Assembly: GCA_030220185.1 (NCBI GenBank)
Contig: JASPKZ010001230.1
Coordinates: 186,001 to 250,000, forward strand
Length of the DNA stretch: 64,000 bases
Direction: 5' to 3'
Source: Diploptera punctata
Lineage: Eukaryota; Arthropoda; Insecta; Blattodea; Blaberidae
The notes under the pieces: generated by a model
What the model was told of the DNA's origin: nothing
What the model saw: the letters and a program-made list of their open reading frames with translations, nothing else
Databases searched by the model: none
Translations under genes and position numbers: made by a program
Part shown: positions 1 through 64,000 of the stretch, one piece after another
Layout: the number at the start of each line of letters is the position of its first letter
How positions within the stretch are numbered: position 1 is the stretch's first letter

Positions 1-42
1 GTCTGGACATCTTACCTCAATATTAATGTTGATTTGTTCTTG

Positions 43-76
43 GACATGTTTCAAAACAATTCTGTTTTATCGTCAG
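43..76 (-). ncRNA. Hammerhead ribozyme-like core, left arm
   Basis: Read on the minus strand: CTGACGA, then stem II (AAAACA pairing with TGTTTT), then GAAA, then the palindrome ACATGT and a C, giving the canonical UC cleavage context. Stem III can only be a self-complementary hexamer, as expected for minimal hammerheads that work as dimers. Stem I is not convincingly paired because the 5' strand runs into the palindrome centre. Confidence 0.6.
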
Positions 77-86
77 ACTGGGAAAG

Positions 87-120
87 CTGACGATAAAACA
101 GAATTGTTTTGAAACATGTC
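87..120 (+). ncRNA. Hammerhead ribozyme-like core, right arm
   Basis: Mirror copy: CTGACGA at 87-93, stem II at 95-110, GAAA at 111-114, palindrome ACATGT at 114-119 and C at 120, predicting cleavage after 120. The 5' half of stem I would lie in the 10-base spacer and pairs poorly. Confidence 0.6.
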
Positions 121-261
121 CAAGAACAAATCAACATTAATATTGAGGTAAGATGTCCAGACCAAAAATAATATAATTAAAATAACCTCAAAATATAACT
201 TCCTAAAATTAAATATTAAAACATTTTTTGTTGCTCATTGTTAATCTTACTTCAGTTCTTG

Positions 262-425
262 TGGGTTGAAAATCTTCAGACTCGGACCCACGGCTTAAAG
301 TCCTTTCTGGAGGACTTCCTACTTGGATTCTTCCATCCTTAAAAAAAAAACATCGATCCCGGCCGGGTTTGAACCCGCGACCCTCTAGTTAAGGAGCATA
401 ACCACTAGTCGACCGCGGTCGGCTC
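262..425 (-). mobile_element. SINE-C fragment (tRNA-derived)
   Basis: On the minus strand a tRNA-like head with B box GGGTTCAAACCC is followed by an A-run and a body ending in the phrase TTAAGCCGTGGGTCC. It matches the longer copy at 5820-6215 and is truncated at its 3' end. Confidence 0.75.
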
Positions 426-694
426 CTACTGAATAACGCCATGTTTAATTACTTCGTACGTGATTTTTTTATAATAAATAATTTAAAATTCGTGAAATGG
501 CCGCACTATAACAGAAAATGCAGCGAGCATGTGATAGTATACCTTTGCTGATTGCGTGTCCAATGCTAACTTTACTCGGACTATTTTGTGGTTGTCAGGG
601 CCGTAAAGGAACAAGAATTTGTTATCGAATGGGCCGTGGTTCAACGTACAGCCATATTACAAAACGAACTGTTATAGACCTAACTTACTCTTAC

Positions 695-1150
695 TTACTC
701 ACTGGCACTATCGAACCCGTACGTTCATGGCCGCGCGGACATAAGCTCTCCATACATCCATATCCTGAGCTAATGTATTTCAATAATTCCCTGTATAATC
801 TACTTCCTTCAAATCATAGTTAATGTTATTCTCCCACCTCATTCTTGGTCTATCAACTGGGCGTTTTCCCTCTGGTTTTCCTACAAGAAGCTTCCATGCA
901 CGTCTTTCTTTCCCCATACGTGCCACATGCCTTGCCCATCGCAGTCTACGAGACTTAACTGTTCTTATTATACCTGGCTTCCTATAAAGACCATGTAATT
1001 CAGTGTTATGTAGTCTTCTCCATTCACCTGTCTGTTCATCTCTCTTTGGACCAAACATTTTCCTAAGTACTTTATTCTCAAATAATTGTAATCTCTTTTC
1101 CTCCCTTAAAGTAAGAGTCCATGTTTCGCACCCATATGTTATAGATCTAA
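695..1150 (-). mobile_element. Non-LTR retrotransposon 3' end (ERRAWKLL type)
   Basis: An open stretch at 780-1058 encodes the RRLRWARHVARM...RRAWKLLVGKP peptide followed by a GKRPV.RPRMRWENN tail. This is the extreme C-terminus of an arthropod LINE reverse-transcriptase polyprotein. Only the 3' end is present, as in normal 5' truncation. The 3' UTR (complement of CACTGGCACTATCGAACCC) lies at about 695-740. Related copies: 1660-1965, 2495-2815, 9590-9816, 11145-11600, 21590-21625 and 28238-28680. Confidence 0.8.
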
Positions 1151-1659
1151 CGTGTTAAAATAATCATATTAATGTGATTTGATAAATAAATTGAATTTTC
1201 CAGCGAAAGTATGTGAAAATAGTCCCAACTTTCAATTTTCGTATTGTAACTATATTTTATATAATCGCGTGCTTAATTTTACTATCGGATATCAATAATA
1301 ATAATTACTCTCCAGCTATTTGCAGTACTATAGGCTAGTTATATCACTTCATACGGAACAATAAAAAAACGAAAATACATAAAATAATATTATAATTGAA
1401 AAGTTTGATTTTGTAAGTTTTTAATCATAGATACTCTACTCGCAATTGGAAATAGTGCTAAACGGTATCCAAACTTTATCTCACGGTTACATGTTTCCTG
1501 TCCCGTATCGAAATAATGCTCCAATTATTCATTTTCAGCAGTTTCCTTTTTATGTTGCTTAATAAACTGACCGAAGCGTTCATAAACAAAGTTCTGGGGG
1601 AAATAAAAACTATATTTTCTTAGTTTATACCTCCACGTTTTCATTTACATATTAACTAA
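1151..1659. other. AT-rich spacer, no feature recognised
   Basis: No open frame of note, no repeat arm and no splice-flanked coding block were seen. Confidence 0.5.
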
Positions 1660-1965
1660 CTCAATGAACCTATAGGTTCATGGCTGCACGGACATAAGTC
1701 CTCCATACATCCCTATCCTGAACTAATGTTTTGCAATCATCCGTTGTATAATCTACCACCTCAGATCAAGTTTGATGTTATTCTCCTACCTCAATATTGA
1801 CACACCTACTGGGCGCTTTCCCTCTGGTTTTCCTGTAGGAAGTTTCAGTGCCCCTTTATAGGCCTAATTCCCCATTCGTGTCATATGTCCTGCCCAATGC
1901 CATCTACGAGACTTATTATATCTGGTTTCTCATGTAAGCCTAGCTCATATTATCTGAAACTTTCA
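1660..1965 (-). mobile_element. Degenerate LINE 3' end (ERRAWKLL type)
   Basis: Diverged copy of the 695-1150 element. It keeps the TTCATGGCTGCACGGACATA 3' UTR phrase and the complement of the GKRPVG.P coding tail, with deletions in every frame. Confidence 0.7.
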
Positions 1966-2097
1966 CCTATAAATAAATAATTTCGTAGCTACTATTAAAG
2001 ATGGAAATTACTCTGAAATACATTGGAATTATAATGAATTGATGACTAATTATAATGTTTTAATTACTATCATATTTAACAAATAACAGTTTTAATT

Positions 2098-2455
2098 TGT
2101 CCACCGCTGTGGTCTCGAGATAGCGTGCTGCCTTGTCACGCAGTGGGCCTGGGTTCGATCCCCGGTCGGGATAAGTTTCCTGGGTTATTTGGGGTTTTCC
2201 CCTCACCTATAAGATAAATGTCAGGAAACTTTAAGGCCCAAACAGTCCCCGAACACCATCTGGCAATCAATATCATATTCGCCTAATTAGCTTAAGTGTA
2301 GTTTAAGGCCTCTCCTGGCGCATCATTATCAAACTCTCATATCATCGGAGCGTAACCCCGCCTTCCAGGCGCCCCAACCTCAGAAGTGGGTTAAGTAGCC
2401 ACGTCAGGAGAGAACACCGGATATGCCGAAATGACAACCTGGAGCATTTGAAAAA
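2098..2455 (+). mobile_element. Chimeric SINE: SINE-A head on SINE-D body
   Basis: Starts CCACCGCTGTGGTCTCGAG with B box GGTTCGATCCCCGG, the SINE-A head. After the ACCATCTGGC segment it switches to the SINE-D body, ending CCAACCTCAGAAGTGGGTT and an A-run. SINE-D copies at 3165-3405 and 6730-7262 carry a different tRNA head on the same tail. A similar chimera is at 55885-56090. Confidence 0.8.
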
Positions 2456-2494
2456 AAAAGTATATATAGCCTATATAGGCCTATACTTTTTTTT

Positions 2495-2815
2495 TAATTT
2501 GTGCCTTTATAGAGCTACATGATCTTTATGGGAAATTAGATTTAATTAGAACAGTTAAGTTTCGTGTAGAATATTATGGTGAGGACATGTGGCACGAAGG
2601 GGAATGGAAGAGGGATATGGTAGCTTCTTGCGGGATAATCAGAAGGAAAGCTTCCAGTAGATAGGCCATGAAAGATGTGGGAAGATAATATAATTATTTA
2701 AGGCAGATGAATATTATAGGGATGACTGGAAAACATTAGCTCAGGAGAAGAATGTATGTAGAGCATGTCTGCGCTGTCATGAACCCCCGGGTTCGATTGT
2801 GCCAGTGAGTTAGTT
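2495..2815 (+). mobile_element. Degenerate LINE 3' end (ERRAWKLL type)
   Basis: Plus-strand counterpart of the 695-1150 copy, from the HGLYRK-like segment through GGGATGACTGGAAAACATTA to the 3' UTR phrase GGGTTCGATTGTGCCAGTGA. Frameshifts disrupt the reading frame. Confidence 0.75.
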
Positions 2816-3164
2816 ATATAGAAATAGAGAGTATAAAACATGACTAATGCGGAATCGCTCTAGAAATTACTAAATGTTATTAAAACTCGAAACACTCCTT
2901 GATAGGAATGCCTGCCCATGTCATTTATTTGAAATAGTCTATCGTTAGATTTATATTTTAAAAATAGTATTGTTACATAATTCTTATTTTAGGATCCAAA
3001 CATTTGACATCACTTCTAGGATCTTTGGGTGTAGGTTATATCAGCAGGCTGCATAAGGATATATTTGCGTGTGTGTTCATTTGTCTTGTGTAAAGTTTTT
3101 GTGCAATGCCTTCAAGGTTGTCTGAAGACATTTCCGGCCTTCCCTTCTGACATATGGGGAACTG

Positions 3165-3405
3165 TATCCCACTTTTGAGGTTGGGGCGCCTGGAAGACGG
3201 AGTTACATTACCCCGATGATATCAGGGATGATAATTAATAAATGATCAAGAGCCAGGAGAGTACTTAAATCTAAACTTAACCTGCATTCTAGACCATGGG
3301 AAACTAAAGGATTAATCCCCATTAAAGAAAAGTTCGTGTGTCTGACCAGGAATCGAACCTGGGACTTTATGAAGTTTAGTTAGTAGCTCTGAACACAATA
3401 CTATG
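3165..3405 (-). mobile_element. SINE-D (tRNA-derived)
   Basis: The minus-strand head has B box CCAGGTTCGATTCCTGG and the tail is the complement of GAGGTTGGGGCGCCTGGAAG. Same family as the split copy at 6730-7262. Confidence 0.75.
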
Positions 3406-3967
3406 ACGCCTGTCTTTTCTCTAAATATATTGATTTTAATGTTTAATTATTTATGGTGAAATGCGGTAAAATCGTGATTTTGAAATTCCAACCCAGGATT
3501 TGCTTTTAACTACTGAAGAAAATATAAAAATTTTAACTGGGATTTTTATCTCGGGACCTCCCGAATGAATCTCAAACCTGCAAATCTGAACCAACTCGTT
3601 CATAATCATGAAATGATATGTAAAAAGAGATTATTTTCATGAGACGTTCAATTTTGTTTCAATGTCACATGCAAGGTTTTTTTGTAAAACCTTTAATTAG
3701 AGTATAAAAAATGTTTTTTACAATGTCCTTCATATGTATATAAATTTTAATCAACAAGTAGACGAATGATATCTGAACCTATATTATTCAACTTGATTAG
3801 ATGTTATCAACATTGACATTCTTAATCTGATAGGCATGTTACCATAGCAGTGATTTAAAGAGCTTAGGATATAAACGTAACTTCAAGCTATATTTGAAGC
3901 AGAATTCTTAATTTACACGTACAATTGCACTAGTGAAAGAGAATCAGGTTTCCATTTTTTTTTCAAA
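3406..3967. other. AT-rich spacer, no feature recognised
   Basis: No coding block or structured repeat was seen up to the target duplication that begins at 3968. Confidence 0.5.
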
Positions 3968-4098
3968 AGAAATTAGCTCAATACTAATAAAATTCATGAT
4001 AAGATTCCGTTGAGGTATTAAGTCACAATAGTAAAATATGAATAAAATTATAAAATAGCCACCTTATAAGTCCGTCTTCTCAACTTAAAATGTTTTAA

Positions 4099-4142
4099 CA
4101 CACTATAGGCCTTTCGGGACTAGTCCCATCATCAGCAGTATG
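4099..4142 (-). ncRNA. Hammerhead ribozyme, most complete in window
   Basis: Minus strand: stem I strand CATACTG, core CTGATGA (4129-4135), stem II GGGA-CTAG-TCCC, GAAA, palindrome AGGCCT, then A at the cleavage position, then the stem I partner TAGTGTG. All seven stem I positions pair (two wobbles) and every core base is canonical. Predicted cleavage lies between 4106 and 4105 on the minus strand. Stem III has no hairpin loop, implying dimeric action as proposed for minimal hammerheads of Penelope-like elements. Confidence 0.75.
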
Positions 4143-4196
4143 AAGTAGGTCTGTATTTGAGTGCTTCAACGAAGGCCAACAAATAAAGACCTACTT

Positions 4197-4240
4197 CATT
4201 GTGCTGATGATGGGACTAGTCCCGAAAGGCCTTCAGTGTG
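4197..4240 (+). ncRNA. Hammerhead ribozyme-like core, right arm
   Basis: CTGATGA at 4204-4210, stem II TGGGACTAGTCCC at 4211-4223, GAAA at 4224-4227, AGGCCT at 4227-4232. The cleavage-position base is T4233. Stem I has two central mismatches compared with the other arm. Confidence 0.65.
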
Positions 4241-4799
4241 TTAAAACATTTTAAGTTGAGGAAACGGACCTATAAAGTGACTATTTTACAATTTTATTCA
4301 TATTTTACTATTGAGAAATTAGCTCGTTTTCCAAATACAAATTACCCTATTTTTCTTTAAAGGTGGAATTTTCAGAAGCTTAAATCAACAATAATTAAAG
4401 CTGTAATCCACTGATATCATCATCCAGGATATTATGTTTTAATTTATTCTTATTTGTAGGCGCTTCAACTTGATGCCTTTATCCAATAGGTTGTGTAGAA
4501 GTTAACGATATGTTTTTAAAATTGTATTAATAAATTATTGTAATTATTTATTTCTTATTTTTAGTTTAACATCTATCTTTTAGGTACTTTTACGTGTCCC
4601 ATGTCATTCGAGCTTTACAGTGACACGAGCTGTCGTGAGAGGACATTCGTACTTTTTTTTACCAAATGAGGACACAGGGGTCTCCCCGAATGAGTAAATC
4701 AGCCCAATGCGGGGCCACCTCCGAGACAGTAAAACATATAAGACAAGACGCCAATCACTCACACATAAATTATTATTAAACAAATTGGCATGCTTAACT

Positions 4800-5295
4800 C
4801 GCTATTATGGAGTAAAGATATAATTTACAGAACAAACATGTAGCCTATTTATAAGGACATTGTAGAATATATTATGTTATATGGATTAGAGACATGGGCA
4901 ATTAAAAGGTGCCAAGCTAACAAGTTATTAACAACAGAAGTGGATTACTGAAAATCATCGCCGAAGTCCAGATTAAAAAAAGAAATAGGAAAGCTGAAAT
5001 AAGGAAAATTATGAAAGTTGAATGAAATGCATTTACAGACAATTGAAGGAGAGACGAATAAGTAAGATCGTATGTATTTCAAGAGTATGACATCTTGATA
5101 GAATCCCTAAAAAGATCTTGAAGTGGAAAATAGATGGGAAAAGATCAAAGGGAAGACTTAAAGTAGGTTGGATGGTGGTTGTGAGAACAAGTATGAGTGA
5201 ACTGGGACTTGTAGATGAGGATGTTCAGGACCACTACAACTGGAGAAAGCGAAATTCTTGAGGGTGACGAAAACCATTGTATTGTGAATAATTTC
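4800..5295 (+). mobile_element. LINE 3' end, degenerate
   Basis: A broken frame reads ILYGLETWAIKR...ANKLLTTEVDY and ends near LRVTKTIVL, the C-terminal region of an arthropod LINE reverse transcriptase. Many stops are present. It ends in an A/T-rich tail that runs into an ATT microsatellite. Confidence 0.75.
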
Positions 5296-5306
5296 CGAAA
5301 TTAAAA

Positions 5307-5314
5307 AAATAATA

Positions 5315-5371
<57 letters not shown>

Positions 5372-5392
5372 TTAGTATTATTATTATTATTG
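5307..5392. repeat. (ATT)n microsatellite
   Basis: About 85 bases of ATT repeats between a LINE tail and a SINE. It continues after the SINE at 5738-5795, so the SINE appears to have landed in the array. Confidence 0.9.
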
Positions 5393-5737
5393 TCCACCGC
5401 TGTGGTCTCGAGGTAGCGTGCTGCCTTGTCACGCAGCGGGCCCGGGTTCGATCCCCGGTCGGGGCAGTTTTTCTGGGTGAGGTTTTTATCGGGGTTTTTC
5501 CTCACCTGTAAGACAAATGTCAGGAAAACTTTAAGGCCCAAACGGTCCCCGAAATCATATGGCCATCATCATCATCCTTATCATTATTATCATCATCATG
5601 ATCATCACCGGTGTGGAAAGCAACGGGAAACTACCACACCTACAATTCCCTAGTAATGCTGAAAAGCATAGCATAAAAATGCTATGATTGCAGTGAAAGA
5701 CCTGCCCTCGGGCAGAATTACTATGGATGGATGGATG
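5393..5737 (+). mobile_element. SINE-A, full length
   Basis: Head CCACCGCTGTGGTCTCGAGG with B box GGTTCGATCCCCGG, a conserved middle (GTAAGACAAATGTCAGGAAA), a CATCATCATC-rich simple segment, and a GGATGGATGGATGG tail. The tRNA-like Pol III head and simple tail mark a LINE-mobilised SINE. Other copies: 6776-7070, 10193-10515, 14703-14957, 31073-31411, 46545-46850, 48228-48560 and 50045-50355. Confidence 0.9.
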
Positions 5738-5819
5738 GATTATTATTATTAATTATTATTATTAATTATTATTATTATTATTATTATTATTATCATCAAA
5801 GTCATCATCATATTTATTA

Positions 5820-6215
5820 TGTCGGCCGCGGTGGGCTAGTGGCATATTCCTTGCCTCTAGTTCCGAGAGACGCGGATTCAAACCCGACCGTAGCTGTGGA
5901 TTTTTAGGAAATCTTAGGGACGAGTTCTCCGGGAGGGACTTTAAGCCGTGGGTCCCAAGTCTGAAGATTTTCAGGCTCATAAAAAAAAACCGTAAGCTTG
6001 AATAATGAGGCTTCTGTGTAAAATTTACCCATCATTATCCATAGAAATAATATCTTAGTTACTCACTAAGATGTCTCACTGAGGCGGTGTGCCGACCCCA
6101 TGTCACCCACTGACATCTATGGGCAAATAAGCGTCACTAAATTGACTTGGTTGAAACACTCCCACTAGGGAGCACCTTAATCTTCACAAGGGGAAGTGCG
6201 TGTTATAATGATAAT
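5820..6215 (+). mobile_element. SINE-C, long copy
   Basis: tRNA-like head GTCGGCCGCGGTGGGCTAG with B-box variant GGATTCAAACCC, then a body with CAAGTCTGAAGATTTTCAGG, an A-run, and a long 3' part with GATGTCTCACTGAGGCGGTG. It is the reference for the copies at 262-425, 32320-33005 and 44268-44540. Confidence 0.85.
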
Positions 6216-6729
6216 AATAATTATTATAATTACTGTTATTTACGAAGAAATGGATCGTTAAAATGTTTATAATGTTTAACTAAGCATTTAGGCCTATTTT
6301 GACGCGTGAGAAATTTCACTTTACCTCTGACACTACTGAATTTGATTTGATCTGGCTACCGCAGATAAAGTTAAATGTAACACGTGTTCGGGAGGTAAAG
6401 GGGAATGAATATTTTCCTTTTACCAATTTCTGCTCACATTTGACATAATTTTTGGAATGTGGATTTTTTTTTTAATTTCAACAAAATTGACATGGTAATC
6501 AAAGAAGTTCATAAATTACCTTTATTTCGTAATCTGAATATAATTTTCATATAAATTAATACATGAAATATTTACATTACCTTTTTATTACACTCAAAGT
6601 ACGTATGAACACTTATTGTTTTCATATACCGTATTTGTGAACTAGGGATGTTGTTCCAAATCATCAGTTATTCGGAATTTATCTCCAGTAACTTTAGCAC
6701 TTTTCATATTGGAGGGAATTTATGTTTCT
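6216..6729. other. AT-rich spacer, no feature recognised
   Basis: Unique-looking sequence without coding signal. Confidence 0.5.
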
Positions 6730-7262
6730 TAGGTTGGGGCACCTAGAAGGTGGAGTTACATTACCCCGATTATATACATACATAGTAATTCTGCCCGAAG
6801 GCAGGTCCTTCACTGCAATCATAGCATTTTCATGTATGCTTGCAGCTTTACTAGGGAAATGTAGGTGTGGTAGCTTCCCGTTGCTTTCCACACCGGTGAA
6901 GGATTATGATGATGACCATATGATTTTGGGGACCATTTGGGCCTTAAAGTTTTCCTGACATTTGTCTTACAAGTGAGGAGAAAACCCCCGATAAAAACCT
7001 CACCCAGAAAAACTGCCCCTACCTGGGATCGAACCCGGGCCCGCTGCGTGACAAGGCAGCACAGCGGTGGACCCCGATTATATGATGGGTGATAAAATGA
7101 TAATGAAGCGCCAGGTGAGTACTTAACCTAAACTTAATCTAAATTCCAGACAATGGGCAATCCTTTAAGGAAAAACGCCTATGGTTTGACCGGGAATCGA
7201 ACCCGGGACCTCATGAACTGTAGTCACAAACGCTGACCTCTAGCCGATGAGACTGGTCGGAA
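6730..7262 (-). mobile_element. SINE-D split by a SINE-A insertion
   Basis: The SINE-D tail (complement of GGTTGGGGCACCTAGAAG) is at 6730-6775. The head and B box CCCGGGTTCGATTCCCGG are at 7071-7262 on the minus strand. The halves rejoin exactly once the SINE-A and one copy of ACCCCGATTATAT are removed. Confidence 0.85.
6776..7070 (-). mobile_element. SINE-A inserted in SINE-D
   Basis: Minus-strand SINE-A with tail ACATACATAGTAATTCTGCC and its head at the right end. Perfect 13-bp target duplication ACCCCGATTATAT at 6763-6775 and 7071-7083. Confidence 0.92.
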
Positions 7263-7849
7263 CATTTTATATATAGTTCTGGATTTCGACAATGTGCTGG
7301 TATTTGGAAGCGAAATCACTTTTTGGGGGGGGGAAGATCAGTTTATATAATCCCGATTATGGAATTATTATTGTTATTATTTGTATCTCACCTGTTCCAC
7401 TTCCGTATTAGGCTATAATTATAATATAACAAATTACATTTTTGCTGACTATTTAACTCATGCCCCAAACGGGAGTCAATGATCAATCACATTCCAGTGA
7501 ATTTTGATTTACAACCAATCACAATCGTGTTTCGCCTGAAATTAATCAAATAATATCATATTAAATAAAGCTCTTCCTTTTTAACATTCTGAATAGGCCA
7601 GAGCATTATTTTGCAGTATCTGACTCTTTAAGAAATACGGCTACCAGATTGTATAATTATAGTGCACGAATGTAAACAGATACTGCTTGTGAAATATAAT
7701 AGAAAAACATTCGTAGTAATTGATTATACCACAATAAAAAGAAACCACTGTTTACAGTTTCTTAAACGTATTATTTCCCTGGAATTTACGTTCCAGAAAA
7801 AAATATTATTTACATCATACGACATCAGAAATTAATTAATAACCTATAA
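7263..7849. other. Spacer, no feature recognised
   Basis: AT-rich. A G-run lies near 7322-7332. No coding block. Confidence 0.45.
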
Positions 7850-8165
7850 TGTTGGTTATAAACAGTTTGATGTGTTTGTTTTCTCCACTAGGGTGCATTC
7901 TTACAATATTGCGATCCTTTGGCAATAAATAATATGATCTGGTTGTAGTGATGAACAAATTAAGCGTAACAAACGTTTCTCATTTGTTTTCAAACATCGC
8001 CGTTTACATTAAATATATAAATATTTTAAAATAACTATATTTAAATAATGATTTGTGAGTAAACAGCTTAATTTTATTCGTTAAATAGTCCTAACAAATG
8101 CCACTCTTGATTTCCAAATTGTCTACATAAATTGGAAATCACACGTGGCATTACTTATGATAATT
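7850..8165. repeat. Dispersed repeat, copy 1
   Basis: Positions 7850-7915 and 8056-8125 match, in reverse complement, 14962-15045 and 14625-14697. The second copy lacks the roughly 130 bases between them and has a SINE-A there instead. No coding content or termini identified. Confidence 0.7.
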
Positions 8166-8294
8166 AGTTGCTTTAACTTTTAATGATTATATCGTGACTT
8201 TTAGTCATTAAAGACATGATCGATAATATTGATTCGATATGGGAAAAAATTTAGTGCGCTCTGGTATTTATATTTATTTATATACAGAATTTTA

Positions 8295-9060
8295 ATGTTT
8301 ACACATCTTTCTGTGCCTAAAGTTTTATTTTTCTTCTCCACTCGTCTCTATCCATCCACTCTATGTCGTCCAATCCTCTTGTTCTCATTCCAGTTCTTAT
8401 TTCTTGCATCCACGAGTTTCGAAGTCTTCGTTTCCTCCTCCTTCCATGTGGACACCATTCCAATGTTTTTCTGGGTAACCTTTCTTCTTGTATTCGTCTT
8501 ACATGCCCAAACTAATTTAATTGCTTGTATCTTATATAATCTACTATTGAATATCTAACATTCATTTTTCTCGTATGACAGTATTTTTTTATTTTTTCTA
8601 ATTTCGAACATCTTGCTGCTCTCCTCAAGAAATCCATTTCCATCGACATAAGTTTTTGTTCTAAATTTTTGTTAAATTTCCAAAACTTGAGCTCCATATG
8701 TGACAGTACTTCTCACTATTGAATTATATATTTGTAACTTTTTTTTCCTGGTTATATGTCTGTTCCATTAGACTCCATTCATTATTGCTGTTATTGCTCT
8801 ACCTTTATTTATCCTGTTCTTGGTATCACTCTCTTGTTTATCCTCTTTATCTAATTTTACTCCCAGATACTCAAATTCTTCACACCCTCTAATATACCCC
8901 TTTTGATCTTCTAATATTAAATCTTCGGTTTCTGCTCCACATCCCATATAAAATGTTTTTTTATAAATTTATTTTCAAACCCCAGTTATCGTATTCGTCC
9001 AATAATTTTCTGAACATAAACTCCATGTCTTCATATTCTTGAGCAATTCAAAAACTTCAA
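8295..9060 (-). mobile_element. LINE reverse-transcriptase C-terminal half, degenerate
   Basis: Minus-strand conceptual translation, with frameshifts, gives AQEYEDMEFMFRKLLDEYDNWGLKINL, then an EMDFLRRAARCSKLEKIKK segment, then FGHVRRIQEERLPRKTLEWCP followed by RRRKRRLRNSW. This order (late palm/thumb region, then the GHV.R and GR.R tail) is standard for arthropod non-LTR elements. A shorter relative is at 13900-14075. Confidence 0.8.
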
Positions 9061-9589
9061 AAATATGTTTGCCTGGACTGGTTTTTAAACCGTGAACTTT
9101 GGATTGTCGAGCGCGCTGTCAATAGACTACTTACTCAGACTGGCCGTCTGATATCGAATAAAAATGGTAGATGTTTGTATAGATATAAGAATTTTATCTT
9201 GTTAGTTCATTCTATCGTTTTAATGGTTTATTTGAATACTGTGAATATCAAATTTGATCGGGTTTTCCAATCTAGAGTTCTTTGCAAAGAGTTAAGTAAC
9301 CATGAAAGGCTATCTTGGCTTGTGATAAAGTGATACCATCCGTGTCTGTTTTTTATTGCAACATCGCTGTTCTCATCTTACTCTATGACCTTGGTTCTTG
9401 TACTCTACTTCCTCTATCATTCTGTCAATTCAGTAAATTACGTATAATGACAAACGTTTTTAATAATTATGAAGACTAAATTATATTTCACGTCATTTAC
9501 AAAATAGTTTCTTTAAAAATCCTCTGATTTTTATCAGTTATAAAACTTTCATTAAACTCGTTAGTTAGATCTACTTAAAAGAAACTAAC
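9061..9589. other. Spacer, no feature recognised
   Basis: No open frame of note; no repeat relationship found within the window. Confidence 0.45.
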
Positions 9590-9816
9590 TCACTGGCACT
9601 ATCTGACCCGTGGGTTCATAGCCGCGCGGTCATAAGCTCTTCATACATCCCTATCCTGAGCTAATGTTTTCCAATCGTTCACTATTTAATCTACTTACAA
9701 TCAACTTCTAATCTATAATCTAAATAATAGTTAATGTTATTCTCCCACCTCATTCTTGGTCTACCAACTGGGCGTTTTCCCTTTGGTTTTCCTACAAGAA
9801 GCGTCCAAGCACGTAT
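9590..9816 (-). mobile_element. LINE 3' end (ERRAWKLL type), truncated
   Basis: Contains the RAWTLLVGKPKGKRPVGRPRM.WENN peptide and the CACTGGCACTATCTGACCC 3' UTR. It is cut off at a (TA)n tract at 9817-9862. Confidence 0.8.
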
Positions 9817-9822
9817 TATATT

Positions 9823-9854
<32 letters not shown>

Positions 9855-9862
9855 ATATATGC
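9817..9862. repeat. (TA)n microsatellite
   Basis: Two runs of TA dinucleotides interrupted by TATTATA. Confidence 0.9.
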
Positions 9863-10192
9863 ACTACTTCATGAAAATTAGGCATTTTGGCCTGTTTTCA
9901 CATCAAGTGGGATTTAATGAATCTTCCTATCTAGTAAATGGGCGTCCAACACTTCTATGTCCTATTGGTTTATACTTTAATAACAGCTGGGCAATCTATC
10001 TGTAGGCATTCTTTTAAATTGCTCATATCAGTTTCTCATATTGTCAATTCTATTTGTTAATATCTTCATTTGTTTTTCTGTCCAGAATTGTCACACCTGC
10101 TACTGAACATAAGAACTCATTTCTGCAGTTTCTATTTTTCTTCTTTCTGAACGGTTTAATAGTCCAATTTTCACTTGCATATGTTAAGACAG

Positions 10193-10515
10193 AATCCACC
10201 GCTGTGGTCTCGAGGTAGCGTGCTGCCTTGTCATGCAGCAGGCCCAGGTTCGATTCCCAGTCGGGACAGAATCCTGGGTGAGGTTTTTTCGGGGTTTTAC
10301 CTCGCCCGTAAGACAAATGTCAGGAAGCTTATGGCCCAACGGTTCACAAAAACACACGGCCATCATCATCATCCTTACCATTATCATCCTTCGCCGGTGT
10401 GGAAAGCAACGGGAAGCTACCATACCTGTAATTCCCTAGTGAAGCTGCAAAGCATAGCATGAAAATGCTACGATTACAGTGAAATACCTGCCTTGGGCAG
10501 AATTACCATGGATGG
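10193..10515 (+). mobile_element. SINE-A with 12-bp target duplication
   Basis: Full SINE-A. Target duplication ATGTTAAGACAG at 10181-10192 and 10516-10527. Long His-rich frames across it come from the CATCATCATC segment and are not genes. Confidence 0.93.
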
Positions 10516-10562
10516 ATGTTAAGACAGGCACTGCCATAATTTTGTAAAATTTTAAATGTGTA

Positions 10563-10874
10563 AAGTAAAGTAAAAGTAAAGTGATCCCACAACAGGCCCG
10601 GAGGCCCTTGGGGTAGTAGGAGGTTAAGGCTCCCACTTTTTCTAGACAATCGGCACTTTACGTCAGCCGGGTTGTCAGCCCTACGTGACGGCCGCCTTTA
10701 CCCCCAGAACAAGCGTCTGGTACTCATTTCCGTTAGAGGCTGAGTCGACCCCAGGGCCATAGTGCCGCCAGAGGGTTTGGGTCAGTTTAAAAATCCTGAC
10801 CCCAACGGGACTTGAACCCTCGACCCTCCGGCTTGTAGCTCAGTGCCTTAACCACTACGCTACGGCGTGCCCAC
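10563..10874 (-). mobile_element. SINE-B with 14-bp target duplication
   Basis: The tRNA head is at the right end (complement of ACCACTACGCTACGGCGTG, B box GGGTTCAAGTCCCG). The 3' end is AAGTAAAGTAAAAGTAAAG. Target duplication ATTTTAAATGTGTA at 10549-10562 and 10875-10888. Confidence 0.92.
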
Positions 10875-11144
10875 ATTTTAAATGTGTACTCGTGTATATA
10901 TATTAGGTATTCTTTATTTGCATAAATAATTTTTCGAAGTTCAAATGCTTGCGGATAATTGTATTTGTATTCTTAGGAGTATGTTTGTTATATAATAGCC
11001 ATCCAGTCCAGGAATCTAAAATTGTAACTAAAAAGTTTAGAAATCATAGTATTTCATCATGAAAATCGTGAATATAAATGGGAATGAAGGATGGGATTGT
11101 CAGAACTTGGAAACTCAGTGCTGTAGAACATGTAGGTTAGACCT

Positions 11145-11600
11145 ATTAAAAGTAACTCCCTGGGACTATCAGAGACGTAGGTTCATGGCCGAGATGACTT
11201 AGCTCTCCATACATCTCTATCCTAGGGTAATATTTCCCAATCGCCCCCCGAATGATCTACCTTCCTCAAATCATGGTTAATGTTATTTTCCTATCTCATT
11301 GTTGGCCTACCTACTTGTCGCTTTTCCTCTGGTTTTCTTCCAAGCAGTTTCTACGTCCTCTTTCATTCACCATTCATGTCACATGTCCTGCCCATCGCAG
11401 GATATCAGATTTAACCGTTATTTTTTTGTCCCTTAATGATCATGTAGTTCACTGTTAAGTAGTCTTCTCCATTTGTCTGTCTGTTCATCTCTCTTTGGTC
11501 CAAAAAAACGTTCCTAAGAACTTTATTCTCAAATACTCCTCCCTTAAAGTAAGAATCCTTGTTTCGCATCCATATAACTGGAAGAATAACAGTTTATATG
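11145..11600 (-). mobile_element. LINE 3' end (ERRAWKLL type), degenerate
   Basis: Complement carries the 3' UTR at about 11160-11230 and shifted fragments of the GR.R..WE, RHVTRM and FGPKRDEQT.KWRR segments, in the same order as 695-1150. Confidence 0.75.
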
Positions 11601-12099
11601 TTTTTTAAAGAGAGAGAGAGAGAAGTTGGGACGGCAAGAGTTGCTATAATTCATAATAGCATGCATTTCCAGAATTGAGCCTTTGTTTAATTTCTTTGAA
11701 GCGTGTTTTTGGTGCTGTCTGGAGCTTAAAAACTCTCAATTCTTTCGAACTGTAACCTGTTTTAACCCGACACTTGGAATCCATTCATGAGCCGAGCACA
11801 TTACAATATCAATGACCTTCCTAGATCTGCAATTTTAGTTATTTTTTTAAATTGTTATAACTTATAAAAGTAATACATTAACTATCAATGATCTTGAAGG
11901 TATATCTGGGGAGAACTTCACATACATGTTAGTATGTCAAGGTAGGTCAAAATACAAGGTTTGAGTACATTCGGTTCATAACCAGCTATGAGTCGACTAT
12001 AAAATTAATCGAAACAAGAGTTCTGTACCCAATAATTATAATAAAAAGCTAGTTCGAGAATGTTTAACAGGAATATATTTATACTAATTTCAATACAAG
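11601..12099. other. Spacer, no feature recognised
   Basis: Includes a short (GA)n run near 11612-11622; otherwise featureless. Confidence 0.45.
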
Positions 12100-12320
12100 T
12101 TTTGCACCGCGGGGCAGAGCTAGTTCGAGTCTCCTTAGGAGAAAAAAATGTTTTCATGGATTTTCGACTAGATGTGCCCACGCAGCATCGGACGTTTGAT
12201 AGATTCGATTATAAGCTGCTCCAGGACGAGAAAACTAACGACTGGAGAATCCAACATGCTGACCATTTATCGCCGCGACTGATGCATATGGATGTGAGAC
12301 AAACAGTCGGCTGCTAAGTC
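12100..12320 (+). mobile_element. SINE-E, 5'-truncated and degenerate
   Basis: From GCAGAGCTAGTTCGAGTCTCC through CATGGATTTTCGACTAG and GATGTGAGACAAACAGTCGG, it follows the SINE-E copy at 26339-26685. The 85-codon frame over it (12060-12317) is incidental. Confidence 0.7.
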
Positions 12321-12352
12321 AAGGCCCTTCTAGCCTATCCCGTAATAGGATT

Positions 12353-12605
12353 TTAAAGGTAAATTGATCCCACTATAGGCCATAGGAGGCTTCTGGAGTA
12401 ATAGAAGGTTAAGGTTTCCGCCTTTGTAGACAATCGCCACAAGATGTCAGTCAGGTTGCCAGCTGGATTTACCCCAGAACATACATCTGATAGGCCTACT
12501 CATTTCTTTCAGAGGCTGAGTCGACCCAGAACCACAGTGCCGCCAAAAAGTTTAGGTCAGTTAAAAATCCTGATCCCGTCGAGGTTCGACCTTCCGGCTT
12601 GTAGC
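12353..12605 (-). mobile_element. SINE-B, degenerate
   Basis: Complement of the SINE-B body (GGCTGAGTCGACCCAGAACC, GGCTTGTAGCG) with small deletions relative to 10563-10874. Confidence 0.75.
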
Positions 12606-13899
12606 GTATTATTGACTTTTAAATATTATAATTTACCAAATGTATTAAAATAACATAATGTAAAATTGCTTAAACTTTATTGATATGCATCTCGAACACG
12701 CGAACTTTGGTCCATTTGCGAGTATGTTACTTGTGAATCGCCAACCCTGTAAATATGGTGGCATGCCAATTAAAATATTTTATTTTTGTTTTTTCAATGC
12801 ATATTGATTGTCGAACTAATAACATGCCATTTTTTAATATAGAATTAGCGTATTTTATGCAGTGATAAGGGTATATCAGAGTACATTTTTCGATAATTAT
12901 CGCCATCAATATTATCACTATCACCAGCTAAAAGTGTCAACTTGTTAGCGAAACTTTTCTTCTCTTCTTCCAGCTACTTTTCAATTCTTGATAACCTTGA
13001 CTTTCAATTGTCTCCATTGAGTCTTCTAAATCCATATGCCGCCATGTTCCTCTATTCTTTTTGCTTTCAGTAATTGTTTTAAGGTTATGTTTGTGCGTTA
13101 AGACCAAAAATGGATATTTTTCTACCATTGATTTTGCAAATTATTAATTTGGTCTCCTATTTAAATACTTGTAAATTTGTTTTACTGTATATAGGCCTAA
13201 TATACAGAATAATTGTGAAATTTAAGTCATTTAGGATCAATGTATTAAATTATCAACCGGATGGGTGAAAATGTCATTCAAAATAATTCATGATACAAAT
13301 ATTCCAGGTGTACATTGTGTTTGTCTTAAAAGATGATTGGATTTTTTTTATATCGAGGAACACGATTTTTTTAGTAAACACTTTCACTTCAATTCATTTT
13401 TTTTAGTGAACACTTTCACGTGAGATTTTTCTTGGTTGTTTTCTTAACTGTGATGTCAGAAATATCATCGCCTTTGTAATGGAGAATTTTATCATCCTGA
13501 AGTCGCGGTTTCGATTCCTTTTTTTAGTCAGATACTGCTTGAACTTCAATTCTGATATGACCATTATAGTTAAATGGATTATAAATAAAGATAAATTACT
13601 TTTACATTCAAACTTTTTTTTTGCAACAGTGGTCGAATATGGTCAATATAGACTGAAATAGCATGGGCAATAAAATAACATGCAAAAAAAAGTATATCGA
13701 CTTGTTTAATAATTTCTAATTTTGCACTATGTGGAATACCTTTTTTAGCTGGATTTTATTCCAAAGACTTAATTTTGGAAATAGTTTCATTAAGATATTT
13801 AAACATTTTTGTTTTTTTTTCTACAGGGCTAACTGTATGTTATTTTTTTATAAATTAGGTTATCTTAATTTTTATGTATACACACATTTTTAAAAATGT
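12606..13899. other. AT-rich spacer, no feature recognised
   Basis: A near-direct duplication of TTTAGT(A/G)AACACTTTCACTTCA occurs near 13370-13425. A weak minus-strand 63-codon frame at 12937-13128 has no family resemblance I can name. Confidence 0.45.
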
Positions 13900-14075
13900 T
13901 TACGAATCATTCCGTGCCTAAAGTTTTATTTTCCTTCTCCACTCGTCTCTATCCATCTACTCCATGCCCTTCAGTCCTCTTGTTCTCAAACCAGTTATTT
14001 CTTGCATCCACGAGTTTCGAGGTCTTCCTTTCCTTCTTCCAGGCGGACACCATTCCAATGTTTTTTTACTAACTG
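13900..14075 (-). mobile_element. LINE 3' end, short copy
   Basis: Close relative of 8300-8470: GTGCCTAAAGTTTTATTTTC at one end and GGACACCATTCCAATGTTTT at the other, the complement of the EWCP..RRRKR..NSW..E peptide. Confidence 0.75.
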
Positions 14076-14624
14076 GTTATTTGAGGGTTATCTTAATTAA
14101 GCTTTGAAGTCTCAAAAAGTTTTAATCATAAGGGAATTCTATGTATAATGACGAATAGTGTAGTCTAGACAGGCGTATCTTTAGGTTTAAAAGAGAAGTA
14201 TTTGTAGTTCCCGGAATTCCTAGTATACTGTATTTTTGTAGGAAGTGAAAAACATTTGTGATACACCTGTTCATAGTGATAGTGAAACTACAGAGAAATC
14301 TTGCCTTAGGTAAAAAGTTTCACTCTCATGAACTCTTAAAAGTTCTTCAGTTATAAATTGTTTTGTATGCAGTGTTCAAATATTTTTAGTTTTTTTTATT
14401 TACTGTATATAATATTACTAATTACATTTTATGATGAAATCGCTATAGAATAGATATAACAACAATTCGTGTCACCTAAAATTACCAGTTTAGATTTTGG
14501 ATCGGATCAGTTTCCGTTTGAGAATTTTCCTTGACTGTAATAGAAAAGTCACAAATATTTATCATAAGCAATGTCACCAATGGTTTTCAAATCATCGTTC
14601 GTGACTCGTGAATTTATCTAGAGG
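14076..14624. other. Spacer, no feature recognised
   Basis: No coding block or repeat arm was seen. Confidence 0.4.
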
Positions 14625-15045
14625 ATTTGGAAATCAAGAGAGGCATTTGTTAGGACTATTTAACGAATAAGATTAAGCTGTTTACTCAAAAGTCATTGTT
14701 TAAATATCCATCCATAGTAATTCTGTCCGAGGGCAGGTCTTTCACTGCAGTCATAGCATTTTCATGCTATACTTTGCAGCTTTACTAGGGATTTATAGGT
14801 GTGGTAGCATCCCGTTTCTTTCCACACCGATGATGGATGATGATAATAATAAGGATGATGATGATGGCCAGATGATTTTCGGGAACCTTTGAGCCCTAGC
14901 TTCCTGAGACATTTGTCTTACAGGTGAGAAAAAACCTCACCCAGGAGCCTGTCCCGATCACAATATTGTAAGAATGCACCCTCGTGGAGAAATAATGAAA
15001 CATCAAATTGTATAATATAATAAACATTGTAGGTTATTAATTTAT
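14625..15045. repeat. Dispersed repeat copy 2, containing a 5'-truncated SINE-A
   Basis: Reverse complement of 7850-8125, but its middle is replaced by a minus-strand SINE-A at 14703-14957 lacking the tRNA head. I see no target duplication, so insertion with deletion of about 130 bases is likely. Confidence 0.7.
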
Positions 15046-15227
15046 TTTTTTAGTAAACAACTCGGTAAAATCAAGGAATCTCCTTATTATATATTATATT
15101 CAATGTATTTGTTGGAGAAAAATAATAATAATTTGAAAAAATATATAATTATATTCTTGCCTAGACACTAAAAATATCGTAAGCAATTAAATTTTCATGG
15201 AATTCCGGTTTATGACAAACTAAAAAT

Positions 15228-15757
15228 TAAAAAAATAAATAATAGCTTTAAAAAACTGAAACAACACACTTTATTAGAAAACCAAACTAAAAAACTAAAA
15301 CAAAACGCTTTATTAGAAAACCGAACTAAAAAATAAAAAATAATTTTAATTTCCAACACGCTTGGGATAAAATTAAAGTGGCCAACAAAAAAATCATCTC
15401 CAACACATCTAGAATAAAACTAGAGTTATCTACAAAAAAAAAAATTACCATCAAAAGCGTGGGGTGCTTTTTATGATTTTTACGTTTTCTTCTTAGATAC
15501 TTTACTTTTACCAATATATGTTTATTGTCAAATATATTAATTGATATAGAGCACCCCACGCTTTGATGGTAAAATATATATTTTTTGTAGGTAACTCTAG
15601 TTTTATTCTAGATGTATTGGAAATGATTTTTTTTTTGTTGACCACTTTAATTTTATCCCAAGCGTGTTGGAAATTAAGATTATTTTCCATTTTTTAGTTA
15701 GGTTTTCTAATAAAGCGTGTTGTTTTAGTTTTTTTAACTATTATTTATTTTTATTCG
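15228..15757. repeat. Large AT-rich foldback
   Basis: Two arms of roughly 200-230 bases flank a centre of about 80 bases (around 15470-15550). Shared landmarks in opposite orientation are TTTCCAACACGCTTGGGATA, TCTAGAATAAAACTAGAGTTA and AGCGTGGGGTGCT. The left arm also carries a partial direct duplication of the CTTTATTAGAAAACC segment. No hammerhead core, tRNA module or protein is visible. Short frames on both strands mirror each other and are not genes. Confidence 0.8.
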
Positions 15758-15922
15758 TAACCCATAACCTAATACTCAAAGTTTTAAAGAAAGCAGAAGG
15801 AATAAGTCCCCTTTCCCTTCTATCCAATGTTCGCGAGGACACATACATTTTGTTATCGTTATCATTAGCATGCGAGATACAGTGAGTAGAAGGTTAGTTA
15901 CTCTGACATGTATCGCGCTAGG

Positions 15923-16595
15923 ATATATAGGGCTATTCAAAAAGAAGGAACAGACTTCAAATATTTATTTCTTCCAAACTACAAAAAAAAAATAGAAACA
16001 ATTCCAACGTTCCTAGAAAGAGAAAAGTTTGAAGTTCCGATCATGGCCGCATTGGCGCTATTGCTTGGCTATTACTTGAAGTTGCAATCATAGTTGCATT
16101 GGCGCTGTTAGATTGGAAGAGGAGCAAAAGATCAACTTCATCGCCGGTGGCCTCCCAGGTCACCAGACCTAACCCCGTGTGGTATTTATCTGGTGGGTTA
16201 CATAAAATACCGTGTTTTTATCCTCCCTATGTCTGACACTCTTGAAAATCTGCGACATCGAATTGTTGAAGCTGTGAATTCGATAACTAGAGACCAGTCA
16301 GCTGGGTTTAATAATAAGAATTTTATCTTTAGGGTTTGCTGGGTTGGCTTTTTTTTTCATTTATTAACTCATGCTCTATTTAAAGCATTACTTTTTATGC
16401 TGATTCGTGTGTGGCAAGAAATGAGCCACCCTTTTGATATTTGCGTGTAACACATAGTCCTCATATCGAATGCATAAAATAGTGAAATTTGAACTTTTCT
16501 CTTTCCAGGAACGTTAGAATTGTGTTTGTATTTCTTGTAGTTTGGAAGAAATAAATGTTTGAAGTCAGTTCCTTCTTTTTGAATAGCTCCGGTAT
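15923..16595 (+). mobile_element. Tc1/mariner-like transposon remnant
   Basis: Inverted ends of about 110 bases (GCTATTCAAAAAGAAGGAAC at the left, its complement at the right) enclose a short transposase remnant at about 16140-16310. That remnant reads RSPDLTPCGIYLVGYIKYRV, then LENLRHRIVEAVNSI. The RSPDLTP...GY.K.RV signature is the end of the DDE domain of IS630/Tc1/mariner-type transposases. The N-terminal and first catalytic regions are missing, so the copy is dead. Flanking TA dinucleotides are not clear. Confidence 0.7.
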
Positions 16596-16824
16596 ATCCA
16601 GCCCTGCCGTTACCGCATGAGACAAATCCCGTTCAAGCTTAAATTGCACAACACATTTCGAGCATTTCAATAACAGGTTAGGAGAGATGGTTGTGAACAA
16701 TTTTTAATCGATTGTGCAAATGTCTGGGCTAAATTCCAGACTTCTCCGAACTACGTATGTTTAGTAGGCAAAGTAGGATGGGTACTTAAGCCGGGCAGTC
16801 CCTTTGATATCTTGTTTTTTCACA

Positions 16825-17265
16825 GAAAGAGCATAATACAGAATATTTTGTCATATGGAAGCGAAACTTGGTCTTTGACGGAATTACAAAAGAATAAAAT
16901 TATAACAGTTGAATTCGATTATTTTAGAAAGAAGCCTCCAAAAAACAAGACAGGATAAAATAAGAAATGAATTCCTTTGGAGAGAAATGAAGGTCACCAC
17001 ATCTGTTGTTAAGAGGATTGAAAATCAAACGCTTAAATGGTATGGCCATGTACAGAGAATGGAAAATGAAAGATGGCCAAAAAATATATACCAATGGTCA
17101 CCCCCTGGAAGAAATAAACGTGGTAGACCAAGATGGAAATGGAAAACCTACGTCAGAACAATAAGGGAGGATAGGAATTTGGAAGAGGGAGATTGGAATG
17201 ATAGAGATAAATGGAAACTGAAGACGGCAAACCTATAAGTGGGGGAAAACCGAAGAAGAAGAAGA
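16825..17265 (+). mobile_element. LINE 3' end, partly open
   Basis: Reads ILSYGSETWSLTELQKNKI, then after frameshifts an open stretch (16909-17238) with WYGHVQRMENERWPK and GRNKRGRPRWKWK. C-terminal tail of a LINE polyprotein. Confidence 0.8.
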
Positions 17266-17359
17266 CAGAAGACTGTGCGCCGGCACCGGATTTTACCGCA
17301 TACCTCATCATTCCTCATATCCCGTATCGTAGAATTACTACACGTAAAAATAACCTCAC

Positions 17360-17435
17360 GTCTGAAAATAAGAGGCCTCCGAGCAAAATTTATCGGCCCT
17401 TTCAAGCCCAGATTTGAATTGCAACGCTAATGACC
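17360..17435 (+). mobile_element. SINE-C-like 3' fragment
   Basis: GTCTGAAAATAAGAGGCCTC...TTTGAATTG resembles the 3' body of the SINE-C variant at 44268-44540. Short and diverged. Confidence 0.4.
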
Positions 17436-17449
17436 ATAGGGTCAAAGAA

Positions 17450-18174
17450 TATAGTTAAATATAGCACCAACTATTCCTTCGCACAACAAACTTATACTAC
17501 ACATAGGTCTACACTGTCGGTTCCGGAGAACTAATGATTACCATGAAAGACCTCTGGTTCGCGTGAAGTTATGAAGTACTTTAGTAACATAGTTTCAATA
17601 TTCGCGTATAAATTGGTTATAAATTTAAAAGTGGCTCTTTACGAGTTTCAATATTCTAATTCATCATTATTAACCCAAGGATTAGGCACTTATCTGCTCC
17701 GACTTCATAATGCCTCAGCCAAACATTTTCTAAGTCTTTCGACATCACGTCTTCCTCTTGCTTGATAATTTCTTGCTAGCAGTGGATATCTCGGCTGGTC
17801 GAGTGCCTATCATGGCTACTTTGATTATCCGATCGGAAAACAAGTGTATGCTGACATCATAACCAGCGATAACCACACTACTAATTAGCGATAAACCCAC
17901 TACCACAACATCTCTGTCGATCATAACTGGTTTCAACAACAAAGCTCTGTCGATGACGGTGCCGGTAACAAAGATGTATGCCCTAATTTAATCGCGTAAA
18001 ACACAAACCAATATACACCCTTAGACAAAAAAATGAGTCATCCGCAGATTCTATCAATCGATCGGGGAACTTCGTGAGCGCTCGCAGAAGCCGTATTCAC
18101 ATAAACACGTTTTCAGTAATTGTACTGGGTTGTTTGCTAGTTAACGCAGTGCACACTGAAGTAACATGAAAGAG
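17450..18174. other. Spacer, no feature recognised
   Basis: Less AT-biased around 17950-18130, with several CpGs, but without an interpretable exon or promoter element. Confidence 0.4.
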
Positions 18175-18268
18175 AGAGCTTGGCTTAGGGTGTTTACGTG
18201 GTAGAGAGGTTTAACAGACATCATCTGCGTTCGTAACCTCACGGGTTCGATTCCCGTTCGACTTTTTT
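18175..18268 (+). repeat. tRNA-like sequence
   Basis: A perfect T-arm (ACGGG-TTCGATT-CCCGT) is followed by a run of T, and an A-box-like GGTAGAGAGG lies upstream. The acceptor stem does not close, so this is a tRNA pseudogene or SINE head. Similar weak tRNA-like stretches lie at 18790-18850 (minus) and 18890-18955 (plus). Confidence 0.5.
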
Positions 18269-19194
18269 TTTAAACTGAATGTTAGAAAAGCATTTCGCCT
18301 GTAATATAGTTTCATATTTAGTTTTATATTTGAGTTTTATGGCTTTAATGCACACACAAAAATATAAATTAAAACCATCTTCAAATAAATAAATGAGGAA
18401 AGAAAATATTTTCTAAAATGAAAACTTCAACAAAAACAAAATCAATATCGCGTGTATGAAATCTCAGCATCTATTACCGCCCTCAATCTGCGGGGCAATG
18501 AGATTGCCTTGTGCCTATGTCCTTGTGCGTGCGCTCAGCCATGGTAAAACTCAATATGATTCGTTATAAACAAATTTGTTAGAGGCTGTTGTTTTTGCGC
18601 AGACTGCTGCGCATCACAGTCTATTGAATGCAATACGTTGAAATTACCTAGAACAAATCCTGAATGTGGTAAATGTAATTGTTACAATAACGACATTGAC
18701 ATTGATTTAATTCAAATGTCAAAATAAAATGTATTTAATTGATAAAACATTTTATTACAAATATCACGAAAAAAACTGCATAATTGAGAACGCGAACCTG
18801 CGATCTTCATTAACAGAAACAGTGACCGCATGATTTACCGCTGACCTAACGGGACACGTAGGAGTGTCTTCAGTTCATGCCACATAACACAGTAGCTCAG
18901 GGACTGCACAATTATGACTAGTTTCCTAGTTTGAACCCAGCGCTGTGCCGAGTAGGACTTAGAAGAAATGTGCGTTCAAGAGATGACTTTTTTGTCAAAG
19001 AGTGTACACATTTAACAGCGTAAAATAAAAAAGGGGGCGTTTCATGGCATTCACCTAGGTTAGAGTGATTTAATTAGATTAGGTTAGCTTTTAGATTCGT
19101 TACGTTTTAAATGTGTTTAAATGCGTAAAAAAAAGCCTCTTCATCATAGTTATTCTATGGGAATTCAAAATGGTTAATCTATGCTCAGCCCGCA

Positions 19195-19490
19195 GAGCAT
19201 TAGTTTTCCCGATATCTCTCCTTACTCATTTCATTCATGTGATCAATCCACTTTTTTCTATAAATCATGACTTTATCCAATAAAGGCTGCACTTTTAATT
19301 TGTCTCTAATATCTTTATTTCCAATTCTAAGTTTTGTACTCCCTTTAACTTGCCTCAGGAACTTCTTCACCGCCGTCTATATTCTATCTTCGGTTTTTTT
19401 TTTTTTCGTTGGAGCCCAAGTTCCACATCCATACAATATTGTGTGAATTGCCATAACTTTATAAGTTTTTATTTATTTATGTTTTCCTTT
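19195..19490 (-). mobile_element. LINE 3' end, degenerate
   Basis: Complement encodes shifted fragments of a VMAIHTILYGCGTWAP-like segment, then RQVKGSTKLRIGNKDIRDKL. Typical of the LINE C-terminus, with many stops. Confidence 0.65.
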
Positions 19491-20563
19491 TTAATTTTAT
19501 TCTTGAACGCGTATTCTAATTAAGTTACTAACTATTATTTAATTAGGTTCAGTTAACTAATTACTTATTAATTATAAATCACTTAGAGTTAAATTCAGAT
19601 TTTGGCTCAACTGCACTTCTACTAGCGCTTGGTTTTTCAGTTATATTGTTGTAAACTATAGCTCTTCTTCTGTATTTATTAATATTATTTAATATTTTAA
19701 ACTTTTTCAAACAATTTTTATAACATTATTAGACAATTTTGAAGTATTTATTCAAATATGCAAATCACAATATTATGACACTGTTAGACAATATTGTGAT
19801 GCTAACTGCTATTTTCTCCACAGTATATTACTTAGTTTATGATTTTTATATCGCTGTTTTGGGTTATCGCTGGTTGGATCAGCGTTTGGTAATTTTAATA
19901 TTATTAATATATTATTTTAGCATAGATTTGGGGATTTATTGCAAATATTGGTAATTTGTAAATTTCGTAGCGACGGATAGTAATCGAGGATGATAATCGA
20001 TATGTGGTTCGATTATGGGTTATCGCTGGCTCTGTAAACTATGACGCATGCGAACTGTTATTCTATAGGACTGAAAATATTTCGCTAGTTTAAGTGCAGT
20101 TTTTCCCAATTTTTTTTTTTTTTTTAGTTTTGTAATTGATTTGCAACCTCGTTTCCGATTATTACAACTCGTATCAAAATAAGATTAATATATAAAAATT
20201 TGATTTAATCAAACGATATTTAAACCATTTGGTCCGACATAACGATTATACCAGTCACTGTTACTTAAAGTGATTATTTTCACTACAAATGCAGTATGAA
20301 CCATAAGTACAAAATTATGTCAATGTATTATAAAAATAAGATAATTATTGTGAATGTAAATCAAACAAACCTTACAATATTGTAACAACTAAAATTACAA
20401 TAGATAATATTAAGCATGTTCCAACCCAACTAAAATCAATAACATATTCAGTCATAGGTCTTTGATTTAAATAACGAACTCAATTGAAAAATTGACGTAA
20501 TCCTTTACAATTTCTAGAATTATTTAAAATAGTAATTTAAATCAACCGTTAGATGTACTATTC
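19491..20563. other. AT-rich spacer, no feature recognised
   Basis: Contains two similar phrases GGTTATCGCTGG (about 19863 and 20018) that suggest an old local duplication. Confidence 0.4.
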
Positions 20564-21093
20564 CATCGTTTCCCAACCTGTGGTTCGCGAACCCCCAAAT
20601 ATTTCAAGGGCTTCACCGAAACTTTTCCGTAATGGCGGGTTTCGAAGTTAGGTCTATTACTGTTTCCATCATTTATGCAGCATTGTAATAATAATAATAA
20701 TAATAATAATTATTATTATTATTATTATTATTTTATTATTATTATTTTAAAATTAAATTTACCCTATAATGTCCCTTGTTACATATGTGTAATATCGGGA
20801 ATTTATCATATTATTTCCACTATAAATTAATATTTGCTGCGAATGCCTGATTTATAGTTATGTAATAACATTAGGAATGCATTTGATTTCGCTACAACTA
20901 GGCCTACACGTTGTGTAACTAGAGTAACTTTAGGCTTTAACCGTTAAGGGTTAAGTTAATTTAAGGCTATTAAACCTTTTGCTTGGAATTAAATTGTATG
21001 CACGTCTACTGTATGTTTATTTAAGTCAGTGGTTCACCCAACTCATATCATTGTGGAAGGGGTTCGCGAATCGTAAAAGGTTGGGAACCGCTG
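20564..21093. mobile_element. hAT-type MITE with 8-bp target duplication
   Basis: Inverted termini: left CATCGTTTCCCAACCTGTGG, right (complement) CAGCGGTTCCCAACCTTTTA, both continuing into TTCGCGAACCCC. Flanks TACTATTC (20556-20563) and CACTATTC (21094-21101) match at 7 of 8 positions, the duplication length of hAT transposons. The interior has no transposase and holds an ATT/AAT microsatellite palindrome at about 20688-20745. Confidence 0.82.
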
Positions 21094-21384
21094 CACTATT
21101 CAGCTAAGAACTTTAAAATTATAAATGTTGATTTTACAGAAAGACATCCGATAAGCTTCAATAGCGGTAATAATACATACAACTTTCCTTTGTAACGCAT
21201 TCCAAGTGAAGAACGCTTGGAGCTGATTGAAGATGAAGGGATACGTTCTAGTTGAATCCTATATGAAAGTTAACTACTCGAATGAAGTAAACATTGAAAT
21301 AAGTACATGTAGCGCGTTCAGAAAATGTTCATGATTGCGCGTGTTTTTAATATATAAATTTCAGCGATTGACTGAGTAAGTTTT

Positions 21385-21590
21385 ACATTGTTTCCTTCGG
21401 ATTTTAAATTGCTACATTTGGAATTTAACAGTTCGCAGGTTTACATCCGGCCGGGGTTTTTGGATGTTTTAGGGCATAACAATTCTGAGCATGACTTCCT
21501 TCAGAAGGGAAGTAAAACCTTGGGTCCCCCTGTCAGAGCTGAGAAAAAAAAAAGTCTCTGGACAAAATCTTAAATTTGTTGGCTCGTAAC
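21385..21590 (+). mobile_element. SINE-C fragment, degenerate
   Basis: Resembles SINE-C: CGCAGGTTTACATCCGGCCG, then TTTTTGGATGTTTTAGG, then CTTGGGTCCC and an A-run. Immediately followed at 21590-21625 by a minus-strand scrap of the ERRAWKLL-type LINE 3' UTR. Confidence 0.6.
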
Positions 21591-21954
21591 TCACTGGCAC
21601 TATCGAACCCGTAGATTCATGGCCCTCTTTTCTTTAATTGAAAGAAAGGAGGATTAGTTTTATTATGTCATACAATTTACGTGTAATTTATTGTGTCATG
21701 TGACGTAGTTTGTTTTAACTGGATTTTGTTTATTCATTGTCTTCAGTAAATATTTAGTCTTGAAAATGAAACATGTTGATTATTTTAATTATTAATTGTT
21801 GAATTGGGCATATTGACTGTATATTTTAAATTAAAAATAAAGTAAATAATGAGCATGAAGCACAATTACGTTACATCGTTATAAGACCAATCATAGTGAT
21901 GTTTAATTGTTTATAGAATCAATGTCTTATGTATTAAACAGATATAGAGAGACA

Positions 21955-22119
21955 AAAGAGGCTATACACTGGTGCTCGAGTTACTTTGAGAAACACAAAT
22001 TCCTCTCTCTTTCCCTACCAAATTCGTAATTAACTAATTAATAGCAAAACGCAATAATGGTTCTTTCAGTTGAAAAGTAATTAAATCTTGTAAATATGTT
22101 ACTTATATGAGAATCTCAG

Positions 22120-22159
<40 letters not shown>

Positions 22160-22295
22160 TTTGTGCTTGTTCTGAGAAGTGTGCCTAAGTAACTCACTGA
22201 TAGAGTGCAGTGCATAAAGCTGGAAAATTTGGGCTCAAATCCTGGCAAAGGTACAAATTTTTCTCTCTAGTTCATTATAGTTAACTAGGAAGAAT
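21955..22295. repeat. Inverted repeat with tRNA-like module
   Basis: The segment with CACAAATTCCTCTCTCT (about 22000) recurs inverted at about 22145-22165 as AGAGAGAGGAATTTGTG, flanking a (GA)n tract (22121-22157). The right side holds a tRNA-like unit at 22190-22265 (A box TAACTCACTGATAGAGTG, B box GGGCTCAAATCC) followed by AAATTTTTCTCTCT. This is the same order, tRNA module then a T-rich TTCTCT flank, as in the elements at 61.7-62.3 and 37.8-38.5 kb. Confidence 0.5.
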
Positions 22296-22959
22296 AATTT
22301 TCCTATAATGCTGTCTGGATGTAGCTTTTGATGTTAATTCCTTATACAGTATAAACTGATGCACTGTATTCTGTGTTCTGTAATTTTAATGTTTTGCAGG
22401 ATTTCTATTCTTCATCTACATCAGCTTGGGTAAGAATATCATTGGGTATATTCCTGTAATGGCAATAGATACATTAGTTGCAATTATTTATTTAATTCAG
22501 TGCATTTTTAAATTTTGAGTCATTCATTTTATAAATTTATTACTACTCATAAAATGTGATGAAAATCGGAATAACATTTACATTAATTTAAGGGAAGAAG
22601 GAAAGAAGAAAACTTATTTTTTAGCTATTTTTTTCTTATAACATTATTGGATTGCTTTAGAAATTAAAAATTGCCTAATATTATTGTTAATTTAAAATAA
22701 GAAGAGAAAAAAGTAAAAAAAAAACATTTTTCTTGTCTTACAACCTTTTTAGTCATATTACTAATAGTGCAACAGAAATTTAAAAAAAAAAATGTCAGTC
22801 CCTCAAAGATTATTAAATATTCCAAATGTTCATAAATATAGTGTGTCTCAGATTTCCTGGACCAAATTAACATAAATGATAGAATAGCCCAAACTTAGTA
22901 TTTACAAGTTAGGAAATTATGATTTTCGTTGTTACTGTTATTGTTGTTATTTTTAAACA
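22296..22959. other. AT-rich spacer
   Basis: Contains an exon-like 30-base block at 22400-22429 bounded by TTTTGCAG and GTAAGA. No reason to accept it as an exon beyond the splice-like edges. Confidence 0.4.
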
Positions 22960-23290
22960 GATTTTATGCATCTTCCTCTTTTTTTTTTTTTTCTTCCACT
23001 CTTCTATATCTAACCAACCCATTCTCGTATAGTCATTTCTGTCACGGTATTAGCAACACCCTCCATCCGTGTTTTTCTTGGTATTCCCATTTTTTTCCCC
23101 CTTCCAATTTCCATTCAAATGGCAGCTTAGGAATTATTTCCTGTGACATTCTTTTCACATGTCCAAACCATTGCAATTGTTTATAAATAATGAAATATGA
23201 TATAGAATTTTAAAATCCATGATTTTACCTAGTTATTTCGTCTCTTATTTGGAATGCCTTGTTGATCTAATTAAAAAGTAAATTTCTCTT
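22960..23290 (-). mobile_element. LINE 3' end, degenerate
   Basis: Complement gives shifted pieces of a YKQLQWFGHVKRM-like stretch and of the RRK..G.PRKTR..GVANTVTE-type tail. Diverged. Confidence 0.65.
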
Positions 23291-23599
23291 GGATTGTTAT
23301 TACTTGTATTTAAGATGCCTCACTGTGTTTTCCCGTCATTATATAGGCCATTTTAAACATATTTAGGTCATCAAAATCTGGGCCCTGTATTATGTTTTTA
23401 AAGCAAAGCTTCATGGGTATGTCTTACAACAAAGTGATGCAGTGCTATTTGTGACAATCTCTATATCTAATACTACCAGACAACAGTTTAAAAAAATTCA
23501 CAACTCCTTTTGGATCCACTCAATTCCAGTTCTCTATATACATATGTCGTGCAACCATATTCACAATTGATTACTTGATACCAATTCCAATTGAATACG

Positions 23600-24970
23600 A
23601 GGGTTGGGACATAAGTCATGTCAACTATTTTTTGTGTAGAAACGTAATCGGATCACAAAATATTATTTATCACGTGGAAGACATGTAATCCTAGTGGTCT
23701 TCCAAAACCAGGTGGCTCTGTGATTGTCAGTACGAGCATAGAGAGCGATGTGAAATCAGTTTGGCGACCGTCGCGTCGTGCGAGATAGAGATAACTCGTG
23801 TTGAGCAGCTCTCATATATCAAAATAGCCGTTCTACATGGAAGAAATGCCATAGAATGTCACAGGGAATTCATGGAAGATGAGATGTTAGGAATAATGCC
23901 CTTCCATACTGGACAGTCGCGAGATGAACAAGAGAGTTTCAGAGAGGACCTGTGGTACCAAATATCATCAATGCGTGAGGACGACCAGTAAGTGCGCGGA
24001 TCGATGTGGCGCGTGAAATAATCGTGCATATGCTGTAGAATGATAAACGATGGACATACTGGAGTTAGTGAATGCAAGTGGCATCGAAAAACGCACCATC
24101 CACAGGATTTTGCGGAACGATCTGCACTGCGCAAAATCGCATCGAAGTGGGTACCACATGCACTGACAGAATTTCAACTGTGGAAGCGATTTGCAACATG
24201 TGACGACCACCTAATACAATGGTAACAGGATGGTCACTTTCTATCACTAATAATCGCCATCATTGGATTTTGGACCAGGGCATACGAACCGGAATTCAAA
24301 CGTCAATCTGCAGATTGGCGACATGCCAAGGAAGTAGAAATTCCGTCAGAATCCTTCCCTTCTGAAATTGGTGAAATAGTGATTGTCGTGTATGACGTCA
24401 GGAGTTCATTGTGTATGTCACTTTGTTCCATATGGCAGGACAGAGACACCAGATTACTACAGACACTTCCAGCTGTGACAGATTAATCGATTTATTTTCC
24501 TTGTTCTTTTATTTGTTATATCAATAATATTTTTAATTATTAGCCCAAATATAATTAGAATTTTAATTGGGCATTCGGAAGAAACGTCCTTATCTTCTAG
24601 GGAGTGCAATCATTCTCCACGACAAGCAAGGCCACATAAAGCAGAGTGTGTAGGATGGCTACTGCGGCGCTGGGGTTGGGAAGTTTTGGAGCATCAACCT
24701 TAATTCCTTGACCTTTCTTCATGTAACTTTGACCTCATATGAAAGGTAAAGGAATCATTACATAGTAGACGGTACAACACGAGAGGACATTACCAATGTT
24801 GTGCAACAACAGATGATCTATTTCATACATGGTGCAGAAAATGAAGATGCAGACGGTATTCAACGCCTTCCACATTGTTGGCAGCGTGTTGTGAACATTG
24901 CAGGGGACTACTGGTCTTTTAAAACGGGTATGTGTGGTGTAATGATTGTGAAACATGAAACTAGGACTGT
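23600..24970 (+). pseudogene. Mariner-family transposase, dead copy
   Basis: Fragments in order: QLSYIKIAVLHGRNAIECHREF (helix-turn-helix region, 23805-23870), RKIASKWVPHALTEFQ (24130-24180), RAYEPEFKRQSADWRH (24275-24325), and an LLRRWGWEVLEHQPYS segment near 24660-24700 where a PPYSPD-type motif is expected, then IQRLPHCWQRVV (24858-24893). This order and spacing match a full-length mariner transposase. Frameshifts, stops and a short AT-rich insert near 24490-24560 disable it. The left end CGAGGGTTGGGACATAAGTC may be the terminal repeat; its partner was not found. Confidence 0.85.
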
Positions 24971-25135
24971 CATATCAATTATCATAATAATTATGTGAAG
25001 CATAATGTTGGGTTTTTGTTAAATGGCCATACATGCAATTGCTACCTTGTACTTTCATGATGTGTATATTTCGAATTTTCCACTCGCGCTGATATTTGCA
25101 CAAAAATAGTCGCAAAGACTTATGCCTCAACCTTG

Positions 25136-25141
25136 TATGTA

Positions 25142-25196
<55 letters not shown>
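25136..25196. repeat. (TG)n/(TA)n microsatellite
   Basis: TGTGTG followed by a TATATA run, abutting the tRNA-like repeat at 25200. Confidence 0.9.
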
Positions 25197-25199
<3 letters not shown>

Positions 25200-25375
25200 A
25201 TGCTTGAACTGGGATTTGAAACCGAGACCTCTAGCTTTGTACACTAGTGCTCTATCACTTATACCATTCAGGATCTCAATATAAATATTAATTTTTCTTT
25301 CCTCATATACATACACTAGCATATAAAGCTAGAGGTCTCGGGTTCAAATCCCAGTTCAGATATTAATTTTTCTTT
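25200..25375. repeat. tRNA-like inverted pair
   Basis: On the minus strand, 25203-25272 is a tRNA-like unit with a TTTCAAATCCC T-loop and a GTACAAA anticodon loop. On the plus strand, 25324-25365 holds the 3' half of the same unit (CTAGAGGTCTCGGGTTCAAA). Both copies are followed by TATTAATTTTTCTTT. It is a small relative of the tRNA-bearing foldbacks. Confidence 0.6.
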
Positions 25376-26063
25376 TCATATATTTGACCTTTATTGTTAA
25401 ATGTCAAAATTTAAATTTAATTACAAAGATTTTCTTTTTAATTTTGTAGGTTTTTTAAGTTTAGTTAAGTCTCTATTTAAGTTTTCCTGTGGCTGCAACG
25501 TGTGAGAAAAATGGATTTTCCAGGATATCTAGTCAAATATTCGACAGACTCTTAAAAAAATGGGAAGACAAAATGTTTTTATACCCAAGACTTGAACAGC
25601 TGATGATGATGCTCACAATAAATTACAACATTATTCTGTAATATATTTGCTGGAATGACTCAAAAATTTAAAAATTCATTGTTAACATATTAGTAGAAAA
25701 GTGAGGATTAATTGTTAATTTTGTGTATTCTTGATTTCACATTGTTCATAACATTTTTTTTTTTGTATCCTATCAGTCAATTGCAGAAATGAATTCTAAA
25801 CAATTGTGGTTTTGCAATATTGTATTGTATCCATTACACATACAAACAAAAAAAAGCTGAAAATCCATGGCAGTAGTTATGAGACCAAGGGGTTCGGCCT
25901 GAAGTCTTGTTTTTTAAATTAACAACCATTGATTTTTAGGTTTCTTGCAGATGTTATTGAAACAATAAAAATTGTGAAACCGGGATTGTGGTTCAGATTT
26001 AATTTTTCAATTGGCTGTATGTGTTGTATTAGCTAATTGACATGCATGCAGTTTTTGTTAATG
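25376..26063. other. AT-rich spacer, no feature recognised
   Basis: No coding block, terminal repeat or tRNA-like module was found. Confidence 0.45.
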
Positions 26064-27389
26064 CAGTAAAATTTGTTTAATCCGGAACGTGAATAATGCG
26101 GAAATCTGTCCAATGTGAACAAATTTATTGGTCTCCCGGCGAAATAATAATAATTTTATGTGTATTCATTTTGCATAAAATGGAATCTGTCCAACGCGGA
26201 AACGGAGGGATATTTCTATTCAATTCATGAAACAAAATTATAAAGCGGAAAGACAGACAGAGACGTAAATTACGAGTAGTTTCTACTTCATTGAATTCCC
26301 GTTAGGCCAAAAAATAAAAACGATAAGTATTGATTCCTAGTCCCGCGCCGTAGCCGAGCGGTTAAGGTAGGAAGCCTTGACGCAGAGCTACGGGACTTGC
26401 GCTGGTTCGAGTCTCCATGGGGGAAGAAATTTTCTCATGGTATTTCGGCCAGTATGGGACCGGTGCCCACCCAGCATCGTGAGGCAATTGGGTAGCTACA
26501 ATAAGTAGCGGCTCCAGGTTGAGGAACCAGCTATAACGGCTGGGGGACTCGACATTGCTAACCACATGTCACCCCTACACTGGCTGTTGATCATCTACCT
26601 CTGTGATTGACACATGTGGATGTGAAGGGCCAGCAGCCGGCTGGTAAAAGGGCAACCGCTGAAAAGTGGAAAGACCCTCAATCCGAAGTATTGATTCCTG
26701 CCGCCGGGTGAACTAGCGATTTTACCTGTACCTGAAATTTTCTTTCGGCCTCACTGCACACCCGTTATGCGAAATACAGATACTTGTCTACAAATAACCA
26801 TTGCACTGTAAAATCTTAAATATTAGTTTAAGTTCTGAGACCGATCTGTCACAGGCAACGTTCTGAATTTACGGAATAAAGATGGCCAAAACGTATGTAT
26901 CATTCTTATTAAATGGAAAAGTGAAAGTGATTGAAGATAAATCTCCAAATTTCCGGACCGATGCGCTTGCTAAATCCCTAGGGAATAACGATTTCAAGGA
27001 ATCTTCAGGTTGGCTGGACAGTTTTAAAAGACGACACAATGTAGTGTGGAATCAGATTTGCGGGGAATCATTGGATATGGACAAAAGTGTAGTTAGTGAG
27101 CGGAAACCGAAAATGCATACTTTAATTTCAGGATACGCGTAAGAGACATTTTTAACTCTGACGAAACTGGACTGTTTTTTCGCGCGTTACCATAGAAGTC
27201 GTTCATACATACTATACTCCAATTTTCAACGGCAGCGCAAAAGCAATTAAGCCAGGGTACGTAAAAATACATTATACGGTACTCTATAATCTAAGATTAT
27301 TAACAAGTTTTAGTTTTTTATAATGCGGAATTTTGTCTAATGTGGAAAAAATTGGTCCCATGCGATTCCGCTTTGAACAAGTTTTACTG
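26064..27389 (+). mobile_element. Tigger/pogo-like DNA transposon, dead copy
   Basis: Inverted termini CAGTAAAATTTGTTTAATCC (left) and, in complement, CAGTAAAACTTGTTCAAAGC (right), both continuing to GCGGAA. The flank is TG at left and TA at right, so one copy of a TA duplication may be mutated. The interior encodes a CENP-B/Tigger-type DNA-binding segment at 26882-27142 (GWLDSFKRRHNVVW, ICGES), then, after a stop and frameshift, the start of the DDE region (a DETGLFF-like stretch, about 27155-27180). The rest of the catalytic domain is missing. A SINE-E sits at 26339-26685. Confidence 0.82.
26339..26685 (+). mobile_element. SINE-E, full length, 14-bp target duplication
   Basis: tRNA-like head GCGCCGTAGCCGAGCGGTTA with B box GGTTCGAGTCTCC, body TTTCTCATGGTATTTCGGCC and ACATGTGGATGTGAAGG. 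Target duplication AAGTATTGATTCCT at 26325-26338 and 26686-26699. Other copies: 12100-12320, 51183-51520 and 55100-55440. Confidence 0.92.
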
Positions 27390-27500
27390 TATTTTAGAAT
27401 GCCTTTCCCTTTCTTGATATGACTTGCTTTTGAGTGTAATTTTATAGTCTTTTTATAGTTAAACATTAGTGCTATGTTCATTTTAAATAAATGAATAACC

Positions 27501-27733
27501 ATAATATTAAAAAAATTCTGGGCTATGTGGCCGTGGTCTATAACTGGTGTTTCTTCCAGACGTTTCCCCCTCAACTGTGGAGGGCATCTTCAATGCCGAG
27601 TGCTTCTAGGTGGTATTCCCTTGCCGTAGACTTGACTGTGAATTAGATACCCTCTACAGTTGAGGGAAAACGTCTGGAAGAAACACCAGTTATAGACCAT
27701 GGTCACATAGCCCGGAATATTTTAATATTAATA
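27501..27733. mobile_element. Foldback PLE-type element with hammerhead-like core
   Basis: Arms at about 27501-27583 and 27650-27733 are inverted copies (GGCTATGTGG, ACTGGTGTTTCTTCCAGACG). The centre holds a GCCGAGTGCTTC segment. The left arm has a near-complete hammerhead core on the minus strand; in the right arm the core is eroded. Confidence 0.65.
27559..27593 (-). ncRNA. Hammerhead-like core (C3 changed)
   Basis: Minus strand: TTGAAGA where CTGAAGA is expected, stem II CCCTC/GAGGG, GAAA, palindrome ACGT, C. The first core base is mutated, so cleavage activity is doubtful. Confidence 0.45.
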
Positions 27734-28103
27734 AAATAAAGTATCCTTAATATATATACCAACATTAGAGAATAAAAATCTAACTGTATTACATTGTGTT
27801 TTCTGAAACATGAACTTTTTATTTTGTTGATATCAAGCTGGATTTTTGCACATTGTATAATCAAGGAGCTTGGTTAAATAATGCTTCATCCCAATCAGGC
27901 AATTACACGTTGATTTAATTGCATTCTGTAATAATATTCAGTTTGATGTGTGGGAGCTTATACACAATAGAAATATGAGAATATTTTTATGAGGAAATGT
28001 ACACATTTTTATCACTCAAGATTAAAGAAAGCAAACTCTGTAACTTTCTTTCTATTTGAATATAAGAAGTTTATTTATATGAAATTCTCTTATCAAAGAT
28101 TAT

Positions 28104-28108
28104 ATATA

Positions 28109-28147
<39 letters not shown>

Positions 28148-28171
28148 CCTTATAGTGATTTTACCTATAAA

Positions 28172-28205
<34 letters not shown>
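28104..28205. repeat. (TA)n microsatellites
   Basis: Two TA runs separated by about 40 bases (near 28142-28175). Confidence 0.9.
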
Positions 28206-28210
<5 letters not shown>

Positions 28211-28237
28211 TAAATTTGACATAATGAATAAGTACTC

Positions 28238-28680
28238 GTACTCTCCTTTTAAGGGAGGAAAGGAGATTACGAGTATTTGAGAATAAAGTTCTTAGGAAAA
28301 TTTTTGGACCAAAGAGAGATGAACAGACAGGTGAATGGAGAAGACTTTATAATAGTGAACTACATGATCTTTATAGGAAGCCAGATATAATAAGAACAGT
28401 TTAGTCTCGTAGACTGCGATGGGCAGGATATGTGGCACAAATGGGGAATGAAAGACATGCATGGAAGCTACTTGTAGGAAAACCAGAAGGAAAACGCCCA
28501 GTTGGTAGACCAAGAATGAGGTGGGAGAATAACATTAACTATAATTTGAGGGGAGTGGATTATACAGGGAATGATTGGAAAACATTAGCTCAGGATAGGG
28601 ATGTATGGAGAGTTTATGTCTGCATGGACATGAACCTGCAGGTTTGATTAGTGCTAGTTGGTTAGTGAGTTAATCAATAA
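28238..28680 (+). mobile_element. LINE 3' end (ERRAWKLL type), best preserved
   Basis: Contains VFRKIFGPKRDEQTGEWRR, then an open stretch (28432-28647) with MGNERHAWKLLVGKPEGKRP, VGRPRMRWENNINYNL and DWKTLAQDRDVWRVYV, then the 3' UTR (GGTTTGATTAGTGCTAGTTG). One in-frame stop lies upstream (the TAG at about 28403). Confidence 0.85.
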
Positions 28681-30774
28681 ATGTATATATTTTTTTACTT
28701 AGTTCATTGTAATGAGCCCATATTCTATTGAGACCTTCACTTGTTTGGTTATTTACTGATTCTTGATTACTTTTGGGTAACCATGTCATTTTTCTCACTT
28801 AATGAACGTTTGAATATACAAAATTAATCACAGATTAGCTGTTTTCTCATTAAATAATTTTTATGGTGATGAAGTTTTGAAAGAATAAAGATGAATAAAT
28901 TAATCATGTTCTAAATTAAGAGATAATTGATAGATCCCAGGTTTCTAAACTCAAAATTTAGATTTAGGCACCTAAAATTAAAAAAAAAGTATAACAATTT
29001 TTAAAATACCTTTTTACTCGTAGGTTTTTAAAAATGAGTAATACCACATAATATTTAACAGCAGAACAGATTAAGAATTATAAAGTTAATAAAAGAAATC
29101 AAGTTAATTAACTCTAGTAAATCAATTTATTAACAAAAGAGTAAAATTGTATTTTTTTAAATTATTTTCATGCTCTGATAAAATTCCAAAGAATTACAGT
29201 CTTATTAATGCTGAACTGAAATGAATAATGCAAATGTATTTTTAAAAAAGCCATTTTAAGTTAAAAAACACAAAATAGATACAAATGGGTAAAATAGGCT
29301 CAATAGAATTAAAAAGAGACAATTTTAGGTCCAAGAACATAAAATAGGTACCAATGGATAGAATAGAAATTTTTAAGGACAGTTAAATTCTCCGGGTTGT
29401 AAAATGTTTTATAAAATGTATACTGCGTAATTGGTTTATATTTATTCTTTCAGGGGAAAAAATCTAGTAAATAATGAGACATAGTCCTAGCATATCTCCA
29501 AAAGTAAAAACTATAAGCAAATTTTAATTTGCATTTAAATTCATTGTTTCTTACACTATACTTCCTTCTAGATTACATAATGCAAATATTTTTCTACCTT
29601 GGAAATTCAAATGATATACATTAACGTACAATATGACATTAGTGAATATAGTTACTGCAGTAATACTATAATTCAGATTCTTTCAATTTGAAAAGATATT
29701 TTTAGTTGTCATAAATTATATTATTTATTTTATTTTGAGGTATATTAATATATGTAATGACCCTACACAGTTATTCAAAATCTTCATCCAGTATATCCTC
29801 AATCTTCTACTCTTGTCATTGAATGGTTAAAAAACATATTGATCTAATTAATTGAAATGTTATTATCAGAAATAACAATTACTTTTTACATAAAAATAAT
29901 AATCTACATAATATTGCCTTATGAATAATATTAACAATTTTTATTTATAAACCAAATTTAAGTAATATTCAAATTTAAATACTTATTTTAATGATGGTTG
30001 TCAAAAAAAAGTAACATGTAATATAGTTGCAATAATTGTATACCATATTATTGGAAACTAAAAACTCAATTGTTCCTAATTTTTTTCAAACTTCTTAATT
30101 ATATTATAGTGAATTTACTACACTTGTATTACAATATATTATCATGGTCATTACCTGAAATTTCAGAAATATCAAACCTTTACAAAATGCTTGTAATTTA
30201 TTCACATTTTTATTTTAAGCTAAATTTCCAAAACATGGTAGTTTTTAATTGTTTTTGTTTCTAAAACCCTAAATGAATATTTTATTTAAAAGTCACAATC
30301 AGTGCTAAAATGATTTAAACACCTTGTATTGTAGAATAATAATTGCAACTTTGAAGGATTGCACATGAGTATTGTCATGGCCATATGGCACATGCTCTGT
30401 ACATATCAGTTCTCATGGTTTTCCATGATAAAATAATCTTATCTTGTACTTTTATTAAAGATTAAAATTATTAATGCAGTGTGTTCTAAAATTCATTTAA
30501 CTATATTATCATAAAATTTACTTAAAAAGTCCATGTGCTTGACAAAATTCAGTGTGTTGCTATCCACAGTAATCTTTTGTAATATTGAAATTTCAAAAAT
30601 AAAAGCATAGAAAACATATTACCTGAATTTCCTGTAATTTGTCTGTTAGTTAATGAACAATAGGTCTAATAGTAAATACTTTATAGAGACAATGATTATA
30701 TAACTTTGTCATAAATCATTAGTATATTTGTATTATTTGTTACTTTAGTTATAGTACTTGTGTAATTTTATAAG
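28681..30774. other. AT-rich spacer, no feature recognised
   Basis: About 2.1 kb, the longest stretch of the window without a recognisable repeat or gene. Short frames only. Confidence 0.5.
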
Positions 30775-30980
30775 GAGGCCAACAAATAGTAGCAGATACT
30801 CATCCAGCTGGTGATAGAAGTTAACTTCCGAAAGGCCTCCAGATAACATTTTAAATATAATATTTTAATACAGTTGAAGATGACGGCACCTGCCAAAAGG
30901 ACATATTTTTAATTTTTATCTTATGACGATTTACCTCAACGGAATTTGATATGAATTTTATTAGTATTGATTCTGTAATT
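30775..30980 (+). mobile_element. Solo PLE-type terminal repeat with hammerhead-like core
   Basis: Contains a hammerhead-like core at 30808-30839, a second weaker one at 30874-30902 (TTGAAGA, GGCA/TGCC stem, AAAA in place of GAAA), and an extension (ACCTCAACGGAATTTG, GAATTTTATTAGTATTGA). The extension is the reverse complement of the one-sided extension at 3980-4025. No inverted partner is present. Confidence 0.6.
30808..30839 (+). ncRNA. Hammerhead-like core (A6 changed)
   Basis: CTGGTGA at 30808-30814 (one deviation from CTGATGA), stem II GAAG-TTAA-CTTC, GAAA at 30830-30833, AGGCCT palindrome, C at 30839. Confidence 0.5.
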
Positions 30981-31072
30981 TTATTAACCGACCTTTAAAG
31001 TTTATTTTTTATTATTTATTAATTTAATTCTGACACTTATCACTTTCTTTTAATGATTAACACTTTATATAT

Positions 31073-31411
31073 CCATCCATCCATAGTAATTCTGCCCGAA
31101 GGCAGGTCCTTGACTGCAATCATAGCATTTTCGTGCTATGCTTGCAGCTTTACTAGGGAATTGTAGGTGTGGTAGCTTCCCGTTGCTTTCCACACCAGTG
31201 AAGGATGTAGATGATGATGATAATGATAAGGCTGATGATGATGGCCATATGATTTCGGGACCGTTTGGGCCTTAAAGTTTTCCTGACATTTGTCTTACAG
31301 GTGAGGAAAAACCCCGATAAAACCTCACCCAGAAAAACTGCCCCGACCGGGGATCAAATCTGCGCCCACTGCATGACAAGGCAGCACGCTACCTTGAGAC
31401 CACAGCGGTGG
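31073..31411 (-). mobile_element. SINE-A, full length, 13-bp target duplication
   Basis: Target duplication ACACTTTATATAT at 31060-31072 and 31412-31424. Tail of CCATCCATCC and complete head. Confidence 0.93.
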
Positions 31412-31424
31412 ACACTTTATATAT

Positions 31425-32319
31425 AATATACAATATTTTCCTAATATTAAATTTCTTATTTCAGTTAATTTTAGATCTAAATTTTTGCAAAAATCTTTTG
31501 TAACAAGTTTTAAAACTCAAATTTGAGATATATAATAAAAAGCTGCAGAGATAATAGTTTACTATAATATCTTAATGTAAAGATGTTTTATTTGTCATAT
31601 GCAAAGTATTACTTCTGTATATGTGTTGTTTACTGAAATGGTATTAGGATCTACCAAATGAAGTAAGAATATCCTTGAATTTTTTTTAGGATGATTTATA
31701 TATTGTTATGCACATCACAATCGTGTTTCATATTTGCATTCTTTAAGAATACTAAGTATCTTTATGCAAAATTCTGACTTTGTTTGGAATTTCACCTACT
31801 TTTTGAAGTAGATTACCTTGATATGTAAGGATGTCATGTTTGCTTCTGTATCCAAGTTTCATTACTGGCAAAATTAATTATATATTTTAGATGAGTTAAA
31901 TTTAAGAGAGGCTTTCTTTAGAGAGAAAGTTAAAAGCCATTGGTCCCATATAAAACATAAATGAGATATGTGGAGCATTCTGAACCCCAGTGCCAGGAAG
32001 TTAAAAAAAAGGAAGAAAAAAAAATTGGCTAAACATAATCACTATATTACCTTGGTTTTCATGGCTTCCAAGTTCCTCTAATAATTATGCACGCTGCATA
32101 TAGTACAATTATAATTTTAGGAGGAGTTAATATCCATGGATATAGTGATTAGGCGATATGAAATAAGCTCCCTTAGTTGGATCTCATTAGGGAGGAAAAG
32201 TCTATTCATGGATGCTTGGTAGAATAGTCAGTTGGTAGATAGTAGCATAGATTGGTGTACCTCAGGGATTATGGATAGAGCAGGTAAACACACTTTTCTA
32301 GATGTTCATGGAAAAACAG
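31425..32319. other. Spacer, no feature recognised
   Basis: No coding block or repeat relationship was found. Confidence 0.45.
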
Positions 32320-32553
32320 TCGGTCACAGTGGACTAGTGGTTATGCTCCTTTCCTCTGGTCCCGAGGATCACAGGTTCAAACACGGCTGGGGTTGATGGA
32401 TTTTTTAGGACAGAAAAATCCAAGGAGCAAGGCCTACGTGAGAGACTTTAGCCGTGGGTCTCAAGTTAGAAGATTTTCAGCCTCATAAAAGATCCTTAAG
32501 CCTGAATAAAAAGGCTTTAAGCAAACTTTACTGACATTAATATCCTAGTAATA

Positions 32554-32855
32554 GTTTAGATTGGAACTCGCCCATATAGCTCAGTCGGTAGAGCATTGGC
32601 CTAGAAAGCCAAAGGTCCTGGATTCGAGTCCCAGTCTAAGTGTATAATTTTCTCTTCAAATGTGATTTATCCATCATTGAGATATATGAAATGAATAATA
32701 AAGCATTTGGTGCATGGGAATAACAGAATATATAAGAGAAAAATTTGCATTTAGATTGGAACTCACCCAGCTCAGTCGGTAGAGCATTGACCTAGAAAGC
32801 CAAAGATCCTGGGTTCAAGTCCCAGTCTGAGCGTATAATTTTCTCCTCAAATATG
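32554..32855 (+). mobile_element. Retroposed direct dimer of tRNA-like modules, 11-bp target duplication
   Basis: Target duplication TCCTAGTAATA at 32543-32553 and 32856-32866 inside SINE-C. The 302-base insert holds two tRNA-like units in the same orientation (32570-32641 and 32765-32832), about 193 bases apart. Each is preceded by TTTAGATTGGAACT and followed by TATAATTTTCTC. The linker (ATCCATCATTGAGATATATG...TATATAAGAGAAAAATTTGC) is the same sequence found between modules in the foldbacks at 37.8 and 61.7 kb. Confidence 0.85.
32570..32641 (+). tRNA. tRNA-like module (pseudo-tRNA)
   Basis: D-arm GCTC...GAGC and a perfect anticodon stem TTGGC/GCCAA with loop CTAGAAA (AGA at the anticodon positions). 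The T-arm has one mismatch and the acceptor ends do not pair. Class I length (72), although AGA would imply a long-armed Ser tRNA. It is better regarded as a Pol III promoter module than a working tRNA. Confidence 0.45.
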
Positions 32856-33244
32856 TCCTAGTAATACCTTACTTACCTGCTGATTGAGTCGGTGTGTTGA
32901 CCACATGCCATTCATGACATCTGTGAACATATAAGGTAACTTAAAGATTAACTTGGTCTAGTAACTCCTAACAATGGAGAGGCTATGGCTCAACAATGGG
33001 CTACGCCATTTTAGATAGATATGGAAAAACCCAATGAATTATAGAATAAGATTTATTACTAACTGCCCAATAACTCACTGAATATTTAATACATTTTTTA
33101 TTTTGCTAAACAGGTGTCGACTTATTACCATTCATGTTCTTTAATTTGTATTTGCAACTTGTTACTATGTTTGCATATATTATGATTTACTTACACTCCC
33201 ATTTTATGTAATTATTATTTTCATCTCTCGAAACTAAAATATTA

Positions 33245-33770
33245 ATAATAAAATATTAGAACATACTAACACATTTAACTACCTCGGATACCAAGTTACA
33301 TACAAAGAGGAAAAAGATTTTAGTCAAAAAATTATAAAATTTAACAGAGTAACAGGAATTATAAATAATATTTTCAAGCCAAACACAGTACAGCAATACA
33401 CACAAACTAGAATTTATAAAACACTGGCCAGACCCATATTATGTTGCGGCAATGAGACCTGGACAATTCGCAGTGTAGATGAACAAAGACTAACTGCGAC
33501 ACAAATGAAATTTATGAGACGTACTGCGGGTTACTCAAGAACAGACCATAAAAGGAATTTTGAGATTTTCAAAGAATTACAAACAGAATCAATCATGGGA
33601 TATGTACAAAAATACAAAAACAACTGGAAATCTCACGTAAGAAGAATGTGTAGAAGAAGAATACCACATCAAATCTTAAATTACCAGCCACCTGGCAAGA
33701 GATCATTGGGCAGACCCTACAAACGTTAGATTGAGACCATAACAGACCGCTAGGTCTATCACATGAAAGG
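33245..33770 (+). mobile_element. LINE 3' end, largely open
   Basis: Reads NTFNYLGYQVTYKEEKDF, then RIYKTLARPILCCGNETWTI, then MKFMRRTAGYSRTDHKRN, NWKSHVRRMCRRRIP and PPGKRSLGRPYKR: the thumb and C-terminal tail of a LINE reverse transcriptase. A stop follows the tail. Confidence 0.85.
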
Positions 33771-34484
33771 AAGAAGAAGGAGATCTCTCGAAACTATAAC
33801 TCTCCACTTCTAAATTGTTATGATACTTTGACTATTCCATTTCAATAATGTTAATACTTCAATTCACTTTCAGTGGAGTTGTTCAATAAATTCAGTGTCT
33901 GATTTATCTATCGTCCTCTGTATGAAATGAGAGATGAATTACAGAGTCTTTATTTCCCGAGAGAAAAGTTGACTTCTACCTGCCCAATGGCAAGGTAATA
34001 AGTTGACTTGAATTTGCTGGTTGGTGAGCGAGAAGTTGAATTGACTTGTCTTCGCCCAGTGGTGAGATAGTAAGTTGATTTGTCTTTGCCAGTTGATGAG
34101 ATTGTAAGAGAAGTTTTAAGAATCTGTTGCCCACTATTTATGCTTGGTTCATATCCTGCTGTAAATGGTTGGAAATCTGTTTTGTTTACAATAGACACAT
34201 GATTTTTACATAACACCATTGTATAGATTAATCAATTTGATTGGGGAAATATTGATATGTCTCTTGGAAAATCCTGTATTCCAAACTGCCTCAGCAAAAT
34301 TATGAGAATTCCCATGGTCACGAAATCTCATTTACTCTGAGTCTTGTATGTTATATTCTTAAGGAGTTATTTATTATAAGCTTAAGTCCTGATTTCAGTA
34401 CCCTTTTACTTCTATTTCTTTAAAAGCTCTCAATAGTATGAGCTACTCAAAGGAATCATATATTGATTGCATTCATGTCTACTT
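33771..34484. other. Spacer with short internal duplications
   Basis: GGCAAGGTAATAAGTTGACTT and related phrases recur about three times at 33960-34110 (period about 50), a degenerate minisatellite. The 89-codon minus-strand frame over it (33950-34219) follows the repeat. Confidence 0.5.
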
Positions 34485-34485
34485 G

Positions 34486-34516
<31 letters not shown>

Positions 34517-34860
34517 GACTTAGGCATTTATTTTTCTTTACATGTCATATTTGCTTTCATTGCCAAATGTTAAAAATATAGTTATAACATCTAAATATAC
34601 AAGCATTACTGCTATAAAGTAAATATTCTCTTTAAAATTTGCTTACCTGTTATGGTAGTTACAAGATGGCAGTTGGAATGATATCCCATTACCTCTCGTG
34701 TAAATTGAGAATACTACATATATAAAAAAATGAATGTTTGTGTTAGAATTCCTGAGTGACTCAGATGGTTAGAATGCTAAACATAGAGTTTAGACACTCG
34801 GGTTCAAATCCCGACTCAGGAATTTATTTTCCTTTTCATGTCATATATATATAATGTCTC
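34485..34860 (+). repeat. tRNA-bearing repeat, single full module
   Basis: Starts after a (TA)n run with the 3' scrap of a tRNA-like unit (TCCCGACTTAGGCATTTATT, about 34514), then a body (GCATTACTGCTATAAAGTAAA, TACATATATAA), then a complete module (34750-34821), then TTTATTTTCCTTTTCATGTC and TATATA. The body matches 39538-39680. The scrap at the start and the module at the end imply a tandem-like arrangement, period about 300. Confidence 0.7.
34750..34821 (+). tRNA. tRNA-like module, near-perfect cloverleaf
   Basis: Acceptor TCCTGAG/CTCAGGA pairs 7 of 7, anticodon stem CTAAA/TTTAG 5 of 5, T-arm TCGGG-TTCAAAT-CCCGA 5 of 5, D-stem 3 of 4. Loop CATAGAG places TAG at the anticodon, but position 33 is A instead of the invariant U. 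A T-rich terminator-like run follows. Transcription is plausible; a role in translation is doubtful. Confidence 0.55.
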
Positions 34861-35361
34861 CACTTGACGTGAATTTCAACTCATCTCTAAAGTGTTTTAA
34901 AAATTGTTAACTACATTTGTGCTGTGGCCTTTCAGGCTGTAAATCTAGCATACACCAGAACAAATTACAGATTTCTAATTCCTTTATTTATTCCCCTCAT
35001 TACATGTAAAATGACATGGATGTTACAAAAACCTAGTATCTCATAATATTCTTCTTACGTAAAACACTTTCTAATTTATATTATATCAAAAGACCATAAT
35101 GATCATGTCCCCCCCATTCTCCTTGTCATTTAAATCTAAACTTAATATATATATATATATTAATTGATGTATATTCCTAATTTTAATAGGGTCAGTTTAT
35201 ATTTTATACTCCCTGCATATGGCAATAAACTAACTCTATTTCCTGCTTCAACATCATCTTATTCTTTTAAATCTTACCAATCCACTGGTTAAGAATTTGA
35301 GCAACAAAAAAACTAAATTAATAATGTTAAAATTGAAATAATGAATATAAATAATACTGTC
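34861..35361. other. Spacer, no feature recognised
   Basis: Short (TA)n at about 35146-35160; otherwise featureless. Confidence 0.4.
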
Positions 35362-35421
35362 GTTATGACCTATGATAATCTAGGTTATAACATATTAATC
35401 TAGATTATCATAGGTCATAAC
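35362..35421. repeat. Perfect 21-bp inverted repeat
   Basis: GTTATGACCTATGATAATCTA at 35362-35382 is repeated inverted at 35401-35421 with an 18-base loop. It abuts the 5' end of a LINE fragment. Confidence 0.85.
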
Positions 35422-35422
35422 A

Positions 35423-35655
35423 ATTGTGTTTCCAACTAAGATGGTATGGACATATAATGAGAAGAAGGGACACAGAAACAAACAAAGAAGTATTGGAATG
35501 GATACCTCTTGGAAAAGGGAAACATGGTAGACCAAAGCCAATGTGGATAAAAGGAATTCAAGACAACATGAACAAGAGAAATATGACAGAAATAGACACA
35601 CAAGACCGGGAAGAACGGATGAAAAAAAATTGTATATTTTGATTGAGGATAACAT
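35423..35655 (+). mobile_element. LINE 3' end
   Basis: Open frame with QLRWYGHIMRRRDTETNKEV, EWIPLGKGKHGRPKPMWIKG and DREERMKKNCIF, ending in a GGATAACATAACAC tail. Nearly identical to the next copy, and serves as the empty-site reference for the MITE inside it. Confidence 0.85.
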
Positions 35656-36345
35656 AACACAATTGTGAAGAATATTTTATTATATGGTGTGGAAACTCGG
35701 ACGTTCAAGCAAAAACACAAATAAATTATTAGTCACAGAAATAGACTTTTTAAGAAGATCAGCAAGAATATCAAAAGTAGATAAAATAAAAAAAATAATA
35801 CAATAAGAGAAATAATGAATGTAGAAAAGGATATTGTACAAGAGATTGAAGAAATCTAACTAAGATGGTATGGACATATCTACATCAGTTAGGAAAAACC
35901 AGGTAAGTCTTCAAAGTAATTTTTACAGGAGAGCAAAAACTAGTTCAATGACTTACATTAAGGAGTGCATACATCGAAAATTCAATGCTTAATAACACCG
36001 TCACTATTCACTTGACGACTTAACCATTTTTACCAAACGTGCATCAGACCAAAAGCGATCGGGAGATGTTAATAACTCATTTTCCACCAAAAGTTGACTT
36101 ATCCGGTTTTTCCTAACTGATGTAGATATAATGAGAAGAAGGGACACAGAAACAAACAAAGAAATATTGAAATGGATACCTCCTGGAAAAGGGAAACGTG
36201 GTAGATCAAAGCCAACATGGATAAAGGGAATTCAAGACAACATGAAGGAGATAAATATGACAGAAGCAGACATGCAAGACCGGGAAGTGTGGAAGAAAAA
36301 AATGTTATACTTTGGTTGAGAATACCTGTGTAAATAACTGAAACA
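35656..36345 (+). mobile_element. LINE 3' end split by a MITE
   Basis: Upstream part VETRTFKQKHK...INY and EIMNVEKDIVQEIEEI, then LRWYGHI interrupted at 35878. It continues at 36127 with MRRRDTETNKEILKWIPPG, GKRGRSKPTWIKG and DREVWKKKM. Confidence 0.85.
35879..36126. mobile_element. 248-bp Tc1/mariner-type MITE, TA target duplication
   Basis: Terminal inverted repeats of about 30 bases: left TCTACATCAGTTAGGAAAAA, the right end is its complement, both continuing CC(A/G)G(G/A)TAAGTC. TA flanks at 35877-35878 and 36127-36128. The uninterrupted site GGACATATAATGAG is seen in the sister LINE copy at about 35449, so the boundaries are exact. No coding capacity. Confidence 0.9.
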
Positions 36346-36439
36346 ATCCTGAAATAAATAATAAAAAATAAATAAATAAATTTAATTCAGGATCAATTAT
36401 AGATTTCATCTTCACCTTCTGCTCAAAACCTAATATATC

Positions 36440-37060
36440 ATCATCATCATAGTACATTCACAAATTTAGGCCATTTGTTGACCTGTTTCGGCCTCAAGAG
36501 AAACACCATCCAGAAGTCTTTTGAGTGGATGTCCTGGTCTTCTTCTTCCTGCAGGTTGATATCTTAACATTTGTTGGGTATCCTGTGATCTTCCATTCGA
36601 TGAACATGTTGCATCCATCTTGACTTATAACCAGAAATTTTGTTTTCTAAAGGTTCCATGTGTAATTCTTCTAAGATGTCTTCGTTTTTTTTTTGTGATC
36701 TAGTAGTATGTATCCTGCATTCCTCCGAAGATATCTCATTTCAGCAAATCTAAGTATCTGTATATCCTTCTGTTTCAATGTCCATACTTCACTTCCATAC
36801 AAAAGAGTTGGAAGAGCCAGTGTTTTATATACTTTTAGTCTTGAATGTTTTCGGACTAACTGTAGCTTGAAGATAGAATTTATTAACCCTAAAATTCTTA
36901 AAAATTTAGATATTTTTGCATTTACATCCTTTTCTTCTTCATATGAGATATTGCATCCTAGATATGTAAAATTATTCACCTGCTCCAAAATTTTATTGTC
37001 AAATACAATTTTACTTCTGACAGGAAACCTAATATATATATTACTAGATTTTATAAAAAA
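36440..37060 (-). mobile_element. LINE reverse-transcriptase C-terminal part
   Basis: Minus-strand frame 36671-36988 reads MEQVNNFTYLGCNISYEEE, then VYKTLALPTLLYGSEVWTLK and EMRYLRRNAGYILLDHKKK. It is followed after frameshifts by the GRRRPGHPLKRLL-like tail near 36500-36560. Confidence 0.85.
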
Positions 37061-37790
37061 TGCATATATTTGTTCTGTAGAAGTCTTTGTGTAGAATACA
37101 CGAGAAATTGATACGAGATAATTATGAGATGTTGAAAATTCCTCTCACTTTCAATTGAAATATTGTGAGAAAAGAAAAAAAGTCTAAATTCACAAAAAGC
37201 TTATGCCTTTCAGACAAATACAACCATTTTATCTGTAAAGCAAATATCTAGTTTAGTTAGAATAAGCTCCATGTTTGCATTTTCAAAGGGCCAAGGCTAG
37301 GTCACTAATTATAGTAGCAATTATACAATATTCGTACTTGAATTACATCCATTTTACATGAAGAGTAGTATAAAAAGCTTATACCATTAATTTATGCCAT
37401 TTAAGTTAATGAGTTGTTAAATGTGGAAATGATGTTCATGCTCAGCGATTATTATTAGTATAATCTTCTTCAGATTAGCTTCCTGGAAATACAGTAGTTT
37501 CTTTTGTTAACCTCCAACAACACCGCAAATAGATATGCTTGCTTTTACAACCACACTGAACATAGGGATCAAGTCATATTTTGCTCGTTTGTTTGACACA
37601 AGGTTTCTGACCTCAATAAGCTTGCCTTAGGACACCTGTTATTTGAATCTGTGTTATCTTTATATTTTTTGCTGCAGTAATGTGTGTGCATGTTGATTAC
37701 CAGGAGATTTAACACTTTGCTTCAGTTATTGTTACATGTATTGTATATTGTATTAAATAACATTCTAATGATACACTTTTTTTTTAACTT
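37061..37790. other. AT-rich spacer
   Basis: A CTGAAGA with a GATTAT/ATAATC stem occurs on the minus strand at 37450-37480, but GAAA is absent, so it is not counted as a hammerhead. Confidence 0.45.
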
Positions 37791-37869
37791 GATGTTAGTT
37801 TGATGTTTTTATTATTCATTTCATACATCTCAATGATGGATAAAGCATATTTGAAGAGAAAAATTATAC

Positions 37870-37941
37870 ACTCAGACTGGGGCTTGAACCTAGGACCTTT
37901 GGTTTTCTAGGCCAATACTCTAATGACTGAGCTACCTGAGC
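37870..37941 (-). tRNA. tRNA-like module, left arm
   Basis: Acceptor GCTCAGG/TCTGAGT pairs 7 of 7 with two wobbles, T-stem 4 of 5, anticodon stem 4 of 5 with loop CTAGAAA. 72 nt. Same module type as 32570-32641. Confidence 0.5.
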
Positions 37942-38324
37942 AAGTTCCAACCTAAATGCAAATTTTTCTCTTATATATGCTGTTAATTCCCATGCACCAA
38001 ATGCTATGAAACCTTTGCTTCTATTTTGCAAATGACAGCTTCTTTATTAAGAAGACATTTATTTGGGAATTTTACATTACATTATAAAGCCTGTACGGCT
38101 TCTTTCAATGTATGATTTACCCATCATTGAGATGTATGAAATGAATAATAAAAACATTGAAAGAAGTCATACAGGCTTTATAACGTAATGTAAAATTCCC
38201 AAATAAATGTCTTCTTAATAAAGAAGCCACCATTTGCAAGATAGAAGCCAAGGTTTTCATAGCATTTGGTGTGCAGGAATTAACAGCATATATAAGAGAA
38301 GAATTTGCATTTAAATTGGAACTT

Positions 38325-38395
38325 GCTCAGGTAGCTCACTCATTAGAGTATTGACGTAGAAAACCAAAGATTCTGGTTCAAACCCCAGTCTGAGC
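38325..38395 (+). tRNA. tRNA-like module, right arm
   Basis: Inverted counterpart, 71 nt. Acceptor GCTCAGG/TCTGAGC is nearly complete, but the anticodon stem is eroded (TTGAC/ACCAA) and one T-stem base is lost. Confidence 0.4.
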
Positions 38396-38536
38396 ATATA
38401 ATTTTTCTCTTCAAATATGATTAGTTATTTAATATTTAAAGAAAGTGACATTATGAGATTTATTTTAAACAATAGGAGTTACAAATATTCTACAAATATG
38501 AAGTGGTTCTCAGCATATCTAACTCCTACTATTTGA

Positions 38537-39129
38537 TGTTAGTTGATTATCTTATTTTACACTTTTTTATCTCTTATAATTTAAACTAATGTAGGATTAT
38601 CTTGATCATTATTTCTGTACCGTAACTAAAATTATCATACAGGAATTCTGTGATAAAATTATTAACTATTAAATTTGATAGGAATAAATAAAAATTGAAA
38701 AAAAAAGTATTAAATTTTTAACACCATTGATAATAATATATATTATTGAAATTAGTGTGATATTATAGTTTTTAATTGTTACAACTGGTGTTGTTTCTGT
38801 ATTTTCAATTTCCATTTCCTTTTGTCTAATCAGTCCTTCAACCTCTCTCTTTCGTGGGTGTGATATTAAAACACTGAATCAACTCAGATATATTTTTGAT
38901 CAATTTATGTATTTATTTATTCATATATTATTTAATTGCTTATTTGTTAGCACATTGCATATTTGTGTCTGTAGGCATGTGTGAATAATATGTTGCATGT
39001 TTTAGTAATATATATAGGTATTCATTTTGTGATAAATAGATATATTTTGTTGTAAAATGTGGTTGTGTTTTCTAAAAGGCAAGTAATTTTACCATTAACT
39101 TTTTTTTAAGAATTAACACTGTTATTCAT
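38537..39129. other. AT-rich spacer, no feature recognised
   Basis: No coding or repeat signal was seen. Confidence 0.4.
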
Positions 39130-39370
39130 TGAAGTAAAATTTTATCACCTCACCTCACATTCTTCTTAGACTAGTTTTGGATCCTTCTTTGGTTCCATCA
39201 TCAGTATTTTCACTATCATTGTTATGTTGTCTTGAAGAGTTACATCTTGCTCCCTTCAAGACGACATAACAATAGTCATGAAAATATTGGGGATGGAACC
39301 GAAGAAGGTTCTGAAACTATTCTAAGAAGAAGAATAATATGAGGTGGGGCGATAAAATTTTACTTAAATA
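39130..39370. mobile_element. Foldback PLE-type element with two hammerhead-like cores
   Basis: Arms 39133-39230 and about 39262-39368 are inverted: AAGTAAAATTTTATC, CACCTCA, TTCTTCTTAGACTAG, GGTTCCATC, and GTTATGTTGTCTTGAAG near the centre. The two cores have accumulated different changes. Confidence 0.7.
39169..39204 (-). ncRNA. Hammerhead-like core, left arm (G12 changed)
   Basis: CTGATGA (39198-39204), stem II GGAACC/GGATCC with one mismatch and loop AAAGAA, AAAA in place of GAAA, palindrome ACTAGT, C. Right-arm counterpart at 39287-39322: TTGGGGA core, stem II GGAACC/GGTTCT, intact GAAA. Taken together they imply an intact ancestor. Confidence 0.5.
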
Positions 39371-39389
39371 TACAATGTAATTTAATATT

Positions 39390-39508
39390 TGTAGGAAATA
39401 ACACTATGAAGGTTCTTTTAATTAATATGAGTTGTTATTTTGACTCACCTCATATTATATATATATATATATATTATAACTATATTTTTTACATTTAGCA
39501 ATGAAGGC

Positions 39509-39539
<31 letters not shown>

Positions 39540-39782
39540 CGTCACTGCTATAAAGTAAAATAAATATTCTCTTTAATTTGCTTACTTGATATAGTCAGCT
39601 ACTACATGGCAGTGAAGACAGTGTTCTCGCGACATCTAGTAATAATGGAGAGTATAATACATATATAAGAAAAATAAGTGTTTGAATTGGATTCGCCTGG
39701 TAGTGTAATGGATATCACGCTGAGGTACAGACTCAGAGATCCGGGTTCGAATCCCGTCCAGGCATTTATTTTTCTTATCATA

Positions 39783-39819
<37 letters not shown>

Positions 39820-39855
39820 GAGGCCAGCCAAAATAACTAACTCATAATAAGCAAT
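39390..39855. mobile_element. PLE-end inverted arms around a tRNA-bearing repeat
   Basis: Left arm GTTATTTTGACTCACCTCATA (about 39430-39468) recurs inverted at about 39818-39850 (ATGAGGCCAGCCAAAATAAC). The extension motif, in complement, lies at 39392-39430. Inside are (TA)n tracts, the body shared with 34590-34720, and the tRNA-like module 39694-39764. Confidence 0.65.
39694..39764 (+). tRNA. tRNA-like module
   Basis: Acceptor CGCCTGG/CCAGGCA 6 of 7, U8-A9 present, D-stem 3 of 4, anticodon stem CTGAG/CTCAG 5 of 5, T-stem 4 of 5 with TTCGAAT loop. Loop GTACAGA gives ACA at the anticodon, an unusual choice; the unit at 25203-25272 shares the GTACA loop. The head resembles Val/Gln-type tRNAs. 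Confidence 0.5.
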
Positions 39856-41059
39856 TACCATACTTATTTATTTTTAAAGTGAGTTTTATTTTTTGAAAAT
39901 GGGTGAACATTCTGGATTCACATGTTTAAAAAAGTGTTGTGTAATATTATCAGATTGTACAGAATAAAGTGATTAGGATTAGATACCCTATTATTTATTA
40001 ATTAAAAGGTATTATATTGGAGTTAACAGTTAACCATGACACATTTTGTATTAGTAAGACTGGGATTGTATGTGAACTCAGATACTGACACACTGCTGAC
40101 ATTTTTATAAGGTTAAAATTGCATAGAGAGAGCCTGCTTGTCTTAGTATTGGTTTCTCTGCAGAATGTGAAAATAAAACTTGTAAGATTAACAATTAAAA
40201 ATTGTTTCAATTGCATTCCAGCTGCAATCCCTAATAACAGAGTAATATAAAATTTTATTTACACTGAGTTGCAAAAGTATCCAGGCCCAAAGATGAAGTT
40301 ATAGTGGGTTTGAATAAGAAATGAGTACTTCCTATCAATTTTTGAGAAGAAATACTTAAATTTTTGGCTTAGTGTCTTGTTGTATCACACCTGTCTCAGA
40401 ATCTGAGAATGATTTGATGTTTCATATCCATGATTGATGACATATGGTTTTGAAGAAAATTTGAGGATTGGTGTGGCCTTTTACAAAATATAAGTTAAGA
40501 GCCTTTGGACATTTGTCATAGAGATGTTAAAAAAATCTCTTACATATGCAAGCCTAGAAAATTTCAAACTGTAAGAGATGAAATTATAAAAACAATGACA
40601 TTGATCTGTTGGAAGTACAAATAATGATTTTTTTAAAACAGCCATTGATATGATTGTCTGCGATTCATGGATAAAATATATTCAGAACTAATCTTAACAA
40701 AATAATTTCAAATTTAGGGGCTATGTTATGTTTTTGAAGTCATTTTACGAAAATATACTATTGAATTTGCAATTTTTGAGACATAAATACCAGACTATGA
40801 GTAGAATTTCTATTTTAAAAATTACAATATGTAAAATAAACTAGTCTGTTATGTAAAGTGGTGTGAAGTTGAATCATTATGGCATTTTTATTTCTATAAT
40901 GATAAGGAGTTTGTGTTATTTGTTATCTTATAGTCAAAATTATACACTTTAGTCACAAAGCATTTCAGATTAGTAAATGCACATAGTAATTTTAAATAAA
41001 TGATGTGGTTTAACCATGACTTAGCTGTTTATGTTTTATTTCCTTATTTATGCTTACAG
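39856..41059. other. Sequence upstream of the first recognised Papss exon
   Basis: No start-codon exon was recognised. ACTGAGTTGCAAAAGTATCC at 40263-40282 resembles a Tc1-type transposon end, without a partner. Confidence 0.4.
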
Positions 41060-41174
41060 GCACTACAAGTTGCAACAAATGTGACAGAACAGAAACATCA
41101 TGTGTCTCGTGATAAAAGAGGTCAAATTTTGGGCAATCTTCGAGGTTTCCGAGGTTGCACTGTATGGTTCACAG
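41060..41174 (+). CDS. Papss: Papss exon: N-terminal APS kinase lead-in
   Basis: Acceptor TGCTTACAG ends at 41059 and the donor GTTTGT begins at 41175. The exon starts in phase 0 with [20 protein letters not shown] and continues through [19 protein letters not shown], ending one base into the Gly codon that opens the P-loop. [13 protein letters not shown] and GFRGCTVW are hallmarks of animal PAPS synthetases just before the kinase nucleotide-binding loop. An upstream in-frame ATG at 41000 exists, but the residues before 41060 are unlike the family and a good acceptor intervenes, so I treat this as an internal exon. Confidence 0.92.
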
Positions 41175-41660
41175 GTTTGTTAAATATAATATTATAGACA
41201 ATTATTGCCAATTTCAGCTGATTCAGCAAAATTTCTTGCATGCGATAATAGTTTTTGTAGTGATAAAATTATGAAAGTAATGGTTATTTATCAGAACTAT
41301 CACAAGCTGTTGGAAGAATGTCAGAACATGATAGTGTATGACTCCCTTGTTATCAGTTTCTTTTTTTTTTTTACTTTTTCTAAACTTGTATACTGGATCT
41401 AACTACTGAATATCCTTGAATTTATCAGTCACATTACCTTGAACATAAAATTACAGACTACCAAGAAAATTACAGGCTTTTATTTTATATCATAAGCTAG
41501 CTGAAAACACTTGAATTGAACTTTTTAGGGAAAAATATGAGGTTTAATTTAAGATTTAAATTAAAATTCTTCATTTAAATATCTCCAAAAATGTAGGAAA
41601 TTTTTACTGGAAAAAAATAAATAAGTAAAGAATTTTAAAGAGTGAGTCATTTTTTACATC
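41175..41660. other. Papss intron, proximal part
   Basis: No feature beyond the 5' splice site. Confidence 0.4.
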
Positions 41661-42250
41661 TTACCTCATAGTTTGTTTTCCTAAACATGGGAACTGCAGT
41701 TTTCATAAGGAAACATCCCTTCCATTTTCAACTGACATTAATGACTATCGGACTTTCGTTGGAATCTCCATCTATAACGTTGCCATCTGGTGTTGATTTG
41801 ATGAACTTCGAGATCAAGTCCCGTTCATTAGGAATTTCAAAATTCATGGATTTAAAATTGTTCTTCTGAATATATATCATCTCCCAAACCGTAAATTCTA
41901 AAGGTTTTTCCAAATGTTTTAGAAGTTACGCCTCTTTTTCAATTTTATGACTCTCCAAAAAACTATGTGCCGCAATAGCTGATTTTTCAATTTCACCATT
42001 TTTAATATTTCTAAATTGTTCCTTTGTGCGAGTGTCCAAATTCCTTTTGTTTTTCCTATATATACTATATTACAGACTCTACAAGTAATTTGATAAATTC
42101 CAGATTTTTTACTATCTGGGGTATTCAATTTCTTATTGATTATTAATAGATTACCAAGGCTAAATTTATTTATCGGTGCCAATGTAATATTGAATTTCTT
42201 GAACATTTTTTGAAATTTGTTATGTAGTTCAGGATGATAAGTATTTTTTG
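41661..42250 (-). pseudogene. Penelope-like element 3' coding remnant with GIY-YIG endonuclease
   Basis: The minus-strand frame 41919-42206 reads FSLGNLLIINKK, then SGIYQITCRVCNIVYIGKTK: GIY at residues 36-38, CxxC between, YIG at 49-51. This is the N-terminal half of the GIY-YIG endonuclease that follows the reverse transcriptase in Penelope-like elements. The conserved downstream residues continue in other frames to about 41680. Related to 43765-44135. The reverse-transcriptase part is missing. Confidence 0.85.
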
Positions 42251-43011
42251 AATCAGATTGCAGGGTGGTGTATTCTTTTTAACTATGAAAGCATTTTAAT
42301 TTAAATCTTAACTGAAGACAACTCATTTTGCTGGGTTTGTTTTTGGTAGATCTTTGCAATTTTTTTCTATATCTAATATAGAAGACAATTAAAATACTTT
42401 TTTTTTTCCTATTATTTTTTCGTTGTGCACAAATATCTTACTTACTAAGTAATTTCATTGAAATACTTTCTTGTACACTACATATTCAAATCTTCACTTT
42501 TCAGTTCTTTAATTTCCAACTCTACACTTTCCACTTATTCACTTTAATAAATTGTATAAGCTGATGGTACTTATGGGATTAACCTCGTCCTACTAGTCCA
42601 TTGACAGCACGCCACTGGTATTTATAAATTATATAACTTTAGCATCTATTTCAGACTTCTGAAATTGTATTATTATGGCAGGTTTTGTTAACTCTTACTT
42701 TAAATTCATGCATTGTCTATCTTTATCCATGTTATCAACAATTAAATAAGATTGTAAATTCTTATAAAATATTTTATTATTGCTGTCTGATCTTCAGGAC
42801 AAATAATAGAATTTGAAATCAACCAGAGTTTTTTTTTCATAAATTTTGTCAATCATCTAGAGTAATATTGAATTAGAATTGCATTACATAATTAATTTCA
42901 TTGGCAGCCTTTGTGGTGTATCAGTTAGCATGTTTTACCATCACCTCATGGTCTGGGTTCTATTCCCTGCAATACTTTAGATACTTTTCTTTGAGTATGT
43001 TATCATTATCA
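42251..43011. other. Intron spacer with a tRNA-like scrap
   Basis: At 42903-42970 GTGGTGTATCAGTTAGCATG and GGGTTCTATTCCC look like a tRNA-derived head (A and B boxes). Otherwise featureless. Confidence 0.4.
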
Positions 43012-43470
43012 TCATGAACAAATTCGTTTTAGGCCATGTGGCCTGTACGGTAAACCTAGCGAAGATGGTCATAATCTTTCCACCGATGCTTTGGTCTTCC
43101 TTGGTCCCTATGTCCAGTTGGGGTATATTGGAATGCCAATTTTGGAAGTCTATTTCTTGCCATTCTCCTCAGATGATTTTTCCATTCTTGTTGGTATCTT
43201 TGTATATCTTCATTTAAACTTGTTACTCCAAGTTTTCCTCTGATAATAGTGTTCCTTTGGTGATCCAGTCTATTAACTCCTAGCAATGATCGTAAGAAGC
43301 GCATTTGGCTTACTCGAAGTTTATGAGAGTTTCTTTTATTTAAAATCCAAATTTCACTTCCGTATTTTAGAGCAGCTTTTGATGTGATGTTATGTAATCT
43401 TAGTTTTGTCTCTGTCCTCATCTGTTTACCAAAATGTCTTTGTATTACCCCATTCATTTTATTATATTTT
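43012..43470 (-). mobile_element. LINE 3' end, open
   Basis: Open minus-strand frame 43056-43457: LHNITSKAALKYGSEIWILN, QMRFLRSLLGVNRLDHQRN, EWKNHLRRMARNRLPKLAFQ, TPTGHRDQGRPKHRWKDYD. The last 45 bases of the 3' UTR recur inverted at 44180-44225. Confidence 0.85.
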
Positions 43471-43716
43471 TGTAATTTTGAATCAATGTCACTCTTATAC
43501 TCTGCAAATCATTCATTATTTGATATTATTAATCAGTTATAGAGCACACTGGTAGGAAAAAACAAACATTTAAACATATAGATGCTTGAAAATGTAATTA
43601 TTTTACATGGTCTGAGTCTTGGAGGATAATTAAGTAGTTGCTAGATACAAGAAATAGCAAAATCTAGTTAAGAAAAGTAACTTTGAGGGATTGTGTTGAA
43701 CAGTGGACTAGAGATA

Positions 43717-44178
43717 TTATGAGTTAGATATGTACTACTCAACTCATATTTGTAGCTTTTTGGAAGACAAATTTCGATGCCTTAGGCATCAATGTCAATT
43801 TTTTCTAACTGTCAAAACAGTGGTTGGTGATCCTGTAGGTTGATTTCTGCTCCCTCTGTTGGATGACTGATGAACTTACAAATCAAATTTTTTTCTCCTG
43901 GAATTTCAAAGTTCATTATTTTCTTTCTATTTTTGTGTATGTAAATTTTCTCCCAAATTGTGAGTTACTTAAATTTATCTGTTTCAATAATTTGGCATTT
44001 GTTTCGATTCTGTTTTTCTGACCATGCATGTGTAGCTATTGCAGATTTTTTCTATTTCTCAATTTTTTACATTTCTAAGGCATTCTTTCAATCTTGTATT
44101 CAAGTTCCTTAAAGAAACTTAAGTCTTCAAAAAAGCTACAAATATGAGGTGAGTAGTACATATCTAACTCATAATACC
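43717..44178 (-). mobile_element. Penelope-like remnant enclosed by inverted terminal-repeat pieces
   Basis: Terminal pieces at 43717-43762 and 44136-44178 are inverted (GAGTTAGATATGTACTACTC; CATATTTGTAGC). Between them, on the minus strand, is a diverged copy of the GIY-YIG C-terminal region seen at 41.7-42.2 kb, for example the phrase GATGAACTTACAAATCAA. At its end is a hammerhead-like motif (43766-43800). This links the foldback termini and the ribozyme motif to a Penelope-like coding sequence. Confidence 0.7.
43766..43800 (-). ncRNA. Hammerhead-like motif, eroded
   Basis: Minus strand: stem II GATGCC-TAA-GGCATC (6 of 6), GAAA, then TTTGTC. The upstream core is TTGACATT rather than CTGANGA, so this copy is not expected to cleave. 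Confidence 0.35.
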
Positions 44179-44267
44179 GTACAGGCCACATGGCCTAAAA
44201 CGAATTTGTTCATGATGATGATGAATATCTAAAATAAACCTCAGAGTGTTTTTCTTCCTTGAAATAT

Positions 44268-44540
44268 TAAAAGTGGACTAGGGGTTACCATGCTTGCTTT
44301 TGATCTGAGGTCTGTGGGTTCAAACCTAGCTGGTGTCCATGGAATTTTCCATGACATAAAAATCATGAGTATGGGTTCCTTTGGAAGCCATGGGTCCCCT
44401 GTATCATATTTATGACATGAAATAAAATAACTTTAAGTCTGAAATAAGAGACCTCTGAGTGAAACTCATTGCTCTTATCACACCCAACTTTGAATTGTGG
44501 TCATAATGACGTTAGCTCTTAAAGAGCATCGTTAAACAAA
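44268..44540 (+). mobile_element. SINE-C variant
   Basis: Head GTGGACTAGGGGTTACCATG, B box GGGTTCAAACCTAGC, body CTTTAAGTCTGAAATAAGAG, end GAGCATCGTTAAACAAAATA. Same tRNA class as SINE-C, with a divergent body. Confidence 0.75.
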
Positions 44541-44694
44541 ATACGAAGTTTCACCTTTAGAGATTGTGTTGTAGGCCTACTAACTATATGGCTCCTTGCA
44601 CTGTCATTTACTATCAAGTGACAGGAACCAATGCAGTCAGCCTTGGCTCTTCAAAGTTGTCATCTGTGGATTTATTTATTTAATTAATTGTTAA

Positions 44695-44825
44695 TGCATC
44701 TCATCATTATTCATTATTTTATAATTTATTAATATTAATATAATATATTAATATAATATTTATTAATAATTTATTAATATATAAATAATAATTTATTAAT
44801 ATAATTTATTAATATTAATATCTGA
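44695..44825. repeat. AT-rich tandem repeat
   Basis: Irregular TTTATTAATATTAATATAA units. Confidence 0.85.
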
Positions 44826-44893
44826 AGAAAACAAGTGATTACATAAAAATATGTAACCTACTGTATATGATCAAAGATTCTAGACACAGTATG

Positions 44894-45166
44894 TAAAGTA
44901 AAGTAAAGTGATCCCACTACGGGCTTTAGGAGGCCCTTGGGATAATAGGACAATCGGCACTTAATGTCAGGGCTGTGTGAAGGCTGCCATTACCCCCAGA
45001 ACAGGCATCTGGTACTCATTTCCATTGGAGGCTAAGTCGACCCCAGGGCTACAGTGCTGCCAGAAGGTTTGGGTCAGTTTAAAAATCCTGACCCTACCAG
45101 GACTCGAACCCTCGATCTTTTGGCTTGTAGTGTAGTACCATCACCACTACGCTATGGCATGCCTCC
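44894..45166 (-). mobile_element. SINE-B with 15-bp target duplication
   Basis: Target duplication TCTAGACACAGTATG at 44879-44893 and 45167-45181. TAAAGTAAAGTAAAG tail at left and tRNA head at right. Confidence 0.93.
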
Positions 45167-45377
45167 TCTAGACACAGTATGACCTAAGATATTAAAGCAT
45201 CTATAAAGAAGAGTAAAAAAATTAAGGAAAATGTAACTACAGCAATCAGGTCAAGTTAGTAGGAATAACTTTTTTCAGGACTTGTTTAAAGATAACAATA
45301 ATTTTAAATTTAAAACTATTAAAAAAAGGCACATTTAATAAAAAATAATACCACTAATTAATTTTTTTTTAATCTAG

Positions 45378-45613
45378 GTTTATCGGGAGCTGGTAAAACT
45401 TCAATTGCCTTTGAATTAGAAGCCTTCTTGGTTTCACGAGGTATTCCTGCCTATGGTCTCGATGGAGATAATATCAGAACTGGTCTCAATAAAAACTTGG
45501 GTTTCTCAAAAGAAGACAGAGAAGAAAATATTAGACGAGTTGCAGAAGTTGCTAAACTATTTGCTGACAGTGGTGTTGTTTCTCTTTGCAGTTTTGTCTC
45601 TCCATTTTCTGAG
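45378..45613 (+). CDS. Papss: Papss exon: APS kinase P-loop and core
   Basis: Acceptor TAATCTAG ends at 45377, preceded by a T-run; donor GTATAA begins at 45614. Begins in phase 1, completing the P-loop GLSGAGKT with the last base of the previous exon. Further motifs are [20 protein letters not shown] (APS/ATP binding), [25 protein letters not shown] and SFVSPFSE. All catalytic-loop residues I can judge are intact and no stop interrupts. The frame ends on GAG at 45611-45613 in phase 0. Confidence 0.95.
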
Positions 45614-46544
45614 GTATAAAAAGTATACTTTTAAGCTAATTTCGTAATGAAAATTAACCAAAACATTGTGACAGAGATAATCATAAACATACTTCTATAG
45701 GAATCAATGTTTTGTTATAATTCAAATATACAGAATGTTCTAAAAAAGTTCCAATATTTTTAGAGAAGATAGTATGCGACAAAACAAGCAAAAAACATCT
45801 TATAAACTTTTATCTTAAACTTAATATTTTCTGAGTAATGGTTTATTATTTACCAATAGGATTTAACATTGTTCTCTGGTTTTACAATATATGAAATAAT
45901 GATGCCTACTATTCAACACAGAAAATAGTATAAATTACTTCCTGCTGTCTCCAAAGCTAATGGAAGCATCCTAAAGGCATGTAACTTATATGCTGAAAAA
46001 TATCCAGCAAGCAGGATACCATCTATGAAGATCTGTTCCATCAAACTTTTGGAAACAAGAACTCTTGTAACTATCAGTTATCACCACTGCCTTTGCTCTA
46101 CTGTTTGCAAAATTTGTTTAATATTCTAGGTACTATGTTTCCACATTCATTTCTTGACAAAATGCTTGGAATAGAAGATTTGCTGCTCTTTTAGAAAAAA
46201 GGCTATACTTCAGAAGATATTAGGTTTAGAGACCATGGTTATGGTAATTTGTTTTCATGTTTTTCCGAGTACTATCTCTTCCATAAATATTGGAACTTTT
46301 TTTCTTTGGAATACCCTATCTAAATAGAAATAGTAATATGAGAATATAGTAATATATACATACATACAACACACACACACACACAAACACATATATTTGT
46401 TTTGGAAAATATTTGATTCTGTATTATGAATGTTTTCAGTAATTTATGGTATTATGAAATGACTGACAAATATATTATAGTACCATATACTGTAATATTC
46501 TCACAAGCAGTACAATTTTAGGAAACGAAATTTTGAAAATTAGT
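45614..46544. other. Papss intron sequence
   Basis: No coding block. A short (AC)n run lies at 46370-46385. Confidence 0.4.
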
Positions 46545-46850
46545 CCACTGCTGTGGTTTCAAGGTAGGAGGTAGCATGCTGCCTTATCACGCAGCGGGCC
46601 TGGGTTCAATTCCCTGTTGGGACTAGCTTCCTAGATGAGGTTTTTTTGGGTTTTTCCTATTCTGTAAGGCAAATGTCAGGAAGCTTTGAGGCTCAAACGG
46701 TCCTCGAAATCTTCTGGCCATCATCATCATCCTTTTGTGTGGAAAGCAATGGGATGCTACCACACCTATAATTCCCTAGTAAAGCTGCAAAGCAAAGCAT
46801 GAAAATGCTATGGTTGCAGTGAAGGACCTGCCCTAGGGCAGACCACTATA
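46545..46850 (+). mobile_element. SINE-A
   Basis: Head CCACTGCTGTGGTTTCAAGG with an extra TAGGAGG, B box GGTTCAATTCCC, complete body; the GGATGG tail is lost (ACCACTATAG). Older copy. Confidence 0.85.
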
Positions 46851-48227
46851 GAAGAATAGAAATATTGCAATGCATGACTACATATTTCTAATCATGAGTT
46901 TGTGCAATTATTAATATTTTTGTTAATACATATTTTGAATGTATTATTTTTATTCCTATTTTATCTTTAAATAGTCCATAAACTTCTACATTACATGTAG
47001 TCCAAATCTACAAATGCTGAGAGGAGTAAACACAGATTTATGTTGTCTAGTCTTGAGAAACGTTTTTAGTTTATTCTGAGCCTATTTTAGCAGTATCTCT
47101 TGTATCAGTTGTTCAGTATATCTATTTATAAATTGAGTCAGATAAATGTTTTTTCATCACACCTCATAAAGTTCATGGTACCGGCTTCAAAGCCCCTCAC
47201 CAGCCAAAACTCCGACTTCGCACTGTAATTTTGATTAATTATATATTTATGTTGATTTTAGTTATTAAAATAAGAGAAATTTAACATAATATGAAACAAA
47301 ATTTTGTACATTGCAAGAATTAAAAATGTTCTATGATTTATTTCAAAATTCTGGGCTCAGCCAAACTTTGCCATAAACATCTCCAAAAATACATAAAACC
47401 TCATTTTTTATTTCTTATAACAAAAATAACTTACTATTATTTCTTTACATGTTTTAAGGTGTTTCTAATTTTTGTAGATCTGATTATCTCCGACACATTT
47501 TCTCAGATTTATGTCGATATGGCAATAGGGAAAAAAATCTGTGAAATGAACATATTTCAAGCTATGAGAGCACAATGTTTTTCACTCTTAAAGAAACTTA
47601 ATATTGATAAAAAAAAAGTAATACTCTTTGGAAAGGTAAATTGTATCATTATTTTACTGTAATATCTGAGAATAGATGGTTCAGAATTGAATTTGATAGC
47701 CTCTTTTGCTCTAAACTAAAAACCCAGCCAGTATAGGGGTGAATGCATTAAGCATATCAAATCCCTCCAGTCATTATAGCTGGTTTTTTCAACTGGAACT
47801 CCTTTTGTTGTAGCTATCCAAATTCCTCATGATGTTCAGGAGGAGGCTCTTTACCAAAGCTTGATGCCTTTGAACAGCTTGGCTATAATGCTGAACACTT
47901 TGCCTAAACTATTCAGTTCTAATTAAAAAAGTGCATTTCTGACTTCCCCCCCCCCTTGTGTAGATAAAAGCATAAATTAAATTTAAAGTTCAATCAACAG
48001 TATCAGAGGTACATGTTTAGTGCGATGCTATCATTCAACTTTAATTTCAGTTTTGTTAACTGGATTTCACTACTATTTTAATTTAAATAGCTACAATGTC
48101 CTCACAAGACTGTCTTGTATGCTAATCAGAGAAGCTGTTATATAGATGCAGGAAAATGCACAAGTTATCTTGTATAAAATTTAGAATTTAAAAGATTTAA
48201 GTTTTAGGTTTACTATTTTTTTTTTTT
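46851..48227. other. Papss intron sequence
   Basis: A 109-codon plus frame at 47333-47662 is K/I/F-rich, lacks family motifs and splice support, and is probably chance. Confidence 0.45.
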
Positions 48228-48560
48228 TTGCTGTGGTCTCGAGGTAGCGTGCTGCCTTGTCACGCAGTGGGCCCAGGTTCGATCCCCGGTTGGGACAGTT
48301 TTTCTGGGTGAGGTTTTTATCTGGGTTTTTCCTCACCTGTAAGACAAATGTCAGGAAAACTTTAAGGCCCAAACGGTCACCGAAATCATATGGCCATCAT
48401 CATCATCCTTATCATTATCATCATCATCATCCTTCACTGGTGTGGAAAGCAATGGGAAGCTACCACACCTACAATTCCCTAGTAAAGCTGCAAGCATAGC
48501 ATGAAAATGCTATGATTGAAGTGAAGGTCCTGCCTTCGGGCAGAATTACTATGAATGGAT
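48228..48560 (+). mobile_element. SINE-A, slightly 5'-truncated
   Basis: Begins at GCTGTGGTCTCGAGG after a T-run; complete through TATGAATGGATT. Confidence 0.88.
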
Positions 48561-48960
48561 TTTTTTTAAATTTTAGGATTGCTTCTGTTTTATACACAGG
48601 TATCCTCAACCGAAATAGACAATTTTTTTTCCACACTTCCCAGTCTTGCATGTCCGCTTCTGTCATATTTCTCTTCTTCATGTTGTCTTGAATTCCCTTT
48701 GGCATTGGTTTATCATGTTTCCCTCTTCCAGGAGGTATCCATTTCAATACTTCTTTATTTGTTTCTGTGTCCCTTCTTGTAATTATTTGTACATTCATAA
48801 TTTCTCTTATTTTTTATTTTGTTTAATTTTGATATTCTTGCCAATCTTCTTAAAAAGTCCATTTCTGTGACTAATAATTTATTTCTGTGTTTTTTATTCA
48901 TCGTCCATGTTTCTGCACCATTTGTTAGATATTTATTTACTTTTCAAAATTGTTAGGAAG
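48561..48960 (-). mobile_element. LINE 3' end
   Basis: Minus strand: RRDTETNKEVLKWIPPGRGK, GIQDNMKKRNMTEADMQDWE, VWKKNCLFRLRIPV. Same family as 35423-36345. Confidence 0.82.
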
Positions 48961-48990
48961 TATGAGACAGTTTATTAAAAGAATGAAAGG

Positions 48991-49140
48991 GTAATATACA
49001 CCTCACCTCATTTTTTCTTTTCTCGCTAGTAACATTTATCAGTGAGCATCTTTGTCATTATTAGCCAAAAACCAATTTCTGGCTCATAAGGCTAGGATGG
49101 TTGTCAAAAAGAAAATATAAGATGAGGTGTATATTACTGA
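48991..49140. repeat. Short foldback with PLE-like ends
   Basis: GTAATATACACCTCACCTCA and its inverted counterpart (GATGAGGTGTATATTACTG) flank a centre with CTGATAAATGTTACTAG on the minus strand. It resembles the hammerhead foldbacks in its CACCTCA ends, but I cannot assemble a core. Confidence 0.6.
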
Positions 49141-50030
49141 TTTATACTCTTAAAATATTTATATATAATTTAAAATTAATACCATATTTGAAATGTTACT
49201 ATTAATAGATTTTCAATAACAAAAATAAAAGGAGCTTTCATTTGAGAAAATCAGAAAGTGAAATTAGTGGCATTGGAAAACATTGCACACAGCTGCATAT
49301 ATATGCATACATTCACATTAATTTTTAAAAAATGGAGAATTATATTGATGTGTGGTGATTTTCCAGAACTGAATATTATAATACATTTTGTAGGACTATC
49401 AAAATTTAACGTAGAAATAAATTTAAAACTTATTAATAGTTACAAAGAGCCTATTGTATATTAAGATGTATTTTAAATATTTTTGGTGGTAATTTCAAAA
49501 CTTTTAGTGTCAGCTTGTCATAGCTTTAATAACAATTGCATTAATAAAGAATTAAATATATAATAAGCCAATATATGTAGTAAAATAATTTATACAGAGC
49601 ATGTATACACTCTTCTTAACAAATATACTGTAACTATGAAAGGTCATAAAGTTATTTGCTTATTTAACTTTTATAAGTTTTAATTTCCTTATCCTAAGTT
49701 CATAAATAATGTTCATGTTGAACTGTTGGTATCCTTGATGTGATGACACAGTAGTTTAGTAGAAAAACTTCCTCTGTAATTATGTAATTGACTGTGATGC
49801 TCTATACCAAAACCAAGGCCGACTTAACATTATTCCCTACTCTGTTACAATGGGAAGATAGTATTTCATTTCTGCTGTCCACTAACATAGTAAATGAATG
49901 TTTGCATACACAAAGTCTCACTATTTATTTTACCTGATGGAGTTAAGACCATAAGATCTTCTCTTCCACTTCACCAGGGTAAATTATACATATAATAACA
50001 TTATGAATTATCTACATGTTGATTAATGAT
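49141..50030. other. Papss intron sequence
   Basis: TTTTACCTGATGGAGTTA at 49929-49946 followed by TTCCACTTCACCAGGG also occurs at 59451-59495, so a short dispersed repeat is present. No other feature. Confidence 0.45.
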
Positions 50031-50044
50031 ACATAACAGATATC

Positions 50045-50355
50045 CATCCATAGTAATTCTGTCCAAAGGCAGGTCCTTCACTGCAATCATAGCATTTTCA
50101 TGCTATGCTTGCGGTTTTACTAGGGAATTATAGGTGTGGTAGCTTCCCGTTGCTTTCCACGCCAGTGAAGGATGATGATGATGATGGCCATATGATTTCG
50201 GGGACCGTTTTGCCCTTAAAGTTTTCCTGACATTTGTCTTACAGGTGAGGAAAAACCACGATAAAAACCTCACCCAAAAAACTGCCCCGACCGGGGATCG
50301 AACCCGGGCCTGCTGCGTGACAAGGCAGCATGCTACCTCGAGACCACAGCGGTGG
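50045..50355 (-). mobile_element. SINE-A with 13-bp target duplication
   Basis: ACATAACAGATAT (50032-50044) and ACATAACAAATAT (50356-50368) differ at one position. Complete head and body. Confidence 0.9.
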
Positions 50356-50368
50356 ACATAACAAATAT

Positions 50369-51182
50369 AGGCTACACAATATAAAGTTGACAAGGGAAAG
50401 AAATAAAAATAGTAATAATAATAGTGATAATAATAATAATAATAACCTATAATTAGTTTAAGTAATTGGCTTGGTAAGAAAAGTTTAAAATATAAAGGAA
50501 TAACAAAAGAATACATGGAACATGATTATATATTATATTGTCTAAGGAAATATGAAATGAGTTTTGTTTTGAACTGTTTTTGAATTGGGCAGTCCTTGAT
50601 ATGGAGGGAATTCCAGAGTCAGGTGGCTGAAACAAGGAAGGATGAAGAATAGTGAGATATTCGATGTAGAGGAAAAGCTAGAGTTAAATTTTCTCTCGAT
50701 CATGTGTTTAAGTTATGGTGGGAGGATAGCAAATGGAAGTCAGTAGAATATAAAGGGGTGATGAGGTGAACAAAGTGCTGTATAAGAAGCAGAGGCAATG
50801 TATTTTTCGCCTGTCTTCCAATTTGCACACATAGACTGTTGTAAATCCTGAATGAAAATAGAAATAAAAATATTAGTGGTAAGATTTGATCCAGTATTTT
50901 TGTTATTTCTTTATTTGTCAATAGTGTACAACATAGAATATATTTGTATTAAAAAAAATATTTGTTTTGAAATATTATGAACCATTTATTTATAGAATAG
51001 AATAGAAGTTTATTGACATAACAAATATATTGAATTAATTGCATTGCCATTGTACAAATAACAGTACAAATTAGAGTAATGTACAGAATTTTGGGAATTA
51101 TCTTACTACTACTAACAATGTTATTTCAAAAATAATAAAATGGACCAATATGGTCAATATTAATACTGTTAATATTAACCAA
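50369..51182. other. Papss intron sequence
   Basis: A mixed-composition block at 50580-50860 (GGGCAGTCCTTGATATGGAG...) stands out from the AT-rich surroundings and may be an unrecognised repeat. It has no open frame of note. Confidence 0.4.
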
Positions 51183-51520
51183 TGTCCTGCTCCATAGCTG
51201 AGTGGTTTAAGGCATGATGCCTTGGTGCAGAGCTATGGGACTTGGGCTACTTCAGTCCCAATGGAGCAAGAAATTTTCTCATGGAATTTCAGCCAGTATG
51301 GGACTGGTGCCCACTCAGCATCATAAGGAATTTGGGTAGCTGTAATAAGTTATGGCTTGAGGTTGAAAAAACCTGCTATAATGGTTGGGGGACCCAATAT
51401 GCTGATCATATGTCACCCCCCTATATTGGTCATGATCATCCACTTCTGTAATTAACACATCTGGATGTGAATCAAGCAGGTGGATGGTAGACCAAGAGCT
51501 TTTTAAACCTATTGTGTCAT
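51183..51520 (+). mobile_element. SINE-E
   Basis: Head CCATAGCTGAGTGGTTTAAGG, body TTTCTCATGGAATTTCAGCC and GGATGTGAATCAAGCAGGTG. Its ORF-like frames are incidental. Confidence 0.85.
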
Positions 51521-51749
51521 GGAGTTTAGTTTTAATATTAACCAGTATTAAAATATAGTGAAGGTAGTCATTGATATACTGCATTAACACTGTCTTGTGT
51601 TCGAAGTGTTAAATGTTGTCTAGATTTAAAATGGTGTTCCACAACTTCCAAGCACTTGAAAGAGCCATACAGAGCATATATGGTTATCTTACTCTATGAT
51701 CACAGGGATAACTGATAAAAATGTATTTCGTACTGTGTCTTATTTCAAT

Positions 51750-53075
51750 GCTTTACAATAATCATACCAATGAATCAATATGGCTTCACCCCGGGCAGAT
51801 CAACGCTACACGCTGTACATGAAATTATAAAAGAAATAACAACTACCTTGGTGCAACCCACCACCCCTCTGTACGCAATCTTCATAGATTACGCTAAAGC
51901 CTTCGATAGCATCAACAGGAATATACTCATTCAAAAGCTAGAAAGCGTACTAGGTAGGACTAGCAATGAACTACAAATAATCGCGTCTGTGCTAACCGCA
52001 AACTCTGTGGCTATACACGACAGCATAACTACGTCGAAAAATATCATCCAGACAAGAGGGGTACTACAAGGAGACCCGCTGAGCCCAATACTCTTTAACG
52101 TCATGACGGCGGACATCGGTCAGGTGATAGACACAATGAACGTCAAACTCCTTATGTACGCAGATGACATGGCTATCCTCTCCAGGAGCCTAGAAGACCT
52201 ACAAGCAGCCATGGAGAAGATCAGGAAATGGGCACTAGAAAATTCAATGGTAATAAATAGCTCAAAGACCAAAGCTATGAAATTTAGGAGAGGAGGAAAA
52301 CTATCCAAGAGAGATCACCTCACATGCGACGGGTCAACTCTAGAATTCGTTAGCAGCTTCAAATACCTAGGAATAACATTACAGACCACCGGAACAGTAT
52401 TCTCGATGCATATACAAGAGCGTGCTACAGCTGCCACAAAAGCCATTTATGACATTCCAAAGTTACGAAACCTATCCCTACCAACGGCAATAGCATTATT
52501 CAACATCAAAGTTATGCCGGTTGCCACTTACGGAATCCAGCTAATATGGACATATCTCACAGCCAAAAATTTCATGAAACTTGAAAGCATAAAAGCGAGA
52601 TTCCTAAAACGGGCTCTTTCAATTTCAAAATTCACAAGACATAGCTATGCCTACATAATAGCAAAGGAGTCTTACTTCATAGAAGATATCCGAAAACACT
52701 TCGATCTACCAGAAACGCAGGCATACAAAACAGCAATCGAGGAGAGACAGAGAAAAGCCAGAGAGATTCCGAACGAAATCACGGAAACGGAAGCATTAAA
52801 CACAGACGAATGGAAAGGACCAAATTTTCGGCTTCGCCACTTATACACACGCTTCGCCGCTCACGGCTTCCATGGCAAAATATGTCATAAACAAAGTTAC
52901 CATGAACCTGAGGAGTCCTGCATCTGTAAACTCTGTAGCAAACAGTGCCCAAAGTATCACTTAGTGAAGTGCGACAACAGAACCAAAACAATTCACGAAT
53001 TAATAGCAAAATCGTAAAACCATGTATGTAATATAAGTGTACACATTGTGTTTAATAAATATATAATAATAAGGT
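51750..53075 (+). mobile_element. 5'-truncated non-LTR retrotransposon, young copy
   Basis: Comprises the 415-codon reverse-transcriptase ORF and a short 3' UTR ending in AATAAATATATAATAATAAG. Its composition is richer in G+C than its surroundings and there are no stops, so insertion is recent. No clear target duplication was found. Confidence 0.85.
51770..53017 (+). CDS. LINE reverse transcriptase (partial, uninterrupted)
   Basis: RNA-directed DNA polymerase of a non-LTR retrotransposon, the enzyme for target-primed reverse transcription. The retained part begins at QYGFTPGRST, which corresponds to a point inside the fingers region, so endonuclease, ORF1 and early RT motifs are lost. Visible motifs: FIDYAKAFDS (catalytic Asp at residue 40), QGDPLSPILFN (100-110), YADDMAILS (catalytic Asp pair at 132-133), FKYLGI, then a thumb and a Cys/His-rich end (C386, C389, C393, H397, C401). 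The ATG at 51770 is probably internal, since the upstream codons stay open for a few residues (IIIP). It lies in a Papss intron on the sense strand. Inactive in cis because of truncation. Confidence 0.9.
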   Translation: MNQYGFTPGRSTLHAVHEIIKEITTTLVQPTTPLYAIFIDYAKAFDSINRNILIQKLESVLGRTSNELQIIASVLTANSVAIHDSITTSKNIIQTRGVLQGDPLSPILFNVMTADIGQVIDTMNVKLLMYADDMAILSRSLEDLQAAMEKIRKWALENSMVINSSKTKAMKFRRGGKLSKRDHLTCDGSTLEFVSSFKYLGITLQTTGTVFSMHIQERATAATKAIYDIPKLRNLSLPTAIALFNIKVMPVATYGIQLIWTYLTAKNFMKLESIKARFLKRALSISKFTRHSYAYIIAKESYFIEDIRKHFDLPETQAYKTAIEERQRKAREIPNEITETEALNTDEWKGPNFRLRHLYTRFAAHGFHGKICHKQSYHEPEESCICKLCSKQCPKYHLVKCDNRTKTIHELIAKS

Positions 53076-53479
53076 GTATACAAAATATTTTTTTCAATTT
53101 CAAAATATGAATGGTCTAGAAGGTTGCATAGACTGGCCTTAAATGAATGAAAAAAAAAGCTAATCTAACAACTTTTCACCCAGGTGCAACCGCATCAAAT
53201 ACTTAAAAATTTTGTAAAAATTGTAAATTAAGAATTTTGGGAATTTTACCATACAACTTTCTGCAATTGTGCATTTTGTAATGATATTTTGTAAAGACTG
53301 ATTTTCAACAAATATGGAATTGCATGGGTGAAAGTTTGGGGCATCTTGACAAGGGTAAGGATTAATAGGGAAGCGAATGTGTAGTGTCTCACTGAATTAA
53401 ATTGGGATCATTTTGTCTTAAATTAAAGTATTATGAGTCTGTTTATCTTACCTCAATATTAATGTTGATTTGTTCTTGG

Positions 53480-53512
53480 AACATGTTTCGATTAGCTTCT
53501 AATCATCCTCAG
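53480..53512 (-). ncRNA. Hammerhead-like core, left arm
   Basis: CTGAGGA (53506-53512), stem II GATTAG-AAG-CTAATC, GAAA, palindrome ACATGT, U. All core positions fit CUGANGA/GAAA. Stem I pairs poorly. Confidence 0.55.
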
Positions 53513-53561
53513 CATCTTGGTCAGACTGGTTGGATTTATGTTGTAAACCCTGGCCAAGATG

Positions 53562-53595
53562 CTGGAGGATGATTAGAAGCTAATCGAAACATGTT
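53562..53595 (+). ncRNA. Hammerhead-like core, right arm (one-base insertion)
   Basis: CTGGAGGA carries one extra G relative to the left arm. Stem II and GAAACATGTT are intact. Confidence 0.45.
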
Positions 53596-53692
53596 CAAGA
53601 ACAAATCAACATTAATATTGAGGTAAGATAAACAGACTCATAATAATTTAATTAAAAGAACCTCAAAATGTTACTTCCTAAAATAAAACATA

Positions 53693-54804
53693 ATTTTGTC
53701 TGCCTACCTGTACTTCAGTCATATTTAGTATTGTGTTATTTTAAATCTAAAATAAAATGACGAAGGAAGGCACTGATAGTGCCAGGCCCAAGCTGGATCA
53801 AAAGGAAAAGTATATATATCTGATTCAACTTAAAGTAATTTATCTGCCAGTTGTTGGAAATCTTTAGTAAAATAATTTCAGTTACATAGCTAGAATACCC
53901 ATGTGAGCAGAGTTCATGTGGTGACAGTTCTAGAACAAACATTAGTAAACACTTTAATCAAATACTATATTTAAAACAATGAAATAAAAATAAAGAAATT
54001 TAAATATATAACAACAATATAATACTAGCAGTGAACAAGTTTGACTCAAATAGCATTTAGAGCTAGTTTTCATGAAGAGGTAAAATGTTAAACACTTACA
54101 TTAATATTAACATGAATGAAGTTTTTTCCTGGTTTCTTTTTGACTTGTCAAGGAAAATCCTGGATTAGAATTTCATTATCAGGACTCATTTAATTACATG
54201 TACATTTCATAATACCAAATGTATTAGATCAATGATCTACACAAAACACATGACCAACATGCTATAAATTCACAGCCTGCTAGATACAATCAAAGATTCA
54301 TGGTACTATATAACCTCAGGTTTTAAGTTTTAAAAGCATTTATAAATAAGAATTGTGAAATAAAAAAAATATTTAATGTAAATTAACACAACAAGGTATT
54401 AAAAATGTGATCAAAACAATAAAACCATTTATACTCACTAAAATACATTACACTCAAAAACTAAAACATACACAATATAAGTAAACATCTATATAAAGTA
54501 GTCTGCAAAATAGATAGTAAATTTAAAATAAACTACATTAATCCCTAGCGCACAACATAAAGCAAGAAAAATGCATTGGGTAGTATTAGAGCACACATAC
54601 ATTGTCACTGAATTAAATGAATATTTTAATGTTATTTTGAATTTCTGATTTCAAAGTACCTTTCATTATTGAATTATACAATTTTGAATTATGATCTGCA
54701 CTACAGAATAGAATGGACAATTTATTACAATAACTAAACCCTTCTTCTTTATACAGTAGTTATTCTGTTAAATTAATTATGTAATTTTTTCTCCCTTTTA
54801 CCAG
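53693..54804. other. Papss intron sequence
   Basis: Strongly A/T-rich; no repeat relationship found. Confidence 0.45.
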
Positions 54805-54943
54805 GACAGAGAAATGGCACGAAAAGTTCATAAAGATAGTGATCTTCCCTTCTTCGAAGTATTTGTTGACACTCCACTGAATGTTTGTGAACAAAGAGAT
54901 GTGAAAGGTCTCTACAAGAAAGCAAGGCAGGGAACAATCAAAG
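54805..54943 (+). CDS. Papss: Papss exon: APS kinase, EVFVDTPL segment
   Basis: Acceptor CTTTTACCAG ends at 54804; donor GTAATA begins at 54944. Phase 0 start with [20 protein letters not shown], then [20 protein letters not shown] and RQGTIK, ending one base into Gly. [17 protein letters not shown] is the conserved strand and lid region of APS kinases. It lies 9.2 kb after the preceding exon, with a full-length LINE ORF, SINEs and a hammerhead foldback in between. Confidence 0.95.
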
Positions 54944-55099
54944 GTAATAAAAATATTACTATCAATCAAGAAATTAAAAAATATATAATTAAAAATCTTG
55001 CATGCATAATAAATCTGTAGTGTAACCCAAGAACATGTGAGTCACCTTGTAATGAGGTTACCACCTTTATTACTTATTCAATTAAATTTATGTTATATT

Positions 55100-55440
55100 A
55101 GTCCCTTGCGGTAGCTGAGCAATTTAAGACATCATGCCTTGGTATAGAGCTATGGGACTTCTGCTGGTTCGAGTCCCCATGAAGGAAGAAATTTTGTCAA
55201 ATTTCAGCCAGTATAAAACTGGGTCCGCCCAGCATTGTGTGGAATTTGGGTAGCTACAATAAATAGCAGCATCAGGTTGAGAAAACCAACAATAATGACT
55301 GGGGACCTGGCATCCTTCATCAGATATTACTCCTATATTGGCTGGATGATTGTCAATCTCTGTGATTAACACATGTGGATGTGAGGCCAGCTGCCAGTTG
55401 AGAGGCCAAGGGCCTTCTAAGCCTGCCATGTCATCGAGTT
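55100..55440 (+). mobile_element. SINE-E
   Basis: Head GCGGTAGCTGAGCAATTTAAG, B box GGTTCGAGTCCCC, body through CACATGTGGATGTGAGGCC. Older copy with small deletions. Confidence 0.85.
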
Positions 55441-55689
55441 TAGTTTATTTTACTTAATTAGTCACTGTATTATACTTATCTACACACCATTTTACATTAT
55501 TTCATTATTGTTTATTCAAAATAAGACCTACTCTTGATGAAAAAAAAATTGACTGATATACTCTTCCATCACTGGTAGGAAAGGAAGAAAGAATCTATCT
55601 TTCTCATATATAATTTATGTTATTTATAAAGGAATCAAATGGCATAGTCTTATTCTTCACTATAATACACAAGAATGGTAATGAAAATA

Positions 55690-55855
55690 TATATGTATCT
55701 CAATGGAAAGGAAGACCAAAGAAAACCTGGCTAGAGGGTGTTGAAGCGGCTATGAATGTGAGAGAATTGCAGTGGATGGACAGAGAGGAATGGCATTTGG
55801 TTTCTGGAAGACAATGGCAGCTGTCATAATACTGGAGAATGATGATGATGATATA
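55690..55855 (+). mobile_element. LINE 3' end, short
   Basis: WKGRPKKTWLEGVEAAMNVR, then ELQWMDREEWHLVSGRQ and a GATGATGATGATATATAT tail. Confidence 0.8.
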
Positions 55856-55884
55856 TATATGAAAGAAAGTTTATTGTAGCAACA

Positions 55885-56090
55885 AGCAGGCCTGGGTTCG
55901 ATGCAAGTTTCCTGGGTGATGTTTTTTTTCCCCCCTCACCTATAAGACAAATGTCAGGAAAACTTAAGACCCAAATGGTCTCCAAATATCATCTGGCCAT
56001 CAATATCATCATTATCATATTCACCTCATTAGATTAAGTTTAGAATTAAGGCCTCACCTGGTACATCATTACCACCATCATCACGTATCA
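55885..56090 (+). mobile_element. Chimeric SINE (A head remnant, D body)
   Basis: GCAGGCCTGGGTTCGATGCA followed by the SINE-A middle (AAGACAAATGTCAGGAAAAC) and then the SINE-D body (AAGGCCTCACCTGGTACATC). Same junction as at 2098-2455. Confidence 0.75.
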
Positions 56091-56704
56091 TTAAAGATCT
56101 GTGAAAGTAGTTTTATTTTTAGAGAAAATTTGTTTTAAAATTTCAAGATTTCAATGTTATTGGGAATTTGGTGGTGTTATTCTAAAAAAAATGCCAATTT
56201 GAGTCTTTTTAATCCTAGTCTAGTATATTAAACCCAATAAGAATGATATATCCAGTAGTTTAAGATCAACTTTTAGCTTGTACAATTGATATAAATTTTA
56301 ATACACTAAAAATGCATAAAATTTGAATTGTAGTCACTAATTTGTAAGCAAAATTTACAATGCCTGTTATAGATATGTAATCCAATAGAAAATATGTGTT
56401 TATGTAATTAAATTATGTTTTAATTAAATTAGGAATAATATATATCAATATGATATAATTACTCATGGTCCATTGTTGGCTTAAATCAAATTTGGCAGTG
56501 CTTGTATTATTGTCAGGTTACTGCTTAAACTTCAAGTAAATGTTTTCTTCAGATTTGAACGTACCAATACTTAATAATGATTGATAATTGTGTATGTAAA
56601 AATTTAAGGGGTAAAAAACTCATCTTACACGTTAATGTAATTCGTATTTCTCGGAATTCATATTGGCCATAGAACTTTAAAATCTTTTTTTTTTTAAGTT
56701 TTTT
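56091..56704. other. Papss intron sequence
   Basis: No feature recognised. Confidence 0.4.
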
Positions 56705-56962
56705 AAGTTTTAAGACTTGATAGAATAAGAAATGATATAAGAGAAGAATTGAAAGTACAGCCTTTATTGGATAAAGTCACGAATTACAGACAGAAATGGA
56801 TTGATCACATGGATGGAATGAGTAAGGAGAGATATCCATTGTTAGCAAGAAATTATCAAGCAAGAGGAAGGCGTGATGTTGGAAGACCTAGAAGACGTTG
56901 GGCTGATGCATTATGAAGTCGGAACGGGCAATTGCCTAATCCCTGGAGTGATGATGATGATG
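56705..56962 (+). mobile_element. LINE 3' end
   Basis: LDRIRNDIREELKVQPLLDK, WIDHMDGMSKERYPLLARNY, GRRDVGRPRRRWADAL, then a stop and a GATGATGATGATGA tail. Confidence 0.82.
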
Positions 56963-57354
56963 ATGAACTTAAAATCTATGGACAGATCATATTTGAGCAT
57001 GAGAAGGACAGAAAATATTACCTCTATGTTGCAACCATTTCCCTTTGCAAGAGTGCTTGGAGGAAGCAGATATGGCAGTTAAAAAAAGAAGATAGAATCC
57101 GAAAACAGTGTTTAAAAATGCATTATGAAAATTTTGTGAATAGAACAAAAAATCTCTGGAATTCATTAAAAATTTTAAATTCTGGTATTATTTCACGTTA
57201 TTGTAGGATTTTGTGATTCATAAATGCTTTTTTTGAGGTTATGGGAAGCAGAGTTAAGAAATGGTACAAGAAAATGACAAAATTAGAGTATTTTGCATTA
57301 TTGCGACTCGCGAATTTGACAGATCTCTACCTATCATATATCATTGAGTCAGAG

Positions 57355-57460
57355 TAAGTCCAGGTGCCCCAACCTGAGAAGTGGGTTACAATAATGCCAA
57401 TGCCAGAGAGAATATCAGAATGTTGAAAATGACAACCTGATTGGATTGAATAAAAAAATT
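57355..57460 (+). mobile_element. SINE-D 3' tail fragment
   Basis: GGTGCCCCAACCTGAGAAGTG to AAAATGACAACCTGATTGG, matching the end of 2098-2455. Confidence 0.75.
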
Positions 57461-57519
57461 ATAATAAATATTGAACCTAATGCTCATCTTTGAAATTGGT
57501 ATCATGAAAACACGGAATT

Positions 57520-57595
57520 TTATGAGGTGAGATTTTCTCCAACTCATTTATAAATTGAAAATACCTCATCGTGTTACTTCCTACTGTAATAATTT
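57520..57595 (+). repeat. PLE-end and extension fragment
   Basis: TATGAGGTGAGATTTTCTCC, ACTCATT, then AAAATACCTCATCGTGTTAC and TTCCTAC. Same order of end and extension as at 1-205 and 53.4-53.7 kb, without a ribozyme core. Confidence 0.5.
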
Positions 57596-57941
57596 TGATT
57601 AAAAATGAGTGATGTGTCAGTGAATCTTTATTTCAAGGATAGGTCTTATTCTAGATATAGAGTACAGTGAATTTAAACTTGCAAAATAAACAATGAACTT
57701 TTTTAGTTGTGTCACTATAGCAGCCAGCAAACAATATAATATAACAGTTTTGCTGTACTTCACAGCACTAGTTACGTCAATGTACACATAGCTCACCCAT
57801 ACTGTTTCTCTAGGTTTGACATTAAAACTCCTAATTTGACTAGTAGGCTTTGATGGAACTATGATGATCTGGTTGTATTATTGTAAACTAGGTGGATCTG
57901 CTATGCTTACTTGATTTCATATGAATTTGATTAATGATAAT

Positions 57942-58887
57942 TAGGGAAAGGATTTTGAGGTGCAGTACCTCTCCAAAAATATAGCTGTTTTCATACCAAT
58001 AGTTCAATATATGTATTTGGGGGGATGAAATGAAGCGAAATGAACACAATTTGTTGCACCTTCGTGAGATTACTACATTTTGCCCATTTTCTCCTCCTTT
58101 TTTATGTTTCAGCACCTTTTCCTCCACTCTTCTCTGTGTTTTTAAAACATTGGACAGAAAAATGTATATTTTTCTTCTTGAACAGCTTTTTAAAATCTCA
58201 ATCAGAAGTCAACAATATTAAATAATATTAATATATAATTTATGTAATTTATAACCCAGAAACAATGGCCAATTTGCAGTGTGAAGTCAACAATAGTAAA
58301 TAATAAAATATTAAAATATAATTTATGTAAACCACCAGTAATTTATATCCCAACAATATTAAATAAATATTAATATATGATTTATGTAATTTATATCCCA
58401 GAAACAATGCCCAATCTGCAGCTGTGAAGTCAAATTTAAATCTCAACAGTGTTTCTGCAACAGTTTAAAATAAGTTCAGTTAATACTGGCAATAACAGTT
58501 TTCTATCTATCGACTTGTTGTTGGCTGTGTTTTATTAGTATTACAACTGGATTTTCACAACAATAACATGACGAATGTTAAGAAGGATAAGTTGTACACA
58601 CTTGCAGAAGAATTCAAAACGAAATTTATCAAAACTGATGGCATCATTCTTTCATGTTCCATCTGTGAAGTAAATATTCCAATAAACTAAAGAACTATGA
58701 ATTATCTCTTATGGACTCTAAAAGAAGAAAAATTTGGTGCAAAATGATATGCATATTACAGAAACTGAGTTCATGTAACTGGTTTAAACCTTAATTCAAT
58801 TGTTTCAGCAGCACCTTTTTGTATGTATTTTCAGAACTTTTTTCCCTCTTTTATGACCAAAATTTGCACCTTAAAATCCTTTCCCTA
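57942..58887 (+). mobile_element. hAT-like element carrying a zinc-finger-like coding scrap
   Basis: Inverted ends TAGGGAAAGGATTTTGAGGT (left) and, in complement, TAGGGAAAGGATTTTAAGGT (right). Flanks ATGATAAT (57934-57941) and ATAATAAT (58888-58895) match 7 of 8, hAT-like. Inside, 58568-58690 reads MTNVKKDKLYTLAEEFKTKF, then IKTDGIILSCSICEVNIPIN and a stop: a CxxC-type start resembling BED/CGGBP1-like proteins of hAT origin. A tandem AT-rich repeat fills 58205-58440. It ends 196 bases before a Papss exon. Confidence 0.78.
58205..58440. repeat. Degenerate tandem repeat inside the hAT element
   Basis: Two to three units contain TAATTTATGTAATTTATA, CCCAGAAACAATG(G/C)CCAA and TGTGAAGTCAA, at periods of roughly 75-95 bases. 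Confidence 0.75.
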
Positions 58888-59083
58888 ATAATAATTATGA
58901 GACCATTGCTTTTTCAGAGAAACTGCTCTGAAATTTCTGTCATTGGCCATGCAGTTGAAAAATCTCAACCAGGAATTTCAAACAGACTGGGGTTCAAATC
59001 AGGGGACCTTGCAAGAGAGGAAACAATGTTATCCCTAGACCAAAGCAGAGTTCTTGTCTAAGGTTGATGTAATTATGTTTTAG

Positions 59084-59202
59084 GTTTTACTGGGGTAGAT
59101 CAAGCCTACGAGAAACCTGAAACTCCAGATCTTGTTGTAAAAACAGTGGAATGCACAGTTGAAGAAAGTATGTTACAAGTTGTGGAGTTACTAGAAGAAC
59201 AT
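59084..59202 (+). CDS. Papss: Papss exon: C-terminal end of APS kinase domain
   Basis: Acceptor ATGTTTTAG ends at 59083; donor GTAAGT begins at 59203. Starts in phase 1 to give GFTGVDQAYEKPETPDLVVK, then TVECTVEESMLQVVELLEEH, ending in phase 0. GFTG.D..YE.P..P.LV is the last conserved block of the kinase, before the linker to the sulfurylase. The next expected exon (linker, then ATP sulfurylase) is not in 59203-64000. Confidence 0.93.
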
Positions 59203-59410
59203 GTAAGTACGCAATAAAAGTATAATTAAAGTATTAGTCAGAAAAAGGGTCCAATTCAAATATCTTCTTTTTTTTTTTAATGTTTATTGAAAGTTTAGTT
59301 TAACTGTTCCATTTCTCTTAGTTGGTGTACTTGGATTTTATGATATCATTGATTTTCCCATAATTTTAAATACTATTTTCAACTATGTTTTACAATGAAT
59401 TAGAGGGTAA

Positions 59411-59446
<36 letters not shown>

Positions 59447-59564
59447 TTTTTTTTACCTGATGGAGTTACAACTCTTCCACTTTACTAGAGTTTAACATTT
59501 AGGAGAAATCTATAGTACAATGTGTGATAAAATATATTTTTTTTTAAATATTAAAATAGACAAT
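59203..59564. other. Papss intron sequence with (AAT)n
   Basis: (AAT)n at 59411-59445, followed by the dispersed fragment shared with 49.93 kb. Confidence 0.6.
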
Positions 59565-59619
59565 CAACAAGAATTTCAAGAAGGCATAAAGTCAGAAACA
59601 GCACAATAAGGGAAATTAT

Positions 59620-59976
59620 CTTCTTCCTTCCAAGTATTTGGCCAAGACCTGTTATGATCCTATAGAAAATTTTCCCTCCAGCATTTCATAGGACGGCCCA
59701 GAGATCTTCGTCCTCTTGGTATATAATTATAAACAGCTTTGGGGGTCCGATTTGAACTCATTCTTTCAAGATGGTGTTTCCAATTTAGTTGTTACTGTTT
59801 AATATATTCCAAAATTGACGTAGTCTTCAATTCTTTTAAGATATCGGTGTTCCTTTTCCGATCCATCTGGTGTAACCTGCTGTTCTGCGCATGAATCTCA
59901 TTTCACAAGCCGTTATTCTGCTTTCATGTTGTCTTTTTAGTGTCCATGCTTCACTACCATAGGTCAACACTGGTCT
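59620..59976 (-). mobile_element. LINE 3' end inserted in another LINE
   Basis: Complement encodes fragments of VLTYGSEAWTLKRQHESRIT, EMRFMRRTAGYTRWIGKGT and the GR.SGRPMKCWRENFL-type tail. Confidence 0.75.
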
Positions 59977-59987
59977 AGGGAAATTAT

Positions 59988-60487
59988 CTTCTTCTTAAAT
60001 GGCATTACAGCCCAATAAGGACATTTGCTTCCTTAATGAGCCTCCTCCAGCCTTCCGAGGCTTCATATTTGGGTTCCTAACAAGACAGTTTTACAGGAGG
60101 GGTCATCAGTTGCAACCTGGAGTCTTCTGTTGGGGTTCCATACCCTAGTTTGAGGGCACCAGGCTTCGCCCAAACCAATTCCCAAGGGTCTTTAGCTTGT
60201 TGGTGAGGTGGCTGTTGTCTTATATCTAGGTATTTATTTATTTATTAGTACATCTACTCAGCATTGATGCAACTCCCAGTTCACTGACCAGCAGTAGATA
60301 TTTGTATAAGATGAATTAAGGAAAGGTAACTGGAGGTTATGAGCTATTCAATCCCCAGGGGTATAGGAAGGTTATGATATGAATGGATATTTGGTTAAGG
60401 ACAATGGTTTGCTGTTCCTATTAGTCATCTTTTACGACAGGGGGAGGTCCCATACTGCTATTCTACAACCCGGCACCACACAGGGTA
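59988..60487. repeat. Second insert, unidentified interspersed repeat
   Basis: Mixed-composition 500-base block (CTTAATGAGCCTCCTCCAGC, TCTTTTACGACAGGGGGAGG). It is bounded by the same target sequence as the neighbouring LINE insert. No protein or tRNA head recognised; possibly a SINE or a LINE 5' region. Confidence 0.5.
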
Positions 60488-60790
60488 AGGAAAATTATGC
60501 AAGTTGAAAAAGCATATTAGAAAAAATAGAATAAAAACGTTTTGAAATGGTATGGCCACCTCATAAGAATGGAAGAAGATAGAATATCAAGGAAGATCCT
60601 TGATTGGAAAGCTAATGGAAGAAGTGGAAGAAGTAGACCTAGAGAACGTTGGATAGATGGAGTGAGGAGAAGTATGAAAGCTAGAGATTTGAGGGAAGAA
60701 GATGCTTTAGACAGAAACCTTTGGTGACAAATCACTTTGGGTTGAAGGAGAATCATTGTATTGTGGAATATTCCTAATAAAAAACAAATA

Positions 60791-61594
60791 AAAATAGATT
60801 AATATTTGACATATTTAAAATGTGTAGGCATTTGAATAAAATTTATTATGATAATTATTAGTAAACCCGTGGTAACAGCTTCGAACAGCCAAGACCAACT
60901 GATCTTGTTGTCACTGGCTAGTAGAAGATGTTAATGTTTTCAAAATGTGCTGTAACAAGTCGCATTACGATATATGGTGGTTTGCAGATTTCTTCATGGT
61001 CTCCCTAACAAATATACCTGATTAGACAAAGTGATTCAAGAAAATCAGACCAATTCTATTGTTACGATCAATCCTGCCATATTTAATGAAAATTTCACTT
61101 TTCAATTTAAGCAATATATCCCAGATTTGTGGTTTAAGTTGTTACAAGTTTGATTCTAAATATTCATAATTCTTAATCAGATTTTGTAAGACATGGCTGC
61201 TAAATAAGTTCAAACTTTAGAAGAAAGACTATGTGTTATGGAAGAGATAGAAAAAATTCAAAAGGGTTAAGTGCCTAGGCCCAATTCTTTTCTCACTATT
61301 ATGACATCACTGAGAAAGACAAAGTGAACACTGTTAATAATAAGACTTATTGTTTAATTTAAAAGGAAAGGTGCTAACAAGCAAATGATAATTAATTACT
61401 TTTCATGAATAAATACAGTAGTTTGGTATAAATGAAAATGCCCAAATTATTAAAGTTCTGAATTTCTGGAACCTATCCATACAATTTTGACAATTTATAT
61501 TAATTTTTACAGCCATCTGCATTGATAGTTTTCTTATATCCAAGTTAATTTTCAGATCTCCAGACATAAATGATTAATTGAGGTTTCACTGTAT
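60791..61594. other. Spacer, no feature recognised
   Basis: No sulfurylase exon of Papss or other coding block found. Confidence 0.5.
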
Positions 61595-61763
61595 TTTCTT
61601 AATATTTAAAGGAAGTGATACTATGAGGTTTATTTTAATTAATATATTTATTAATTAAATAAAAATAAAACGTTTTATTTGATTTTCATATTTATTATAT
61701 AATTCAGTGACAGCTGTTTCGGTACACTGTACCTTATATTTGAAGAGAAAAATTTTCGCCTAG

Positions 61764-61832
61764 ACCGAGACTCGAACCCGGGACCTTTGGCTTGCCAGGC
61801 CAAACGCTCTACCAATTGAGCTACTGAGGCGA
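61764..61832 (-). tRNA. tRNA-like module, left arm
   Basis: TAGCTCAATTGGTAGAGCG A box, anticodon-stem region TTTGGC/GCCAAA with loop CTGGCAA (GGC, Ala-like), T-arm CCGGG-TTCGAGT-CTCGG. The acceptor GCCTCAG/TCTAGGC pairs only at the outer four positions. Confidence 0.5.
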
Positions 61833-62185
61833 GTTGCAATCTAGACGCAAATTTTTCTCTTATATACGTTGTAATTCCCTCTCCCAAATGCTTTTGAAAC
61901 CTTTGCTTCTATCTTTGCAAATGGCGGCTTCTTAGTTAAGAAGACATATATATTGGGAATTTCTCTTCAAATATAATTTATCTTTCAGTGAGAAATGTTA
62001 AATTAATAACAAAAACATCATTAGAAGCCTTACTAGCTTTATAAAGTAATGTTAAATTCCCAATATATATGTCTTCTTAACTAAGAAGCTGCCATTTGCA
62101 AAGATAGAAGCAAAGGTTTCAAAAGCATTTGGTGAGAGGGAATTACAACGTATATAAGAGAAAAATTTGCATCTAGATCGCAACT

Positions 62186-62258
62186 CGCCTTGGTAGCTCA
62201 GTTGGTAGAGTGTTTGGCCCGGCAAGCCAAAGGTCCCGGGTTCAAGTCTCGGTTTAGG
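62186..62258 (+). tRNA. tRNA-like module, right arm
   Basis: Acceptor GCCTTGG/TTTAGGC (four Watson-Crick pairs, two wobbles), anticodon-stem region TTTGGC/GCCAAA, loop CCGGCAA (GGC) with C in place of U33, T-arm CCGGG/CTCGG. AAAATTTTT follows, a possible Pol III terminator. Confidence 0.5.
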
Positions 62259-62400
62259 CGAAAATTTTTCTCGTCAAATATAATTTATGTTTCAGTGAAA
62301 AATGTTAAATTAATAACAAAAACAACACTGTACCTTCTTCAGACATGTTAACAAATTATGAATTGTGTTCCAACTGATCTAAGCAACAATACAACAATAT

Positions 62401-62755
62401 TTATTTAAATTTTTTAATTTAACAAAGGGGATTCATTCGAATCAAGTTGAGAATTTAACAGTTTGTTACTACTTTTAAATATATTGTTAGAATGTTCACA
62501 ACTCACCTCATATTTGTAGATTTCTTAAAGACCACTTTTGATATGTTATCAATTTTTTCTAACAAGGAAAGTACTTGGGCTCGAACAAACACATATGCAC
62601 CAAAATTGTGTGAGAGATAATTTAAAGGTCCCTTATTACAGTAGTGATACTCGCTCATCTGCAAAACTCTGCAGTCGTCCGTTAGAGGCCTCTGTGTGTG
62701 TCACGCCTCATTGCACATTGACCTGCCGGTACGCTAGTCGAGACCAGTAGGGACG
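62401..62755. other. Spacer with a PLE-end scrap
   Basis: 62500-62572 (CTCACCTCATATTTGTAGAT, ATCAATTTTTTCTAAC) matches the terminal piece at 43734-43815. The rest, up to the transposase frame, may be the 5' non-coding part of that transposon. Confidence 0.5.
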
Positions 62756-64000
62756 GTGCAGTGTGCCTCTGAAGTTGGGTTTTGTGAAGTTATTTGCATA
62801 GTGAAGCGTCAGATGGGTCGGCGATTGGTAATCAATCCTGCTAATGTATTTCTATTGATTGAGATGAAGTTACGAAGAACTCTTCTTCGTGAAGATGGTA
62901 TTGGTGTAGAAGATGAATCAGTCGCATGTTTTCTGGTATCTATTATAGTGCAGAAATATGAGCATAAGTTAGAAACAGATACTGTTGTAACACTAACACA
63001 TAATTATGATGCTAGTGATGATAATGATGAACAACTCATTGCAAGCGGTAGTGATACGGCAAGTGCAGGAAGAGGAGATGGAAGTAGTGAAAGTGAATTC
63101 CAACCCTCTCCTGATAAGAAGGTTAAAGTCACAAGTATCATCATGGTGTTTGATGACAACACACTACAGAACATATACAATGATTATCATGTAAGAGGTT
63201 TCAACACATACGACAAGCTTCTGAAAAGATATCCTAAACTGAAGGCTAAAAGCAGTGTTAAAAACATACTGGACTACATGGCAAAGAAACGAGAAGGAAA
63301 TACAGTTTTCAAAGGAAATCGTACACTGCAGTTCAACATCATCAAGGAGCATGTAATGGCAAAATTCAATGAAGCACGAGAATGCGGTTCTGCCATTCAT
63401 TATTGGCATTTACAACATTGGGCATTGGATGTAGCCAAAAATCTTGGGTGTACAAACTTTACAGCTTCACTAGAATTTATTACTAATTTGAAAAAGGAGT
63501 TTAGGATAACATCACTATGCTCAAAGCACGAAAAGATAAGGATGACGAAGAAGAGCTGATTCAAATGTTTGTTGCTGACGTCAATGAGCATATCACGACA
63601 GAAAAAATCGAAATTAGTTCTATATGAAACTGTGATCAGAGTCAGTTCAACTATGAGCTTTCTTCTGACAGAACGCTATCCATGAAAGAGGAGAGAAACA
63701 CTGTCTCGATGTTACAGTCAGTTAACAGTGCAACACATAGTTACCCGATCGATGTTGCTACATCAACGGAAGGACGATTGGCAGACAAACTCTATATTTG
63801 CTTCCAAGAACCTAGTGGAACGTATGGACCCTGTGTGTCAAGGGAAATAGAAACTTGGTGCCCTCCAAATGTCTTCGTCAATGCAAGTGTGAGTGGGAAG
63901 ATGACGAAACAACATCTGAAGACGTTTTTTGTGTCAGGGTTTTGAATCCAAATTTGTCAAGAAAGTCATTAGTACTTTGTGACTCCTGGTCTGGACATGA
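62756..64000 (+). pseudogene. DDE-superfamily transposase, frameshifted, runs off window
   Basis: An open frame of 267 codons (62756-63559) has an acidic N-terminus and a helical segment at residues about 135-240 (NTYDKLLKRYPKLKAKSSVK, FNEARECGSAIHYWHLQHWA) resembling the N-terminal part of Tigger/jerky-like transposases. After a frameshift near 63505-63550 the frame gives DEEELIQMFVADVNEH, a TGA at 63625-63627, then NCDQSQFNYELSSDRTLSM (first Asp) and SVNSATHSYPIDV, CPPNVFVNASVSGKMTK. A second frameshift near 63930 leads to LVLCDSWSGHD (second Asp). The C-terminus lies beyond 64000. The copy cannot make a full enzyme as it stands. Confidence 0.82.

Follow-up and report, generated by a model that had tools for sequence, protein, structure and literature searches.

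Short foldback inserts of probable Penelope-like origin with a hammerhead motif in the genome of Diploptera punctata

How does a 334-bp palindromic insert bearing hammerhead ribozyme motifs come to lie between two exact copies of a short target sequence in the genome of the insect Diploptera punctata? The insert occupies positions 3980-4313 of the window, the whole 64,000-nucleotide stretch that was analysed (assembly GCA_030220185.1, contig JASPKZ010001230.1, positions 186,001 to 250,000, forward strand). Comparison with relatives in the 3.12 Gb host assembly suggests that it is, very probably, the product of a Penelope-like element (PLE), a retroelement. Two 3' units would have been joined head to head, flanked by a target site duplication (TSD), and would carry the hammerhead of the PLE RNA. 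The PLE 3' unit contains the end of an endonuclease ORF, the hammerhead and an AT-rich 3' region, and one of the two copies is tailed.

The insert and its hammerhead motifs

The insert is ORF-less and consists of inverted arms placed head to head, with an exact 12-bp unstranded repeat, AGAAATTAGCTC, on both sides (left copy 3968-3979, right copy 4314-4325). In a placement test a match of at least 12 nt in TSD geometry was seen in 11 of 5000 random placements within the 64-kb window. The direct repeat and inverted arms reported in the initial annotation were confirmed. The arms (4023-4159 and 4180-4316) are 91% complementary. The left copy of the PLE 3' unit, or pseudo-LTR (3980-4159, minus strand), is tailed and is 5'-truncated at unit position 20. 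The right copy (4160-4313, plus strand) is tailless and extends to a recurrent 5' end, AGTGCTTC. The tail is a PLE-type extension of about 43 bp confined to the left arm (3980-4022, minus strand), with the sense core box TACCTCAACGGAAT...ATGAATTTTATTAGTATT. The right arm retains a remnant of the endonuclease ORF C-terminus, VLQRRPTNKDLLHCADDGTSPERPSVC* (4161-4244, plus strand), whose frame passes through the hammerhead and which corresponds to the end of an endonuclease-like ORF in a genome relative, L211. Apart from this 27-codon remnant, the RT-endonuclease ORF is absent; the insert is an ORF-less PLE derivative, not an autonomous element. It had been described as an inverted terminal-repeat insert. 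That outline stands, with the correction that the arms are inverted pseudo-LTRs with a one-sided tail and unequal 5' ends, and so differ from transposon-style terminal inverted repeats.

The pattern CTGATGA-T-GGGACTAGTCCC-GAAA occurs twice in the window, each time without mismatch, at 4135-4112 (minus strand) and 4204-4227 (plus strand). Its chance expectation in the window is 0.00 with up to 3 mismatches, and that of the core alone (CTGATGA, 8-34 nt, GAAA) is 1.68. GGCCT follows the GAAA in each arm. The left-arm hammerhead (4099-4142, minus strand) is made up of CUGAUGA plus an extra U, stem II GGGA/UCCC, GAA, and A-GGCC-U as stem III. Its stem I has 7/7 pairs, and the predicted cut lies between 4106 and 4105. 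The invariant bases, stem II and seven-pair stem I noticed at first sight on this strand are all there. The same description had overlooked the extra unpaired U between A9 and stem II (position 4128 in the left arm, 4211 in the right). The right-arm hammerhead (4197-4240, plus strand) has an intact core and 5/7 stem I pairs, the mismatches at pairs 3 and 4 leaving 2 pairs contiguous from the core; a cut, if any, would fall between 4233 and 4234. The type I hammerhead invariants present are the core, A15.1-U16.1 and H17, accompanied by the extra U after A9.

A full descriptor combined the core, stem II, A15.1-U16.1 and H17, with the extra-U bulge allowed. It matched the window once at 6 or more of 7 stem I pairs (left arm) and twice at 5 or more (both arms). 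The same two settings gave 10 and 30 matches in 400 random first-order 64-kb sequences, the chance expectation of the left-arm motif being 0.025 per 64 kb. The covariance-model check came out negative: the Rfam hammerhead models, run without a PLE-hammerhead positive control, matched neither motif, even at E<=10 on 51-54 nt. Rfam miRNA matches to the insert are weak, far below the cut-offs, and arise because the insert forms a hairpin. The predicted fold of the whole-insert RNA is a hairpin of -194.8 (plus strand) or -206.4 (minus strand) kcal/mol, and therefore the hammerhead is probably buried in foldback transcripts. The claim that each strand encodes a self-cleaving RNA is half supported: the left motif is complete and a candidate for cleavage, stem I of the right one is damaged, and the predicted burial counts against the claim. 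The unconstrained minimum-energy fold of the motif differs from a hammerhead, which counts against the main explanation. Dimers are predicted to form favourably; they would pair mainly through the stem II palindrome, whereas known dimeric hammerheads pair through stem III.

Other features of the window were also recorded. Ten ORFs were scanned with Pfam, and RVT_1 gave the only match above the cut-off; the RT ORF (51719-53014, 432 aa, RVT_1 5e-33) is presumably LINE-like. An open frame at 62738-63556 (273 aa) is without a Pfam match. Two large near-palindromes (37843-38422 and 61734-62283) have a tRNA-like Rfam match in each arm and are foldback SINE-like elements; a quick look found no convincing TSD at either. 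Self-complementary repeats at 1-162, 15289-15734, 27502-27730, 39128-39369 and 53418-53656 are 77-95% identical to their own reverse complements.

Relatives in the genome and the link to Penelope-like elements

A blast search of the insert against the window revealed a related, tailed solo unit at 30772-30973 (plus strand), whose hammerhead core is decayed (A6 to G). It represents a second family, E2, the insert's own family being E1. An 11-bp unstranded TSD, TGTAATTTTAT, flanks it (30761-30771 and 30974-30984; 4/5000 random placements). Its hammerhead has a different palindromic stem II from that of the insert, and the two tails are 92.5% identical across 40 nt.

The insert as a query gave 3073 first-look candidates in the genome and the E2 unit gave 3573, all unconfirmed as copies; 40 were scored for each. 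The search for further copies of the insert thus yielded many relatives. The 39 other scored E1 places were fetched; dropping two duplicate loci left n=38 of the 40 for comparison. Both samples were selected by likeness to long queries (the whole insert and the whole E2 unit), and the E1 foldback sample favours the type seen in the window, with the right arm full. Of 30 E2 loci, 24 face an inverted partner at a distance of 0-1328 bp, and no partner is visible at the other 6. Exact patterns of the units had 0 matches in a viral contig collection. Two stretches from the genome contig collection were rejected as relatives, their scattered short matches to the units being taken as chance.

Some E2 loci have a more complex arrangement. 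In L067 a 500-bp stretch contains two like-oriented E2 units (1212-1369 and 1470-1691), with inverted pieces nearby, and the pair is possibly a partial tandem. E2-type foldbacks in L053 (172-1501), L060 (1691-2751) and L079 (1692-2862) enclose 1.06-1.33 kb of other sequence, in which a tRNA-like sequence, a simple repeat and an RT-like ORF were seen by eye. TSD-like repeats with one mismatch surround the whole foldback in L060 (13 bp) and L053 (11 bp).

An E1 query that avoided the hammerhead produced 774 candidates, of which 40 were scored and 35 newly fetched. In 6 of these 35 copies the end of a PLE endonuclease ORF (...NPLYK...) lies just upstream of the unit. The ORF frame is unbroken through the hammerhead, reading ADDGTSPERP or a variant, in L185, L208 and L210; in L190 a shift follows after it has passed into the unit, and it is shifted near the junction with the unit in L186 and L196. 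For four of the six, longer pieces of upstream DNA (L211-L214) were retrieved. A single ORF in L211, and likewise in L212, contains an endonuclease-like part plus the ORF end, with GIY-YIG matches of 22.0 (E 2e-4) and 17.0 bits, respectively, both below the Pfam cut-off of 22.6. The L214 ORF had no GIY-YIG match, so that 2/3 upstream ORFs tested matched overall, and the L213 stretch had no ORF of 80 aa or more. In these E1 copies, then, the unit is linked to an endonuclease ORF with a GIY-YIG-like part. Further features expected of PLEs were found as well: pseudo-LTRs that are often inverted, with an optional one-sided tail, and TSDs of variable length.

GIY-YIG (PF01541) is abundant in the genome; 150 of 45022 candidates were scored, and all those listed exceed the cut-off. 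For 40 further GIY-YIG loci, picked from the genome match list, a hammerhead lies behind the domain in sense in 13 and in antisense in 2, compared with 10/800 shuffles. The distance from the beginning of the endonuclease match to the sense hammerhead is 335-378 nt in 12 of 13 loci, and 821 in L126. Other PLEs in the genome share the hammerhead layout, extra U included. When PLE 3' ends were aligned, a tail-like extension with ACCTCA was seen in 5/19. The likeness of the tail to those of GIY-YIG PLEs is weak in E1 (5 to 193 of 1000 shuffles) and absent in E2 (544 to 935); one PLE locus, L087, matches the E2 3' end at 72% over 72 nt (E 6e-4). The PLE origin put forward in the initial annotation is supported by these comparisons, as the units follow a PLE-type endonuclease ORF end and other PLEs carry the hammerhead layout. 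Separately, a hammerhead-like family, AAGCTGACGATAAAACANAATTGTTTTGAAACATGTCC, recurs near the GIY-YIG loci L091, L111, L123 and L126 (CTGAAGA in L111).

Assembly of the foldbacks and the place of the hammerhead

In the proposed mechanism the PLE protein would cut both target strands with a stagger of about 9-15 bp, and each exposed 3' end would prime reverse transcription of a PLE RNA. One cDNA would start at an outer start site and the other at an inner one, and therefore the tail would remain at one end only. One cDNA would reach the recurrent 5' end AGTGCTTC and then be joined to its partner, an incomplete cDNA, at the latter's 3' end. The PLE RNA would carry the hammerhead, which is of the minimal type I kind; its stem III is self-complementary, and one additional U follows A9.

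TSDs called by a fixed rule vary in length from 9 to 15 bp. They were found in 18/38 E1 copies vs 2/228 mismatched flank pairs, and in 14/24 E2 foldbacks vs 2/144; the rule found none in 20/38 E1 copies and 10/24 E2 foldbacks. The tail that the insert's right arm lacks was located in 38 of the 39 other copies fetched, on one element side (none in L023; partial in L016 and L038). L022 has an additional tail-like match in its flank, and weak ones occur in some other E1 copies. In E2 the match to the inverted partner has its end between positions 106 and 162 of the 202-nt query, reaching the tail at most. The tail count per foldback is one in both families.

The ends of the arms follow a pattern. 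Counting an arm as full when it reaches unit position 2 or less, the 38 E1 copies have a full right arm in 26, a full left arm in 7, both in 0 and neither in 5. A full arm next to a truncated one is consistent with a jump to the other cDNA once the 5' end of the RNA has been reached. Arms that are never both full would be unexpected if two finished cDNAs joined freely, which counts against the main model, and a central deletion of a perfect palindrome could also produce them. The recurrent end AGTGCTTC is shared by many arms. It was rejected as the sole transcription start: in 6 copies the sequence goes on past it into the endonuclease ORF, and it is therefore at most one of several starts.

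A PLE cDNA might instead snap back and copy its own arm into a foldback, and such self-priming is invoked for inverted PLE junctions of Adineta vaga in the available part of PMC3846280. Two observations favour it. First, TTGA/TCAA sequences occur at many junctions. Second, the arms of one copy resemble each other. In E1, arms of the same copy share 4.4 non-consensus variants vs 1.27 for different copies (left-left 1.25, right-right 1.46), and the own right arm ranks first for 16/38 left arms. In E2, for the 20/24 foldbacks with full enough arms, the values are 1.8 and 0.46 (0/10000 permutations), and the own partner ranks first for 13/20. Only 2/54 doubleton variants are common to both arms of one E1 copy, and the E1 likeness therefore rests on subfamily variants. 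Against self-priming, a copied-back arm should bear the tail, yet the partner arm has none; truncation may affect either arm; and 19/38 E1 copies have a few extra bases separating their arms. We consider self-priming unlikely.

Where the ribozyme would act on the template was examined from the positions of the ends. Sampled arms mostly include sequence 5' of the expected cut, and therefore their template RNA was not cut there. The whole-insert and whole-E2-unit samples favour copies that span the cut, a bias absent from the samples whose queries start 25 nt away from it. In the latter, 2/40 E2 and 1/40 E1 copies (L192, exactly at the cut) end within 3 nt of the cut, the others being spread. 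Among 20 E2 copies selected early on, three had 5' ends at +1 to +2 relative to the expected cut, and two further arms end at -3; this apparent pile-up was rejected, as it was not upheld with the queries starting 25 nt away. The E1 reference used for arm-end mapping begins at AGTGCTTC, hence ends beyond it are unplaceable in the E1 test. Because inserts do not accumulate at the cut, uncut RNA was mostly used as template. By analogy with published minimal hammerheads, the PLE hammerhead may need a partner RNA or protein in order to cut.

Combining two-strand priming with this result, the joint proposal is that every short PLE insert of this genome is put together anew from a pair of cDNAs, one primed on each target strand, at two alternative start sites. 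One cDNA would run to the fixed RNA 5' end and jump to the unfinished other, the RNA would be uncut by its own ribozyme, and the standard hammerhead of the PLEs here would have the extra U regularly and a self-complementary stem III. Taken as a whole, this proposal is tentative, its chance falling slightly short of even.

The hammerhead could also be a resemblance without RNA function, a by-product of coding or of chance. The motif encodes ADDGTSPERP in E1-type copies, it has no Rfam match and it is known from DNA sequence alone. All loci of the earlier samples were compared by a scan of both strands, flanks included, which required the core, a stem II of at least 4 bp and a palindromic stem III (G-U allowed), with neither the extra base nor stem I demanded. 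It returned 64 unique motifs, E1 and E2 dominating the count. The base after A9 is U in 60 and A in 2; one motif has two extra bases and one has none. Stem III is AGGCCT in 40 (mostly E1/E2), ACTGCAGT in 10, ACATGT in 7, ATCGCGAT in 2 and a singleton in five. In 12 hand-picked representatives, stem II pairs are formed in 47/48 cells and the inner three stem I pairs in 34/36, with several pair types in each, and the extra U pairs as a first stem II base in 0/12. These pairs were counted on hand-placed fields, as stem III came out in the wrong place when 13 hammerheads were aligned with MAFFT. The length of stem II and the palindromy of stem III are scan rules, so their covariation is partly selected and gives weaker support. 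The inner stem I pairs lie outside the rules and vary with pairing kept, and the E1 consensus, the E2 consensus and the PLE motifs reading LLTMEISSETAV were found without any stem rule. The hammerhead is read in different frames, ADDG..SPERP in E1-type copies vs LLTMEISSETAV in other PLEs, which speaks for constraint on the RNA. The core is intact in 55/80 E1 arms, duplicates included, with substitutions that resemble drift. One E1 subfamily has 5 stem I pairs only, and stem I of the E2 consensus is 3 bp, both against the main explanation. Together with the low chance expectation of the left motif, these comparisons make a by-product improbable, and they support the hammerhead motif despite the absent Rfam match.

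A foldback retrozyme, in which the whole 334-bp foldback is the mobile unit, transcribed and copied whole, is a still poorer candidate. Each of the 40 places scored with the whole-insert query matches on both strands, as such copying would predict, but resemblance to that query was how the sample was selected. Certain arm-end pairs are found repeatedly, the most frequent in 5/38 E1 copies and another in 4/38, as also expected from whole-unit copying; against this, 26 distinct pairs occur among the 38 copies. Left arms of E1 form no lineage apart, arm-specific lineages being absent, and 6/30 E2 loci lack an inverted partner. The likeness of each arm to its own partner, the absence of a left-arm lineage and the 26 arm-end pairs make it more likely, from these comparisons, that the foldback is rebuilt at insertion rather than copied whole. 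A MITE, that is, a DNA transposon with terminal inverted repeats, would account for the palindromic shape plus TSD and is nevertheless highly implausible, since the TSD varies from 9 to 15 bp instead of being fixed in length, the tail is one-sided and the arm ends unequal instead of symmetric, and the units also occur solo or behind an endonuclease ORF.

Known systems and meaning

The defining paper on the minimal type I hammerheads of PLEs is said to be that of Cervera and de la Pena (2014). Such hammerheads of PLEs and Terminons, compared here by description only, resemble the present motif in a stem III that is very short or absent and in having no clear tertiary contacts, as far as the available text of PMC6155905 and PMC7229834 goes. 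The axolotl hammerhead, as described in part of PMC7229834, has a one-pair stem III and a palindromic tetraloop, and works better as a dimer. Animal retrozymes, in the same partial source, are likewise non-autonomous retroelements, of ~170-400 nt, with type I hammerheads; they are tandem direct repeats, whereas the units here are mostly inverted pairs or solos.

The closest structural parallel is with the Pen2a-type PLEs of Adineta vaga. According to the available portion of PMC3846280, these have head-to-head inverted pLTRs, an optional 31-bp tail on one of them, a 9-10 bp TSD and other sequence caught between the pLTRs. In contrast, no ORF lies between the arms here, and the short form is abundant (3073 E1 and 3573 E2 candidates, unconfirmed as copies).

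The PAc PLE of Anolis carolinensis is informative for the mechanism. As given in the accessible sections of PMC11167929, the PLE protein extends each of the two target strands, the tail lies between two start sites, and a hammerhead is present; cleavage was found only with protein, and insertion was independent of cleavage. The hammerhead C3 and G8 immediately precede an ATG with which stem II begins; we take this to be the same CUGAUG-AUG layout as here. The cut in PAc lies 26 bp after the start codon (PMC11167929); here, counted from that A, the expected cut lies at 24 (E1) and 26 (E2) nt. The PAc motif overlaps the start of an ORF; here it lies at the end of the endonuclease ORF.

Short foldback PLE families were not found among the titles and abstract beginnings listed by searches of the openly searchable literature. 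The insert belongs to a known class, and its many genome relatives hint at how such inserts arise. Its hammerhead layout escapes current Rfam models. The PLE insertion mode, the frequent inversion and the role of the hammerhead are not settled in the literature, as far as its accessible parts indicate, and the many short inserts of this genome, with scorable junctions, tails and TSDs, make the two-strand priming model testable from sequence.
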